DNA from: a virus
IMG/VR virus record: IMGVR_UViG_3300045141_000322
Location: 1-39,840 of that record
DNA length: 39,840 nucleotides
Direction: 5' to 3' (one strand)
Under the pieces are notes generated by a model. The model worked only from the letters and a program-made list of their open reading frames with translations. It was not told where the DNA came from and ran no database searches. This document shows, in pieces, positions 1 through 39,840 of this stretch (within the stretch, counting starts at the first letter, position 1; every line of letters starts with the position of its first letter). A program made the translations under genes and the position numbers.

Positions 1-126
1 TTTTGCTGAACGTGATGTCATAGTGCCCTGGCGTGAGACTCACACCCGCAGCGCCGGTCACTGGGTCGATGACATCGCCGCAGTTGTTCGTGACCGATTC
101 CCACGGACCCGGGCCGCCGGTCGCGG
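1..126. repeat. Left copy of the terminal direct repeat (contig seam)
   Basis: These 126 bases are identical to 39703-39828. Joining the two copies restores an uninterrupted reading frame on the minus strand (the 460-codon gene that starts at 196). This is what a circular or circularly permuted genome gives after assembly. A real short terminal repeat is possible but less likely, because the repeat lies inside a coding sequence. The unit genome would be about 39,702 bp. Confidence 0.9.
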
Positions 127-196
127 CGGCGCGCACGCCGCCAATCGGCTTGCCGAACATGTCCTGTACGTGAATGATTATTAACGGCAGCGGCAT
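1..196 (-). CDS. Tail-associated protein with N-terminal beta-sandwich-like domain, 5' part (continues at 39702)
   Basis: The start ATG at 196 overlaps the stop of the upstream gene as ATGA. Reading leftward, the frame leaves the window at base 1 and continues at 39702 through the terminal repeat, giving 460 residues in total, of which the first 45 precede the GTG at 61 (equal to 39763). The N-terminus begins MPLPLIIIHVQDMFGKPIGG, followed by T/G-rich sequence with GHYDITFSKTGYE. That resembles the carboxypeptidase-regulatory/PEGA-like beta-sandwich modules found on surface proteins. The remainder is described under 38516-39828. The short ORF at 18-221 in another frame is a shadow. Confidence 0.75.
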   Translation of the reverse strand, partial: MPLPLIIIHVQDMFGKPIGGVRAAATGGPGPWESVTNNCGDVIDPVTGAAGVSLTPGHYDITFSK

Positions 197-600
197 CAGT
201 CTCGCTCCAGTCGTACGACAAATCCTGTGTCCAGTGTCCGCACCGTCACTTCGATCGGCAGCGGCGCATTGGAGTCGGGGGTCGATCCACCCACACGCCG
301 CGTCAGCAGGACGCGGGCGTTCTCCAGCGTGTACGGATCGATTCCCCGACTCCAATCCACGGTATGGGGCGAGCGATCCGTCCCTGGCAGCGGCACGTGC
401 CGGACCATCGGCGCGAGGCCATGCGCGGCGAGGTGCTTCTGCATCGCTTCCCGACTGCGAAACCGAATCGGTTCCGGCGTGCCGTTGTTTTCCAGCACCA
501 CGTCAATCTCATCGCCAATCACAGCGCTGCCGGCACGCCCGTGCGGGCACCAGGGCCAGTCCGACACAACTAAGACATGTCCGCACTTTTCGCAGGTCAT
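196..600 (-). CDS. Small zinc-ribbon protein downstream of portal
   Basis: This is a 134-residue protein opening with MTCEKCGHVLVVSDWPWCPHG, a CxxC plus CPHG pattern typical of a treble-clef or zinc-ribbon knuckle. A later conserved-looking patch reads RHVPLPGTDRSPHT. The start overlaps the portal stop and its own stop overlaps the next ATG, so it is translationally coupled inside the late operon. Comparable small Zn-ribbon proteins often follow portal genes in phages. Function unknown; a structural or assembly accessory role is inferred from position only. Confidence 0.75.
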   Translation of the reverse strand: MTCEKCGHVLVVSDWPWCPHGRAGSAVIGDEIDVVLENNGTPEPIRFRSREAMQKHLAAHGLAPMVRHVPLPGTDRSPHTVDWSRGIDPYTLENARVLLTRRVGGSTPDSNAPLPIEVTVRTLDTGFVVRLERD

Positions 601-2750
601 AACGGCACAATCCGTTGCGGCAGACTCGGCGCCCCTGGGATGGCTCCGGTGTGCTGCGCTGCGTGTTCACTGACCAGATCGCCCCGCGGCATCGCGCCGG
701 GATGCCCCGGTTGCGGCGGCGCTGGGGGCGGCGGGTGCGGTGGCCCCGGATTCTGCGGCGTCGGCGTCGTCGGCGGCATCCCGGGGATACCCGGCGCCGG
801 CGCGATGGGCGGCGCGGGAATCCCGGTCGCGGTCTGAATCAGCGTGTGCGCCTGGCTAATCATGTCGGGGGTAATCGACACGCCACCCTGAATCATCACC
901 GCCACGCACAGCGGGTTGAGCAAGTCCTCGCCCTTGAACGAGAAGCCCAGCGTCGGACGATCCGGCTGCGGCGGCTTGGGCTGCGCCTTGAGCCGCTGCG
1001 GATCAAGGTGCAGCGCAGGGGCGAGTTCGCCAATCAGGTACGAGCGATCGACCAGTGGGTCTTTGCCTAAGAAATTGTAGGTATCGAGTGCTTGCTTGCG
1101 CGCGGTCGCTTCATCCAGGTCATTCCCGCTGTCAGGCTTGATGTCATACGCCCAGCGGCCGGCAATCGTGAGGCGGTTCCACGCCTTAAACTCTTTCGCC
1201 CCGTCCGGCCCGACAATCTGCACCACGCTGGTGTCGGTCGCAAAGCGCTGCAGCAGACTGTCGAACTTGCGCACGCCAGCCAGAAAGAACTGAATCACGC
1301 GATTGCGCTCGCCCTTGAGGCGCACACTCGCGTTGTTCTGCACAATCGTCAGTTCGGTCGCCGTCCGGTTGGTCGCATCGGTCGCGCCGGACTGATTGGA
1401 GTCCAGGGCCAGCGTCTTGGCGAGCTGGCGTTCAATGCGCGCCTGGCCTTCAAAATTCTCACGCGGATATTGCGCCCGGGCAATTTCCACGATGGGGGGG
1501 GGCTCCAGACGACCTTCGGGAATGGGAATAAAACTGCCATAGTCCCCGTTGGTGATTTTCTGCATCACGTCCGGCGTGATGACGCCTTCATCGACCAGGC
1601 GCATCGGAATCGCCGTGTCGCGCTGCTTGGTTTGCGTGGTCAGAAACTTACTGAGCTGGTCCACCAGGTCGCGCGTCATCGAACAGTCACTGCGGATGTA
1701 GGCGCTGTCGGTCACATCACGAATCGTGAGCACGTGAATGGGATTGCCCACCATTGAATCCGCCGTCAGCCGCCCCTGCGCATCCAGGCTCTGATACGGC
1801 GAGTCCCGGTGCGTGGCTGGGCGGTCTGACAGGCCGTCAATCAGAACCAGTTTGCGGAACAGCTCTGGATGAAAGACGGTTTCATCTTCATCGGCGGCGC
1901 GATACCAAATCTCGACGCCGGTGACCAGGTCGCGACTCTGTGGACGCACCTTGGAACTGCCGCTGCCCTGCGCGTCCTCGAAGATGTAGGGATCCTCGCC
2001 CGAGGTGCTGGTGAAATCGTCGGGGAGCTTGAACTGCCGCTTGGCCGCAATCAGCGGCAGCGAGAATTCCATCCCGAGCCACGGCGCCTTATCAAAGACG
2101 TTGTCGTGATAGTCGTCCGGCACCAGGAGCTTTTTCGGGGAGAAGTGCTCCCAGAACCATTCCTCGTAGACCGGCACATCAATGGTTTGCTCGATGGGCG
2201 GCATCCCCGGAATCGGATGCGGAATCGACTGCGTCACCGGCCGCGTCGTCACGTCATAGCCGATTTTCGTGGCACCCCAGCCGGCGGGGCAGAGCACATC
2301 GAAGATGGTCTTGTCCATCACGCGCTTGGCATCGACGCCGTTCGGCCCCAGTTTGTCGTTCAGGACCGCCTGCTTGATGAGAATGGTCGCTTCCTGGCCC
2401 GTGGACGCCGGTTCCTGCGGGATGCAGTGAATCTCGGGTGTCGTGAAAAAGAGCTGCGCCTTTTTCTGCTCGACATCCGCAAAATCGGTGTTGGGATTCA
2501 CCCAATCACTCGTGGGCGCCGTCGCCAGCGGTTTCCCCTCGTAGGCGTTGATGTTCTTCTGCCATTCCTCGGTGACGACATCGCGCCGCGCCCGAGCACG
2601 TTCGACCCGCGCCCACCAGATGCCCATTTGCTCGGTGGTCATCGGTAGCGCGATGGACTCCGCTGCATCCCCGGTCACCGGCGCATCGGGCGTCGGCGTC
2701 GGCAACGCCATCGCCATCGTCGGATCGCCAGTCGGCGGCAGCGGCATCAT
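597..2750 (-). CDS. Portal protein (P22-like podovirus type)
   Basis: The 717-residue product matches the size and placement of large podovirus portals, directly after the large terminase and overlapping its stop as ATGATG. Two adjacent ATGs (2750, 2747) are possible starts. The first third contains the mixed alpha/beta wing-like segment with EEWFWEHFSPKKLLVPDDYH, and the centre has long polar helices around KTLALDSNQSGATDATNRTA, as in P22-type portals. The C-terminus is an unusual low-complexity Pro/Gly tail (about residues 650-690) full of PPPP and PGMPP. Portals form the dodecameric ring at one capsid vertex through which DNA is packaged and ejected. The assignment rests on order, length and general resemblance. 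Confidence 0.8.
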   Translation of the reverse strand: MMPLPPTGDPTMAMALPTPTPDAPVTGDAAESIALPMTTEQMGIWWARVERARARRDVVTEEWQKNINAYEGKPLATAPTSDWVNPNTDFADVEQKKAQLFFTTPEIHCIPQEPASTGQEATILIKQAVLNDKLGPNGVDAKRVMDKTIFDVLCPAGWGATKIGYDVTTRPVTQSIPHPIPGMPPIEQTIDVPVYEEWFWEHFSPKKLLVPDDYHDNVFDKAPWLGMEFSLPLIAAKRQFKLPDDFTSTSGEDPYIFEDAQGSGSSKVRPQSRDLVTGVEIWYRAADEDETVFHPELFRKLVLIDGLSDRPATHRDSPYQSLDAQGRLTADSMVGNPIHVLTIRDVTDSAYIRSDCSMTRDLVDQLSKFLTTQTKQRDTAIPMRLVDEGVITPDVMQKITNGDYGSFIPIPEGRLEPPPIVEIARAQYPRENFEGQARIERQLAKTLALDSNQSGATDATNRTATELTIVQNNASVRLKGERNRVIQFFLAGVRKFDSLLQRFATDTSVVQIVGPDGAKEFKAWNRLTIAGRWAYDIKPDSGNDLDEATARKQALDTYNFLGKDPLVDRSYLIGELAPALHLDPQRLKAQPKPPQPDRPTLGFSFKGEDLLNPLCVAVMIQGGVSITPDMISQAHTLIQTATGIPAPPIAPAPGIPGMPPTTPTPQNPGPPHPPPPAPPQPGHPGAMPRGDLVSEHAAQHTGAIPGAPSLPQRIVPL

Positions 2751-5107
2751 GCGGAGACTCCCTGCACACTCGCGGTGCCCAGCACGCGGCGACCAGTCGG
2801 CCGCAACTCCGCGACCAGCGCGCCCATCGAGCCGGGTTCATAATGCGGCTGCGCGGCGCGGCCAGTGAAGCGCCGGCGCGACATTGCCCCGTAGCGGCAG
2901 TTCTTCACGAGGATGCCGTTAGCGAAGTACTCATGGCACTCCGACACCGTGATGTTGTAGACCGTGCCGGTCCCCACCCGGAAGGAAGCGACGACGTGCG
3001 GCGCAGTGTACGGAGCAGGTCCGGGTGGCGTCGTAGCGATTGCTCCGGAAATGTGTGTCGCAGACTGGACAGACACGCTCGATGTCATCGATGCCAGAGG
3101 CACGCCGCCACGCCGATTTGCACGCGTTGGAACAAAAGCGGGCGGTGCTCCGACGTGTGATGTCGATGTATTCATGGGCACATTGAGCACACTGTTTTTG
3201 AACAGGAACTCGGGTCTGCCAAATCTGTTTGGCATGGTCGCTGTGCCACAGGCGACCGGCATCAGACCGATGCCACGCCACGGTGAGCGGACGAATGGTT
3301 GCCAAATGGACCGGATCGTACGACTTCTCCAATCCGTGCATGCGGAGATGGTCCGTGCCTGGCACGCATTCCAGATTGTCGAGCGCGTTATTCGCGATAT
3401 TCCGGTCGCGATGATGGATGTGATGCCCTGGCGGAATCGGCCCGTATGCCTTGCGCCATCGCGCACGCGCGTTGCGGTTGTAGTTCCCGGCCATCCCAGC
3501 CCCCTCTCGCCAATCTTCACCGTGTCCATCGGCACAAAGCCCCGACCCTCAATCCAGACGGGATGACTATCCGTTCCCGTGAGACTCGCGCCGTTGGAAA
3601 ACTCCAGCCGTCGCAACGGCACATCACGTTGCGTCAGCGCAACCGCTTCCAGCGGTTTCCAGCCTTCACGCGTGAGCACGATATCTAGCAGCCCTAATGT
3701 CGCCAGCGGTTGAGGCCCATCCAGCGTGGTCACGAGACTTTCCCCACTGAGACACGCGTCTAAACAATGGTCGTCGCCAGCCGTATCCAGATCCTCGGGA
3801 TTGGTCTTGTCCCGCACCGCAGCAGGGAGCGTGCGTATCAGATATCGACACGCCCGCTCGACCTGCAGCCACGGGCGGCCATCCGGCGCGTCCCGCAGCA
3901 TTTCCTGCAGCCGTTGCCAGCCGTTCATGCGATCGTTGTTGCTGCGCGTCACCGGCACGCCCAACCGCAGGAAGGTTTCGGCAATCGCCTCGCCTACCTG
4001 GCCGTGCCGCTGCCAGATGGCGGGATCCGCCCACACCTGCGGCACTTTCTTAAGGCCGAGCGCTTTACTTTTCTCTTTGATGGCGCGGGCGACATCGCGC
4101 ACGGCCGTTTCCTTGAATTTCAACTCATCGACCACGAGGTAATGGCCGTCACTGGCGGCAATCCACCACAAACAGACGCCCGGGGCGTTGAACCCCCAGT
4201 CCATCGAGCAAAACCACGTCTGCGCGGCCGGATACTGGATGGTCATGTCCACGACGTGCTTGCGTTCGTCCCAAATCCCGAACATCTGGCCGTCGAACAC
4301 GCGCCAGTTGCCAAAGCGCAGTTGTTGATAGCGGGCGGGATCGAGAATGGTGAGCGCCTGCTCGTATTCGGCATCCCGGTACGGGTTATCCTCAAGATTG
4401 GCGGGGACAAAGCCCCAATCTTCGGGTTTGTAGAAGGGATAGCGTTCGGCATCGACGCGCTTGTCGATAAAAAAGTCCAAGACCCAGAGTGCGCCGACCC
4501 CGCCGGGGTTGCTGCCACATTTCACCATCGCCCGCAGCCCGGGTTTGCTGGTTCTGGCGCGCGTCATAATCTCCAGCGCGACATCGCGCTCAAAGGTGAC
4601 GAGTTCATCGAACGCGATGCAGTCATATTCGGTCGAGAGGTACTTGCTAATCGCGCCGTCGTTGTCGCAGTGCCCGAATTCCAAGAGCGAGCCGTTGCTG
4701 AACCGAATCACGTGCTCCGAAGTCACCAGCACCGCCCCGAGCATCGGCGCCTCGCGCGAGGCTTTGCGGATATGGGTCTTTTCCAGCTCGGGAAACGTGC
4801 GCCGCAGTAAGAGCGCTTCATAGCCGGGTTGCCGCAAACAGCGCGTATACAAATCCCAGCGCAGCGAATGGCTTTTACCAGGCCCGGCACTTCCTCCGAA
4901 TAGCGTGTGTTTCATGGGACATTCGTGAAACTCCACCTGCCGCGGCGTCGGCACGTACAAATCTTTGAGGTTGCCCTTGCCGTCTTTCTGCTGAATGCGC
5001 CAGTTCAGTTGCCGCGCCTGACAGGTGGGGGTCGGGCACAGATAGACCGCTGGCCCACCGGACACCAGCGTCTCGCCGCACCAACAACACACCGCACCTT
5101 GGGGCAC
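2747..5107 (-). CDS. terL: Terminase large subunit interrupted by an intein
   Basis: The 786-codon gene encodes a 501-residue terminase once residues 452-736 (an intein) are removed. GTG start at 5107, preceded by AAGGAG six bases upstream. A Cys cluster (C7, C8, C10, C24, C29) suggests an N-terminal zinc knuckle. The ATPase has Walker A GGSAGPGKS (71-79) and Walker B YDCIAFDEL (161-169). The RNase H-like nuclease shows D303 in SMDWG, D361 in ADPAIW, and the final motif DDHCLDA..CRYGAM, which is exactly where the intein sits. The enzyme powers DNA translocation into the prohead and cuts concatemers. Splicing is presumably required for nuclease activity. A separate HNH gene lies inside in another frame. 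Confidence 0.95.
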   Translation of the reverse strand: MPQGAVCCWCGETLVSGGPAVYLCPTPTCQARQLNWRIQQKDGKGNLKDLYVPTPRQVEFHECPMKHTLFGGSAGPGKSHSLRWDLYTRCLRQPGYEALLLRRTFPELEKTHIRKASREAPMLGAVLVTSEHVIRFSNGSLLEFGHCDNDGAISKYLSTEYDCIAFDELVTFERDVALEIMTRARTSKPGLRAMVKCGSNPGGVGALWVLDFFIDKRVDAERYPFYKPEDWGFVPANLEDNPYRDAEYEQALTILDPARYQQLRFGNWRVFDGQMFGIWDERKHVVDMTIQYPAAQTWFCSMDWGFNAPGVCLWWIAASDGHYLVVDELKFKETAVRDVARAIKEKSKALGLKKVPQVWADPAIWQRHGQVGEAIAETFLRLGVPVTRSNNDRMNGWQRLQEMLRDAPDGRPWLQVERACRYLIRTLPAAVRDKTNPEDLDTAGDDHCLDACLSGESLVTTLDGPQPLATLGLLDIVLTREGWKPLEAVALTQRDVPLRRLEFSNGASLTGTDSHPVWIEGRGFVPMDTVKIGERGLGWPGTTTATRVRDGARHTGRFRQGITSIIATGISRITRSTIWNACQARTISACTDWRSRTIRSIWQPFVRSPWRGIGLMPVACGTATMPNRFGRPEFLFKNSVLNVPMNTSTSHVGAPPAFVPTRANRRGGVPLASMTSSVSVQSATHISGAIATTPPGPAPYTAPHVVASFRVGTGTVYNITVSECHEYFANGILVKNCRYGAMSRRRFTGRAAQPHYEPGSMGALVAELRPTGRRVLGTASVQGVSA
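2900..3754 (-). other. Intein in terminase large subunit (285 codons)
   Basis: The insertion begins with Cys (TGT at 3754-3752, residue 452) in CLSGESLVTTLDG (block A). Block B is GASLTGTDSHPVW with the TxxH signature. Block F/G is VYNITVSECHEYFANG followed by ILVKN, then Cys+1 of the C-extein at 2899. Precise removal joins DDHCLDA to CRYGAM, restoring the terminase nuclease motif. The penultimate residue is Lys, not the usual His. About 87 residues precede the embedded HNH ORF and about 30-40 belong to the C-terminal Hint strands. The middle 170 or so residues are an out-of-frame translation of the HNH gene with no stop. Self-splicing is expected but unproven. Confidence 0.9.
2931..3494 (-). 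CDS. HNH homing endonuclease nested out of frame in the terminase intein
   Basis: The 187-residue ORF lies entirely inside the intein, starting at the third position of an intein-frame codon. ATG at 3494 is preceded by GAGAGGGGG about 6 bases upstream, a good ribosome binding site. An HNH motif occupies residues 24-53 (HHIHHRDRN..NNALDNLE..DHLRMH). Two zinc knuckles follow: C102/C105-C121/C125 and C142/C145-C160/C164. Its last codons overlap the intein C-terminal block in another frame. HNH enzymes of this type nick or cut intein-less or intron-less alleles to drive homing. Out-of-frame nesting instead of in-frame fusion to the Hint fold is unusual. Confidence 0.9.
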   Translation of the reverse strand: MAGNYNRNARARWRKAYGPIPPGHHIHHRDRNIANNALDNLECVPGTDHLRMHGLEKSYDPVHLATIRPLTVAWHRSDAGRLWHSDHAKQIWQTRVPVQKQCAQCAHEYIDITRRSTARFCSNACKSAWRRASGIDDIERVCPVCDTHFRSNRYDATRTCSVHCAARRRFLPGGDRHGLQHHGVGVP

Positions 5108-5134
5108 CTGTTCTCCTTAATGTCTGCATCAACA

Positions 5135-5192
5135 AATAGGGGCCGTCTGCGTCACAGGTGATGGCCTCTCCTGTGTCACAGCGACCCCTATT
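5135..5192. other. Large nested inverted repeat upstream of terL
   Basis: AATAGGGG at 5135-5142 pairs perfectly with CCCCTATT at 5185-5192. Inside, CACAGG (5153-5158) pairs with CCTGTG (5170-5175). No T-run follows on either side, so a simple intrinsic terminator is unlikely. It lies just upstream of the terL ribosome binding site in the only sizeable gap of this stretch. A packaging (cos/pac) recognition structure or a translational control element for terL are the two readings I would test. Confidence 0.6.
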
Positions 5193-5237
5193 CGCTGATC
5201 CCGGTATCGACCATGCGCCCATCGGGTGTGGGGTGTC

Positions 5238-5258
5238 GCGAGACTAGCTAGGTCTCGC
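5238..5258. other. Perfect 7-bp stem hairpin between the 81-residue gene and terL
   Basis: GCGAGAC at 5238-5244 and GTCTCGC at 5252-5258 form a perfect stem around TAGCTAG, itself nearly palindromic. It follows the stop of the upstream minus-strand gene (5280). There is no U-tract, so termination would be weak. With the larger inverted repeat at 5135-5192 it makes this 170-bp gap unusually structured. Confidence 0.5.
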
Positions 5259-5279
5259 CACGCACGGTCGGTCGAGTCG

Positions 5280-5525
5280 TTAGTCGGACATCGGTTGCGC
5301 CGCTCCTTCGGGCAGCGTCAATGATTCAGTCGCATCCTCCAGCACGAACTGCGATTTCGGATCGAACCCGTGATGCAGCGCGCACTGCGTCACCAGGTCG
5401 TCCTGTTTGGCCTGCGCGATCTTCAGCGCGTCGAGGGTGGCCTGCGCCACGACCTGCAGCCGCTGCGTATCGGCGCACACCGCGCGCAGCCGCCAGAACA
5501 CCAATGGGTCGAGGGTCAGTTTCAT
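5280..5525 (-). CDS. Small helical phage protein upstream of terL
   Basis: The 81-residue product begins MKLTLDPLVFWRLRAVCADT, has a long alanine/glutamine helix with DALKIAQAKQDDLVTQ, then HHGFDPKSQFVLEDATESL. This pattern (helical hairpin, then GFDP and a DDAT-like motif) recurs in small phage structural-operon proteins of unknown role. The start at 5525 is chosen over a longer upstream frame because GGGGGA lies 8 bases before it and it overlaps the preceding stop as ATGA. It is too short and lacks a clear DNA-binding domain to be called a small terminase. Confidence 0.75.
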   Translation of the reverse strand: MKLTLDPLVFWRLRAVCADTQRLQVVAQATLDALKIAQAKQDDLVTQCALHHGFDPKSQFVLEDATESLTLPEGAAQPMSD

Positions 5526-5671
5526 GGTAGATTCCCCCGATGCCCCTGCCGGTCCTGCCCGCCCCCCTCGTCGTGTGCATGAATGCGTGGGGCGACCGCG
5601 TGTGCCAGCATGGAACCGCGATGGATGTGCATTGCTGCCACTGCCACGCGGGCGTCCTCTTTGATCCGCAT
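5522..5671 (-). CDS. Small hypothetical protein (49 residues)
   Basis: The ORF starts with an ATG that overlaps the tail-fibre stop (TGATG at 5673-5669) and ends overlapping the next start (ATGA at 5525-5522). Such coupling at both ends is the rule in this operon. The sequence MRIKEDARVAVAAMHIHRGS continues with an APRIHAHDEGGG segment. It is not a recognised family. An antisense ORF on the other strand with a Cys/His pattern is less convincing because it lacks coupling and a ribosome binding site. Confidence 0.55.
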   Translation of the reverse strand: MRIKEDARVAVAAMHIHRGSMLAHAVAPRIHAHDEGGGQDRQGHRGNLP

Positions 5672-6879
5672 CACGAATGCGCGCCAGTCCCGGCGGCATC
5701 TGAGTCGCCCGCCGACGCCTGACCCGTCCCCGCCGCCAAGATCGCCAGCACCCGCGTTAGCGCCGCCTCGTGCTGTTGCCACCCGACGATGAGGTCGGGC
5801 ACGAATTTGCTGTAATCGGTCATCCACGGGCGGGCCAGCGTGCCGGTCGGGGTCCGCTCATCGGTGCCCGTGGTGATGGCGCGCGGAAACACCGCCGCCG
5901 CCTCCTGCGCAAACACGCCCCGGTCGTGGTTCCCGTCACCCGTCCAGGTGAAGTCATGCACCACGACCCCGCGCAGTGCCGTCAGATCGTCGGCCCGCCC
6001 GAGGTCGTCTTTCAGCCGCGCATCAGAGGTGGTGTTAAACGCCACCGAGGTGCTGGTGACACCCACGACCTGTCCCTGCGTGGCGCCGCTACTATTGACA
6101 CACATCAGAAACGGCAGCGCGGGCGTGGAGACACTCAGATTTTGCACGGCGATCCCACTCGCCGCGGTCGCATCGGCCAGCACCGCCAATTTACTCAGAC
6201 CAAACGTGCCCGTGCCGTTGATGACGAATTCCCCGGTCGAGAGGAACCGCGCCCGTTCGGTTACCGCGTTCCCGCTAAAGAACCGCAGCACCGCACTCGC
6301 CCCGCTCGCCGCCACCGTGAGGCCGCCCGCACCGCTGCAGACCAGCGTGGCGCCGTCGGCAAAATTGAACCCGGTCGGCGTAAAATTCGACGCCGTCGCC
6401 TGCAGGGTCGTATGGAAGGCGGTCAAATTGTTGCCCAGTTGCACGGCGGCGAGATTCCCGGTCCCGGCCGCCGTATTGCGCACTTGCAGCACGTTGCCGC
6501 CGCCCCCCGCCGCGCTGAACGCATGGTTCCCCAAGCCGTTGACGGTCAGAATGCCGGTAATCCCGCAATCCGCGCCGATGGTCGCGCTGCCGGTGACGGT
6601 CAGAAATCCCGCCGTCAGCGTCCCGCCGACCGAGGCATTCCCGGTGACCGTGAGTGAGGCGACCGTCACCACGCCCGTGATATTCACCGGGCCATTGACC
6701 ACCAGTGTCCCGACCGTCACCAGCGTCGGCAAATTCACCGACCCGGCGCCGGTGATACTGAGCCCCGAGAGAATCACCCGGCGCGCGGCTTCCGCTTCCA
6801 GCGCCGACTGCTCGCGCGCAGTCGAGCCGCCGATGATCTGCTGGTACATCGCCAGCAGCGTGGTGGTGACATCAGGCAT
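5671..6879 (-). CDS. Tail fibre/spike protein with C-terminal peptidase S74 chaperone
   Basis: The 402-residue protein has an N-terminal helix, then a repetitive T/V/G beta-rich shaft at about 45-120 (VTVASLTVTGNASVGGT, FLTVTGSATIG) suggesting a triple-stranded beta-helical fibre. The C-terminal domain at about 284-385 carries SDARLK (S285, K290), FTWTG and GVFAQE, the signature of the S74 intramolecular chaperone that trimerises the fibre and then cleaves itself off by a Ser-Lys dyad. Start at 6879 overlaps the previous gene by 8 bases. It presumably binds the host surface. Its place ahead of terL is unusual for a podovirus. Confidence 0.85.
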   Translation of the reverse strand: MPDVTTTLLAMYQQIIGGSTAREQSALEAEAARRVILSGLSITGAGSVNLPTLVTVGTLVVNGPVNITGVVTVASLTVTGNASVGGTLTAGFLTVTGSATIGADCGITGILTVNGLGNHAFSAAGGGGNVLQVRNTAAGTGNLAAVQLGNNLTAFHTTLQATASNFTPTGFNFADGATLVCSGAGGLTVAASGASAVLRFFSGNAVTERARFLSTGEFVINGTGTFGLSKLAVLADATAASGIAVQNLSVSTPALPFLMCVNSSGATQGQVVGVTSTSVAFNTTSDARLKDDLGRADDLTALRGVVVHDFTWTGDGNHDRGVFAQEAAAVFPRAITTGTDERTPTGTLARPWMTDYSKFVPDLIVGWQQHEAALTRVLAILAAGTGQASAGDSDAAGTGAHS

Positions 6880-7243
6880 CGGGGGTCTCGTCGATCGGCT
6901 CCAGTTCCGCGTCGCGCTCCAAGGCGCCGGCGGCGGCGGTGTGCGTCTGCCGATAGACCCAGTGGCCCTGGTCGTTGACGTAGCTCTGCTCGTGCTGCTT
7001 GTGCCGCCACACCAGCACCCGTTCGCGCAGCGCGAGCGGCACGCCGTAGGTCGCACTGCCGTTATCGCCGCCACTCACGTCCTCGAAGTGGACGGGGCCG
7101 ACGATCTTCGGCTCGGGCGTCTCCTTCTCCGGCTCCGGCAGTTCCTGGTCGGGCTTCTTCGGCCGATGCCGCGGCGGATCGGGCGGCAGTGCCTGGTCCG
7201 GCTCGGGCGGGTCAGGCAATTCATGCGCAGGCTTTTTCGCCAT
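6872..7243 (-). CDS. Proline-rich hypothetical virion-operon protein
   Basis: The 123-residue product starts MAKKPAHELPDPPEPDQALP and is a proline/charge-rich tether for its first half, followed by a more ordered segment with LRERVLVWRHKQHEQSYVN. The start at 7243 is chosen because the upstream gene stops at 7249, five bases earlier; the longer frame would overlap that gene deeply. It directly precedes the S74 fibre gene and overlaps it by 8 bases, so a role linked to the fibre is possible but not shown. Confidence 0.65.
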   Translation of the reverse strand: MAKKPAHELPDPPEPDQALPPDPPRHRPKKPDQELPEPEKETPEPKIVGPVHFEDVSGGDNGSATYGVPLALRERVLVWRHKQHEQSYVNDQGHWVYRQTHTAAAGALERDAELEPIDETPDA

Positions 7244-7248
7244 CGTGG

Positions 7249-7593
7249 TCACCGTTTCTTTCGATCCGCTGGTAAATTGATGTCCTGGCCGAGCGGTTCC
7301 GCCAGTGAGGGCGGCGTCGAACGCGGCGCTTGTCGCATCCAATACTGCCCGAGGCGTTCGCCCTGTTTCGGCAGGATTCCCAACAGCGCCGCGAGGCGAT
7401 CGGTCGCGGTCCCGCGATTCGCTTCGGCGCCGGCCTGCCGCGCCGTCTCGTCAAAGCCCTCCGGGTCGTACGACACGAGTCCCGCGCGATCAAGCGCGCC
7501 GGTCACACCCAACATCGGCGGGGCCGTGGTCGTCCGATCCGGCACCAGCGCCTGGAGCTTCGCGAGCAAGGCTGCGCGCAGATCGTCCGGCAT
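7249..7593 (-). CDS. Hypothetical protein, late operon
   Basis: The 114-residue protein starts MPDDLRAALLAKLQALVPDR, with CGGAG as ribosome binding site and a TAATG overlap with the previous stop. A central region reads DRLAALLGILPKQGERLGQY and the C-terminus is basic. No recognised domain. The larger open frame upstream (to 7830) is arginine-rich shadow sequence and was not used. Confidence 0.65.
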   Translation of the reverse strand: MPDDLRAALLAKLQALVPDRTTTAPPMLGVTGALDRAGLVSYDPEGFDETARQAGAEANRGTATDRLAALLGILPKQGERLGQYWMRQAPRSTPPSLAEPLGQDINLPADRKKR

Positions 7594-7796
7594 TACGGAA
7601 TCTCCGGATTGGGACCGAGCACACCCACCGCGATGCGCTCGACCCCGTAGGGGCTGATGCCAAAGCCGAGACTCACCGTCTCCAGTTGCGGCGTGGGCGC
7701 CGCCACACTGATAGCGACGGCGTTCTCGGTGCCGCACACCGCACCAATCGCGATGTTGTCGTTGCGAATCACGTCGCCGCGCAGCGTTTGAGGCAT
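7593..7796 (-). CDS. Hypothetical protein (67 residues)
   Basis: The product begins MPQTLRGDVIRNDNIAIGAV and continues with alternating hydrophobic beta-type sequence (AVAISVAAPTPQLETVSLGF). GAGGAGAGG lies just before the ATG at 7796, which overlaps the preceding stop. Small size and beta character would fit a fibre or capsid accessory, but no family is recognised. Confidence 0.65.
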   Translation of the reverse strand: MPQTLRGDVIRNDNIAIGAVCGTENAVAISVAAPTPQLETVSLGFGISPYGVERIAVGVLGPNPEIP

Positions 7797-8092
7797 CAGT
7801 CCTCTCCTCGGCGCCGCCACCGGGCGCCACTGCCGAAGTCCGAGAGCGCGGCGTCCGCGTCCCGCTCCCGCCGCGTCTCGTCGGTGTCCTCGACCCGCAG
7901 CCGCAGCCGCACGGTGCGCTCGGGGTCCGCGAGGGTATCGCCCGGGTCGAGTGGCTGGTCGGTCAGATGTTCGTACGCGCTGCGGTCGTCCATCTCCACA
8001 TCGCCCTCATCACAGGAACAGTCGCGCACGGGGCACTGACACGTCCAGCACCAGTACTCTCCACTGTCCGGGTCGAGGACGTGGAGGCTCAT
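7796..8092 (-). CDS. Cys-rich acidic hypothetical protein
   Basis: This 98-residue protein starts MSLHVLDPDSGEYWCWTCQC and has four cysteines (CWTCQCPVRDCSC) within 16 residues, a likely metal-binding knuckle. The remainder is acidic then Arg-rich (DTDETRRERDADAAL). The ATG at 8092 overlaps the upstream stop as ATGA. Function unknown; one of about ten small Zn-type proteins in the genome. Confidence 0.65.
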   Translation of the reverse strand: MSLHVLDPDSGEYWCWTCQCPVRDCSCDEGDVEMDDRSAYEHLTDQPLDPGDTLADPERTVRLRLRVEDTDETRRERDADAALSDFGSGARWRRRGED

Positions 8093-8769
8093 GGGTTGGG
8101 TACCCCGCCCATCGTGTCGGGAATCGTCCCGGCGCCGGACGGACTGGACGGGCTCGCAGCCCCCGGCTCGCCCTGCAGCTCCGGATGCGCCAGCAGGTAA
8201 CTAATCAAGGTCTGCCGCTGGAAATCGCTCATCGTGGGATACGCCTTATTGATGGCGTCACTATCGACTTTCCCGTTCGCCTTGAGCGGCACCGGCCCAC
8301 TCATCGAGGGCGCTCCCGCCGGCGCCAACGAGGTCGGCGTACTCGCGCCAGTGGTCGCCGTCCCACTCGGGGTCGCGGGCGGCACCACAGGCGGCGGCGG
8401 GGCAATCGGCGTGGTCCAGAACCCGCCGTTGGCCGTCCGCGTCGGCTGCCCGATACTCGCTTCCGGCGCGTTGCGCCCCGAATTCAGCCACGCGCCACGC
8501 CCGGGCGTCCCGGTCGGCTGGTCGTTCCCCGTCCCCGCCAGATCCGCGGCGAGCCGCCCGTTGGTCACCTCAGAGGGATGCGCCAGCCAGTAGGCGCGGT
8601 CGGCAAATCCGCCCCCCGCCCCCGCATCGGTCAGCCCGGCGCTCTTGTACAGCGCATCAATCTGGCTGCCGACATCATCGGCGCCGCCAGGCGCACTGGC
8701 CCCGAGCAACGGCTGGTTCAGCGTGGGGTCAGGATCCTTCGTGGTGGGATCAGTAATGCTCTGGGCCAT
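8089..8769 (-). CDS. Hypothetical Pro/Ala/Thr-rich protein
   Basis: From MAQSITDPTTKDPDPTLNQP the 226-residue product has a globular-looking segment with DRAYWLAHPSEVTNGRLAAD, a flexible PPPPVVPPATPSGTAT linker near the middle, and a C-terminal helical part (KAYPTMSDFQRQTLISYLLA). Ordered ends around a low-complexity linker are common in virion-associated proteins. A GTG three codons upstream (8778) is an alternative start. No family recognised. Confidence 0.65.
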   Translation of the reverse strand: MAQSITDPTTKDPDPTLNQPLLGASAPGGADDVGSQIDALYKSAGLTDAGAGGGFADRAYWLAHPSEVTNGRLAADLAGTGNDQPTGTPGRGAWLNSGRNAPEASIGQPTRTANGGFWTTPIAPPPPVVPPATPSGTATTGASTPTSLAPAGAPSMSGPVPLKANGKVDSDAINKAYPTMSDFQRQTLISYLLAHPELQGEPGAASPSSPSGAGTIPDTMGGVPNP

Positions 8770-9106
8770 GCGGTTCACTCAGATCCAGTAACGGCCAACT
8801 CGTATCCTTCGCCACCGCGAATCTGGCTTCTGCCACTTCGATCGGTTCCACATCCGGGTAATACTGCACATCCTCATGGGGAATCGGTCCCTGCACCGGC
8901 TTCCCACAGCAGATCCAGCCCAGATGAATACTGCCCCCTCGATGCTGAAACCACTGCGGAGACACACCCCGCTGATCTTTGTGGCAGCGGATACATCGAC
9001 GTTGGTGAGATTCAGGAATCACTGTCGGTGTTACCCATGTCTCTAGACATTCCGGATGGGTGGACATCTCAGGAGCCGAGGCGAAGCACTCCCTTGTGAT
9101 GGGCAT
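8750..9106 (-). CDS. Hypothetical zinc-ribbon protein
   Basis: This protein of about 118 residues has CIRCHK, then a hydrophobic stretch ending WICCGKP, giving a two-knuckle Cys arrangement. It overlaps the next gene by about 20 bases. A GTG at 9115 is an alternative start. It is the first gene after a 250-bp gap holding two inverted repeats, so it may head a transcription sub-unit. No function assigned. Confidence 0.6.
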   Translation of the reverse strand: MPITRECFASAPEMSTHPECLETWVTPTVIPESHQRRCIRCHKDQRGVSPQWFQHRGGSIHLGWICCGKPVQGPIPHEDVQYYPDVEPIEVAEARFAVAKDTSWPLLDLSEPHGPEHY

Positions 9107-9120
9107 GCGCTTCACCTTCT

Positions 9121-9151
9121 AGCGAGCGGTCGCTTCATTCCCTCAGGGAAT
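9121..9151. promoter_or_regulatory. Two adjacent inverted repeats upstream of 9106
   Basis: AGCGA..TCGCT (9121-9135) and ATTCCC TCA GGGAAT (9137-9151, perfect arms) sit side by side directly upstream of the minus-strand gene starting near 9106. The region 9116-9360 has no convincing gene. An operator or 5' leader structure controlling this part of the late operon is the simplest inference; no clear -35/-10 pair could be assigned. Confidence 0.45.
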
Positions 9152-9360
9152 TGCTCTCTCGCCTTCGTTTCCAGTCCGTGACAGCAGCTGGACTCGGACA
9201 GACTGTCTGCAGGGCTGCACCCCACACTTCACCACGCTCTATCCGTCGCGCATCCACGTCGCTGGCTCTGGTGCCTGGTGGCCAGCCCTTGCCCGCCGCT
9301 CCGCGCCAGCCGGTTCACCCTGCCCACGGAACGCTGCTACTAGTAACACAGAATCACGCC

Positions 9361-9606
9361 TTAGTGGACGGATGTATCCGTATCTGCCATATTTATTTCA
9401 CTGGGTACCTCGATCGCTCGCTGCAACGCCCGCAACGTCTGCATCTCCGGCTCCCGATGTACCCCGCACCCCGCATAACACACCGCTAACCCAGGATGCG
9501 GTACCAGTACCCCTATGCCAGTCGCAGGTGCCCCGCAGATCAAACACCGCCGCATCTCCGGCCGCTCTTCCAGCCAGCGCAGCAGATCCTCAGTCCCCTC
9601 ATCCAT
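9361..9606 (-). CDS. Small Cys-rich protein
   Basis: The 81-residue product starts MDEGTEDLLRWLEERPEMRR and contains CLICGAPATG and CYAGCG with a nearby HREPE, a zinc-ribbon pattern. AAGGTGGGA precedes the ATG at 9606. A GGATGTATCC element lies inside its last codons (9370-9379) and encodes part of the C-terminal TDTSVH. Function unknown. Confidence 0.7.
   Translation of the reverse strand: MDEGTEDLLRWLEERPEMRRCLICGAPATGIGVLVPHPGLAVCYAGCGVHREPEMQTLRALQRAIEVPSEINMADTDTSVH
9370..9379 (+). promoter_or_regulatory. Dispersed GGATGTATCC element, copy 1
   Basis: Exact 10-base copy, here embedded in a longer palindrome CGGATGTATCCG. It lies at the 3' end of the small Cys-rich gene on the minus strand, about 260 bases upstream of the gene starting at 9106. 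Confidence 0.6.
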
Positions 9607-9627
9607 GGGATCCCACCTTCTAACTTC

Positions 9628-9701
9628 GATCTGATCTGATCTGAGGTACTTCAGCCTTACCTGGCTTTACTCTGCCTCACGCTTACTCTGAATTACTTCA
9701 G
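9628..9701. repeat. Clustered short repeats in intergenic region
   Basis: Three tandem GATCT units (9628-9642) are followed by two related 14-mers, CTGAGGTACTTCAG (9641-9654) and CTGAATTACTTCAG (9688-9701), each with inverted-repeat symmetry. TTACTCTG occurs at 9667 and 9683, and TTACTCAA at 9709. There is no gene in 9607-9774 and the base composition is less GC-rich than the surroundings. The two 14-mers look like paired operator half-sites for the leftward gene at 9606. Confidence 0.55.
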
Positions 9702-9755
9702 GTCAGACTTACTCAAGAGCAAGCCTTAACAAACCTCAAGCATGTCGGTTTGAAT

Positions 9756-9769
9756 ACAGAAAATTCTGT
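9756..9769. terminator. Weak hairpin after the TerS-like gene
   Basis: ACAGAA-AA-TTCTGT forms a 6-bp stem just beyond the stop of the minus-strand gene 9775-10266. No uridine tract follows, so termination is uncertain; it may instead be an mRNA end-protecting stem or a protein site. Confidence 0.3.
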
Positions 9770-9774
9770 GTCTG

Positions 9775-10266
9775 TTAGCCGGACCCACTCTGGGGCCCCT
9801 GGCCGACTTCCGGCTCCGACGTTTGCTGTACCGAGGACACTGTACGCACATCAGCATTGCTTACGTCGATAACGCTAGGCAAAGCTATGCTTGCATCGCT
9901 TCCGCTAGGCGATTGCAAGCCGGGTACTGTACCTGTAGTAAAGATGATCGCTATCTGTGTCTGTCCTTGGAGCTGTACTGGATCGATTGCTCTAGAGTGA
10001 AGGAGAAGGTCTTTCGCTGGCCTGTGGTCACCTTTACTGCTGGCTATCGGTATCGCTGCTTGCCACGCACTCACAGCCTCATGCTCGAAGGCTTGCAGTA
10101 CATCTTTAGGGCTAACTTCTAGCAGTTTGAGCGACCGTCTGACTGTGTTGGTCGGTATGCGCAACCGATCAGCTAGTTGAGGCACGCTTAACTCTGGATA
10201 CGCCTTTTTGGCTCTCCAGATGATGACGCGTTGGAACATACGGTCAGCGGTAACGGGGCTAGGCAT
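9775..10266 (-). CDS. Helix-turn-helix protein, probable terminase small subunit
   Basis: The 163-residue protein opens with an HTH-type region (AKKAYPELSVPQLADRLRIP, then NTVRRSLKLL) followed by a helical section with AWQAAIPIASSKGDHRPAKD and LLLHSRAIDP. That combination is typical of the small HTH plus helical oligomerisation proteins annotated as TerS in podoviruses. TerS binds pac/cos DNA and recruits the large subunit. It lies about 4.7 kb upstream of terL in the same direction, not adjacent. The C-terminus is Ser/Gln/Gly-rich and probably disordered. No strong ribosome binding site. A transcription regulator is the alternative. Confidence 0.6.
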   Translation of the reverse strand: MPSPVTADRMFQRVIIWRAKKAYPELSVPQLADRLRIPTNTVRRSLKLLEVSPKDVLQAFEHEAVSAWQAAIPIASSKGDHRPAKDLLLHSRAIDPVQLQGQTQIAIIFTTGTVPGLQSPSGSDASIALPSVIDVSNADVRTVSSVQQTSEPEVGQGPQSGSG

Positions 10267-10334
10267 GGAGTCGGTACAGTACCAAGGCAGGAGAGAATTT
10301 AAATCTTTTTCTGAAGCTCAAGCAGCGAATGTAT

Positions 10335-10478
10335 ACGGACCTGTCCGTTTGTGGCTATGGGGGCGTATATGTCGGATGTCTACTTGACAGCCAGTATACA
10401 TACACAATAACGGATGTATCCCTGTAAGCAGACAAATAGTCAGGGAACCTCTGCCTCTGGGAATAGTTGATTACAGGG
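10335..10478. promoter_or_regulatory. Divergent control region between the late (minus) and plus-strand operons
   Basis: The 276-bp gap 10267-10542 has a perfect ACGGAC-CT-GTCCGT repeat (10335-10348), TTGACA (10384-10389) as a candidate rightward -35, and on the minus strand TATACT (10398-10393) as a candidate leftward -10. A GGATGTATCC element (10412-10421) falls where the leftward -35 would be. CCCTGTAA (10420-10427) and TTACAGGG (10471-10478) form an 8-base inverted repeat. Together these suggest a regulated divergent promoter for the TerS/late operon and the gene at 10543. Confidence 0.5.
10412..10421 (+). promoter_or_regulatory. Dispersed GGATGTATCC element, copy 2
   Basis: Exact copy in the divergent gap between the TerS-like gene and the plus-strand operon. 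It overlaps the position expected for the -35 of a leftward promoter whose -10 would be TATACT at 10398-10393. Confidence 0.6.
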
Positions 10479-10542
10479 ACGTTGCTGTTGTTAAGGTAAT
10501 CGAACCTCAAGCTATGGCATGGCGTCTGCTTAAGAGAGGAGC

Positions 10543-10737
10543 ATGACCACGAACATCTGCGAGAACTGCGGGGAGTCTGACCCGACGACCATCCAGCGTG
10601 TCACGCTGAATAGTGAATGTGACCGGTGTTGGGCGGATGCGCTGCAGTTTGGGCATGAGCAAGGGCTCCATAACGAACAGCATATTCTTGGCTGTCCGCT
10701 CTGCCCGCAGGATGACGCCATCGAACCGGAAGCGTAA
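10543..10737 (+). CDS. Small double zinc-knuckle protein
   Basis: The 64-residue protein has CENCGE, a CDRCWAD knuckle and a C-terminal CPLCPQ, i.e. several CxxC pairs. AGAGAGGAG ends just before the ATG. It is the first gene of the plus-strand operon that follows the divergent control region. Such proteins often bind nucleic acid or act as small adaptors; no specific role can be given. Confidence 0.75.
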   Translation: MTTNICENCGESDPTTIQRVTLNSECDRCWADALQFGHEQGLHNEQHILGCPLCPQDDAIEPEA

Positions 10738-10766
10738 ACCCGTTCACTTCAATTGCTTGTGCCATA

Positions 10767-11150
10767 TTGCTGCGGAACTATGGGTGGACCTCGCTGCAGA
10801 CCTCGTCGTACTGCCAGCCGGCGGGCTATGCCGATGGGACCAGTCTCTCGCTGATTCTCGCGCGCTCAGAGGCGAGTGTGCCGCTGGACCTGGCGGAAGT
10901 GGAGCGCGAGAATACCGCGTACTTTGCCGCCCGTAAGGAGCGCAATCACGCGCGCATGGAAGCCATGAACACCAAGAGCACCTTGGATGCGTGTGCGGCA
11001 GCGATGAACGCCTATCAGGCCGCAGCGGCAGCGCTGGCAGAGGCACGCGCGGAGCTGGATACTCTGACGGAGTACGGCGGCATCCTGAACCCGGACAAGT
11101 ACGAGATTGAAAGGGCGTGCGGCGCCTACGATGAGAAAGGCGGGCGGTAG
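10767..11150 (+). CDS. Hypothetical protein with alanine-rich helix
   Basis: An ORF of up to 127 residues with a helical central section (AEVERENTAYFAARKERNHA, DACAAAMNAYQAAAAALAEA) and a C-terminal EYGGILNPDKYEIERACGAY. The TTG at 10767 is only the longest possible start and has no visible ribosome binding site, so the true start may be further in. It overlaps the next gene (TAGTG). No family recognised. Confidence 0.6.
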   Translation: MLRNYGWTSLQTSSYCQPAGYADGTSLSLILARSEASVPLDLAEVERENTAYFAARKERNHARMEAMNTKSTLDACAAAMNAYQAAAAALAEARAELDTLTEYGGILNPDKYEIERACGAYDEKGGR

Positions 11151-11326
11151 TGCCGCAATTCACCCTCCGACATATTCCCGTGGAGGTGTGGGCCGCCGTC
11201 AAGGCCCGCGCCGCCACCGAACACCCCCACGGCCAGAGTTTCCAGATGGAGGCCAAACTCCTGTACGTCCTGCGCGCCTATGTGCGCCTGGGCTGGCGGG
11301 AGTTGGTCCGGCGGCTGGATGGGTGA
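11150..11326 (+). CDS. Small Arc-like ribbon-helix-helix-type protein
   Basis: The 58-residue product starts at a GTG overlapping the previous stop, with AGAAAGG upstream. It reads VPQFTLRHIPVEVWAAVKAR and ends LLYVLRAYVRLGWRELVRRL. A beta strand (FTLR), an IP turn and two amphipathic helices is the layout of Arc/MetJ repressors, which dimerise through the strand and insert it in the major groove. It could be an operator-binding regulator of the phage. No repressor activity can be proven from sequence. Confidence 0.65.
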   Translation: MPQFTLRHIPVEVWAAVKARAATEHPHGQSFQMEAKLLYVLRAYVRLGWRELVRRLDG

Positions 11327-11348
11327 CACCCGATAGACCGTGGCCTTT

Positions 11349-11373
11349 GGATGTATCCGTGTTGGATGTATCC
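11349..11373 (+). promoter_or_regulatory. Tandem GGATGTATCC elements, copies 3 and 4
   Basis: Two exact copies (11349-11358 and 11364-11373) are spaced 15 bases start to start, directly upstream of the gene at 11401. TATGGT at 11381-11386 is a possible -10, in which case the second copy lies in the promoter spacer. Tandem copies imply cooperative binding. Confidence 0.65.
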
Positions 11374-11400
11374 TTAGAGTTATGGTAAAAGCCTAGCCGT

Positions 11401-11820
11401 ATGCCTAAACAGAAGGGCGCGATCGTCGCGGATCCAGCGGCCCATATCCAGATCCTCGGCAAAGGGTTTGCGACCCGTGACCACGCGCCGGTGCTGGTCA
11501 TTGGCAAGTACTCGTGGAACCGCTGGTCATTGGGCCGACTCGGGTGTCCGCATCCCGTCGCCGCTGCGAACTTGAACCGGGTGGTGCAGCAGCTCGGGAT
11601 TACCACGCTGAACAACCTCGCTGACCGCGCGCACGAGATTGGCACCTTCACCGGGCTGGGGGTCACCGCGTACTGGACGGTGCTGGCGATTCTGGAAAGT
11701 GCCGGCTATGACGTGCAGCGCGTGCATGCGGCCGATGTCACCTACCACACCATGAAAGCGCAGGACGTGCGCCGACAAGCCGCCGCGCGCACCACAAAAA
11801 GGAAACGAATCGCCTCATGA
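11401..11820 (+). CDS. Hypothetical basic protein
   Basis: The 139-residue product begins MPKQKGAIVADPAAHIQILG and contains YSWNRWSLGRLGCPHPVAAA, then a helical segment with QLGITTLNNLADRAHEIGTF and a strongly basic tail (ARTTKRKRIAS). The NNLADRAHE to YWTVLAILESAGYDV section has helix-turn-helix character (inferred). It overlaps the next gene by four bases. The two operator-like elements immediately upstream make it a probable regulated gene. Confidence 0.7.
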   Translation: MPKQKGAIVADPAAHIQILGKGFATRDHAPVLVIGKYSWNRWSLGRLGCPHPVAAANLNRVVQQLGITTLNNLADRAHEIGTFTGLGVTAYWTVLAILESAGYDVQRVHAADVTYHTMKAQDVRRQAAARTTKRKRIAS

Positions 11821-12179
11821 TGACCAAAGAGGAACTGCACGCCTTAGCCGCCCCGGGTGTTGCGCAGAAGGTCGCTGCCATCGAGCAAGAACTGGCGACC
11901 TACCATAAAGAGTGGCCGGAGCTGTTTCTGAGCCCGACCCCACCGCAACTGCTCAAAGCACGGCAGCGGCGCAACGGCAACGGGCACTGGCCGCTGGTCG
12001 CGAAAAAGGCGACACCAGCACCGACAGCCATCGAGGACGCGCGCAAGCGAAAGGTGGCCGCCACCTGGACCCCGGAACGCCGCGCGCTCATGGCGCGGCT
12101 GATGCGGAAGCGGAGCAAGGAGATACACGCCGCGAGAGCCGCCGCACGCAAGAAGCGACAGTCAAAGGATGTATCCTAG
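11817..12179 (+). CDS. Hypothetical basic helical protein
   Basis: A 120-residue protein starting MMTKEELHALAAPGVAQKVA with a charged C-terminus (RLMRKRSKEIHAARAAARKK). The segment AATWTPERRALMARLMRK resembles short helical motifs of DNA-associated proteins. The ATGATG start overlaps the previous stop. The last codons (KDVS, stop) include a GGATGTATCC element. No family recognised. Confidence 0.7.
   Translation: MMTKEELHALAAPGVAQKVAAIEQELATYHKEWPELFLSPTPPQLLKARQRRNGNGHWPLVAKKATPAPTAIEDARKRKVAATWTPERRALMARLMRKRSKEIHAARAAARKKRQSKDVS
12167..12176 (+). promoter_or_regulatory. Dispersed GGATGTATCC element, copy 5
   Basis: Extended match GGATGTATCCTAG (12167-12179) spanning the stop of the previous gene and ending 3 bases before the ATG at 12183. 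Bound protein here could block transcription or initiation of the downstream gene. Confidence 0.6.
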
Positions 12180-12182
12180 ACT

Positions 12183-12413
12183 ATGACCCCGATGCAAGCG
12201 ATTCTGAGTGATTTGGCTGCCGCCCAGCTCGCACTGCGGCAGTCCTCGACGGCGTTTGATGAAGCGGTGGACGGCATCGGGCATTCGATGGATGCCATGC
12301 GCGCGACCCTGGACGCCATCCGGGCCGCGAACCACGCGCAAGGGGTGGCGATTGATGCCGTGATTGCCGCCACCAACAAAGGGCTGGCGCTCGTGACGGG
12401 GAAGCCGTCATGA
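12183..12413 (+). CDS. Small helical protein
   Basis: A 76-residue, almost wholly alpha-helical product (SDLAAAQLALRQSSTAFDEA, then DAMRATLDAIRAANHAQGVA). The hydrophobic spacing suggests a coiled coil or helical hairpin. It overlaps the next coiled-coil gene by four bases, so the two may interact. No family recognised. Confidence 0.7.
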   Translation: MTPMQAILSDLAAAQLALRQSSTAFDEAVDGIGHSMDAMRATLDAIRAANHAQGVAIDAVIAATNKGLALVTGKPS

Positions 12414-12673
12414 GTAGCTATGACGCGCAGCGGGAACAGTTTCTGGAGACCAATGATGCCTTTCAGCAGGCCATGCTGGAAGCGATTCGGGCGCACCAGC
12501 GGGGTGTGGCGATGTTCCTCAATCTGCTGACCGTGGTTGAGCAGCGCGAGCACGACCTACAGGAAAGTGTGGATGAGGTGAAGCGGCTCACACTGGAACA
12601 GGGCGCGCAGTTGCAGGCGCTGCGAGGCGAGGTGCGCCAACTACGCGACCAGCGCGAGGGCGGGACCGCGTGA
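12410..12673 (+). CDS. Coiled-coil protein
   Basis: The 87-residue product has heptad-like sequence through most of its length, e.g. LLTVVEQREHDLQESVDEVK, then QLQALRGEVRQLRDQ. The start overlaps the previous stop as ATGA. A homo- or hetero-oligomer with the neighbouring helical protein is plausible. Function unknown. Confidence 0.7.
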   Translation: MSSYDAQREQFLETNDAFQQAMLEAIRAHQRGVAMFLNLLTVVEQREHDLQESVDEVKRLTLEQGAQLQALRGEVRQLRDQREGGTA

Positions 12674-12682
12674 CGGCTTCTG

Positions 12683-12880
12683 ATGATGATTTATTTGCTG
12701 CTGCAGTGTTGGGACTATGAGGGCTCCGACGTGATCGCCGCCTTCGGGACGCGCGAGCAGGCCGAGGCAGAGGCCGCGCGCCTTAGCGACGGCGAGAGCC
12801 TCCACGGTCCGCACGATCCGTCTTATCGCGTTCAGGAAATCGCGCTGACCGGAGGGTCTCAGACGCCGCAGGACCGCTGA
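12683..12880 (+). CDS. Hypothetical protein (65 residues)
   Basis: Sequence MMIYLLLQCWDYEGSDVIAA followed by an EQAEAEAARLSDG helix suggests a small alpha/beta fold. It is the last gene of the plus-strand operon and its 3' end overlaps the convergent minus-strand ORF ending at 12783. No good ribosome binding site is visible, so the start is tentative. Confidence 0.55.
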   Translation: MMIYLLLQCWDYEGSDVIAAFGTREQAEAEAARLSDGESLHGPHDPSYRVQEIALTGGSQTPQDR

Positions 12881-13061
12881 ACGCCTCCCGGGTGCGCGTC
12901 GGGTGCGCCCCGTCCCGTTCGTCGCCCAGCGGGTCGGCCAGCGCATCCCACGGTGCCCACCAGGGCCAGTCGGTATCGACCGAGTGCGCGCCGAGCCGGA
13001 CCTGGATGAGCCAGGCGCCGGCCACACAGGAACAGTGCGCGGCGGGGACCTCCAGCCTCAT
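12783..13061 (-). CDS. Hypothetical protein, end of the early minus operon
   Basis: The 92-residue ORF starts with an ATG overlapping the upstream stop (ATGA), begins MRLEVPAAHCSCVAGAWLIQ, and has a Trp-rich patch DTDWPWWAPWDALADPL. The C-terminal third is Arg/Ser-rich and overlaps the convergent gene 12683-12880 by almost 100 bases, which could mean the natural end is earlier. No family recognised. Confidence 0.5.
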   Translation of the reverse strand: MRLEVPAAHCSCVAGAWLIQVRLGAHSVDTDWPWWAPWDALADPLGDERDGAHPTRTREAFSGPAASETLRSARFPERDKTDRADRGGSRRR

Positions 13062-13258
13062 CGCAGCCGAGGCACCGCCGGATCGACGATTCCGAATGCT
13101 CTGACCAAAACTAGTACCACGATCAGCACCACCACCACCCAGATAATGTTGTCGATGATGCCCGGATGCCCGGGCGCCAGTTGCCCCAGCACCCAGATGG
13201 CGAGCCAGCCGATGAGCACGACCACGACCACGTAGATGAGCAGCTCAATCAGTCCCAC
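13058..13258 (-). CDS. Small membrane protein with two transmembrane helices (holin candidate)
   Basis: From the GTG at 13258 (AGAGG seven bases upstream) the 66-residue protein begins VGLIELLIYVVVVVLIGWLA, then a short Pro/Gly turn (APGHPG), then a second hydrophobic helix IIWVVVVLIVVLVLV. Two closely spaced helices in a very short protein is a holin-like topology, and the genome has no other clear holin. It lies downstream of DNA-modification genes rather than next to an endolysin, so the role is a guess; general small inner-membrane proteins of similar design exist in bacteria. Confidence 0.65.
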   Translation of the reverse strand: MGLIELLIYVVVVVLIGWLAIWVLGQLAPGHPGIIDNIIWVVVVLIVVLVLVRAFGIVDPAVPRLR

Positions 13259-13421
13259 GGTGTGCCTCTTTTTCTGGAACGGGTTCCGCGTGTGATGCCT
13301 TGCGCGTCCTGCGTACTTCATGCAGGAGCGCGTTTAATGTCTGCGTGATTTTGTCCAGACTAATCACAATACCTTCGAGCCCGTCACGGAGCATGTGGTA
13401 ATCGTCCTCGTCCAGACTCAT
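13245..13421 (-). CDS. Hypothetical small helical protein
   Basis: A 58-residue product starting MSLDEDDYHMLRDGLEGIVI with AGGAG eight bases before the ATG at 13421. The central LDKITQTLNALLHEVRRTRK is an amphipathic helix. It overlaps both the upstream nuclease gene and the downstream membrane-protein gene. The longer frame upstream of this start is Arg/Pro shadow sequence. Confidence 0.65.
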   Translation of the reverse strand: MSLDEDDYHMLRDGLEGIVISLDKITQTLNALLHEVRRTRKASHAEPVPEKEAHRGTD

Positions 13422-13663
13422 GGCCGTACTCCTAACACGCGCAGCGCATCCTGGGGGGTGACGACAAAGTGCAGCGGCCAGCCGCGGTCCACGAGTTGCT
13501 GCTGGCGCACGGTGCGGCGGCCGATGAGGGTCTTGCAGTCCATCATGTGCAGTTGCCCGCGCCAGAGACACAAAATGTCGAACGGGTCGAGCAGCACATA
13601 ATCGGCGCCCACCTGGCGCAGCGTCTGGAGGATCGCCCTTTCGGTGCTATCGCGCTTTTTCAT
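13418..13663 (-). CDS. PD-(D/E)XK-type nuclease-like protein
   Basis: This 81-residue product starts MKKRDSTERAILQTLRQVGA. DPFDILCLWRGQLHMMDCKT gives an acidic residue followed by a DxK, then QQQLVDRGWPLHFVV with a conserved-type Gln, the minimal VRR-NUC/Holliday-resolvase-like core seen in small phage nucleases. Start overlaps the methyltransferase stop (TGATGA), so the pair is co-translated. It might process DNA branches or cooperate with the methyltransferase; no restriction partner function can be inferred from the sequence alone. Confidence 0.6.
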   Translation of the reverse strand: MKKRDSTERAILQTLRQVGADYVLLDPFDILCLWRGQLHMMDCKTLIGRRTVRQQQLVDRGWPLHFVVTPQDALRVLGVRP

Positions 13664-15486
13664 CAGCAGTCCATGTAGGCGGCGATGAATTCTGCCGCGA
13701 CCTGGGGGCAAATGGCATTTCCTGCGCCTCGGAGCAGGCCAGCACGCCGCGGGATCTTTCCGCTCAATGGAAATCCTCCGCTGGCTTGGACGATTCCAAG
13801 ACCAGTACATAGACCGTCCCTGATGCGCCGGCCACCCGTCGTTTGGTCACCAGTGGATCGCCATATTTCTTCCAGCGCTGAAAGTGCTGCTGACACATCC
13901 AATGGCGTCGAGCCGGTCTCTGGCACACCACGCAGCGTCTGACCGGCTTCTTGTGCGCTTTCCCCAGATGACAGCGAATACACAACGTCTGCAGGTTCTC
14001 GATCCGATGGTCGTGCCAGTTGCCATTGATGTGATGCACGTGAAGTTGTCCACGCGGGGGCACACTCCCACACTCTTCGCATTGTGGCTTCCTGAATTGC
14101 TTGGACACATTGTGTTGAGCACTGAAGGACTTGCCTCTGACACCAACGCCGCGCAAGATCGCACAAGGCAAGGAGCAATATTTTCTCGCCTTGAATCGCG
14201 TCATATCCTCCAACGTCGCCCCGTAGCGATGTCGATATAACTGCACACCACAACGTCGGCAGAATTTCGTCGGCGCGACAGCCGCTGTTCTCGGCATATG
14301 AAGTCACTTCGTTTTCGACGTGGGACACGAACGAATCCCAGTCAGGCCCCATGACACGGGAAAGCCCATCAAAAACAAACTGAAAAAGGGGTTGAGAGAC
14401 CCTCTGGATGGGCCGCGCTTTGCCGTCGCTGCAGGGGAGCCAGACGACATCGGACCAGAAGGTGCTTGCCACACCTGTCGGCCCAGCAGCGCATTCTCGG
14501 GCACGTTGGGCTGATAGCTCCCGTCCTTGTGGTCCCGGCTGGTCGGCGTGGCCCACGTTGCCAGTGTTGCCGCTTGGTTCAAATCCTGCGGGCCACCCTT
14601 GCGCGCCATCTCCCTGGCTGCGCCTTCCGGCGTCCGCACATTCTTTTCCCCGTCCGTCTCGCGTGTCGTCGGCCATCCCGCCAGATTCGCCGCATCCGTC
14701 AGCGTCGTGCCGCTGTAATGCGTGGCCGTCGGCGGATAGTCCTTCACGCCGCTGCCGATTTGATCCTGCGCGGTCGGCGTCGGCCACGTCGCAAACTTCG
14801 CCACATGTTCCAGACTCACCGTGTGCTTCCGTCCGTCCAGCGTCACCCAGGTCGCGCTCATCTTCGAGACGGAGCGGCCGCCGCTCGGGGTGTTCGGCGT
14901 CGGCCACGTCGCCAGTTGCGCCGACGTTCGCAAGTCCATCCCGCCGTCGCCGTGTGCTCCCGGCCCGTTCGTGTCGCTGGTCCTCGGACTGGGCCACGAA
15001 CCAGAGCCGCTGCCTGATGTGGAACGCGCCGACACTTGCAGCCGGGAGACCACACGCCCCGACGGCGTAGCCTTCCGCTTCCAGGTCATCGCAAACACGG
15101 TCGAGCCATCCGTGTCCAATCGCTGCTTCAACTTGCTCACTAATAATTGTTGCAGGGCGGCACTTCTTAATGAGCTGGAACCAGACAGGCCAAAGGTCGC
15201 GCGGATCGTGCCCGCCAGCTTGGGCGCCGGCCGCCGAGAAGGGTTGGCAGGGCGCTGACCCTGTCCACACGAATCGATCGTCAGCCCAACCGGCGAGTCG
15301 GAGGGCATAACTCCAGCCGCCGATGCCGGCGAAGAAATGGCACTGGGTAAATCCGCGAACATCGTCGGCTGATACGTCTGCGATGGATCGCTCATCGACC
15401 TCGCCGTCCGCAATCAGGCCATCGGCTATCAGTTCGCGCAGCCACGCGGCAGCGAACGGATCGTTTTCCGAATAGTAGGCGGCCAT
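13663..15486 (-). CDS. DNA cytosine-5 methyltransferase, interrupted by an out-of-frame HNH gene
   Basis: The 607-residue ORF has motif I FFAGIGG (51-57), motif IV SAPCQPF with catalytic Cys80, a motif VI variant EQV (117-119), and motif VIII FHIRQRLWFVA (155-165). A long ADA/GRR repeat region (190-340) is where target recognition is expected, followed by WLPCSDGKARPI. The last motif, RGAGNAICPQVAAEFI, lies at 586-601. Residues 397-574 are an out-of-frame readout of an embedded HNH gene with no stop codons. The enzyme would methylate cytosine, probably to resist host restriction. Whether the inserted protein folds and works is unknown. Start at 15486 couples to the upstream stop. Confidence 0.9.
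   Translation of the reverse strand: MAAYYSENDPFAAAWLRELIADGLIADGEVDERSIADVSADDVRGFTQCHFFAGIGGWSYALRLAGWADDRFVWTGSAPCQPFSAAGAQAGGHDPRDLWPVWFQLIKKCRPATIISEQVEAAIGHGWLDRVCDDLEAEGYAVGACGLPAASVGAFHIRQRLWFVAQSEDQRHERAGSTRRRRDGLANVGATGDVADAEHPERRPLRLEDERDLGDAGRTEAHGESGTCGEVCDVADADRAGSNRQRREGLSADGHALQRHDADGCGESGGMADDTRDGRGKECADAGRRSQGDGAQGWPAGFEPSGNTGNVGHADQPGPQGRELSAQRARECAAGPTGVASTFWSDVVWLPCSDGKARPIQRVSQPLFQFVFDGLSRVMGPDWDSFVSHVENEVTSYAENSGCRADEILPTLWCAVISTSLRGDVGGYDAIQGEKILLLALCDLARRWCQRQVLQCSTQCVQAIQEATMRRVWECAPAWTTSRASHQWQLARPSDREPADVVYSLSSGESAQEAGQTLRGVPETGSTPLDVSAALSALEEIWRSTGDQTTGGRRIRDGLCTGLGIVQASGGFPLSGKIPRRAGLLRGAGNAICPQVAAEFIAAYMDC
13764..14297 (-). CDS. HNH homing endonuclease nested out of frame in the methyltransferase gene
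   Basis: This 177-residue ORF lies wholly inside the methyltransferase gene, starting at the second position of a host codon. It has zinc pairs C13/C16 and C41/C45, the HNH core CEECGS..LHVHHINGN..HDHRIENLQTLCIRCHLGKAH (residues 73-115 in part), and another knuckle from C122/C125. The ATG lies six bases after the stop of the overlapping WPTP ORF, in the same frame as that ORF, so re-initiation is possible; its own ribosome binding site is weak. The stop falls just before methyltransferase residues FPLSGKIP. It probably cleaves uninterrupted methyltransferase alleles. Confidence 0.85.
   Translation of the reverse strand: MPRTAAVAPTKFCRRCGVQLYRHRYGATLEDMTRFKARKYCSLPCAILRGVGVRGKSFSAQHNVSKQFRKPQCEECGSVPPRGQLHVHHINGNWHDHRIENLQTLCIRCHLGKAHKKPVRRCVVCQRPARRHWMCQQHFQRWKKYGDPLVTKRRVAGASGTVYVLVLESSKPAEDFH
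14304..15395 (-). CDS. Long overlapping ORF in the methyltransferase gene (WPTP-repeat protein)
   Basis: The frame starting MSDPSQTYQPTMFADLPSAI (ATG 15395; an upstream start at 15413 is possible) runs 363 codons, one base offset from the methyltransferase. It contains GSTVFAMTWKRKATPSGR, repeats of the type WPTPN/WPTPT/WATPT and ends NPFFSLFLMGFPVSWG. Proteins of this type are, from memory, annotated widely in phages. The repeats are the same bases as methyltransferase VADA units, and SARSTSGSGS is the shadow of VGAFHIRQRLW. It is either a genuine second product or a recurrent misannotation of the second frame. Confidence 0.35.
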   Translation of the reverse strand: MSDPSQTYQPTMFADLPSAISSPASAAGVMPSDSPVGLTIDSCGQGQRPANPSRRPAPKLAGTIRATFGLSGSSSLRSAALQQLLVSKLKQRLDTDGSTVFAMTWKRKATPSGRVVSRLQVSARSTSGSGSGSWPSPRTSDTNGPGAHGDGGMDLRTSAQLATWPTPNTPSGGRSVSKMSATWVTLDGRKHTVSLEHVAKFATWPTPTAQDQIGSGVKDYPPTATHYSGTTLTDAANLAGWPTTRETDGEKNVRTPEGAAREMARKGGPQDLNQAATLATWATPTSRDHKDGSYQPNVPENALLGRQVWQAPSGPMSSGSPAATAKRGPSRGSLNPFFSLFLMGFPVSWGLTGIRSCPTSKTK

Positions 15487-15693
15487 TCACAACGTATCCA
15501 GCCGATGCCGCCAGTAGGTCCGGTGCTGCCGTTCGCGGTTGCCCAGCGCGCACCACTGGCACAACACGCCGGCGCCGCGTGGCCGGGAGCACTCTAGACA
15601 TACGCCCGCGAGGCGGCGCGCGGCTCGCTGGCGCTGTTTGCGCCGTTGCTGGGTCTGCCGCGCACGCGGGGTGCGCCAACGCCGCTCACTCAC
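15487..15693 (-). CDS. Small basic zinc-knuckle protein
   Basis: The 68-residue Arg-rich product starts at a GTG overlapping the previous stop and contains CLECSRP and LCQWCAL. It ends RLDTL with a TGA abutting the methyltransferase ATG. The last 13 bases, GGATACGTTGTGA, are repeated at the end of the previous gene (15690-15702). Nucleic-acid binding is likely from charge and Zn knuckles. Confidence 0.65.
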   Translation of the reverse strand: MSERRWRTPRARQTQQRRKQRQRAARRLAGVCLECSRPRGAGVLCQWCALGNRERQHRTYWRHRLDTL

Positions 15694-15959
15694 AACGTAT
15701 CCGTTTCCACTGTTACGCGCAGCGGCTGTGTGCCCCGGCGATTCTCCGTGATGCGGCTCTGGTCAGCCACATCGGTACTGCGGCTCTGCCGCGCCGGCGG
15801 GCCAATCCAGACGCGCAGCAGCGAGCCGTCCTGGCGCTTCAGGAACACCCAGACGCAGGGGCCGACCTGCTGAATCTCCACTTCCTGTACCGCCTGCAAT
15901 TCCAGCCCCGCAAAGCGCTCGGGGGTCGTCGGCTCATCGAGACGGAGACGGTTGGGCAT
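15690..15959 (-). CDS. Hypothetical beta-rich protein
   Basis: The 89-residue product begins MPNRLRLDEPTTPERFAGLE with GAAGGAG upstream of the ATG. It has several predicted strands (AVQEVEIQQVGPCVWVFLKR; LLRVWIG) and ends TDTL like its downstream neighbour. No family recognised. Confidence 0.65.
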   Translation of the reverse strand: MPNRLRLDEPTTPERFAGLELQAVQEVEIQQVGPCVWVFLKRQDGSLLRVWIGPPARQSRSTDVADQSRITENRRGTQPLRVTVETDTL

Positions 15960-15974
15960 GTCGGGCTCCTTCCT

Positions 15975-16193
15975 CTAAAAATGTGAGCGCTGCATGATGT
16001 TGAGCAGTTCTTCAAGGTCGGGATTCTTGTCGAGAATCTCGCGCGCTCGTTTCACGGCCGCCAACTGCTCCTCTGCCTTCGCCACGGCGAGGTTAATCCG
16101 CTTCGCGATGGACAGATTCCCCAGTAGTGATTGGCCGCTCGCGTATTGCGCTTGCTGCATCGCCGCCTGATTCATGTTGTCCCACTCTGACAT
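15975..16193 (-). CDS. Helical hypothetical protein
   Basis: From the ATG at 16193 (GAAGGAG upstream) the 72-residue product starts MSEWDNMNQAAMQQAQYASG and has a long amphipathic helix AVAKAEEQLAAVKRAREILD ending with DLEELLNIMQRSHF. A coiled-coil oligomer is probable. The upstream gene overlaps its first 100 bases in another frame. Confidence 0.65.
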   Translation of the reverse strand: MSEWDNMNQAAMQQAQYASGQSLLGNLSIAKRINLAVAKAEEQLAAVKRAREILDKNPDLEELLNIMQRSHF

Positions 16194-16389
16194 GACGGAC
16201 TCCTTCGGTATGCGCCTCACGAATGGCGCGAACAGCGTGCAGCCACGGGCCAGTACAGATCGGCGTATGCTGACAGGTCGCGCGCACCTCGGCGGTCCAC
16301 TCCGCAATCGCCGCCGCGTCCCAGGTGGTCGGGCCGGCAATTGGCGCCGTCAGATACGTGCCGCACGTGGGGCAATAGTCCAGCCTCAT
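16093..16389 (-). CDS. Hypothetical zinc-binding protein
   Basis: The 98-residue ORF starts MRLDYCPTCGTYLTAPIAGP, with a CxxC followed by CQHTPICTG, and then a helix with HAVRAIREAHTEG. The start overlaps the preceding stop as ATGA. The C-terminal third overlaps the next gene in a different frame, so the real end could be nearer 16193 if the two are not both full length. Confidence 0.6.
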   Translation of the reverse strand: MRLDYCPTCGTYLTAPIAGPTTWDAAAIAEWTAEVRATCQHTPICTGPWLHAVRAIREAHTEGVRHVRVGQHESGGDAASAIRERPITTGESVHREAD

Positions 16390-16679
16390 ACGTGCCGCCA
16401 CTTTTTGTCGTTGGTGTCATCGACCCAGTGCTGCCGGAACAGCAGACAGCCGCCGGTGCCCGTCTGCTCGCGCAGCCACGCGGTCTCGGGCGTCTGACTC
16501 GTGGTGGAGAAAATATTCTCGTCAATCGTCTTGAGGCCATCGGTGCCCGCTTGCGCGGCGGTGACGACCTCGGCCCACGTGCGGCTCCAGTAGTTCGGCA
16601 GCTGCGCACGCGGTACTTCCACGAAGCGCACCAGCCGAAACGGCGGCGGCTTGTGCTCAGGCATCGGCTGATGACTCAT
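16386..16679 (-). CDS. Hypothetical protein
   Basis: A 97-residue product starting MSHQPMPEHKPPPFRLVRFV, with NYWSRTWAEVVTAAQAGTDG and a C-terminal LLFRQHWVDDTNDKKWRHV. Coupled at both ends by ATGA overlaps. The Trp-rich, mixed pattern suggests a small globular protein. No family recognised. Confidence 0.65.
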   Translation of the reverse strand: MSHQPMPEHKPPPFRLVRFVEVPRAQLPNYWSRTWAEVVTAAQAGTDGLKTIDENIFSTTSQTPETAWLREQTGTGGCLLFRQHWVDDTNDKKWRHV

Positions 16680-16960
16680 GGCTGCTCTGACGGGCCGCCC
16701 TGGTCACCGCTGTTGCTGGTGGTGCGATCCGTCTCGGCGGGGATAAACCCGGCCATCAGCCCGCTCCAGACCTGGCGGCGCACCGGCACGCTGTTGTTGA
16801 TGTAGTCGCTGACGCTATCGCGGGCGGCACGTAGCAGCCCGAGTGCATCATCGAGGCGCACATCCGCCGGCAGACTCTCGATGATGCGCTGCGCATGGTC
16901 GATGTCTCCCTCGGCTGGCAGTAGCACATCGAGACGCACGCGGCGCGGAATCTCACTCAT
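16676..16960 (-). CDS. Hypothetical protein
   Basis: The 94-residue product starts MSEIPRRVRLDVLLPAEGDI, then ARDSVSDYINNSVPVRR and a polar C-terminus. The ATG at 16960 overlaps the upstream stop, so the longer open frame was rejected. The N-terminal half looks like an alpha/beta fold. No family recognised. Confidence 0.65.
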   Translation of the reverse strand: MSEIPRRVRLDVLLPAEGDIDHAQRIIESLPADVRLDDALGLLRAARDSVSDYINNSVPVRRQVWSGLMAGFIPAETDRTTSNSGDQGGPSEQP

Positions 16961-17667
16961 GGGCGTGGCTCCGTGTCCGGTGGAGGATCGACCGCCGCCA
17001 GTTTCAAGAGGCGTTCTAAAGAAATCGCTGGTGTGTGGCCGTCCCACTCTTCGGAACGTTGACGTTCAGGCACCCGGAACAAATCCCAATCGGATGACTT
17101 GTAATGGTTCGTGATTTGGCCGGTTGGCATTTGTGCGGATACGACGAACCACCCGCCGCCGAAACAATCCTCGCCCGTAGAGTGCCGAAAGCTCTTGTGA
17201 ACGTCGTAGAGGCCGCGACTCGCCCACTCATTGAACAGCAGCGCGTTGTAGGCTTTCCGATACGCATACAGTTCATCGAACGTGTGGTAGCCGTCAGAGG
17301 TATCGCCGCTCACTTTTTGTGGCGGCGGAGGATCGACCGCAACGGCCCGCCCTTGGTCCCAGATACCACGCAGCATGATTTCAATGCCTTCGGCGCTGAT
17401 GTCCTCGTCAAATAACTCTTTCGCTATTGACTCGAAGTCTGGCTCCTGCTCCTGTTGCGGGGCCACGACTCGGAGACGCGCCTTCGCGATTTCGACGGCG
17501 AACCAATGATGCACTTGCCCCAGCGTGCCGTGAAGCCTCGCACTCTGCTCGTTACCGTGAAACAATGCCTTCGCGGCTTCATCACGATGTGCTTGAGCAT
17601 CTCGCTCGGCTTGCACCACGAGCGCCGTCAGGGCGTCTCCGCTCACTTGGTGAGTCATGTCGCTCAT
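16957..17667 (-). CDS. WDGHTP-domain phage protein
   Basis: The 236-residue product starts MSDMTHQVSGDALTALVVQA. A first helical part is followed by a C-terminal domain with TSDGYHTFDELYAYRKAYNA, then GGGWFVVSAQMPTGQITNHY and EEWDGHTPAISLERLL. The YHTFDELY..GWF(I/V)V..GQIT.HY..WDGHTP pattern is a conserved phage accessory domain of unknown biochemical role that I recall from many temperate phages. The longer upstream frame was not used because the ATG at 17667 couples to the previous stop. Confidence 0.8.
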   Translation of the reverse strand: MSDMTHQVSGDALTALVVQAERDAQAHRDEAAKALFHGNEQSARLHGTLGQVHHWFAVEIAKARLRVVAPQQEQEPDFESIAKELFDEDISAEGIEIMLRGIWDQGRAVAVDPPPPQKVSGDTSDGYHTFDELYAYRKAYNALLFNEWASRGLYDVHKSFRHSTGEDCFGGGWFVVSAQMPTGQITNHYKSSDWDLFRVPERQRSEEWDGHTPAISLERLLKLAAVDPPPDTEPRP

Positions 17668-17774
17668 GATGCCCTCCACACACTGAGGAGCCCGTGCCAG
17701 ATTTCCCGCAGCCGGTGCCAGCGCTGCTGGGGCGGGCACGTCAGCAGCCGCCGCCAGATGTCAAGCCGGGTCAT
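17664..17774 (-). CDS. Tiny basic, Trp-rich peptide (36 residues)
   Basis: MTRLDIWRRLLTCPPQQRWH continues to LLSVWRAS. The ATG overlaps the end of the upstream gene and its stop overlaps the WDGHTP gene start as ATGA, matching the coupling style of the operon. Such a short product cannot be confirmed from sequence alone. Confidence 0.45.
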   Translation of the reverse strand: MTRLDIWRRLLTCPPQQRWHRLREIWHGLLSVWRAS

Positions 17775-18021
17775 ACCGTCCGCGATAAATCGGCGCGAGC
17801 CGTTCGCGCTGCTCCGCATACGTCGGCTGGTAATGTTCCGCCAGCGGCAGCCGCCCAAAGCCGGTGATGACCTCGGTGTCGCAGCTCGGGCAGGAAAATA
17901 AATCACCATCCCAGAGGCGGTACGGCTCGCCATCATCGAACACTTCCTCGACGGTGACGCCGTTGCGCACCACCGTCATGAAGCACCCGCAGCCGCACAG
18001 CACAGCTGAGGGAGGCGGCAT
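17761..18021 (-). CDS. Phage zinc-ribbon protein
   Basis: The 86-residue product has CGCGCFMTVVRNGVTVEEVF near the start, then GEPYRLWDGDLFSCPSCDTE and ITGFGRLPLAEHY. Two Cys pairs in this arrangement, with the LW-GDL and GFG..P..EH patches, make up a zinc ribbon I recall from many phages. ATG at 18021 forms TGATG with the preceding stop. Role unknown. Confidence 0.75.
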   Translation of the reverse strand: MPPPSAVLCGCGCFMTVVRNGVTVEEVFDDGEPYRLWDGDLFSCPSCDTEVITGFGRLPLAEHYQPTYAEQRERLAPIYRGRYDPA

Positions 18022-18401
18022 CACATGTCTCGCTTCTCAGCCGCCCGCGCGGGCCAGAGCGTCACACTCGGCGTGCTATCGGCAATCACCTGCGCGGCGT
18101 GCTGCCAGTCGTGCAGCCCCGGCGGCGGCGTCTGCCGTAACAGGTCCAGCCGGTCGGTCGGCGGATGCGCCGCCACACGCGGCGTCATCGTCAGGAACGG
18201 GCGCACCAGCACCGTCAGCCGCAAGCGGTCGATGTGCTCCATCTCCTCATGCTCCTCGCGGTCGAGCACCGCCAGCATCGTCGCTTGCTGTTCATCCCGC
18301 GCCACCACCGCTTTGGGGCCAAAGACGAGGCGTTCGTTCATGCCGTCATCGCGTTCATTCCGGGTCGGGGATTCCAGGATGGCGACTTCGTACAGCGGCA
18401 C
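18021..18401 (-). CDS. Conserved hypothetical phage protein
   Basis: The GTG at 18401 (AAGGAG seven bases upstream) gives a 126-residue product, VPLYEVAILESPTRNERDDG followed by LVFGPKAVVARDEQQATMLA. A beta strand start followed by a KAVVA..E..A helix is a pattern recurring in small phage alpha/beta proteins. The ORF could be read from 18446, but that would deepen overlap with the KGG gene. Function unknown. Confidence 0.7.
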   Translation of the reverse strand: MPLYEVAILESPTRNERDDGMNERLVFGPKAVVARDEQQATMLAVLDREEHEEMEHIDRLRLTVLVRPFLTMTPRVAAHPPTDRLDLLRQTPPPGLHDWQHAAQVIADSTPSVTLWPARAAEKRDM

Positions 18402-18594
18402 CTTGTTTCTCCTTCGCCTGGCGGCGGCGCACTTTGCCGGATTCATACCCGCCGCGGCGGCCAGCCACCTTCGCGGTCTCGATGTCCCATTGATGCGCGT
18501 GACCTGAGGCGTGCGCTTTGATGCCGCCGCGGCGGGCGACTTCTTTTAGCTGCTCTTTATTAAAGCTAGCAAAGCCACGGTTGGATGTACTCAT
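18355..18594 (-). CDS. KGG-repeat-type protein
   Basis: The 79-residue product starts MSTSNRGFASFNKEQLKEVA and contains two G-rich turns, RRGGIKAHASGHAHQW and GRRGGYESGKVRRRQ. RGFASF plus (K/R)(G/R)GG repeats is the signature of the stress-induced KGG/YciG-type family. The region is small, basic and probably disordered or nucleic-acid-associated. The ATG overlaps the upstream stop. Confidence 0.7.
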   Translation of the reverse strand: MSTSNRGFASFNKEQLKEVARRGGIKAHASGHAHQWDIETAKVAGRRGGYESGKVRRRQAKEKQGAAVRSRHPGIPDPE

Positions 18595-18878
18595 CGCGGC
18601 GCACCTGCCAGTCGGTACGCCCAGAGCCCTTGCGCGACATAGCGCCGCTCGACCGTGTAGCCGCCAAATTTGCGCTTGCGCAAATCCCGCAGCCGCGCGC
18701 TGACACTGGCCTCGGGGTCGCCGGTCACGCGCGCCAGTTCCTGCAGCGTGTGCCACTGATAGTCGCGCAGGCAGAGCCACACCCGCGCGAGTTGCGCATA
18801 GAGCCGGTTGCCGTCGCGTCCCGCCTCATAGGTCACGCCATCGAAGCTCGGAAACGTGGGTGCGTAGATTTCACTCAC
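18591..18878 (-). CDS. Winged-helix-type DNA-binding protein
   Basis: A 95-residue product with the wHTH-like core LYAQLARVWLCLRDYQWHTL, then LARVTGDPEASVSARLRDLR and KRKFGGYTVERRY as wing. This TL.E(L/I)A..TGDPEASVSARLRDLRK..FG pattern is frequent in phage small regulators and resembles MarR/replication wHTH modules. The GTG start at 18878 overlaps the exonuclease stop. Could regulate the early operon or act in replication. Confidence 0.75.
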   Translation of the reverse strand: MSEIYAPTFPSFDGVTYEAGRDGNRLYAQLARVWLCLRDYQWHTLQELARVTGDPEASVSARLRDLRKRKFGGYTVERRYVAQGLWAYRLAGAPR

Positions 18879-19558
18879 CGCAGCACCCCGATGCGCTTCG
18901 CCAGCGCGACAATCTTGGCAACGTCAGTCTCGCAGTGCTGTTGCACTTCGGTCCACGCGCCCACCGCCACCAGCGCCGGCACCGCGCTGCCCTTGATGTC
19001 CTCAGGGAACGGCCCCAGCCCGAAGCGCTTCACATAGAAATCGAGGCTGTGAAACTTTTCGGCGCCGTGGAAACTCAACTCGTCCATCAGGTCGATGACG
19101 CCCGCGTGCCGGTACTTGTCAATCTGAATCGGCGGGGCTTTCACCCCGAGATAGAGCGCGCGGCGCAGCAGCACGCGCAGGTCGTAACTGAGGATGCCGA
19201 AGCCAATCAGTTGCGCCTGCTCGGGGCCATCGCCCACCAGCGCGAAGAAGGTTTTGACCAACTCGCGCTCTTCGTCCTCGGTCTTGGCGACCAGCGAGAC
19301 CATCTCAGTGCCGCTTTGCAGCGAGAGACAGACCACGCGCGCCAGGTCCGGATCGAGGGCCGCACGCAGAATGAGTTCCTGAGTTTTCTCCTCGACATAG
19401 AGCGAGATTTTCTCTGGATCTTTATAGTTGCCTGGCGCTGCTGGTGTCTCGATGTACTCACGGGCAGAGGGGATGCCGCAGGTCTCGATGTCAAAGAGCA
19501 CCGGCGCGCGATAGGTCGCGCCAATCCCGCTGCTACTGGGATGTGATAGCGGGGTCAT
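18875..19558 (-). CDS. DEDD-family 3'-5' exonuclease
   Basis: The 227-residue product starts at the ATG at 19558, which overlaps the previous stop. Exo I is VLFDIETCG (D23, E25), Exo II is probably QLIGFGILSYDLRVL, and Exo III lies near the end in HCETDVAKIVALA. That is the DnaQ/ribonuclease-T fold acting on DNA or RNA ends with two metal ions. In the early operon it likely serves phage DNA replication or repair. No polymerase is encoded, so it may work with the host's. Confidence 0.75.
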   Translation of the reverse strand: MTPLSHPSSSGIGATYRAPVLFDIETCGIPSAREYIETPAAPGNYKDPEKISLYVEEKTQELILRAALDPDLARVVCLSLQSGTEMVSLVAKTEDEERELVKTFFALVGDGPEQAQLIGFGILSYDLRVLLRRALYLGVKAPPIQIDKYRHAGVIDLMDELSFHGAEKFHSLDFYVKRFGLGPFPEDIKGSAVPALVAVGAWTEVQQHCETDVAKIVALAKRIGVLR

Positions 19559-19776
19559 GGCACGATAGCTTGGTAAAAGTTCGCTGCGAAATATGCGGCT
19601 GATACCAGCCACTGGTCGCGATGGTCCGCTGGATTACGCGCGATCATGTCGCCCACTTTGGGCGATCCATTCTCCCGATCCACCTCGTTGACCGAAATAT
19701 GCTCCATCGCTTCGCCGGGTTCGTAAGGTCGCATCTCGGCCATTTGCCGCTTGAAATACTGCGTAAATTCAGTCAT
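19555..19776 (-). CDS. Small conserved phage protein
   Basis: The 73-residue product starts MTEFTQYFKRQMAEMRPYEP and includes HISVNEVDRENGSPKVGDMI and DQWLVSAAYFAANF. The (S/N)G SPKxGDMIARNP...DQWLV pattern is a conserved small phage protein of unknown role. Precedes the exonuclease with ATGA overlap. Confidence 0.7.
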   Translation of the reverse strand: MTEFTQYFKRQMAEMRPYEPGEAMEHISVNEVDRENGSPKVGDMIARNPADHRDQWLVSAAYFAANFYQAIVP

Positions 19777-19823
19777 TAGTCTTTCAGCAGCTTAAAGCTC
19801 AAGCATTGGTGCAGCCACAAAAA

Positions 19824-20279
19824 TCAGGCGAATGGTTCGTCATCCCCGTCGTCGGCACCTGGCTCGTCCTCGGTGTACGCCTCCGCTAGCGCACTGAGCG
19901 GCGTCATCGGCGCCGCCACACTCGGGGCGGGCTTGCGGACGGGCATCGGCGCTGCAGCTGGCGCGGCTTTGGCCGGTGGATGATCGACGCGAATCGCTTC
20001 GACCCGCTTGCCGCCGAAGTCCACCTTCGCCACGAACAACACAATCTGGTGGCCGCGCCAGTCGTCCGTGTCGTTGGTGCCGGTAATCTCGGCAATCATG
20101 TTGGCGTTGGTGGCGTTGAGCACCAAACCCTTCTCGGTGCCCTGGAAGTAGAGCACCGGCAGTTTCTTCTCGGCCACCTTTTCCACGTCTACCGCGGCCA
20201 TGCGGAGCAAGACCCGTTTGCCACCCAGGTCGGCGGCTTTGATCCACTTGCTGGGAAAGAGCGTGCGTACATCAGGCAT
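19824..20279 (-). CDS. SSB-like / conserved replication-accessory protein
   Basis: From ATG 20279 (overlapping the previous stop by 8 bases) the 151-residue product starts MPDVRTLFPSKWIKAADLGG, then strands with LPVLYFQGTEKGLVLNATNA and a DFGGKRVEAIRV strand pair, followed by a Pro/Ala linker and a highly acidic end GADDGDDEPFA. The beta-rich core plus an acidic DDEPF-like C-terminus mirrors the domain plan of single-stranded DNA-binding proteins (acidic DDDIPF tip). The family is well represented in phages; OB-fold membership is inferred, not shown. Confidence 0.7.
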   Translation of the reverse strand: MPDVRTLFPSKWIKAADLGGKRVLLRMAAVDVEKVAEKKLPVLYFQGTEKGLVLNATNANMIAEITGTNDTDDWRGHQIVLFVAKVDFGGKRVEAIRVDHPPAKAAPAAAPMPVRKPAPSVAAPMTPLSALAEAYTEDEPGADDGDDEPFA

Positions 20280-20628
20280 GAGCTTTGACCTCTGGTCGCA
20301 TGAGCCACACGTGGAGGGCGTCGAGGGAATCGAACACCGGCAGGTTGACCAGATGGGCGCGAGCCACTTCGGCACGGACGCTGGGCGAGCTGTGCCAGTC
20401 CTCGGTGAGGATGACCCCATCACAGCGCGACATCAGTTCGATGGTGCCTTCCAGCCAGAACTGGTCCGTGAATTCACCATGAAAGAATCGCGTGTTGGTG
20501 TGCGGGCACAACGGCATCGCCCCGAGCCGCGCCACGTAGTAAGCCAGCGTCTCGGCCTGCCGGACGTGCTGCTCCACCTGCCAGGCGGTGTCGCCACGGA
20601 AGGGGCCGGCGATATAGATAACCGTCAC
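20272..20628 (-). CDS. DUF4406-like nucleoside deoxyribosyltransferase-related protein
   Basis: The 118-residue protein starts at a GTG overlapping the upstream stop and begins VTVIYIAGPFRGDTAWQVEQ. Other marks are ARLGAMPLCPHTNTRFF, an ELMSRCDGVILTEDW helix-strand, and SVRAEVARAH. YIAGP(M/F)..Y..N, CPHTN and SRCDGVIL are typical for the DUF4406/N-deoxyribosyltransferase-like fold, which binds nucleotides or nucleosides. Probable role in nucleotide salvage or base modification; catalytic competence not established. Confidence 0.8.
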   Translation of the reverse strand: MTVIYIAGPFRGDTAWQVEQHVRQAETLAYYVARLGAMPLCPHTNTRFFHGEFTDQFWLEGTIELMSRCDGVILTEDWHSSPSVRAEVARAHLVNLPVFDSLDALHVWLMRPEVKAHA

Positions 20629-20828
20629 GCCACCGGCTCCCGCCGCTGCACCAGCCGCACCGGCCGCGACCACACGCGCTCCAGGTCGGTGCGCAGGAAG
20701 AGGCGCTGGCGACCACGCAGGATGTGCGGGATGTGGTACTTGCGCACCGCCTGCATGAAGCCGCTGGCGGTTTTATAGCGAAGGTAGGCCGCCGCTTCCG
20801 CGATGGTGAGATAGGGGGAGGCGTCCAT
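20625..20828 (-). CDS. Excisionase-like HTH protein
   Basis: The 67-residue product starts MDASPYLTIAEAAAYLRYKT, followed by SGFMQAVRKYHIPHILRGR and a basic end. LTIAEAA.YLR is the start of the MerR/excisionase-type winged HTH found in phage Xis and AlpA-like regulators. It lies next to the leftward XRE gene, across the switch from the integrase, so a recombination directionality factor or early regulator is the best reading. Start couples to the upstream stop (TAATG). Confidence 0.75.
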   Translation of the reverse strand: MDASPYLTIAEAAAYLRYKTASGFMQAVRKYHIPHILRGRQRLFLRTDLERVWSRPVRLVQRREPVA

Positions 20829-21157
20829 TACGACACCTTCTTGGCTTTCTTGGCAGATGGATCTGTCCGAGGCTCCGCAATCGGGAACACATCATCCTGA
20901 GCCATATGACTGAGCCCCTGCTTTTGCAGCGCGCGGTAGATATTCACGGCCTTGGTGTGGCTCGGATCGTGGTTGCGTCCGCTCTCCAGGTCGCTGATAG
21001 TTGCCGGGGTACATCCCGCCGCGTGGGCGAGTTGCTTCTGGGTCATGCCGACCGATTCGCGGGCATCACGCAGCGGGAAGCGCCGTTTCCCACCGGGACG
21101 CATCCGACGCGTCGGCGTCGTCTGGGTTTGTAAGGTGGCTGACATTCCGGGCATCAT
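20828..21157 (-). CDS. XRE/Cro-family regulator, leftward
   Basis: From ATG 21157 (GAGG just upstream) the product is 109 residues, with an HTH_3 region RDARESVGMTQKQLAHAAGC followed by TPATISDLESGRN. A C-terminal Lys-rich tail follows (KKAKKVS). It is the first gene of the leftward early operon and faces a second XRE gene across a 134-bp gap containing dispersed operator elements. By position it is a Cro- or CI-like switch protein; which role it plays cannot be told. Confidence 0.8.
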   Translation of the reverse strand: MMPGMSATLQTQTTPTRRMRPGGKRRFPLRDARESVGMTQKQLAHAAGCTPATISDLESGRNHDPSHTKAVNIYRALQKQGLSHMAQDDVFPIAEPRTDPSAKKAKKVS

Positions 21158-21194
21158 GCGCCTCACGATCTAGCGCGTCAAGGCCCCTACGATG

Positions 21195-21204
21195 GATGTA
21201 TCCT
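21195..21204 (+). promoter_or_regulatory. Dispersed GGATGTATCC element, copy 6 (switch)
   Basis: Exact copy, extended to GGATGTATCCTAG, located 38 bases upstream of the leftward XRE start (21157) in the divergent gap. The placement fits an operator controlling the leftward early operon. Confidence 0.65.
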
Positions 21205-21278
21205 AGTGCGCGGGATAATCCGTGACAGGTGAACGACTTATCCGTGCGATATTTATTTTCTGTGCATACGGTTGACTA

Positions 21279-21288
21279 GGACGTATCC
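21279..21288 (+). promoter_or_regulatory. GGACGTATCC variant of the dispersed element (switch)
   Basis: Nine of ten bases match the consensus. It sits three bases before the ATG at 21292, so a bound protein would occlude initiation or the promoter start region of the rightward XRE gene, as expected for autoregulation. Confidence 0.55.
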
Positions 21289-21291
21289 GTT

Positions 21292-21564
21292 ATGTCAGTA
21301 TGGCTATACTGTATGCACATCACCCCCAGCGCGATTGCCGCTCCCGTTCAAACCGAATTCGGACTCCAGATGAAACGGGCGCGCAAAGAAGCGCGCCTGA
21401 GCCAGAAAGAACTGGCCGACAAAATCGGGGTCAATCCCGAAACCATCACCCGCGTCGAGCGCGGCTTCAACACCCGCATCGAGACGATGGTGAAAATCCG
21501 CCAGGCGCTGCCCGGGCCTGGTGCTCTACAACCGACAACGCCGCCGCCACACGCGCGACGTTAG
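21292..21564 (+). CDS. XRE-family repressor-like protein, rightward
   Basis: The 90-residue ORF carries a clean HTH_3 domain, FGLQMKRARKEARLSQKELA, then DKIGVNPETITRVERGFNTR and IETMVKIRQAL. After this it turns into a Pro/Ala-rich tail (GPGALQPTTPPPHARR) unlike a folded dimerisation domain. No ribosome binding site precedes the ATG at 21292; an operator-like element does. A separate coiled-coil ORF follows in the -1 frame, so the gene may have been longer or may depend on frameshifting. Upstream of the integrase, it is a candidate prophage repressor. Confidence 0.75.
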   Translation: MSVWLYCMHITPSAIAAPVQTEFGLQMKRARKEARLSQKELADKIGVNPETITRVERGFNTRIETMVKIRQALPGPGALQPTTPPPHARR

Positions 21565-21581
21565 ACCGTGAAATCCACCGC

Positions 21582-21782
21582 GTGGAACAGGCCAAGAACG
21601 ACCTGATCGACCTGAAGGCGCGCATCATCCATCTGGTGCAGGCCATCGACTCGGTCGAGCGGCTGCAACGCGTGCAGGCGTATGCCGTGAAGCTGCTGAC
21701 GAAAGACCTCGACACGCTGCTCGAACAGACCGCCTCGATGTCCGCAAAGCCGGCGAAGCCAGCGAAAGGCAAGAGACGCTAA
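21582..21782 (+). CDS. Coiled-coil ORF between XRE gene and integrase
   Basis: From a GTG at 21582 the product is 66 residues, VEQAKNDLIDLKARIIHLVQ and AYAVKLLTKDLDTLLEQT, with clear heptad spacing and a Lys/Pro tail. Its stop overlaps the integrase start (TAATG). The GTG has a poor ribosome binding site. The frame extends upstream under the XRE gene, so it could instead be the C-terminal oligomerisation part of the repressor, separated by a frameshift near the CCCGGGCC tract at about 21508. Confidence 0.5.
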   Translation: MEQAKNDLIDLKARIIHLVQAIDSVERLQRVQAYAVKLLTKDLDTLLEQTASMSAKPAKPAKGKRR

Positions 21783-23011
21783 TGGGGATTTACATCCGGA
21801 ACGACTCGCCGTACTACTGGAAGCGCTACGACACGGATCCAACCACGGGCAAACCGATGCGCCCCAATGCCTCGACGCGCATCCATCGCGAGGCGGCAAC
21901 GAAACTCCAGCGCGACAAGAACCGCCAAGATGCGGAGTACCAGTTCTCGGAGGACATGATTAACATCCGCAAGGACATCATTAACCCGCCGGTGAAGCCG
22001 CCGACCTATCGCACGTTTGCGGACTGGATTCGCGAGTACTACCTGAGCCACTACACCGCCCATCATCGCGGCGCCGTGAAAGAGCGGCCGATGATTGACC
22101 GGTTCGTCCGCGAATTCGGCACGCTCACGCTGGATGAATTCACCGTCCGTCGCGTCGAGGTCTATCGCGATGCGCGACTCCAACAGGTGAAGGTCACCAC
22201 GGTGAACCGCGAGACCTACGTGCTGGTCGCCTGTGTGCGCCGGTGGGCCACGGTGATGCGCGCCGATGGCTGCACGGTCCCTGACCCACGTGACCTGCTG
22301 GCTGGGCTGACCCGTCGCACGCCGAAAGACACCGAAACCCGCTGGTTCTCCGAAAGCGAGTTCGCGCGCTTCATCGAGGCGCTGCAGGGGCAGGCTGTGA
22401 TTCTCGGCATTCCACGCGCCGAAGGACTGGCGATGGCCTACACCGCCGTAGAGACGCTGTTGCGGCTCAGTTCGCTGTTGCGACTGACCTGGCCGATGTA
22501 TCGCGGGACGCATCTGGTGCCGCTCAATGCGAAGGTGAAAATTCTCGAATCGCCGGTGACGCCGAACATGCAGCAGCTCTTCGCGGCGCTGCCGACCACC
22601 ACTGACAGGCTGTTTGCCAGCTTCGATCGCGTGGCGGCCCGTGCGAAACGCCACGGCGTGATTCTCTCAGAAGCGCGCCGCCACGCCGCTGCCGCCGGCA
22701 TCGCTGACCGCTGGTTTGCGGAGGTCTGCCGCCTCGCGGAGTTGCCGTGTGGCCGTGAGCACCACGGCGTCACATTTCACTCCTTCCGGCACACTGGCGC
22801 CACGTGGCTGCTGAACGGGTCCGCGCACCGGGCACCGGTGTCCGTGAAAACCGTGATGGCACTCGGGGGCTGGAAGAACGTGCGCACCTTCATGAACACC
22901 TATTGCCACACCGACACGCAGATGGTCCAGGCCGCCGCCTCAAGTCTGTTTCCGGTGGTCAAGCCCGCGCTCGTGGCGAATGCCGAGACACGCACGTCCG
23001 AAGCGTCATAA
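21782..23011 (+). CDS. int: Tyrosine-family site-specific integrase
   Basis: The 409-residue recombinase has an N-terminal arm-binding region, a SAM-like core-binding domain (about 75-170), and a catalytic domain with R228 (TLLRLSSLLRLTW), Lys in KVKI (251-253), H333xxR336H337 (HSFRHTGATWLL), W364 in GGW and nucleophile Y374 (MNTYCHT). It integrates and, with an excisionase, excises the phage genome at att sites. R228 sits in LLRLSSLL rather than the usual TG(L/M)R. Start is coupled to the upstream ORF. attP was not identified; the following gap is the first place to look. Confidence 0.95.
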   Translation: MGIYIRNDSPYYWKRYDTDPTTGKPMRPNASTRIHREAATKLQRDKNRQDAEYQFSEDMINIRKDIINPPVKPPTYRTFADWIREYYLSHYTAHHRGAVKERPMIDRFVREFGTLTLDEFTVRRVEVYRDARLQQVKVTTVNRETYVLVACVRRWATVMRADGCTVPDPRDLLAGLTRRTPKDTETRWFSESEFARFIEALQGQAVILGIPRAEGLAMAYTAVETLLRLSSLLRLTWPMYRGTHLVPLNAKVKILESPVTPNMQQLFAALPTTTDRLFASFDRVAARAKRHGVILSEARRHAAAAGIADRWFAEVCRLAELPCGREHHGVTFHSFRHTGATWLLNGSAHRAPVSVKTVMALGGWKNVRTFMNTYCHTDTQMVQAAASSLFPVVKPALVANAETRTSEAS

Positions 23012-23143
23012 GCAGCTGAACCCCAACCATACGACGGGGCTGAAAATTTCAATACGGCCGCGCTATCTGGCAGTTTTGACAGTTTCATTACCTGTCGGTC
23101 GTACGTGACCATCACGGCTTCATGAATTGATGCTGGCGCGCTT

Positions 23144-23641
23144 ATGGCTGCACACGATGAGTCGATTGAGAATGATCTGGAACAGGTCGAGGAACTGCTG
23201 GCGCGTGGGCGGGAAGGCGACGGACAACGGCAGCGGGCCTACGTACAAAATGCCGACCTCGTGTTCCGGCTGCTGGAGCATTTGACCACACACATCCGAC
23301 AGACCCACGCCACCGCGCGCCAGATCGAGCAGTTAGAGCAGAGCATGACCCGCCTGAGCCTCCTCAGCCAAGAGGCAACCGACCAGATTGAGCAAGCCAC
23401 CGAGGTCAAGACGGCGTACACCGCCGCCGCGCACCCCGCGCAGCCGCACCGGCATCGGTGGACCATCCCGGTCTGCCCAGGCTGTCTGCGCATGATTCAA
23501 CCCGGCGAGATGGTCACGCTGATTCATGTCGGCCCCGGTGAGCATCCCGAGGAGCGGGCCAAAGCCGTCGCCAAGCAGCCCTATACGCCGGTCACGATGG
23601 CGGCACACCTGGCGTGCGTCACGGGGCACGAGGACAGTTGA
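23144..23641 (+). CDS. Coiled-coil protein with zinc knuckle
   Basis: The 165-residue product starts MAAHDESIENDLEQVEELLA. An extended coiled-coil (RQIEQLEQSMTRLSLLSQEA) is followed by a C-terminal segment with IPVCPGCLRMIQPGEMVTLI and a later H..C pair. TTGACA at 23076-23081 could be a promoter -35 but no good -10 follows. Lies downstream of int on the same strand and ends at a hairpin facing a convergent gene. Function unknown. Confidence 0.7.
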   Translation: MAAHDESIENDLEQVEELLARGREGDGQRQRAYVQNADLVFRLLEHLTTHIRQTHATARQIEQLEQSMTRLSLLSQEATDQIEQATEVKTAYTAAAHPAQPHRHRWTIPVCPGCLRMIQPGEMVTLIHVGPGEHPEERAKAVAKQPYTPVTMAAHLACVTGHEDS

Positions 23642-23654
23642 CTCGCGTCGTGGT

Positions 23655-23672
23655 GGGCGCTGGTCAGCGCCC
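23655..23672. terminator. Bidirectional hairpin between convergent genes
   Basis: GGGCGCTG-GT-CAGCGCCC is a perfect 8-bp stem located just after the stop of the plus-strand gene (23641) and over the last codons of the convergent minus-strand gene. Stem strength and position fit a two-way terminator. On the plus side it is followed by a few Ts (GTTCAGTTTC), on the minus side by no clear run. Confidence 0.5.
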
Positions 23673-23906
23673 GTTCAGTTTCGCCGTCAACTCCAGCACC
23701 AGCGTCTCCAGCCTGGTAATGTGTTCGCGCAGATCGATGGTATCGATCTGTACGTCGGCGCCCGCTTCGATCGCCGCCCAGATTTCTTTCCGGCACCGGC
23801 GCTGCGCGACGACGGCCACCTGCAGGGCGTCACCTGCGGTGTCCATTTCCTCGTCGGCCTGGCGCAACTGGTCAAAGAGCGTCTTGAGGGGGTCACGGGG
23901 CGTCAT
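23664..23906 (-). CDS. Small coiled-coil protein
   Basis: The 80-residue product starts MTPRDPLKTLFDQLRQADEE and ends with heptad-like LREHITRLETLVLELTAKLN. The ATG at 23906 is immediately preceded by the minus-strand reading of the dispersed element (TAGGATACATCC), which contributes an AGGA that could serve as ribosome binding site. Function unknown. Confidence 0.7.
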   Translation of the reverse strand: MTPRDPLKTLFDQLRQADEEMDTAGDALQVAVVAQRRCRKEIWAAIEAGADVQIDTIDLREHITRLETLVLELTAKLNGR

Positions 23907-23916
23907 GGATGTATCC
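23907..23916 (+). promoter_or_regulatory. Dispersed GGATGTATCC element, copy 7
   Basis: Exact copy directly abutting the start codon of the minus-strand gene at 23906. Read in that gene's direction it is TAGGATACATCC-ATG, so the element and the ribosome binding site coincide. Confidence 0.65.
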
Positions 23917-23979
23917 TACCACTCGACCGGGGACCGTAGCGGGTGGTGGTAATTCAGGGCGAATTACCACCATATTGAA

Positions 23980-24327
23980 TTAGACGGCGTTGCCGGTCAC
24001 GAACACCACTTCGGTTTCCTCATCGGCACCAGGATTCGGAGCGGTTCGGAAAATACCGATGGCGTGTTCTGCCTCTTCGGCATGCACCTGAAAGATTTTC
24101 AGGTCAAGAACACAATTAAAATCACGATAGCCGATGATGTAATTCGGAATCTCGATGCCGCCCTCGGTGTAGGACGTAGTGCGCGAACGATGTTCAGGCG
24201 CCTGCACATACTGCGGCGGCTGTGACAACAACCGAAACGGGTCGAGGAACATATCGTTAATATTTGCAGGAGGTTGCACCCCAGCTCGCTTTGACCGCGC
24301 GGATTTGAAATCAATCGTTTTTGCCAT
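23980..24327 (-). CDS. Hypothetical protein
   Basis: The 115-residue product starts MAKTIDFKSARSKRAGVQPP and has an ordered C-terminal half with IEIPNYIIGYRDFNCVLDLK and EEAEHAIGIFRTAP. AAGGAATGG precedes the ATG. Alpha/beta composition suggests a globular protein. No family recognised. Confidence 0.7.
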   Translation of the reverse strand: MAKTIDFKSARSKRAGVQPPANINDMFLDPFRLLSQPPQYVQAPEHRSRTTSYTEGGIEIPNYIIGYRDFNCVLDLKIFQVHAEEAEHAIGIFRTAPNPGADEETEVVFVTGNAV

Positions 24328-24352
24328 CTACCATTCCTTATGTGTGAGAGAG

Positions 24353-24802
24353 TTACCGCTTCGAGCCCTGTTGGCGACGCAACTGAAACGCCGCCCAGGC
24401 CGGTCGAGCGCGCGTCATGTCGCCCTTGTAATCGAACGCATACTTGGTGTGTTGCGGGCAGCAGTACTTCTGATGCGACGCCCGAATGGGCGGAACAAAT
24501 GCGGTGTCGCACAGCGGACAGATGCGCGGCGGCCGCACGCCCCTCATGACTTTCTCTTTCGGCGCGGAGGCGTCCTCCTTCGTCGGATGCTTCTTTGGAT
24601 GCTTCAGTCGATACCGTTCCAACCATTTTCTGCGTCGCTCCTCGCAGACGGTACACGCCGCCACACCGCCAGGCTGCGCGATCGCCTGCTGAACAGCCGC
24701 CGACACAAATTGCACAATCGACACCTGACGCTCAACCGCCGTGGCTTTCAAGGTCGCCACCAGCGCGTCGTCCGCGAACCACACCGCAAATCGTTTAGGC
24801 AT
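24353..24802 (-). CDS. RHH-like N-terminus with C-terminal zinc finger
   Basis: From ATG 24802 the 149-residue product reads MPKRFAVWFADDALVATLKA, a strand followed by helices as in ribbon-helix-helix proteins, then a charged middle (KHPKKHPTKEDASAPK) and a zinc finger CPLCDTAF..HQKYCCPQH. RHH plus Zn finger suggests a DNA-binding regulator. The dispersed element, read on the minus strand, ends one base before the ATG, so this gene may be autoregulated. Confidence 0.7.
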   Translation of the reverse strand: MPKRFAVWFADDALVATLKATAVERQVSIVQFVSAAVQQAIAQPGGVAACTVCEERRRKWLERYRLKHPKKHPTKEDASAPKEKVMRGVRPPRICPLCDTAFVPPIRASHQKYCCPQHTKYAFDYKGDMTRARPAWAAFQLRRQQGSKR

Positions 24803-24803
24803 A

Positions 24804-24813
24804 GGATGTATCC
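24804..24813 (+). promoter_or_regulatory. Dispersed GGATGTATCC element, copy 8
   Basis: Exact copy extended to GGATGTATCCTAG, one base from the start codon of the minus-strand RHH/Zn-finger gene. In that gene's direction the reading is CTAGGATACATCC-T-ATG, again including a possible AGGA ribosome binding site. Confidence 0.65.
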
Positions 24814-24823
24814 TAGCAGAGAT

Positions 24824-24950
24824 TGATAGCAACGCATCGGTTTGAGGTATTTACTGAGAAAAATGATGAAGTTCGACCGATCTTGCAGGAACGAGTGTGG
24901 AGCCGTGATAGCACGCAAAAGCTACGCTGTTTTTGTGATAGCACCGCATC
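24824..24950 (+). repeat. Three iteron-like direct repeats in intergenic DNA
   Basis: TGATAGCAACGCATC (24824-24838), TGATAGCACGCAAAA (24906-24920) and TGATAGCACCGCATC (24936-24950) share the core TGATAGCA(m)CGCA. The gap 24814-24987 has no convincing gene and is AT-richer than average. It could hold an origin, the integrase arm sites, or promoter control for the small plus-strand genes that follow. Confidence 0.5.
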
Positions 24951-24987
24951 CGCAACGTAACCCACACGTAACTGGAGTAGGTATTCG

Positions 24988-25086
24988 ATGCTTCACCAAC
25001 AGCCACTATCAGCCAGAGCGATTTCTGAATTACTGAATGATTTGCAGAATCAGGCCGGAATGGCCCATGTCTATTGGCCTAACTAG
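24988..25086 (+). CDS. Tiny ORF (32 residues)
   Basis: MLHQQPLSARAISELLNDLQ continues NQAGMAHVYWPN. TGGAG lies about ten bases before the ATG and the stop is immediately followed by the ATG of the next small ORF (TAGATG), suggesting a mini-operon. Too short to assign a role. Confidence 0.4.
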   Translation: MLHQQPLSARAISELLNDLQNQAGMAHVYWPN

Positions 25087-25197
25087 ATGACAGCCATCCC
25101 AGAAGCGCTGTTCCGAGTGCGTGGATTTGCTGAGGAAAATCACGCCGAATCTGACGGCGTAACAGTGGTGTGCTGGCGCTTAATTGCGCTAGGATAG
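25087..25197 (+). CDS. Tiny ORF (36 residues)
   Basis: MTAIPEALFRVRGFAEENHA continues to TVVCWRLIALG. It begins directly after the previous stop. Its last codons (CTAGGA then TAG) are part of the CTAGGATAGGTCC element that recurs before the second paralogous gene. Coding status uncertain. Confidence 0.4.
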   Translation: MTAIPEALFRVRGFAEENHAESDGVTVVCWRLIALG

Positions 25198-25201
25198 GTC
25201 C
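25189..25201 (+). promoter_or_regulatory. CTAGGATAGGTCC element, copy A
   Basis: Related to the dispersed element in reverse orientation (CTAGGATACATCC), differing at two bases. It is followed directly by an ATG that opens an eight-codon ORF (MPSLEALK) whose stop overlaps the start of the gene at 25225, so it may drive a short leader peptide. Confidence 0.45.
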
Positions 25202-25224
25202 ATGCCATCTCTGGAGGCGCTGAA

Positions 25225-25431
25225 ATGAATGCGCAGCACATCCGCGTCGAGATTCACAGCATCCTCGACCGGCACGAGCAATTGCTCGTCTCCCACCATG
25301 TGGTGCAATCCACCATGCAACAGGCGTTTGCCGCCCATGATGCGGTCCTCGTCAATGTTATCGAAGCCAACCGCGCCGCGCTCCGACTCCTCACCCGCCT
25401 TATCGATGAAGGGACGGAGCAATCGTCCTAG
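25225..25431 (+). CDS. Paralogous small helical protein A
   Basis: The 68-residue product starts MNAQHIRVEIHSILDRHEQL and ends IEANRAALRLLTRLIDEGTE. GGAGG precedes the ATG and the start overlaps the stop of the eight-codon leader ORF. About half of the residues match the neighbouring gene at 25468, including RVEIH.ILD, AAHDA.LV and the IEANRAALRLL..(L/I)(I/M)DEG end, so the two arose by tandem duplication. Helical, no known family. Confidence 0.7.
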   Translation: MNAQHIRVEIHSILDRHEQLLVSHHVVQSTMQQAFAAHDAVLVNVIEANRAALRLLTRLIDEGTEQSS

Positions 25432-25454
25432 TGGGGCTCGCGCGTCAGACTACG

Positions 25455-25467
25455 CTAGGATAGGTCC
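25455..25467 (+). promoter_or_regulatory. CTAGGATAGGTCC element, copy B
   Basis: Identical to copy A and immediately followed by the ATG of the gene at 25468. AGGA is correctly spaced for a ribosome binding site. The identical 13 bases before both paralogues show that the duplication included the upstream signal. Confidence 0.5.
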
Positions 25468-25653
25468 ATGAACGAACATGACGTGCGGGTCGAGATTCAC
25501 CGCATCCTCGATAGCCATGACGACTTGCTGGTGGCGGTGCGCACGGCCAGCGCGGCGCATGATGCCGCCTTAGTGAGTGCGATCGAAGCGAACCGGGCCG
25601 CGCTGCGTTTGCTCAACCGCATTATGGATGAGGGCGTCAGCCATGACGCCTAG
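25468..25653 (+). CDS. Paralogous small helical protein B
   Basis: The 61-residue product starts MNEHDVRVEIHRILDSHDDL and ends IEANRAALRLLNRIMDEGVS. Compared with paralogue A it lacks about seven residues in the middle (VVQSTMQ region). Its stop overlaps the stop of the convergent minus-strand gene at 25650. Possible partner or decoy of A; function unknown. Confidence 0.7.
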   Translation: MNEHDVRVEIHRILDSHDDLLVAVRTASAAHDAALVSAIEANRAALRLLNRIMDEGVSHDA

Positions 25654-25808
25654 TACCTGCGCTTCCCATCCTGTCGCTTGCCGTCATTGTTGATGAGCCG
25701 CTTGTCGTCAGGCACCTTCAGCGAGGGCGCCTTTTCGGTGGGCCGGGGCAGCTCCTGTTTGCTAATGGCCTGCAGCAGCGCCTGACGCATGAGATTGCCT
25801 GGGTTCAT
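25650..25808 (-). CDS. Small basic protein, last gene of the late operon
   Basis: A 52-residue product, MNPGNLMRQALLQAISKQEL and then a Lys/Arg-rich tail ending DGKRRY, starts four bases after the stop of the 713-residue gene with AGGA upstream. It ends overlapping the convergent small gene by four bases. A minor virion component or lysis accessory are both possible; no family recognised. Confidence 0.6.
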   Translation of the reverse strand: MNPGNLMRQALLQAISKQELPRPTEKAPSLKVPDDKRLINNDGKRQDGKRRY

Positions 25809-25811
25809 CGC

Positions 25812-27953
25812 TCAATCCTGTTCCTGTTGTTTGTCGCCCTGGAGCTGGCCGACCAGCGCCTGACGCAGCGCAGCACCGGTCAGGGCAGCCCCGGCAATCA
25901 CATGAGCCAAGGGGCTCGCGCGCTTATAAAAACGCGCCATCGTTTGGATCTTGGTGGCAATCTCACCATTCTTCGAATGGTTCTTGGATTTGGCGAGGTA
26001 ATCACGAAACTCCTGGTCCGTCGCATTGCGCTCGTACATGCTCTGAAGCGTGTCGTCAACCCCCGCCGACCGCCTCGCAGGAATGACGCTGGGCTCAGTC
26101 GTCTTTTCACCCGTCGCTCGCCCCCGCGTACGGAGGCGGTAGTCCTCTAGCGTCTCGCCCGGTTGCCGATCCGGAGAATCACGACCGCCCTCCCGCGCCC
26201 GTGACAGTTCATCTGGGGTCATCTGTTCTCGCGACGGGATCGTGCTCTCGCCTTCAGGTGACGGCGTGGCCGGCGCGTCGAGGCTCTGCACAACTTCACG
26301 GAGCCGTGTGCGCGCCGCCTTTCCCACGTCGGCCGAGTTCAGAAACGTCTCTAGTTCGTCACGCAATCCACCCTTGAATTGTCCCTGCTGATTCTTCAGA
26401 TGATCCAGAAACGCGCCGGCGGCATCTTCGAGCGCATACGCCCGGCGCCCGCCCCCGCGCGCTTCGCCGGTGTCCATCCGATCAATAATGTCCTCCCCGA
26501 GCGCGTCGAGATGGTCGGGCGTGAGTTTATTCATGCCAGAGCCGTTAGCATAATCCGGTACCGCCGTCTCCGTCGGCGGCGGTGGCTTCACGCCTTCGGT
26601 CGCGGTGACACCAGGCGCTGGCTGCGGCGCGTTCTTCTCCAGCGAGGCCACGAGTTGCTCACGCAGCGTGGATGGCGGCTCTGATGATGCAGCCGGTGCT
26701 TCAGGTACCGCCGAGCCTGCCGCGTTCACCAGTAATTCATCGTACTGGGCTTGCGTCATCGACGGCCGTCCACCAGCGGTCGTTGTTTGTGGAGGTGGAC
26801 CACTTGTGACCGTGGGCTCGTTTGCGGGTTGCTGGCGCACCTCTTCCAGTATCTGTTTAAGAACGGGCGCGGTGAGCAATGTGTTCGGCTCTGGGGGCAC
26901 CACCGGCGCCGGCACCGCATCGCGCCCTGGCGTCCACTGGTTCCAGCCCACGTTCGGGGAACCCATGACCGTCTCAGGTGAAGCTGTCCCAGTCGGCGTG
27001 GGCACAACCGGCGGCGGCTCAGCCGGTCGTGTTGCCGTCCACGGCTCGGTCCCCGGACCAGGCGTCGGCTTAGTAATCAGCGTCCCTGTGCCCGTCACTG
27101 GCGGCGGTTCCGGACGCGGTGGTTGTGGCACCGTCCACGGCTGTGTTCCAGCACCAGGCGCTGGCGGGGGTGTCGCAGCCCCAGTTGAGGTCGCTCCCGC
27201 ACCCGCCGTAAAGCCGCCTGCGGCATTCATCCCCACCGACTGTGCCGGACTCGGCGGCACCGGCGGTGGCGGCGGCGGTTCGGATTGCAGCGCACGACTG
27301 ATGGCACTAATGCCCTTGCCGCCAAATTTCAGAGCCGGCGGTAGCAACGCGACCGCTGCCGCGCTGGGGCTCTTACTCATAGCGCCATAAGCCGCAGCGA
27401 TCGGCGCCGAGGGCATCGTGGCATCGCCCACGGCGGTGATGCCTTGTCCCACCTTATCGGCACCGCGCAAGCCCGTATTGATGACGCCACGTACCGTCTC
27501 TGGCTCGACCGCACCCGCCGCTTTGCCAAAGAGGTACATCTGGCCCACGTCGCCAATGCCCTCTCCGACATCTTTCGCGGTGATATTGGTGACGCCTTTC
27601 CAAATCGCGCGGCCCGTCACGCGCGGATCGAAATTTAGTGGCGGCGCATTCTTTAACTCTGCATCGAGGCGTGCGCCTTCCTGTTCACGCGTCGGACGCG
27701 GCGGTCGATCTGCGAACGGGTTGATGGCATCCACCGTTTTCTTCACGCTGGTGCCGATGCCCTCCCCAACATCCTTCGCCGCCTGCCAGTAATAATCCAG
27801 GCCGGTATGCGGCACGGTTTTCTGGTCCGCGACAGGCGCTGTGAGTTTATCCAGCCGTTGTAATTCACTCTGCGTGAACTTCGAGAGGTCCGCTTTCGGA
27901 TTCTTATAGATCGTCAGCAGTTCATCGTCCGTGAAATCTTGCGGATCAGGCAT
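25812..27953 (-). CDS. Large internal/ejection-type virion protein with Pro-rich centre
   Basis: The 713-residue protein starts MPDPQDFTDDELLTIYKNPK. The first 220 residues are ordered with Gly/Ala-rich membrane-like stretches (IAAAYGAMSKSPSAAAVALL); a long Pro/Thr/Gly linker (about 230-480) with repeated GTEPWT/GTQPWT units follows; the C-terminal part is charged helix ending in a hydrophobic patch ASPLAHVIAGAALTGAALRQ. Position at the end of the structural operon and the architecture fit a podovirus DNA-ejection protein that enters the cell with the genome. No homology assignable. Confidence 0.6.
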   Translation of the reverse strand: MPDPQDFTDDELLTIYKNPKADLSKFTQSELQRLDKLTAPVADQKTVPHTGLDYYWQAAKDVGEGIGTSVKKTVDAINPFADRPPRPTREQEGARLDAELKNAPPLNFDPRVTGRAIWKGVTNITAKDVGEGIGDVGQMYLFGKAAGAVEPETVRGVINTGLRGADKVGQGITAVGDATMPSAPIAAAYGAMSKSPSAAAVALLPPALKFGGKGISAISRALQSEPPPPPPVPPSPAQSVGMNAAGGFTAGAGATSTGAATPPPAPGAGTQPWTVPQPPRPEPPPVTGTGTLITKPTPGPGTEPWTATRPAEPPPVVPTPTGTASPETVMGSPNVGWNQWTPGRDAVPAPVVPPEPNTLLTAPVLKQILEEVRQQPANEPTVTSGPPPQTTTAGGRPSMTQAQYDELLVNAAGSAVPEAPAASSEPPSTLREQLVASLEKNAPQPAPGVTATEGVKPPPPTETAVPDYANGSGMNKLTPDHLDALGEDIIDRMDTGEARGGGRRAYALEDAAGAFLDHLKNQQGQFKGGLRDELETFLNSADVGKAARTRLREVVQSLDAPATPSPEGESTIPSREQMTPDELSRAREGGRDSPDRQPGETLEDYRLRTRGRATGEKTTEPSVIPARRSAGVDDTLQSMYERNATDQEFRDYLAKSKNHSKNGEIATKIQTMARFYKRASPLAHVIAGAALTGAALRQALVGQLQGDKQQEQD

Positions 27954-27958
27954 GACAC

Positions 27959-29167
27959 TTACTGCTGCTGTTTCCGACGCTGGTTCAATCTATCAAGGAG
28001 CGGATCGCCCGTCGATCCCGCTGGTGCCGCGGCATCCGCCGGTGCCGCACCAGGGACCTTCCGTCCTTCGTTCTCCATGAAGTGGTTGCTGAATTGCTGC
28101 AGCCCCGTAATCGCGGCAATCATGGATTCCGGCGTGTGTTTCCGACTGAGCAGGGCATTGATTTTCTCAGCGCCCTGCACGCTGCGCATCCCATGCACAC
28201 CCATGTTCGCCAGCGCATAGGATTCAATCTCCCCCGCGAGTTGTGAAAACTCGGGCGGCGGATTTCCGATGAAATCCTTCAGCGTGTTGTAGTTCCCCAT
28301 CGAGGGGCCAATCTTTGCCGCGAAAACAGGGTCTTTGAGCTTCGCAATTAGATCATTTCCCGTCTGCGTCACCGCTTCCGCACTATCAAGCCGATTCGCC
28401 GTCGTCGCATTCGGGGGCTTTCGGTACGATTGACCACGCACCTCATCGGCCGTGAGGTACTTTCTGACGGGGCGCCCGTTCTCATCAACCGTATCGACGG
28501 GCATCAGTTTATTACCAGCCGATGCAGCAGCCGCCTGTTGTCTCGCTGCGGCGGCATCAATCTGCGCGGTAATCGCCCGACCGCGCAGTTCCGCCATCGT
28601 CGCGTCTTGGGCCGCCTTATCGCTCACGGACTGCCAGGCCCGTTCCGCCTTGTCCGTGGTATCAGCCTGTTTGAACGTCGGCGTTTTGGTCAGTAACCGA
28701 CCGATGACCGGCGATGGCGCATTCGCAATCGTGCCAGGCAAATTGGTCGGCCCTTGTGCTGGATCCGCCGCTAGTGCTTGGGGTGGTGCCGGTGCCTGAA
28801 GCATCTTGGGCACAGCGGTCAGGTACGGCGCCATCGGACTGGCGGCTGAGAAATCGGTCCCCGGCGGCATGGACTCATTCAGCGCTTGCCCTTCCTTGGA
28901 CACGCGATCCGCATTCAACTGGTCGTGATAGCGCCTGTTTTCTGCGGTGTTCGCCTCACGGTCCAGCGAGGTCTGTTTAAGTTGCTCTTGCTTGAACGCT
29001 TCATCTGCTTGGCTGCGACGTTGCGCTTCCGCGAGCGTGGCTTGCGCCTGCGCCGCCTGATTCGCCACGCGTGCCTGATTCAGCCGCTGCTCGATGATGC
29101 CGGCGACGGCATCGGCCATGCCGCCGGCCGCGCCGCTGAGTGCGCCGAGTGGTGCGAGGTTGCCCAT
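27959..29167 (-). CDS. Internal virion protein, coiled-coil rich
   Basis: The 402-residue product begins MGNLAPLGALSGAAGGMADA and has extended helices (EQRLNQARVANQAAQAQATL, QADEAFKQEQLKQTSLDREA), a Pro/Ala linker, and a C-terminal helical domain with EKINALLSRKHTPESMIAAI. Long Ala/Gln-rich helices are typical of internal core or ejection proteins of short-tailed phages. It is flanked by two other such genes. Confidence 0.65.
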   Translation of the reverse strand: MGNLAPLGALSGAAGGMADAVAGIIEQRLNQARVANQAAQAQATLAEAQRRSQADEAFKQEQLKQTSLDREANTAENRRYHDQLNADRVSKEGQALNESMPPGTDFSAASPMAPYLTAVPKMLQAPAPPQALAADPAQGPTNLPGTIANAPSPVIGRLLTKTPTFKQADTTDKAERAWQSVSDKAAQDATMAELRGRAITAQIDAAAARQQAAAASAGNKLMPVDTVDENGRPVRKYLTADEVRGQSYRKPPNATTANRLDSAEAVTQTGNDLIAKLKDPVFAAKIGPSMGNYNTLKDFIGNPPPEFSQLAGEIESYALANMGVHGMRSVQGAEKINALLSRKHTPESMIAAITGLQQFSNHFMENEGRKVPGAAPADAAAPAGSTGDPLLDRLNQRRKQQQ

Positions 29168-29169
29168 GC

Positions 29170-30069
29170 TTAGCTCCCGTAATCACTACCGTCATCGACC
29201 ACAGGTGGTGGCTCGACGGGTTGCCAGCCGTTCAGTTGATTCGCCCAATCAGTTCCAGGCTGGTCCGGCGTACCGGTACCGGGGGCACCTGGAAGATAGT
29301 TCCACCAATCGGTAGGACCAGTGCTCGGATCTGGCCCGTACTGATTCGGCGCTTCCACGCGGCTATCTTCGGTATTGCCGCTGTTGTCGATGCCGCCGGG
29401 GTTGCTACTCCCGCCGCCGCCGCCGAATATTTTCTTCAGCGCATTCGCGGCGCTACTGTTCCCGCCAGCCGCCGCTTTCGAGAGCGCGCTAATGAGCCCT
29501 GAGGAGACTGCGCCGGCGCCCGCCGCTTGCTCCCAGAAACTGGCTGATGGCATCGCACTCAGCGTCGGCGTCGGCAGAAACTGATTCGCGCCGCTGGTCG
29601 CCGCCGATGGCATCGCCCCCTGCGCGAAACTGCCCGGGTTGTTCAAGAGCGACGTGCCGTGCGCGGCCAGTGTCGCCCCGGCGGCCCTGGTCTCCGGGGT
29701 GAAGGCGTCCACGGAATTGCCGCCGTCAAACGAAATGGGCGTGATGTGGCTCTTCCCCAGATTCAGCGTCGGCGCCGTCGCGTTCTGCATCAGCGCGCCG
29801 CGAATCGCTTCGCTGGCGCCTTGCCCCGGCAGCCCCGACACGTACTTGTCGGCGGCCAGTGCCTGGGTGGACCGGTTAATGTCCTGCCCCGCCGCTTGCG
29901 TCCGCGCCGTCTGCGCGATGTTGTACAGCTCCGCATTGGTCCGGTCGCGCGCACTGAGATAATTCGCTTCCGACGCGCGACCCGCCCCAGCGCCTGCCGC
30001 GCTCGTACCCAGCATTTGCGAGATGTCGTCCCAGAAACTGGAGTCGTTCGGCGTGGGTGTGGTAGCCAT
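29170..30069 (-). CDS. Structural/internal virion protein with Gly-rich C-terminus
   Basis: The 299-residue protein starts MATTPTPNDSSFWDDISQML. The first half has helical Gly/Ala sequence (LSARDRTNAELYNIAQTART), the second half a GGGGGSSNPGG linker and a Trp/Pro-rich tail (WWNYLPGAPGTGTPDQPG). Co-located with ejection-type genes. No recognised family; a minor virion component is inferred. Confidence 0.6.
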   Translation of the reverse strand: MATTPTPNDSSFWDDISQMLGTSAAGAGAGRASEANYLSARDRTNAELYNIAQTARTQAAGQDINRSTQALAADKYVSGLPGQGASEAIRGALMQNATAPTLNLGKSHITPISFDGGNSVDAFTPETRAAGATLAAHGTSLLNNPGSFAQGAMPSAATSGANQFLPTPTLSAMPSASFWEQAAGAGAVSSGLISALSKAAAGGNSSAANALKKIFGGGGGSSNPGGIDNSGNTEDSRVEAPNQYGPDPSTGPTDWWNYLPGAPGTGTPDQPGTDWANQLNGWQPVEPPPVVDDGSDYGS

Positions 30070-30078
30070 AGAATTCCC

Positions 30079-31095
30079 TTACAGCCCGAGCAGGTCGCGC
30101 ACCTGCTGTTGTTTCAGCAGCGCCTGGTAATACGCGCCGGTCAGCCCCATCTGGTCATTGGACTGCTGGTTCTGATTCGTGATGCTCTGCTGCCGCAGAT
30201 ACGCGTCGAGGTCAGCAATCTTGAGCTGCGCCTGCCGCGCTTCATCGGCGGTGAGCACATTCGCGCCAGTGCCGAGCAGCGCCACCAGTTGCTGCCGCCG
30301 CGCCAGCGCTTGCTGCAGCACGGCATTCCCCGCAAAGGTGCCTTCGCGCTCGCCGGTCTGCTGAAACGCCTGGGCCATCTGCTGGTCCATCGCGCCGGAC
30401 CCGCTCATGCCCTGCGCATTGAGCCGCTCCGCAATCGCCTCGCGCTGCTGCTCCAGCATCCGTTGATTCGAGACCCGATTGGCCTGAATCGCCGGGGCAA
30501 TATCCGGATCGTCCATCGTGACGCCCGGAGAATTGATAGCCGAGAGCAACGCATTGCGAATCGACTGGTTGTACGCCGTCACAGCCGGATCAATGGGCGT
30601 GGACACCGACGGCGGTGTCGGGGCCGCGCCACCATTCCCGCCGCCGCTGACTGCCGATGATCCGCCCGTCAGCCCCTGACTGATGGCCCATTCGGCTTCG
30701 GTGGACCCCGTGCCCGGGTGGAAAGACGAACTACCGGACGGTTGCGCGGGCGGTGCGACAGACGGCGGGGGCGTGGACGTGGTATTGGACGGCGGCGGCG
30801 TCGTGGGGCCAGGATCGTTCCCGCCGGTGACTGGCGGCGGTGTCGGCGTCGTACTCTTGGCGCGATACGCCTGCGCTTCCGGAGAGTCGTAGATGGCCTT
30901 GTCGATCGCCACGACGTTCCCGCCATACTGCGGATCGTTCAGCCAACTGTCATACTCCGCTTGGCTGCCCGAGCGCCCGAGCGAACTCTGGTACGCATTC
31001 CCGACTGCCGTGGAAGAGTCTGGAGTGGACCATCCTGGCGACGACGCATTCGTCGTGGGGTCACTCGCATATGGGTCTTGGTCATCGCGTTGCAT
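30079..31095 (-). CDS. Internal virion protein candidate
   Basis: The 338-residue product has a low-complexity first third (PPPVTGGNDPGPTTPPPSNT), a segment PQYGGNVVAIDKAIYDSPEA resembling small DNA- or wall-binding modules but unassigned, then helical C-terminal sequence LEQQREAIAERLNAQGMSGS and ALARRQQLVALLGTGANVLT. Organisation is like its neighbours: disordered linkers joining helices. Placed among the ejection-type genes. Confidence 0.6.
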   Translation of the reverse strand: MQRDDQDPYASDPTTNASSPGWSTPDSSTAVGNAYQSSLGRSGSQAEYDSWLNDPQYGGNVVAIDKAIYDSPEAQAYRAKSTTPTPPPVTGGNDPGPTTPPPSNTTSTPPPSVAPPAQPSGSSSFHPGTGSTEAEWAISQGLTGGSSAVSGGGNGGAAPTPPSVSTPIDPAVTAYNQSIRNALLSAINSPGVTMDDPDIAPAIQANRVSNQRMLEQQREAIAERLNAQGMSGSGAMDQQMAQAFQQTGEREGTFAGNAVLQQALARRQQLVALLGTGANVLTADEARQAQLKIADLDAYLRQQSITNQNQQSNDQMGLTGAYYQALLKQQQVRDLLGL

Positions 31096-31106
31096 GTGCG
31101 GTTCTC

Positions 31107-31682
31107 CTACTTCCCGATAATCTGCCAGCCGTGACCAATCGGGTCATACCAGACCCAGGTCGCCGTGGTCGTCCCCAACGTAAAGGTCGGCCCGCCCGGA
31201 CACAGAAACTGATTCACAAAACTTGAGGATGCGTGGCGATGGAGAAACACGATCGCGTTCGCCCCGACATTCACCAGTAACTTGTAGCCGCCCCCGAGTG
31301 CTGTCGAAGCATTCATCCCCGTGAGTTGTGTCGCCGCCCCGCCCGTCAGCCGCACCTGCGCCGCCTGGTCGAACCCCGCCGGGTTGTAATTCGCCACCAC
31401 GCCGGTCGTCAACGTGACGGAAATCGTCAGCGTCTGCGAGAACTGCAACGGCATCGGCAGAATGGGCGAAAACGATGACGCCCCCGTGGTCTCGTTCGCG
31501 ACCATCACCGTGCCCGGAGGATAATTCCCGGTCTGGGCAAAGGTCTGCGACGACAGACTGTCCACCATCGGCCCGATGGGCGCAAGCCCCGCATAGAGAT
31601 AATCCAACTCTGAGACCAGAAAGCCCCGCGCGCTCTCCCACGGTCCCATCAGTTTTTCGCGGAAACGGAAGCTGAACGCCAT
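31107..31682 (-). CDS. Tail-associated beta-structured protein
   Basis: The 191-residue protein starts MAFSFRFREKLMGPWESARG and then reads as alternating strands (LQFSQTLTISVTLTTGVVAN, AIVFLHRHASSSF), ending with a Trp-containing strand TATWVWYDPIGHGWQIIG. It directly follows the large tail protein gene. A tail-tip, fibre-adaptor or plug role is plausible from beta content and position; no family recognised. Confidence 0.6.
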   Translation of the reverse strand: MAFSFRFREKLMGPWESARGFLVSELDYLYAGLAPIGPMVDSLSSQTFAQTGNYPPGTVMVANETTGASSFSPILPMPLQFSQTLTISVTLTTGVVANYNPAGFDQAAQVRLTGGAATQLTGMNASTALGGGYKLLVNVGANAIVFLHRHASSSFVNQFLCPGGPTFTLGTTTATWVWYDPIGHGWQIIGK

Positions 31683-31684
31683 AC

Positions 31685-33649
31685 TTACTCAGCCGCCTGG
31701 TCTTTCAGGTAATTCACCGTCACCGCATCAATCGCCCAGCGATTCGCAATCGCCACCGCATCGCGCCAGGCGAACTGCACCGCCCAGCAGGCGCTCATGG
31801 AACTGGCATCCACCAGGCACAGCACCCGCGTCTCGTTACTGGCTGAGGGCGTCAAATTCACCGTGGACACCTGAAACTCTTTGCCGAAATCCCGTGTGAT
31901 GACCTGCTGCAAGACGGTGCCGCTCGATGCCGGCGCCATCAACGTGGCCTGCGCCACCGTGCAGTACGCACCCATGCCGCCCAGCACGTATGGCTTGGTG
32001 AGCAGCACCGCCTGAAACGGCGTCCCGGCATCATCCGTGACGGTATCGTCATCGCACTTCCAGAGGCGCTGCACGCCCTGCCACTGCCCGATATAGGGCT
32101 TTAAATCATGCGAGGAACTCGCCGCAATGATGCGCGCCAGCATCAGCGAACAGCGGGCATTCGCACTCGGCCCGTCATGCACCGACCAGCCCGAATGTTC
32201 GATGTCAAATACCACCTTGGTGTCCGGATCGCCACCGGTCCCGGTCGCGTACCAGAACCAGACCTGGCGTTTCTGCGTGTGATAAATCGTGTGCGCGACC
32301 ACCGCCGCCGCGTCGAGATTGATGGTCTTAGTCGGCCCTTGAATCAGATCCTCAATCGGGAGGCCCAGATATTCCAGACCGACCACCCCGAGCCGGTACG
32401 GCCCGCGCGTGCTCATGAAATAGATGACCGGATTGCCTTCGGCATCTTCCCCGAGGTCGATGGAATTCTGACTGATGGCCCCGATGACTTTACTGACCGG
32501 ATAGAGACTGTAGGGCTGCGCGGCGTTCCCGGTCGGCGTCAGTTTCCACACCTGGCGGTATTTGAACGCGTAGAACGCCCCGAACACCGGGCCAATTAAC
32601 CCGGTCGGCGTGCCGCTATCGACTTCGTCAAGGTCGATGTAGTTCTGCAGCGGCACGCGCTCTTCATCGCCAATATTGGTGCTGCCGGCAATGGCGGAAA
32701 ACTCCAGCCGGTTCTGCGGGTCGGTGGAAACAAACGATCCGAACCCCAGCACCCGGTTCTGGTCCACCGCCAGAAACCGATACGACCGCTGCAGGGTATA
32801 GGTGCCTTCCGACGCGGAAATCGGCAGCGCCCCAAACGCCGCCCCCTGCGTGGTGTCCACATACGACAACGTGCTCACCGGGAGCCGGACCACGAGAAAC
32901 CACGTTGCCAAATCCAGCGAGATTTCCAGTTCCCAATGCGTCTCGCCCTCGCCCGTAAAGCCGGTCGGGGTCACCAACACACCAGCCCCCGTGCCGCTGG
33001 GCGTAAAATAGCCCTGCGGCCCATGTTCGCTGCGCCGAATCACGACCCCGCCACTCATGATGACCACGCGGATCCGATAGCCGCGGCCAAACGCGGGGTA
33101 GGTGCCCGATCCGGTATCCACCGCCGTAAATACGCCTGGCGGCGGCGCGAGCCCGCAGCGGCGAATGGTGTCGGTGGCCGGATCCCAGCAGTGCAACCGG
33201 TTCTGCGCCGACTGGTAGGCGAGCATGTACTTGCCGTGAATGCTGGCGCCCTGCACGTCCCAGCCCTTGCCCGTCACGACATCCGTAATCGGCGGTTTGA
33301 ACACCCCGGTCGAAGGCGTGAAGCGCTGCACCGCAATGGTCGGTGTCGCCGCGTCATCCGCCATCCAGACCGCCGCTTGTGTCTCGTCAATCCCTGGCAG
33401 ATGGCGGCCGAGAAACGAGATGACCCCAGTAATCGGATTCGGGCCGCCCAGCCCCTGCAACGCATAAGCGCTCGCGCCGCTACGTTTGCGGCACACCGTC
33501 GCCCGCCACCAATCGACGTTGAGCGCCTCGACACATTCGCCGCCGCGACCGGCCGAGGGGTCGCGTAACGACAGCGGCGGTTCGGTGCCGTTGCGCCCGC
33601 CGCGCAGGTCGTTGATGATGAGCCGGGGTTCGGTCGCTTCGCGTCCCAT
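31685..33649 (-). CDS. Large tail tube/stabilisation (nozzle-like) protein
   Basis: The 654-residue product is beta-rich throughout with recurring short blades (GGRNGTEPPLSLRDPSAGRG; NRLEFSAIAGSTNIGDEER; GAFYAFKYRQVWKLTPTG; PVIYFMSTRGPYRLGVVG), which resembles the propeller-like tail proteins of the P22 gp10/T7 gp12 group that form the lower short tail. It follows the adaptor gene with a one-base spacing, the usual podovirus order. The assignment is by fold pattern and context. Confidence 0.7.
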   Translation of the reverse strand: MGREATEPRLIINDLRGGRNGTEPPLSLRDPSAGRGGECVEALNVDWWRATVCRKRSGASAYALQGLGGPNPITGVISFLGRHLPGIDETQAAVWMADDAATPTIAVQRFTPSTGVFKPPITDVVTGKGWDVQGASIHGKYMLAYQSAQNRLHCWDPATDTIRRCGLAPPPGVFTAVDTGSGTYPAFGRGYRIRVVIMSGGVVIRRSEHGPQGYFTPSGTGAGVLVTPTGFTGEGETHWELEISLDLATWFLVVRLPVSTLSYVDTTQGAAFGALPISASEGTYTLQRSYRFLAVDQNRVLGFGSFVSTDPQNRLEFSAIAGSTNIGDEERVPLQNYIDLDEVDSGTPTGLIGPVFGAFYAFKYRQVWKLTPTGNAAQPYSLYPVSKVIGAISQNSIDLGEDAEGNPVIYFMSTRGPYRLGVVGLEYLGLPIEDLIQGPTKTINLDAAAVVAHTIYHTQKRQVWFWYATGTGGDPDTKVVFDIEHSGWSVHDGPSANARCSLMLARIIAASSSHDLKPYIGQWQGVQRLWKCDDDTVTDDAGTPFQAVLLTKPYVLGGMGAYCTVAQATLMAPASSGTVLQQVITRDFGKEFQVSTVNLTPSASNETRVLCLVDASSMSACWAVQFAWRDAVAIANRWAIDAVTVNYLKDQAAE

Positions 33650-34339
33650 TTACCAGCCCGGGTACATCCCACCCAACCGGGAGCGCGAGACCCGCGACGG
33701 CAGATTGGTCGGCTTGTAATCCCGCGGATTATTAAGCCAGTGCCGCATTTCCTTGAACCCGGTTTCCAGGTCTTGGCGTGCGGTACCGGATCGGGTGTCC
33801 GCCTTGCGCATCCACTCTTCATAACAGGCCGCTTCCACCAGCAGCCAGTGATACTCGTACGGCAACAGGGGTTGCTCCGCGCCCGACACTAAATCCGGGG
33901 CGGTCTGCTGCGAATCAATGGCATAGGTCAGCACACCAGTGGGCGTCGGCCACAACAACACCTGGAGTTGTGGCAGCGGCGGCACAAACAGCGTCCAGGT
34001 CACCGGCACCCAGACCTCCGGAATCCCCGTCATCTGTTGCCCCGGATCCTGTTCGCGCACCCAATACAACGAGGCCATCCGCAGCGCCGTCGGCGTGGTG
34101 GTCTCGAAGATTTTCTGGACGCGGCGCACCGACGCGGGCAGCAAATACAACTGCTGACCGGCCGCCGACGGGAACGTCGCCGTCGTCACGTCACGCAGCA
34201 GTTCCACCCCGGGCCGCGCCAGCAACCGCTGGTGCCAGATATTGATCCACTGCCGGATGCGCGTGACGACCTCGGTCGCCGGGGTGTCCGCATACCCGGT
34301 GCGCCGATAGGTCGTCAGCTCGATGTCGTTCAGCGTCAT
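33650..34339 (-). CDS. Head-to-tail adaptor (tail accessory) protein
   Basis: The 229-residue protein starts MTLNDIELTTYRRTGYADTP, has helix VVTRIRQWINIWHQRLLARP, a beta section (QLYLLPASVRRVQKIFETTT), and a helix with EYHWLLVEAACYEEWMRKAD followed by a basic tail. This helix-beta-helix layout and length match podovirus connectors of the P22 gp4/T7 gp11 type that dock under the portal. It lies between a capsid-linked gene and the large tail protein, consistent with that. Confidence 0.7.
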   Translation of the reverse strand: MTLNDIELTTYRRTGYADTPATEVVTRIRQWINIWHQRLLARPGVELLRDVTTATFPSAAGQQLYLLPASVRRVQKIFETTTPTALRMASLYWVREQDPGQQMTGIPEVWVPVTWTLFVPPLPQLQVLLWPTPTGVLTYAIDSQQTAPDLVSGAEQPLLPYEYHWLLVEAACYEEWMRKADTRSGTARQDLETGFKEMRHWLNNPRDYKPTNLPSRVSRSRLGGMYPGW

Positions 34340-34341
34340 CG

Positions 34342-34983
34342 CTACGCCACCTGGCGCGCGTCAATCTGCCGCACCACATCGCGCAGCCACGTCACCATCG
34401 GCATCACCCCCGCCCGATCGGCATCGTCGCGGTACGGGAAGCTGATGTCGATGCGCCGCAGATGCCCGAGGTCGTTGCGGTGCTCGCGCACCTTGAACAG
34501 CATCATCGAGCCATCGGATTTGCCCACCCAGTAGTCACCTGCGACCAGCCGGTTGAACAGCGTGAGTTCCTCGACGGTGTCGGTCGTGCCGTCGATAGGA
34601 ATGCCGTTGAACACCGTGAATTCACACTTGAGCGCGGGCCGCGGATGGTCGCGGTCGCCCTCGGGGTTGTAGACCGACACCATCGGTGCCGGATCGTTCT
34701 CGGGCTTGAGCGCTTTCTTCATCGCGTAGGCGTTCGCTTCGGCGCTGCCTTCGTTCGCCACGCGAATCGCCGCCGCAATCCCCTCGGCCGTCATCGGCAC
34801 CTGGGGCGCCACGGTCTGCATCGCCGCTTTCACGGCGCCCTCGATAATCGAGCCGAGTTGTGCCGGGGTCAGCGCCACCAGTTCCGGTTTCGGCTCGCGA
34901 TCCGGTCCCGGCTCCGGATCCGGCATCGGCGTTTCCGCTTTCCCGAGCGGCGCGTTCTCCGGAATCCCAAAATTCTTCGCCAT
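34342..34983 (-). CDS. Hypothetical head/tail-junction-region protein
   Basis: From the ATG at 34983 (AGGAG seven bases upstream) the product is 213 residues, starting MAKNFGIPENAPLGKAETPM. A Pro/Glu-rich N-terminal linker leads to a helical segment LGSIIEGAVKAAMQTVAPQV and a compact C-terminal domain (EFTVFNGIPIDGTTDTVEEL, VREHRNDLGHLRRIDISFPY). Not a recognised family; position between the capsid-associated gene and the adaptor suggests a virion component. Confidence 0.65.
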   Translation of the reverse strand: MAKNFGIPENAPLGKAETPMPDPEPGPDREPKPELVALTPAQLGSIIEGAVKAAMQTVAPQVPMTAEGIAAAIRVANEGSAEANAYAMKKALKPENDPAPMVSVYNPEGDRDHPRPALKCEFTVFNGIPIDGTTDTVEELTLFNRLVAGDYWVGKSDGSMMLFKVREHRNDLGHLRRIDISFPYRDDADRAGVMPMVTWLRDVVRQIDARQVA

Positions 34984-35034
34984 ACATGGCTCCTGAAAAA
35001 CGGGGGGAACCATCCGCGTTCCCCCCGACGTGTG

Positions 35035-35769
35035 TTACCCGAGCTTGAGAAACACCAGATTGTTCTTGCCGCCGACGCCGACCTGCATCATCACGCCGAC
35101 CGGCGTGCTGGTGACCAGGTTGGTGGTCGTCATCACATCGACGCCACCAGGCACCGTCGCGCTGTTGAGCACCGCCACGCCAATCGCGGGCGTGCCGACA
35201 ATCAACGTCGCGCACGGGCCATACGTCTGCACCCAGCCGTACTGCCCGGCTGGAATGATCGACGACGCGACCCCGACCGGCATCCCGGTCAGCGCCGCGG
35301 GGCACTGGATGACGCCGCTGAACGGATTGGCGACCAGATCGACGCGTGACACGCCGGTCAGCGCCACCGGCAGCGCATCCTCCGGTCGCAGCGTGACCGT
35401 CAGACTGCCGCCAGAGAGCGCGGCCGGATGCCCCGCAATCTGGAGCGTGTAGCCGTTCCCCGGGGCGGTATCGATATAGAGATACCCTTCGGCGTACTGC
35501 CCGGCGGCGGCGGCCGTCGCGCCCAGAATCATCGTGACCTGCGTGGCCCCGATGCTGGCGATGACCGGGGTCATCCCCAGATGCAGCGGCACAATCGCGG
35601 GGCTCTGCACGAGATTGCCCGCGACCAGATCCGCGACACCCGCTTTGACGTAGCGGAAGGTCCGGCCATCACGCGTGCGGGCAATCGCCCCGAGTGAAGC
35701 AGTGGGCGTGACCGACGCCGTGAAGCCGTCTTGTCCGATAGCCGTGGGTTCCTGTGTGAAGGTTGGCAT
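35035..35769 (-). CDS. Capsid decoration-type protein
   Basis: The 244-residue beta-rich product starts MPTFTQEPTAIGQDGFTASV. SLGAIARTRDGRTFRYVKAG followed by VAGNLVQSPA is like small head-decoration or cement proteins that begin with a (L/V)G..(V/A).T.DGR.(W/F).Y.KAG strand pair. It directly follows the major capsid gene in transcription order, the usual place for such proteins. Longer than classic decoration proteins, so an additional domain is present. Confidence 0.6.
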   Translation of the reverse strand: MPTFTQEPTAIGQDGFTASVTPTASLGAIARTRDGRTFRYVKAGVADLVAGNLVQSPAIVPLHLGMTPVIASIGATQVTMILGATAAAAGQYAEGYLYIDTAPGNGYTLQIAGHPAALSGGSLTVTLRPEDALPVALTGVSRVDLVANPFSGVIQCPAALTGMPVGVASSIIPAGQYGWVQTYGPCATLIVGTPAIGVAVLNSATVPGGVDVMTTTNLVTSTPVGVMMQVGVGGKNNLVFLKLG

Positions 35770-35783
35770 GACTCATTCCCTCC

Positions 35784-36758
35784 TTAATTGACCGCCGTCA
35801 CCACGCCCAGGCGGCGCGGATTCGACGTGAAGAGGTTGCAGATGGTCATGACCGTGAACACTTCGATCGTCTGGTTCGCCGGCGAGACCGCCGGACGCCC
35901 CTTCATCCAGAACCCCGACTGGTAGCCGAGCTTGAGGAACTTCGTGTTGAGGAAGTACACCGAGCCGGCCAGAAACGCCGTGCTCTTGTCGTAGGCAATC
36001 ATGATGTCCTTGAACAAGAGCGCCTCGTTCTTGAACCCCGCATCGCCTTTGTCCTTGCTGGTGTACCGCTCGTTGGCGGTCAGCAGCCCCTCGTACCCCT
36101 CGAAGGTGGGCCGGTCGGTCAGCGCGAAACTCGGGTGGGTCGCATCGACGCCCGATCCGCACAGGTTGTAGCAGCTCCGCATCGCCGCCCGCAGATTGTC
36201 GAAGGCGGTGGTGGACTTGGTGCCGCTGACCTGCTGGTTGCGCCAGAAGGAGAACGTCGCGCGGTTGATGCCGCCCGGGGTGCCGACCGTGGGATTGGCC
36301 GCCACGAGCAACTGCAAGCCGCCGATGTCCTTGCCGCTGTTGCCGGTGCCGTCTGAGAGCATCCCGTCGTTGAGCACCTTCTGCAGCGTGGTGCGCAGGT
36401 TCTCCAGTTTGCCTTCGAGCAGGTCAAACTTGCGCCCGCTGCCCTGATTCTTCGCTTCCTCCAGGTACGACATCACGACGTTGCCCGCGTACTCTTTCCA
36501 GGGGAAGGAGTACTCATCGAACACGTCGATGCGCGTGGTGGAGATGGTGTCCGTATCGGTGTAGCTCGACACGGTGGTGTTCAGCGCGTAGTCGATCCCG
36601 CCGTTGATGGACAACCCGCCGTCGAACGATTTGAAACCCTGTCCCTTCGAGAACTGGTCGAACATCCAGTAGTCCTCGAAGATGTTGTCCTCGGGCTGGC
36701 CACCGACATATGCCACCCAGGCATTGGCGACGACCTGACCGAGATTCGGTACAGCCAT
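35784..36758 (-). CDS. Major capsid protein (HK97 fold expected)
   Basis: The 324-residue product starts MAVPNLGQVVANAWVAYVGG and contains FDEYSFPWKEYAGNVVMSYL (E-loop/spine-like segment), helix LEGKLENLRTTLQKVLNDGM, and a C-terminal SVYFLNTKFLKLGYQSGFWM strand region, with no extra immunoglobulin-like insertions. Size and its place after the scaffold gene match major capsid proteins of short-tailed phages. It would form the icosahedral shell. Confidence 0.8.
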   Translation of the reverse strand: MAVPNLGQVVANAWVAYVGGQPEDNIFEDYWMFDQFSKGQGFKSFDGGLSINGGIDYALNTTVSSYTDTDTISTTRIDVFDEYSFPWKEYAGNVVMSYLEEAKNQGSGRKFDLLEGKLENLRTTLQKVLNDGMLSDGTGNSGKDIGGLQLLVAANPTVGTPGGINRATFSFWRNQQVSGTKSTTAFDNLRAAMRSCYNLCGSGVDATHPSFALTDRPTFEGYEGLLTANERYTSKDKGDAGFKNEALLFKDIMIAYDKSTAFLAGSVYFLNTKFLKLGYQSGFWMKGRPAVSPANQTIEVFTVMTICNLFTSNPRRLGVVTAVN

Positions 36759-36772
36759 TTACAGACTCCTGT

Positions 36773-37795
36773 TCATCGCAGCCCGGCTTTCGAGAGTTCG
36801 CGCTTGAGCGAGTCGCCCATCGACTTGGGTCGGGTGGGTTCACTCGTCCCTGCGCGCCCCGGATGCGCCGAGCCCGCGACCGCTTTGGTTTTGAGGTCCG
36901 CGAGGACCGCTTGTTCACTCTGTCCGCTGAGGCCCGGGAGGACATCCCGCTTCATGACCGTCAGATACGCCTTGTGCAGATTGAGCGCTTCCGCCTCTTC
37001 GGATTTCCCGGGCGGCAATTTCTGCAGCTCCTCGACCACCGCTTTCACGTGTTGCTGAAAGTGCGGCCATTCGGTGGCGTCCTTCGCGGTGGATTGCGCG
37101 AAGGCGTGCGTCTGCCGTTCCCGCAGGGCGTGGTCCCGCAGTTGCTGGAACCGTTGGGACTCCTGCTGGAGCGGCGCGATGGTCTGCTGGAATTCCGCCA
37201 TCAACTTGCGCTGGAACCACTGTTCCCGCAGCGCTTGCTGGCGAGCGGAATACACCGGCACGCCGGTATCGGTCTGAATGTCGGGTTGCGGTTCCGCATC
37301 GGAGGCGGCCGGTCGTTGCGCCTCGGGCGGCGCAAAGTACGCCCGCATCTGCGCTTGAATCTGGGGCGGCGCTTGCTCGAAAATCTCGCGCACAAACGTC
37401 GCCGGATTCTGCTGCGCCCGCGCGTGCCACTGGATCGACTGCATCAACCGGTTGTGGTCGATGCCTTCAGCCCACGACAGCGCTTTCAGTTTCTCCTCGG
37501 CCGCTTTCTTGCTTTGATTGACTTCGGAGAAGCGTGCATAGGGAACCGGCCCTTCCGGACCCGTTGAGCCTGCATCGGTCGGCAGCACTGTCCCGGCTGC
37601 AGGGGAATCGCCAGAGGCAGGGGTCGCCGGGGACGAACCGGCTTTCTCGGCGTTCCGGAGCGCGGCTCCGAAATTCGCGGGACGTTTTACGTCCGAGGTC
37701 GAGGTCGGCGTGGTCGTGGGCGCTGGCGCACTGGACGGCGCCGCCGATGGTGCGGCGGGTGCCGACGGTGCGGGTGTTGCGGTCTCGTCTGCCAT
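36773..37795 (-). CDS. Scaffolding protein
   Basis: From the ATG at 37795 (GAGGGG upstream) the product is 340 residues. It begins with an Ala/Pro/Thr-rich disordered region (MADETATPAPSAPAAPSAAP), then long charged helices (QQALREQWFQRKLMAEFQQT, QESQRFQQLRDHALRERQTH) and a basic C-terminus ending LKRELSKAGLR. A disordered N-terminus, coiled-coil middle and basic helical end is the usual design of phage scaffolds, whose C-terminus contacts the capsid protein. It is placed directly before the capsid gene. Confidence 0.75.
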   Translation of the reverse strand: MADETATPAPSAPAAPSAAPSSAPAPTTTPTSTSDVKRPANFGAALRNAEKAGSSPATPASGDSPAAGTVLPTDAGSTGPEGPVPYARFSEVNQSKKAAEEKLKALSWAEGIDHNRLMQSIQWHARAQQNPATFVREIFEQAPPQIQAQMRAYFAPPEAQRPAASDAEPQPDIQTDTGVPVYSARQQALREQWFQRKLMAEFQQTIAPLQQESQRFQQLRDHALRERQTHAFAQSTAKDATEWPHFQQHVKAVVEELQKLPPGKSEEAEALNLHKAYLTVMKRDVLPGLSGQSEQAVLADLKTKAVAGSAHPGRAGTSEPTRPKSMGDSLKRELSKAGLR

Positions 37796-37829
37796 AGCCC
37801 CTCGCCGGCTGTCTCGCCGCCGGCACGCG

Positions 37830-37868
37830 AAAAAAAAGACACGCGACCGGATCCCGTGGGGAATCCGG
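37830..37868 (-). terminator. Hairpin and T-run upstream of the scaffold/capsid genes
   Basis: On the minus strand CCGGAT-T-CCC..GGG-ATCCGG (37868 to 37847, nine pairs with one bulge, loop CAC) is followed nine bases later by eight Ts (37837-37830). The gap between stem and T-run is longer than in a standard intrinsic terminator, so partial termination or mRNA protection is more likely. It sits in the 170-bp leader before the scaffold gene. A perfect 12-base palindrome GACCGGCCGGTC lies at 37931-37942. Confidence 0.5.
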
Positions 37869-37966
37869 CTGCACGTGCCTTCGTGCGTGCCAGTGATTCG
37901 TGTGTGCGCACCTCCTGGCGGAAGTGTTGCGACCGGCCGGTCTAGCACACACGAACGCGCGTTAGG

Positions 37967-38092
37967 TCATGGCCGTTCCCTCGGTGCCGGCGCGGGCAGC
38001 GACACGTCCAGGCCGCAGAGCACACAGAACCGCGTGCCCGACGGTCGCATGCCCACGACCGGCGACTGACAATTGCAGGTGGTCGGTGTCAT
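37967..38092 (-). CDS. Small zinc-ribbon peptide (41 residues)
   Basis: MTPTTCNCQSPVVGMRPSGT continues RFCVLCGLDVSLPAPAPRERP. CxC followed by CxxC makes a compact zinc ribbon. The ATG at 38092 overlaps the upstream stop as ATGA. Longer frames over the same bases give Arg-rich shadow sequence. Confidence 0.55.
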   Translation of the reverse strand: MTPTTCNCQSPVVGMRPSGTRFCVLCGLDVSLPAPAPRERP

Positions 38093-38346
38093 TGCATCCG
38101 CACCGTGCCCTGCCCCGTCGCCACCACGAAACTCCGTCGCGTGCAGCCGCACTCCAGCACGTACTCGTCATTCGTGCTCTGCCCGCGCACGCCGTCCTTC
38201 AATCCGAGCCGATGACACTTGGTGCAGAAGAGCCCGAGCCCCTGCTCATGCAGCACCTGGTCGAGTTGCATCAGCAGCGAGGCGAGGCGCGGGTCGTACT
38301 GCTTGAGAATCTGCTGCGCCGGTCGCCCGTTGGGTTTGAGAATCAT
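38089..38346 (-). CDS. Small zinc-binding protein
   Basis: The 85-residue product starts MILKPNGRPAQQILKQYDPR, has a helix LASLLMQLDQVLHEQGL and a Cys cluster FCTKCHRLGL plus LECGCTRRSF. GGAAGGA lies upstream of the ATG, which overlaps the lipoprotein stop. Start chosen by that overlap. Probably a structural-operon accessory; function unknown. Confidence 0.65.
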   Translation of the reverse strand: MILKPNGRPAQQILKQYDPRLASLLMQLDQVLHEQGLGLFCTKCHRLGLKDGVRGQSTNDEYVLECGCTRRSFVVATGQGTVRMQ

Positions 38347-38513
38347 TGGTCGCCGTCCTTCCACCGGTCGGGTGCGCAGGTCCACCCGCACACGCCGTCG
38401 CGACACGCCACATCCACCAGCACGCGCATCGGCAACCCGTCCTGGCACCGATGCGTCGGCACCAAACGAATCGGCGCGCAACTAGAAAGCACGAGCGTCA
38501 TCAGCAGTATCAC
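38343..38513 (-). CDS. Small predicted lipoprotein
   Basis: From GTG 38513 the 56-residue product begins VILLMTLVLSSCAPIRLVPT, a short hydrophobic signal with lipobox LSSC, then a Cys-rich segment (RCQDGLPMRVLVDVACRDG, GVCGWTCAPDRW). Processing at the Cys would yield a mature lipoprotein of about 44 residues. An ATG four codons in (38501) is an alternative start. A superinfection-exclusion or lysis (spanin-type) role are candidates; it lacks the Pro-rich nature of Rz1. Confidence 0.65.
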   Translation of the reverse strand: MILLMTLVLSSCAPIRLVPTHRCQDGLPMRVLVDVACRDGVCGWTCAPDRWKDGDQ

Positions 38514-38515
38514 TT

Positions 38516-39828
38516 TCAAAATTTCACTGGATACCCTGTGAGCGTCACCCCGGTGGCGCGCATATAGGCGTCCTGGTCCTTAATTTGTTGCAACGTGCAG
38601 CGCCCGCGACACCACTCATACACACCAGCCACGGTCGGCTCGAAGGCCACGTAGTAGTACGGCCCGCGCGGACTGCCCTGCGCCAGATATTTCGGCGGAT
38701 TCGGGTCGTCGCCCTCGGGCATATCCGGCGGCCGGTGATACGTGTCGATGCAGCGCGCCACCACCTGCCAATAGCTGTCCTCATGCACGGTGGCGTACTC
38801 GCTCATCACCGTGTCGTAGGTGGACATGATGCCGTCATGCGGCGACCAGTCACTCGGGCCGAGACCGACTGGGATATTGCCCGGCGTGTGCTCGATGGCG
38901 AGATAGCCGAACGGCAGTACCTTGCGAAACAGCGCCCCGAAGTTCTTCATGCGCGTCTGCTGGTCGTCCAACTCCTGCGCACTGAGTTGCGTAGGCATCG
39001 GACCTTGCCCGAGCAACCATCGCACCCACTGCCAGCGGATCGGCCGGTCATAGTGCATCTGCGCCGTCTCCACGCCGCCCCATCCGTAAAACACGCCGTC
39101 CCACCCCGGTCTGAAGCAGATGTACGGCGTCAGATCGGGACGCTCCTTCGTGCCATCGCCCTTGAGCGCCAGCAGCATCCGCTCCAAGTTGTCCATCAGC
39201 CAGCCGCAGCCGTAGGTCTTGCCGACCGGATCGTTGTAGTCGCCTTCGTTCGGCCCAAGCCCGAGCCCGTCGCCGCCGAGCGCGCAATCCACAAAGAATC
39301 CGGCGCTGATAATCTCGTAGGCCAGCACACGGTACGCATCGAGGTCGTAGGTGTGGTCGTACCCCTCGCGCAGCGCCGGCGGCCAGAGCGTTCCCTCCTG
39401 CCGATAGGCTTCGGTGATGGGACACGGGATGTGCGTATCGCCCGCGGCACGGTGCATCGCCCGCGCTTCGGCACGGTCCTCGTCATTGAGCGCGCCGTAG
39501 AACCAGGCGGGGATGTCGCCGTGCTCTTTGCTGTGATAGGTCAGGCCGGCGAGCGAGTGCTGCACGCTGCAGACCTGCGCACGGGTCGGAATCGGCGGCA
39601 GTGTTCCCGGTTGGTCGCCGCCGCCGGAATTCGTCTCCAGCGCCTGCACGATGATGCCGCTGTCGAGAATATCGGCGGGCATCGTCAGCGTCTCGTAGCC
39701 GGTTTTGCTGAACGTGATGTCATAGTGCCCTGGCGTGAGACTCACACCCGCAGCGCCGGTCACTGGGTCGATGACATCGCCGCAGTTGTTCGTGACCGAT
39801 TCCCACGGACCCGGGCCGCCGGTCGCGG
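38516..39828 (-). CDS. Tail-associated glycosidase-like protein, main part (starts at 196)
   Basis: This is the body of the 460-residue protein whose first residues lie at 1-196. After the N-terminal beta-sandwich-like module and a Gly/Pro linker (GGGDQPGTLPPIP), a domain of about 330 residues follows with EHGDIPAWFYGALNDEDRAE, YEIISAGFFVDCALGGDGLG, ICFRPGWDGVFYGWGGVETA and CIDTYHRPPDMPEGD. The aromatic, Asp/Glu-rich pattern suggests a TIM-barrel glycoside-hydrolase-like enzyme that could degrade host surface polysaccharide, but no family motif was confirmed. No other endolysin candidate is visible. Confidence 0.6.
39703..39828. repeat. Right copy of the terminal direct repeat
   Basis: Identical to bases 1-126; the match ends after GGTCGCGG. 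The coding frame runs through it without disturbance, supporting closure of the two ends rather than a functional terminal repeat. Confidence 0.9.
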
Positions 39829-39840
39829 GGGGGGGCCCCC
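39829..39840. other. Probable artefactual G/C homopolymer end
   Basis: Seven Gs followed by five Cs replace the expected CGGCGCGCACGC continuation found after base 126. A G-run plus C-run with self-complementarity at the very end of a contig is typical of library or assembly artefacts, not phage sequence. Confidence 0.8.

Follow-up and report, generated by a model that had tools for sequence, protein, structure and literature searches.

A probable non-splicing HNH homing element nested out of frame in a viral C5 methyltransferase gene

We describe an HNH endonuclease gene that lies out of frame within the C5 methyltransferase gene of a virus, at a locus where selection, as judged from comparison with relatives, holds the methyltransferase frame open across the entire nuclease gene. 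The window, i.e., the whole stretch of DNA that was analysed, is a 39,840-base IMG/VR virus record. In our assessment, the insert, which follows the variable region of the enzyme and precedes motif X, is quite probably a non-splicing HNH homing element that would spare its host by means of an open second frame. By the same comparisons, the element belongs to a separate and widespread lineage. The 59 comparative cases indicate that a nuclease gene can persist within a coding gene with neither an intron nor an intein because selection keeps the second frame open. The same solution is present in at least two HNH lineages, the family of the window and the ShiLan domain, and what was a curiosity thus becomes a testable class. 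The findings also offer a likely answer to the question of how the hidden nuclease gets translated, and they imply that one or two genes go unannotated at such loci. Most of the relatives are metagenomic contigs, and all evidence is comparative.

The HNH gene and the open methyltransferase frame

The locus comprises the following features of the window:

13663..15486, minus strand: C5 methyltransferase, frame A, 607 aa, open across the whole insert (PF00145, phrog_363)
14304..15413, minus strand: overlapping open reading frame (ORF), frame B, up to 369 aa, in phase with the HNH gene, with an uncertain start (phrog_1008)
13763..14382, minus strand: net insertion of ~207 codons of frame A, from the spacing compared with empty relatives, borders approximate
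14298..14382, minus strand: left end of the element, with the end and stop of frame B followed by the HNH start; weak Shine-Dalgarno match
13764..14297, minus strand: gene of an HNH endonuclease (177 aa; PF01844, phrog_1271) with flanking CxxC pairs, in phase +1 to frame A
13702..13722, minus strand: motif X (GNAICPQ), residues 589-595, where frame A has resumed past the insert

The methyltransferase ORF matches PF00145 with 54.8 bits (cut-off, 22) and phrog_363 with an E-value of 4.5e-68, and it carries the features that identify a C5 enzyme, i.e., the catalytic motifs, at residues 51-165, and motif X. The HNH ORF covers methyltransferase residues 397-575 in phase +1. Its product matches PF01844 with 24.9 bits (cut-off, 21.4) and phrog_1271 with an E-value of 3.2e-12, its metal-binding and HNH residues show no variation across the HNH family of the window, and it shares 59% identity with the nearest HNH relative. 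PDB sequence searches found no relative, Foldseek with a structure model of the HNH protein returned nothing at E ≤ 0.001 among solved structures, and a plasmid search with the protein as query gave no match. In the initial annotation, which was made from the sequence alone, the frame, its coordinates, the motif residues and the out-of-frame HNH gene had been described in the same way; we re-derived the 607-residue ORF with the HNH gene at +1. The alignment to uninterrupted methyltransferases that it had proposed now delimits the insert. The distance from C-x-D to GNA(I/V) is 237 residues in the window versus 30-32 residues in 43 of the 80 nearest methyltransferases, giving a net insert of ~207 residues (about 369-575; 621 bp), of which 534 bp are the HNH ORF and about 87 bp the remainder. 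The nearest relative in the alignment, L093, is 64% identical and element-free.

The open host frame through the HNH gene is not due to chance. IMG/VR and GTDB contigs were scanned with HNH alignments and two phage records were added, giving 64 distinct HNH loci with a score of at least 98 bits, the window included. The host frame is open in 59 of these, and the HNH gene is at +1 relative to it in every one of the 59; the remaining five loci, which are non-nested relatives, carry stops in that frame. For the null expectation, synonymous codons were reassigned within each HNH gene using its own codon usage. Given the HNH proteins, 364 host-frame stops are expected over the 59 loci and 0 are observed, a difference for which a joint probability is only indicative because the loci were treated as independent. 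By contrast, the third frame of the same loci has 281 stops versus 259 expected, and the null is thus calibrated. For the window alone, the probability of an open host frame given its HNH protein is 0.0004-0.0015. The contrast is sharpest in AT-rich copies, such as that of Staphylococcus phage CUB-EPI_14 (36% GC), where the host frame is free of stops across the region and the third frame contains 29. Among isolates, Komagataeibacter phage phiKX1 (LC644975) is organised like the window at this locus. One locus counted among the 59, L201, is not a case of read-through, because its HNH gene follows a complete methyltransferase and the open frame is not joined to the enzyme.

These counts come from the survey of nested HNH ORFs against chance that the initial annotation had called for, and they bear on its proposal that HNH genes repeatedly insert at conserved sites while the host protein is kept as an enlarged chain. 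The 59 loci strengthen that proposal, while the second locus on which it drew, an intein with an HNH gene at 2931-3494, is weak support when taken alone since its open frame has P = 0.12. Layouts resembling this second locus, at +1, are present in L051 and L071.

Relation to known systems, distribution and mobility

The initial annotation had also held that no named element of this kind exists. This does not stand, because the ShiLan domain, an out-of-frame HNH insertion in mycobacteriophage methylases (PMC9957025, 2023; PMC11855218, 2025), has the same architecture; intron and intein features are absent from it and evidence of transfer is present (PMC11855218). The ShiLan domain and the insertion in Pacc40 gp60, both in actinophage methylases (PMC9957025, PMC11855218), resemble the window element in having an HNH gene in another frame and a stop-free host frame, and in having a patchy distribution with transfer between methylases, here seen in relatives of the window, with neither intron nor intein. 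However, ShiLan gp65 is a TDPPYG-type methylase with the HNH gene at +2, whereas the window has a C5 host with the HNH gene at +1, and the two HNH families have only the HNH core in common (17.6 bits). Based on the different enzyme class, phase and HNH family, the window element represents a lineage that is separate from ShiLan but of the same kind. In the open-licence literature, no report of the C5-methyltransferase HNH family was found. The window element shares the HNH motif, zinc-finger cysteines, a sporadic occurrence and conserved target genes with the free-standing HNH homing endonucleases of phages; unlike in those, its gene is nested in the host coding sequence and the host is spared by an open second frame.

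Comparison of the relatives L010 and L011 shows movement of the element between diverged methyltransferases, in these two relatives and not in the window: the two have in common an identical 588-bp block that includes the element, but identity falls to 78% on its upstream side and to about 54% downstream. Among the 80 methyltransferases nearest to that of the window, three are occupied (L094, L114 and L122) and 43 are clearly empty. Across the family, the insertion sites lie on either side of motif IX or near motif X, and the hosts are nearly all methyltransferases, belonging to several enzyme classes. With insertion-site classes set by motif patterns, and 10 of the 59 rows classed as "other", the HNH tree requires 14 changes between classes, compared with a minimum possible of 5 and a shuffled mean of 36.8; well-supported branches force at least three changes for the class of the window. 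In L134, L144 and L172, the insertion site holds extra in-frame segments of 16-25 residues, which may be scars left by elements since lost. A mark of the ShiLan domain proper is that the insert begins with sequence similar to the DNA immediately 3' of its site; such direct repeats are seen in L187, L114 and L122 and are not significant in the window.

The alternative that fares best against these data is that the locus is a compact restriction-modification pair, with the HNH protein as a restriction enzyme shielded by the surrounding methyltransferase and the overlap a matter of genome economy, not of homing. In favor of such a pair, HNH restriction enzymes exist, the HNH protein is under purifying selection (see below), and nearly all hosts are methyltransferases. 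However, the element moves without its methyltransferase, is found at several sites and in more than one enzyme class, is missing from the majority of near relatives and seems to leave in-frame remnants, and we therefore regard a restriction-modification pair as improbable. Returning to the homing element, we lean toward the broader view that C5 methyltransferases host a wide class of phase-locked, non-splicing homing elements, in which the element's own stop-free second frame replaces splicing and would therefore make it mobile between several sites and enzyme classes; where an overlapping second ORF is present, the element would add a third coding layer, with its translation coupled to that ORF.

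Family members also occur in a different arrangement. In L193, L201, L217 and L222, the HNH gene is placed after the complete C-terminus of the methyltransferase. All of these except L193 have the C-terminal segment twice, with the second copy located downstream or at the end of the HNH gene. From this layout, elements of this type seem to provide the host gene with a new end where others keep a frame open.

Selection on the two frames and the case against splicing

Substitutions were compared in 24 closely related pairs, which overlap so that the counts are non-independent. In these pairs, the omega-like ratio is 0.24 in the HNH frame, 1.47 in the host frame and 1.76 in the third frame. The share of substitutions that involve a stop is 0.010 versus 0.051 expected in the host frame, and 0.076 versus 0.073 expected in the third frame. 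In diverged pairs, host-frame similarity is 0.361 versus 0.279, a small excess (z = 6.9; third frame, z = 0.7). Altogether, these figures support the idea that the nuclease is under purifying selection and that the host frame is selected mainly for openness; as estimated from these pairs, the host-frame amino acids are barely constrained. In L206, the HNH gene has decayed through a nonsense codon and the host frame is still open. The small similarity excess, which the third frame lacks, is what would be expected if the insert, read in the host frame, were a working domain of the methyltransferase, with the HNH reading only secondary. However, the omega-like ratios of the two frames point the other way, the insert is missing in most relatives, and the structure model of frame A predicts it at low confidence, making a functional domain very unlikely.

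Phage introns commonly hold HNH genes (PMC11855218), and the region might be taken out by a self-splicing intron or in another way at the RNA level. We consider this extremely unlikely here, because only the remainder of about 87 bp lies beyond the HNH ORF, Rfam gives no match at the gathering score in the window nor at E ≤ 1 in 13500-14700, and spliced RNA has no need of an open host frame, yet 59 of 59 loci have one. Rfam also gave no match on 20 nested loci, and the conserved core of a group I intron was thus not found in the window or in these loci. As for an intein, TIGR01443 (C-terminal) is absent from the methyltransferase, although it was detected in the terminase intein of the same window. 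The initial annotation, which had seen no intein blocks and no room for an intron core, is upheld on both points. Ribosome bypass was dropped by argument, since bypass needs no open host frame. Inteins and group I introns with HNH genes are likewise mobile, nuclease-bearing inserts in conserved genes; by contrast, the window insert has neither splicing blocks nor an intron core and is expected to remain in the product. Finally, the HNH region is about 55% GC and the second locus is open at P = 0.12, but the view that chance, or else GC content together with HNH codons, produced the open frame is refuted by the stop counts over the 59 loci and in the window alone, by frames that are still open at 33-38% GC (L002, L089 and L267) and by the stops in the five non-nested relatives, so that its probability is negligible.

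Frame B and translation of the HNH gene

Frame B (14304-15413) is missing from the initial annotation. It matches phrog_1008 with an E-value of 1.4e-25, and its stop lies 6 nt upstream of the HNH ATG in the window. In 61 distinct methyltransferases, the window included, frame B has 1 stop versus 94 expected under synonymous reshuffling of the methyltransferase frame, while a control frame has 389 versus 408; on this comparison, frame B is kept open by selection. It carries LNPxxSxxLMGFPxxW, and in L189 and L217 a similar segment shares the frame of motif X, at the usual place of motif IX. Frame B also matches a separate protein, L179, with 57 bits. The corresponding stretch of frame A, at about residues 172-345, is modeled at low confidence. 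M.EcoHK31I is a natural two-polypeptide C5 methyltransferase with motif IX on the second polypeptide (PMC3404938). By analogy, frame B possibly encodes a putative motif IX subunit like that of M.EcoHK31I, with a large chain carrying motifs I-VIII and X and a second polypeptide carrying the motif IX-like segment; frame B probably holds the variable region as well. The small subunit of M.EcoHK31I is reportedly encoded in an overlapping frame. The window differs from this enzyme in that its putative second ORF overlaps the large one and is then followed by the HNH gene.

The arrangement upstream of the HNH gene recurs. In 28 of the 59 loci, the HNH gene is closely preceded by the end of an ORF that is in its phase and spans at least 100 codons, and the first HNH Met has an in-frame stop no more than 3 codons away in most loci. 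Shine-Dalgarno matches of at least 5 nt precede 23 of 57 assigned HNH starts compared with 9% of background ATGs, an enrichment that is inflated because the starts were chosen partly by that match.

We suggest that a ribosome on the methyltransferase frame would read through the element, and that the product would gain a spacer of ~207 residues before motif X. Such an insert may be tolerated because, in enzymes of this class, motif X already seems to be joined to the catalytic domain by an unstructured linker. Coupled re-initiation is the probable route by which the HNH protein would be translated from its own ATG behind the frame B stop; in many relatives, the HNH start may also be served by a Shine-Dalgarno sequence of its own. 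The target of the HNH protein would then be methyltransferase genes that lack the element, cut close to the conserved motif IX-X region, and repair would copy the element in.

Two further arrangements were observed among the relatives. L225 has a shortened element in which frame B is fused in frame to motif X and the catalytic frame meets stops, and from this layout it looks like a deletion derivative. In L266 and L005, the C5 methyltransferase is split at the catalytic PC motif by an apparent intein, and L266 also bears an out-of-frame HNH element.
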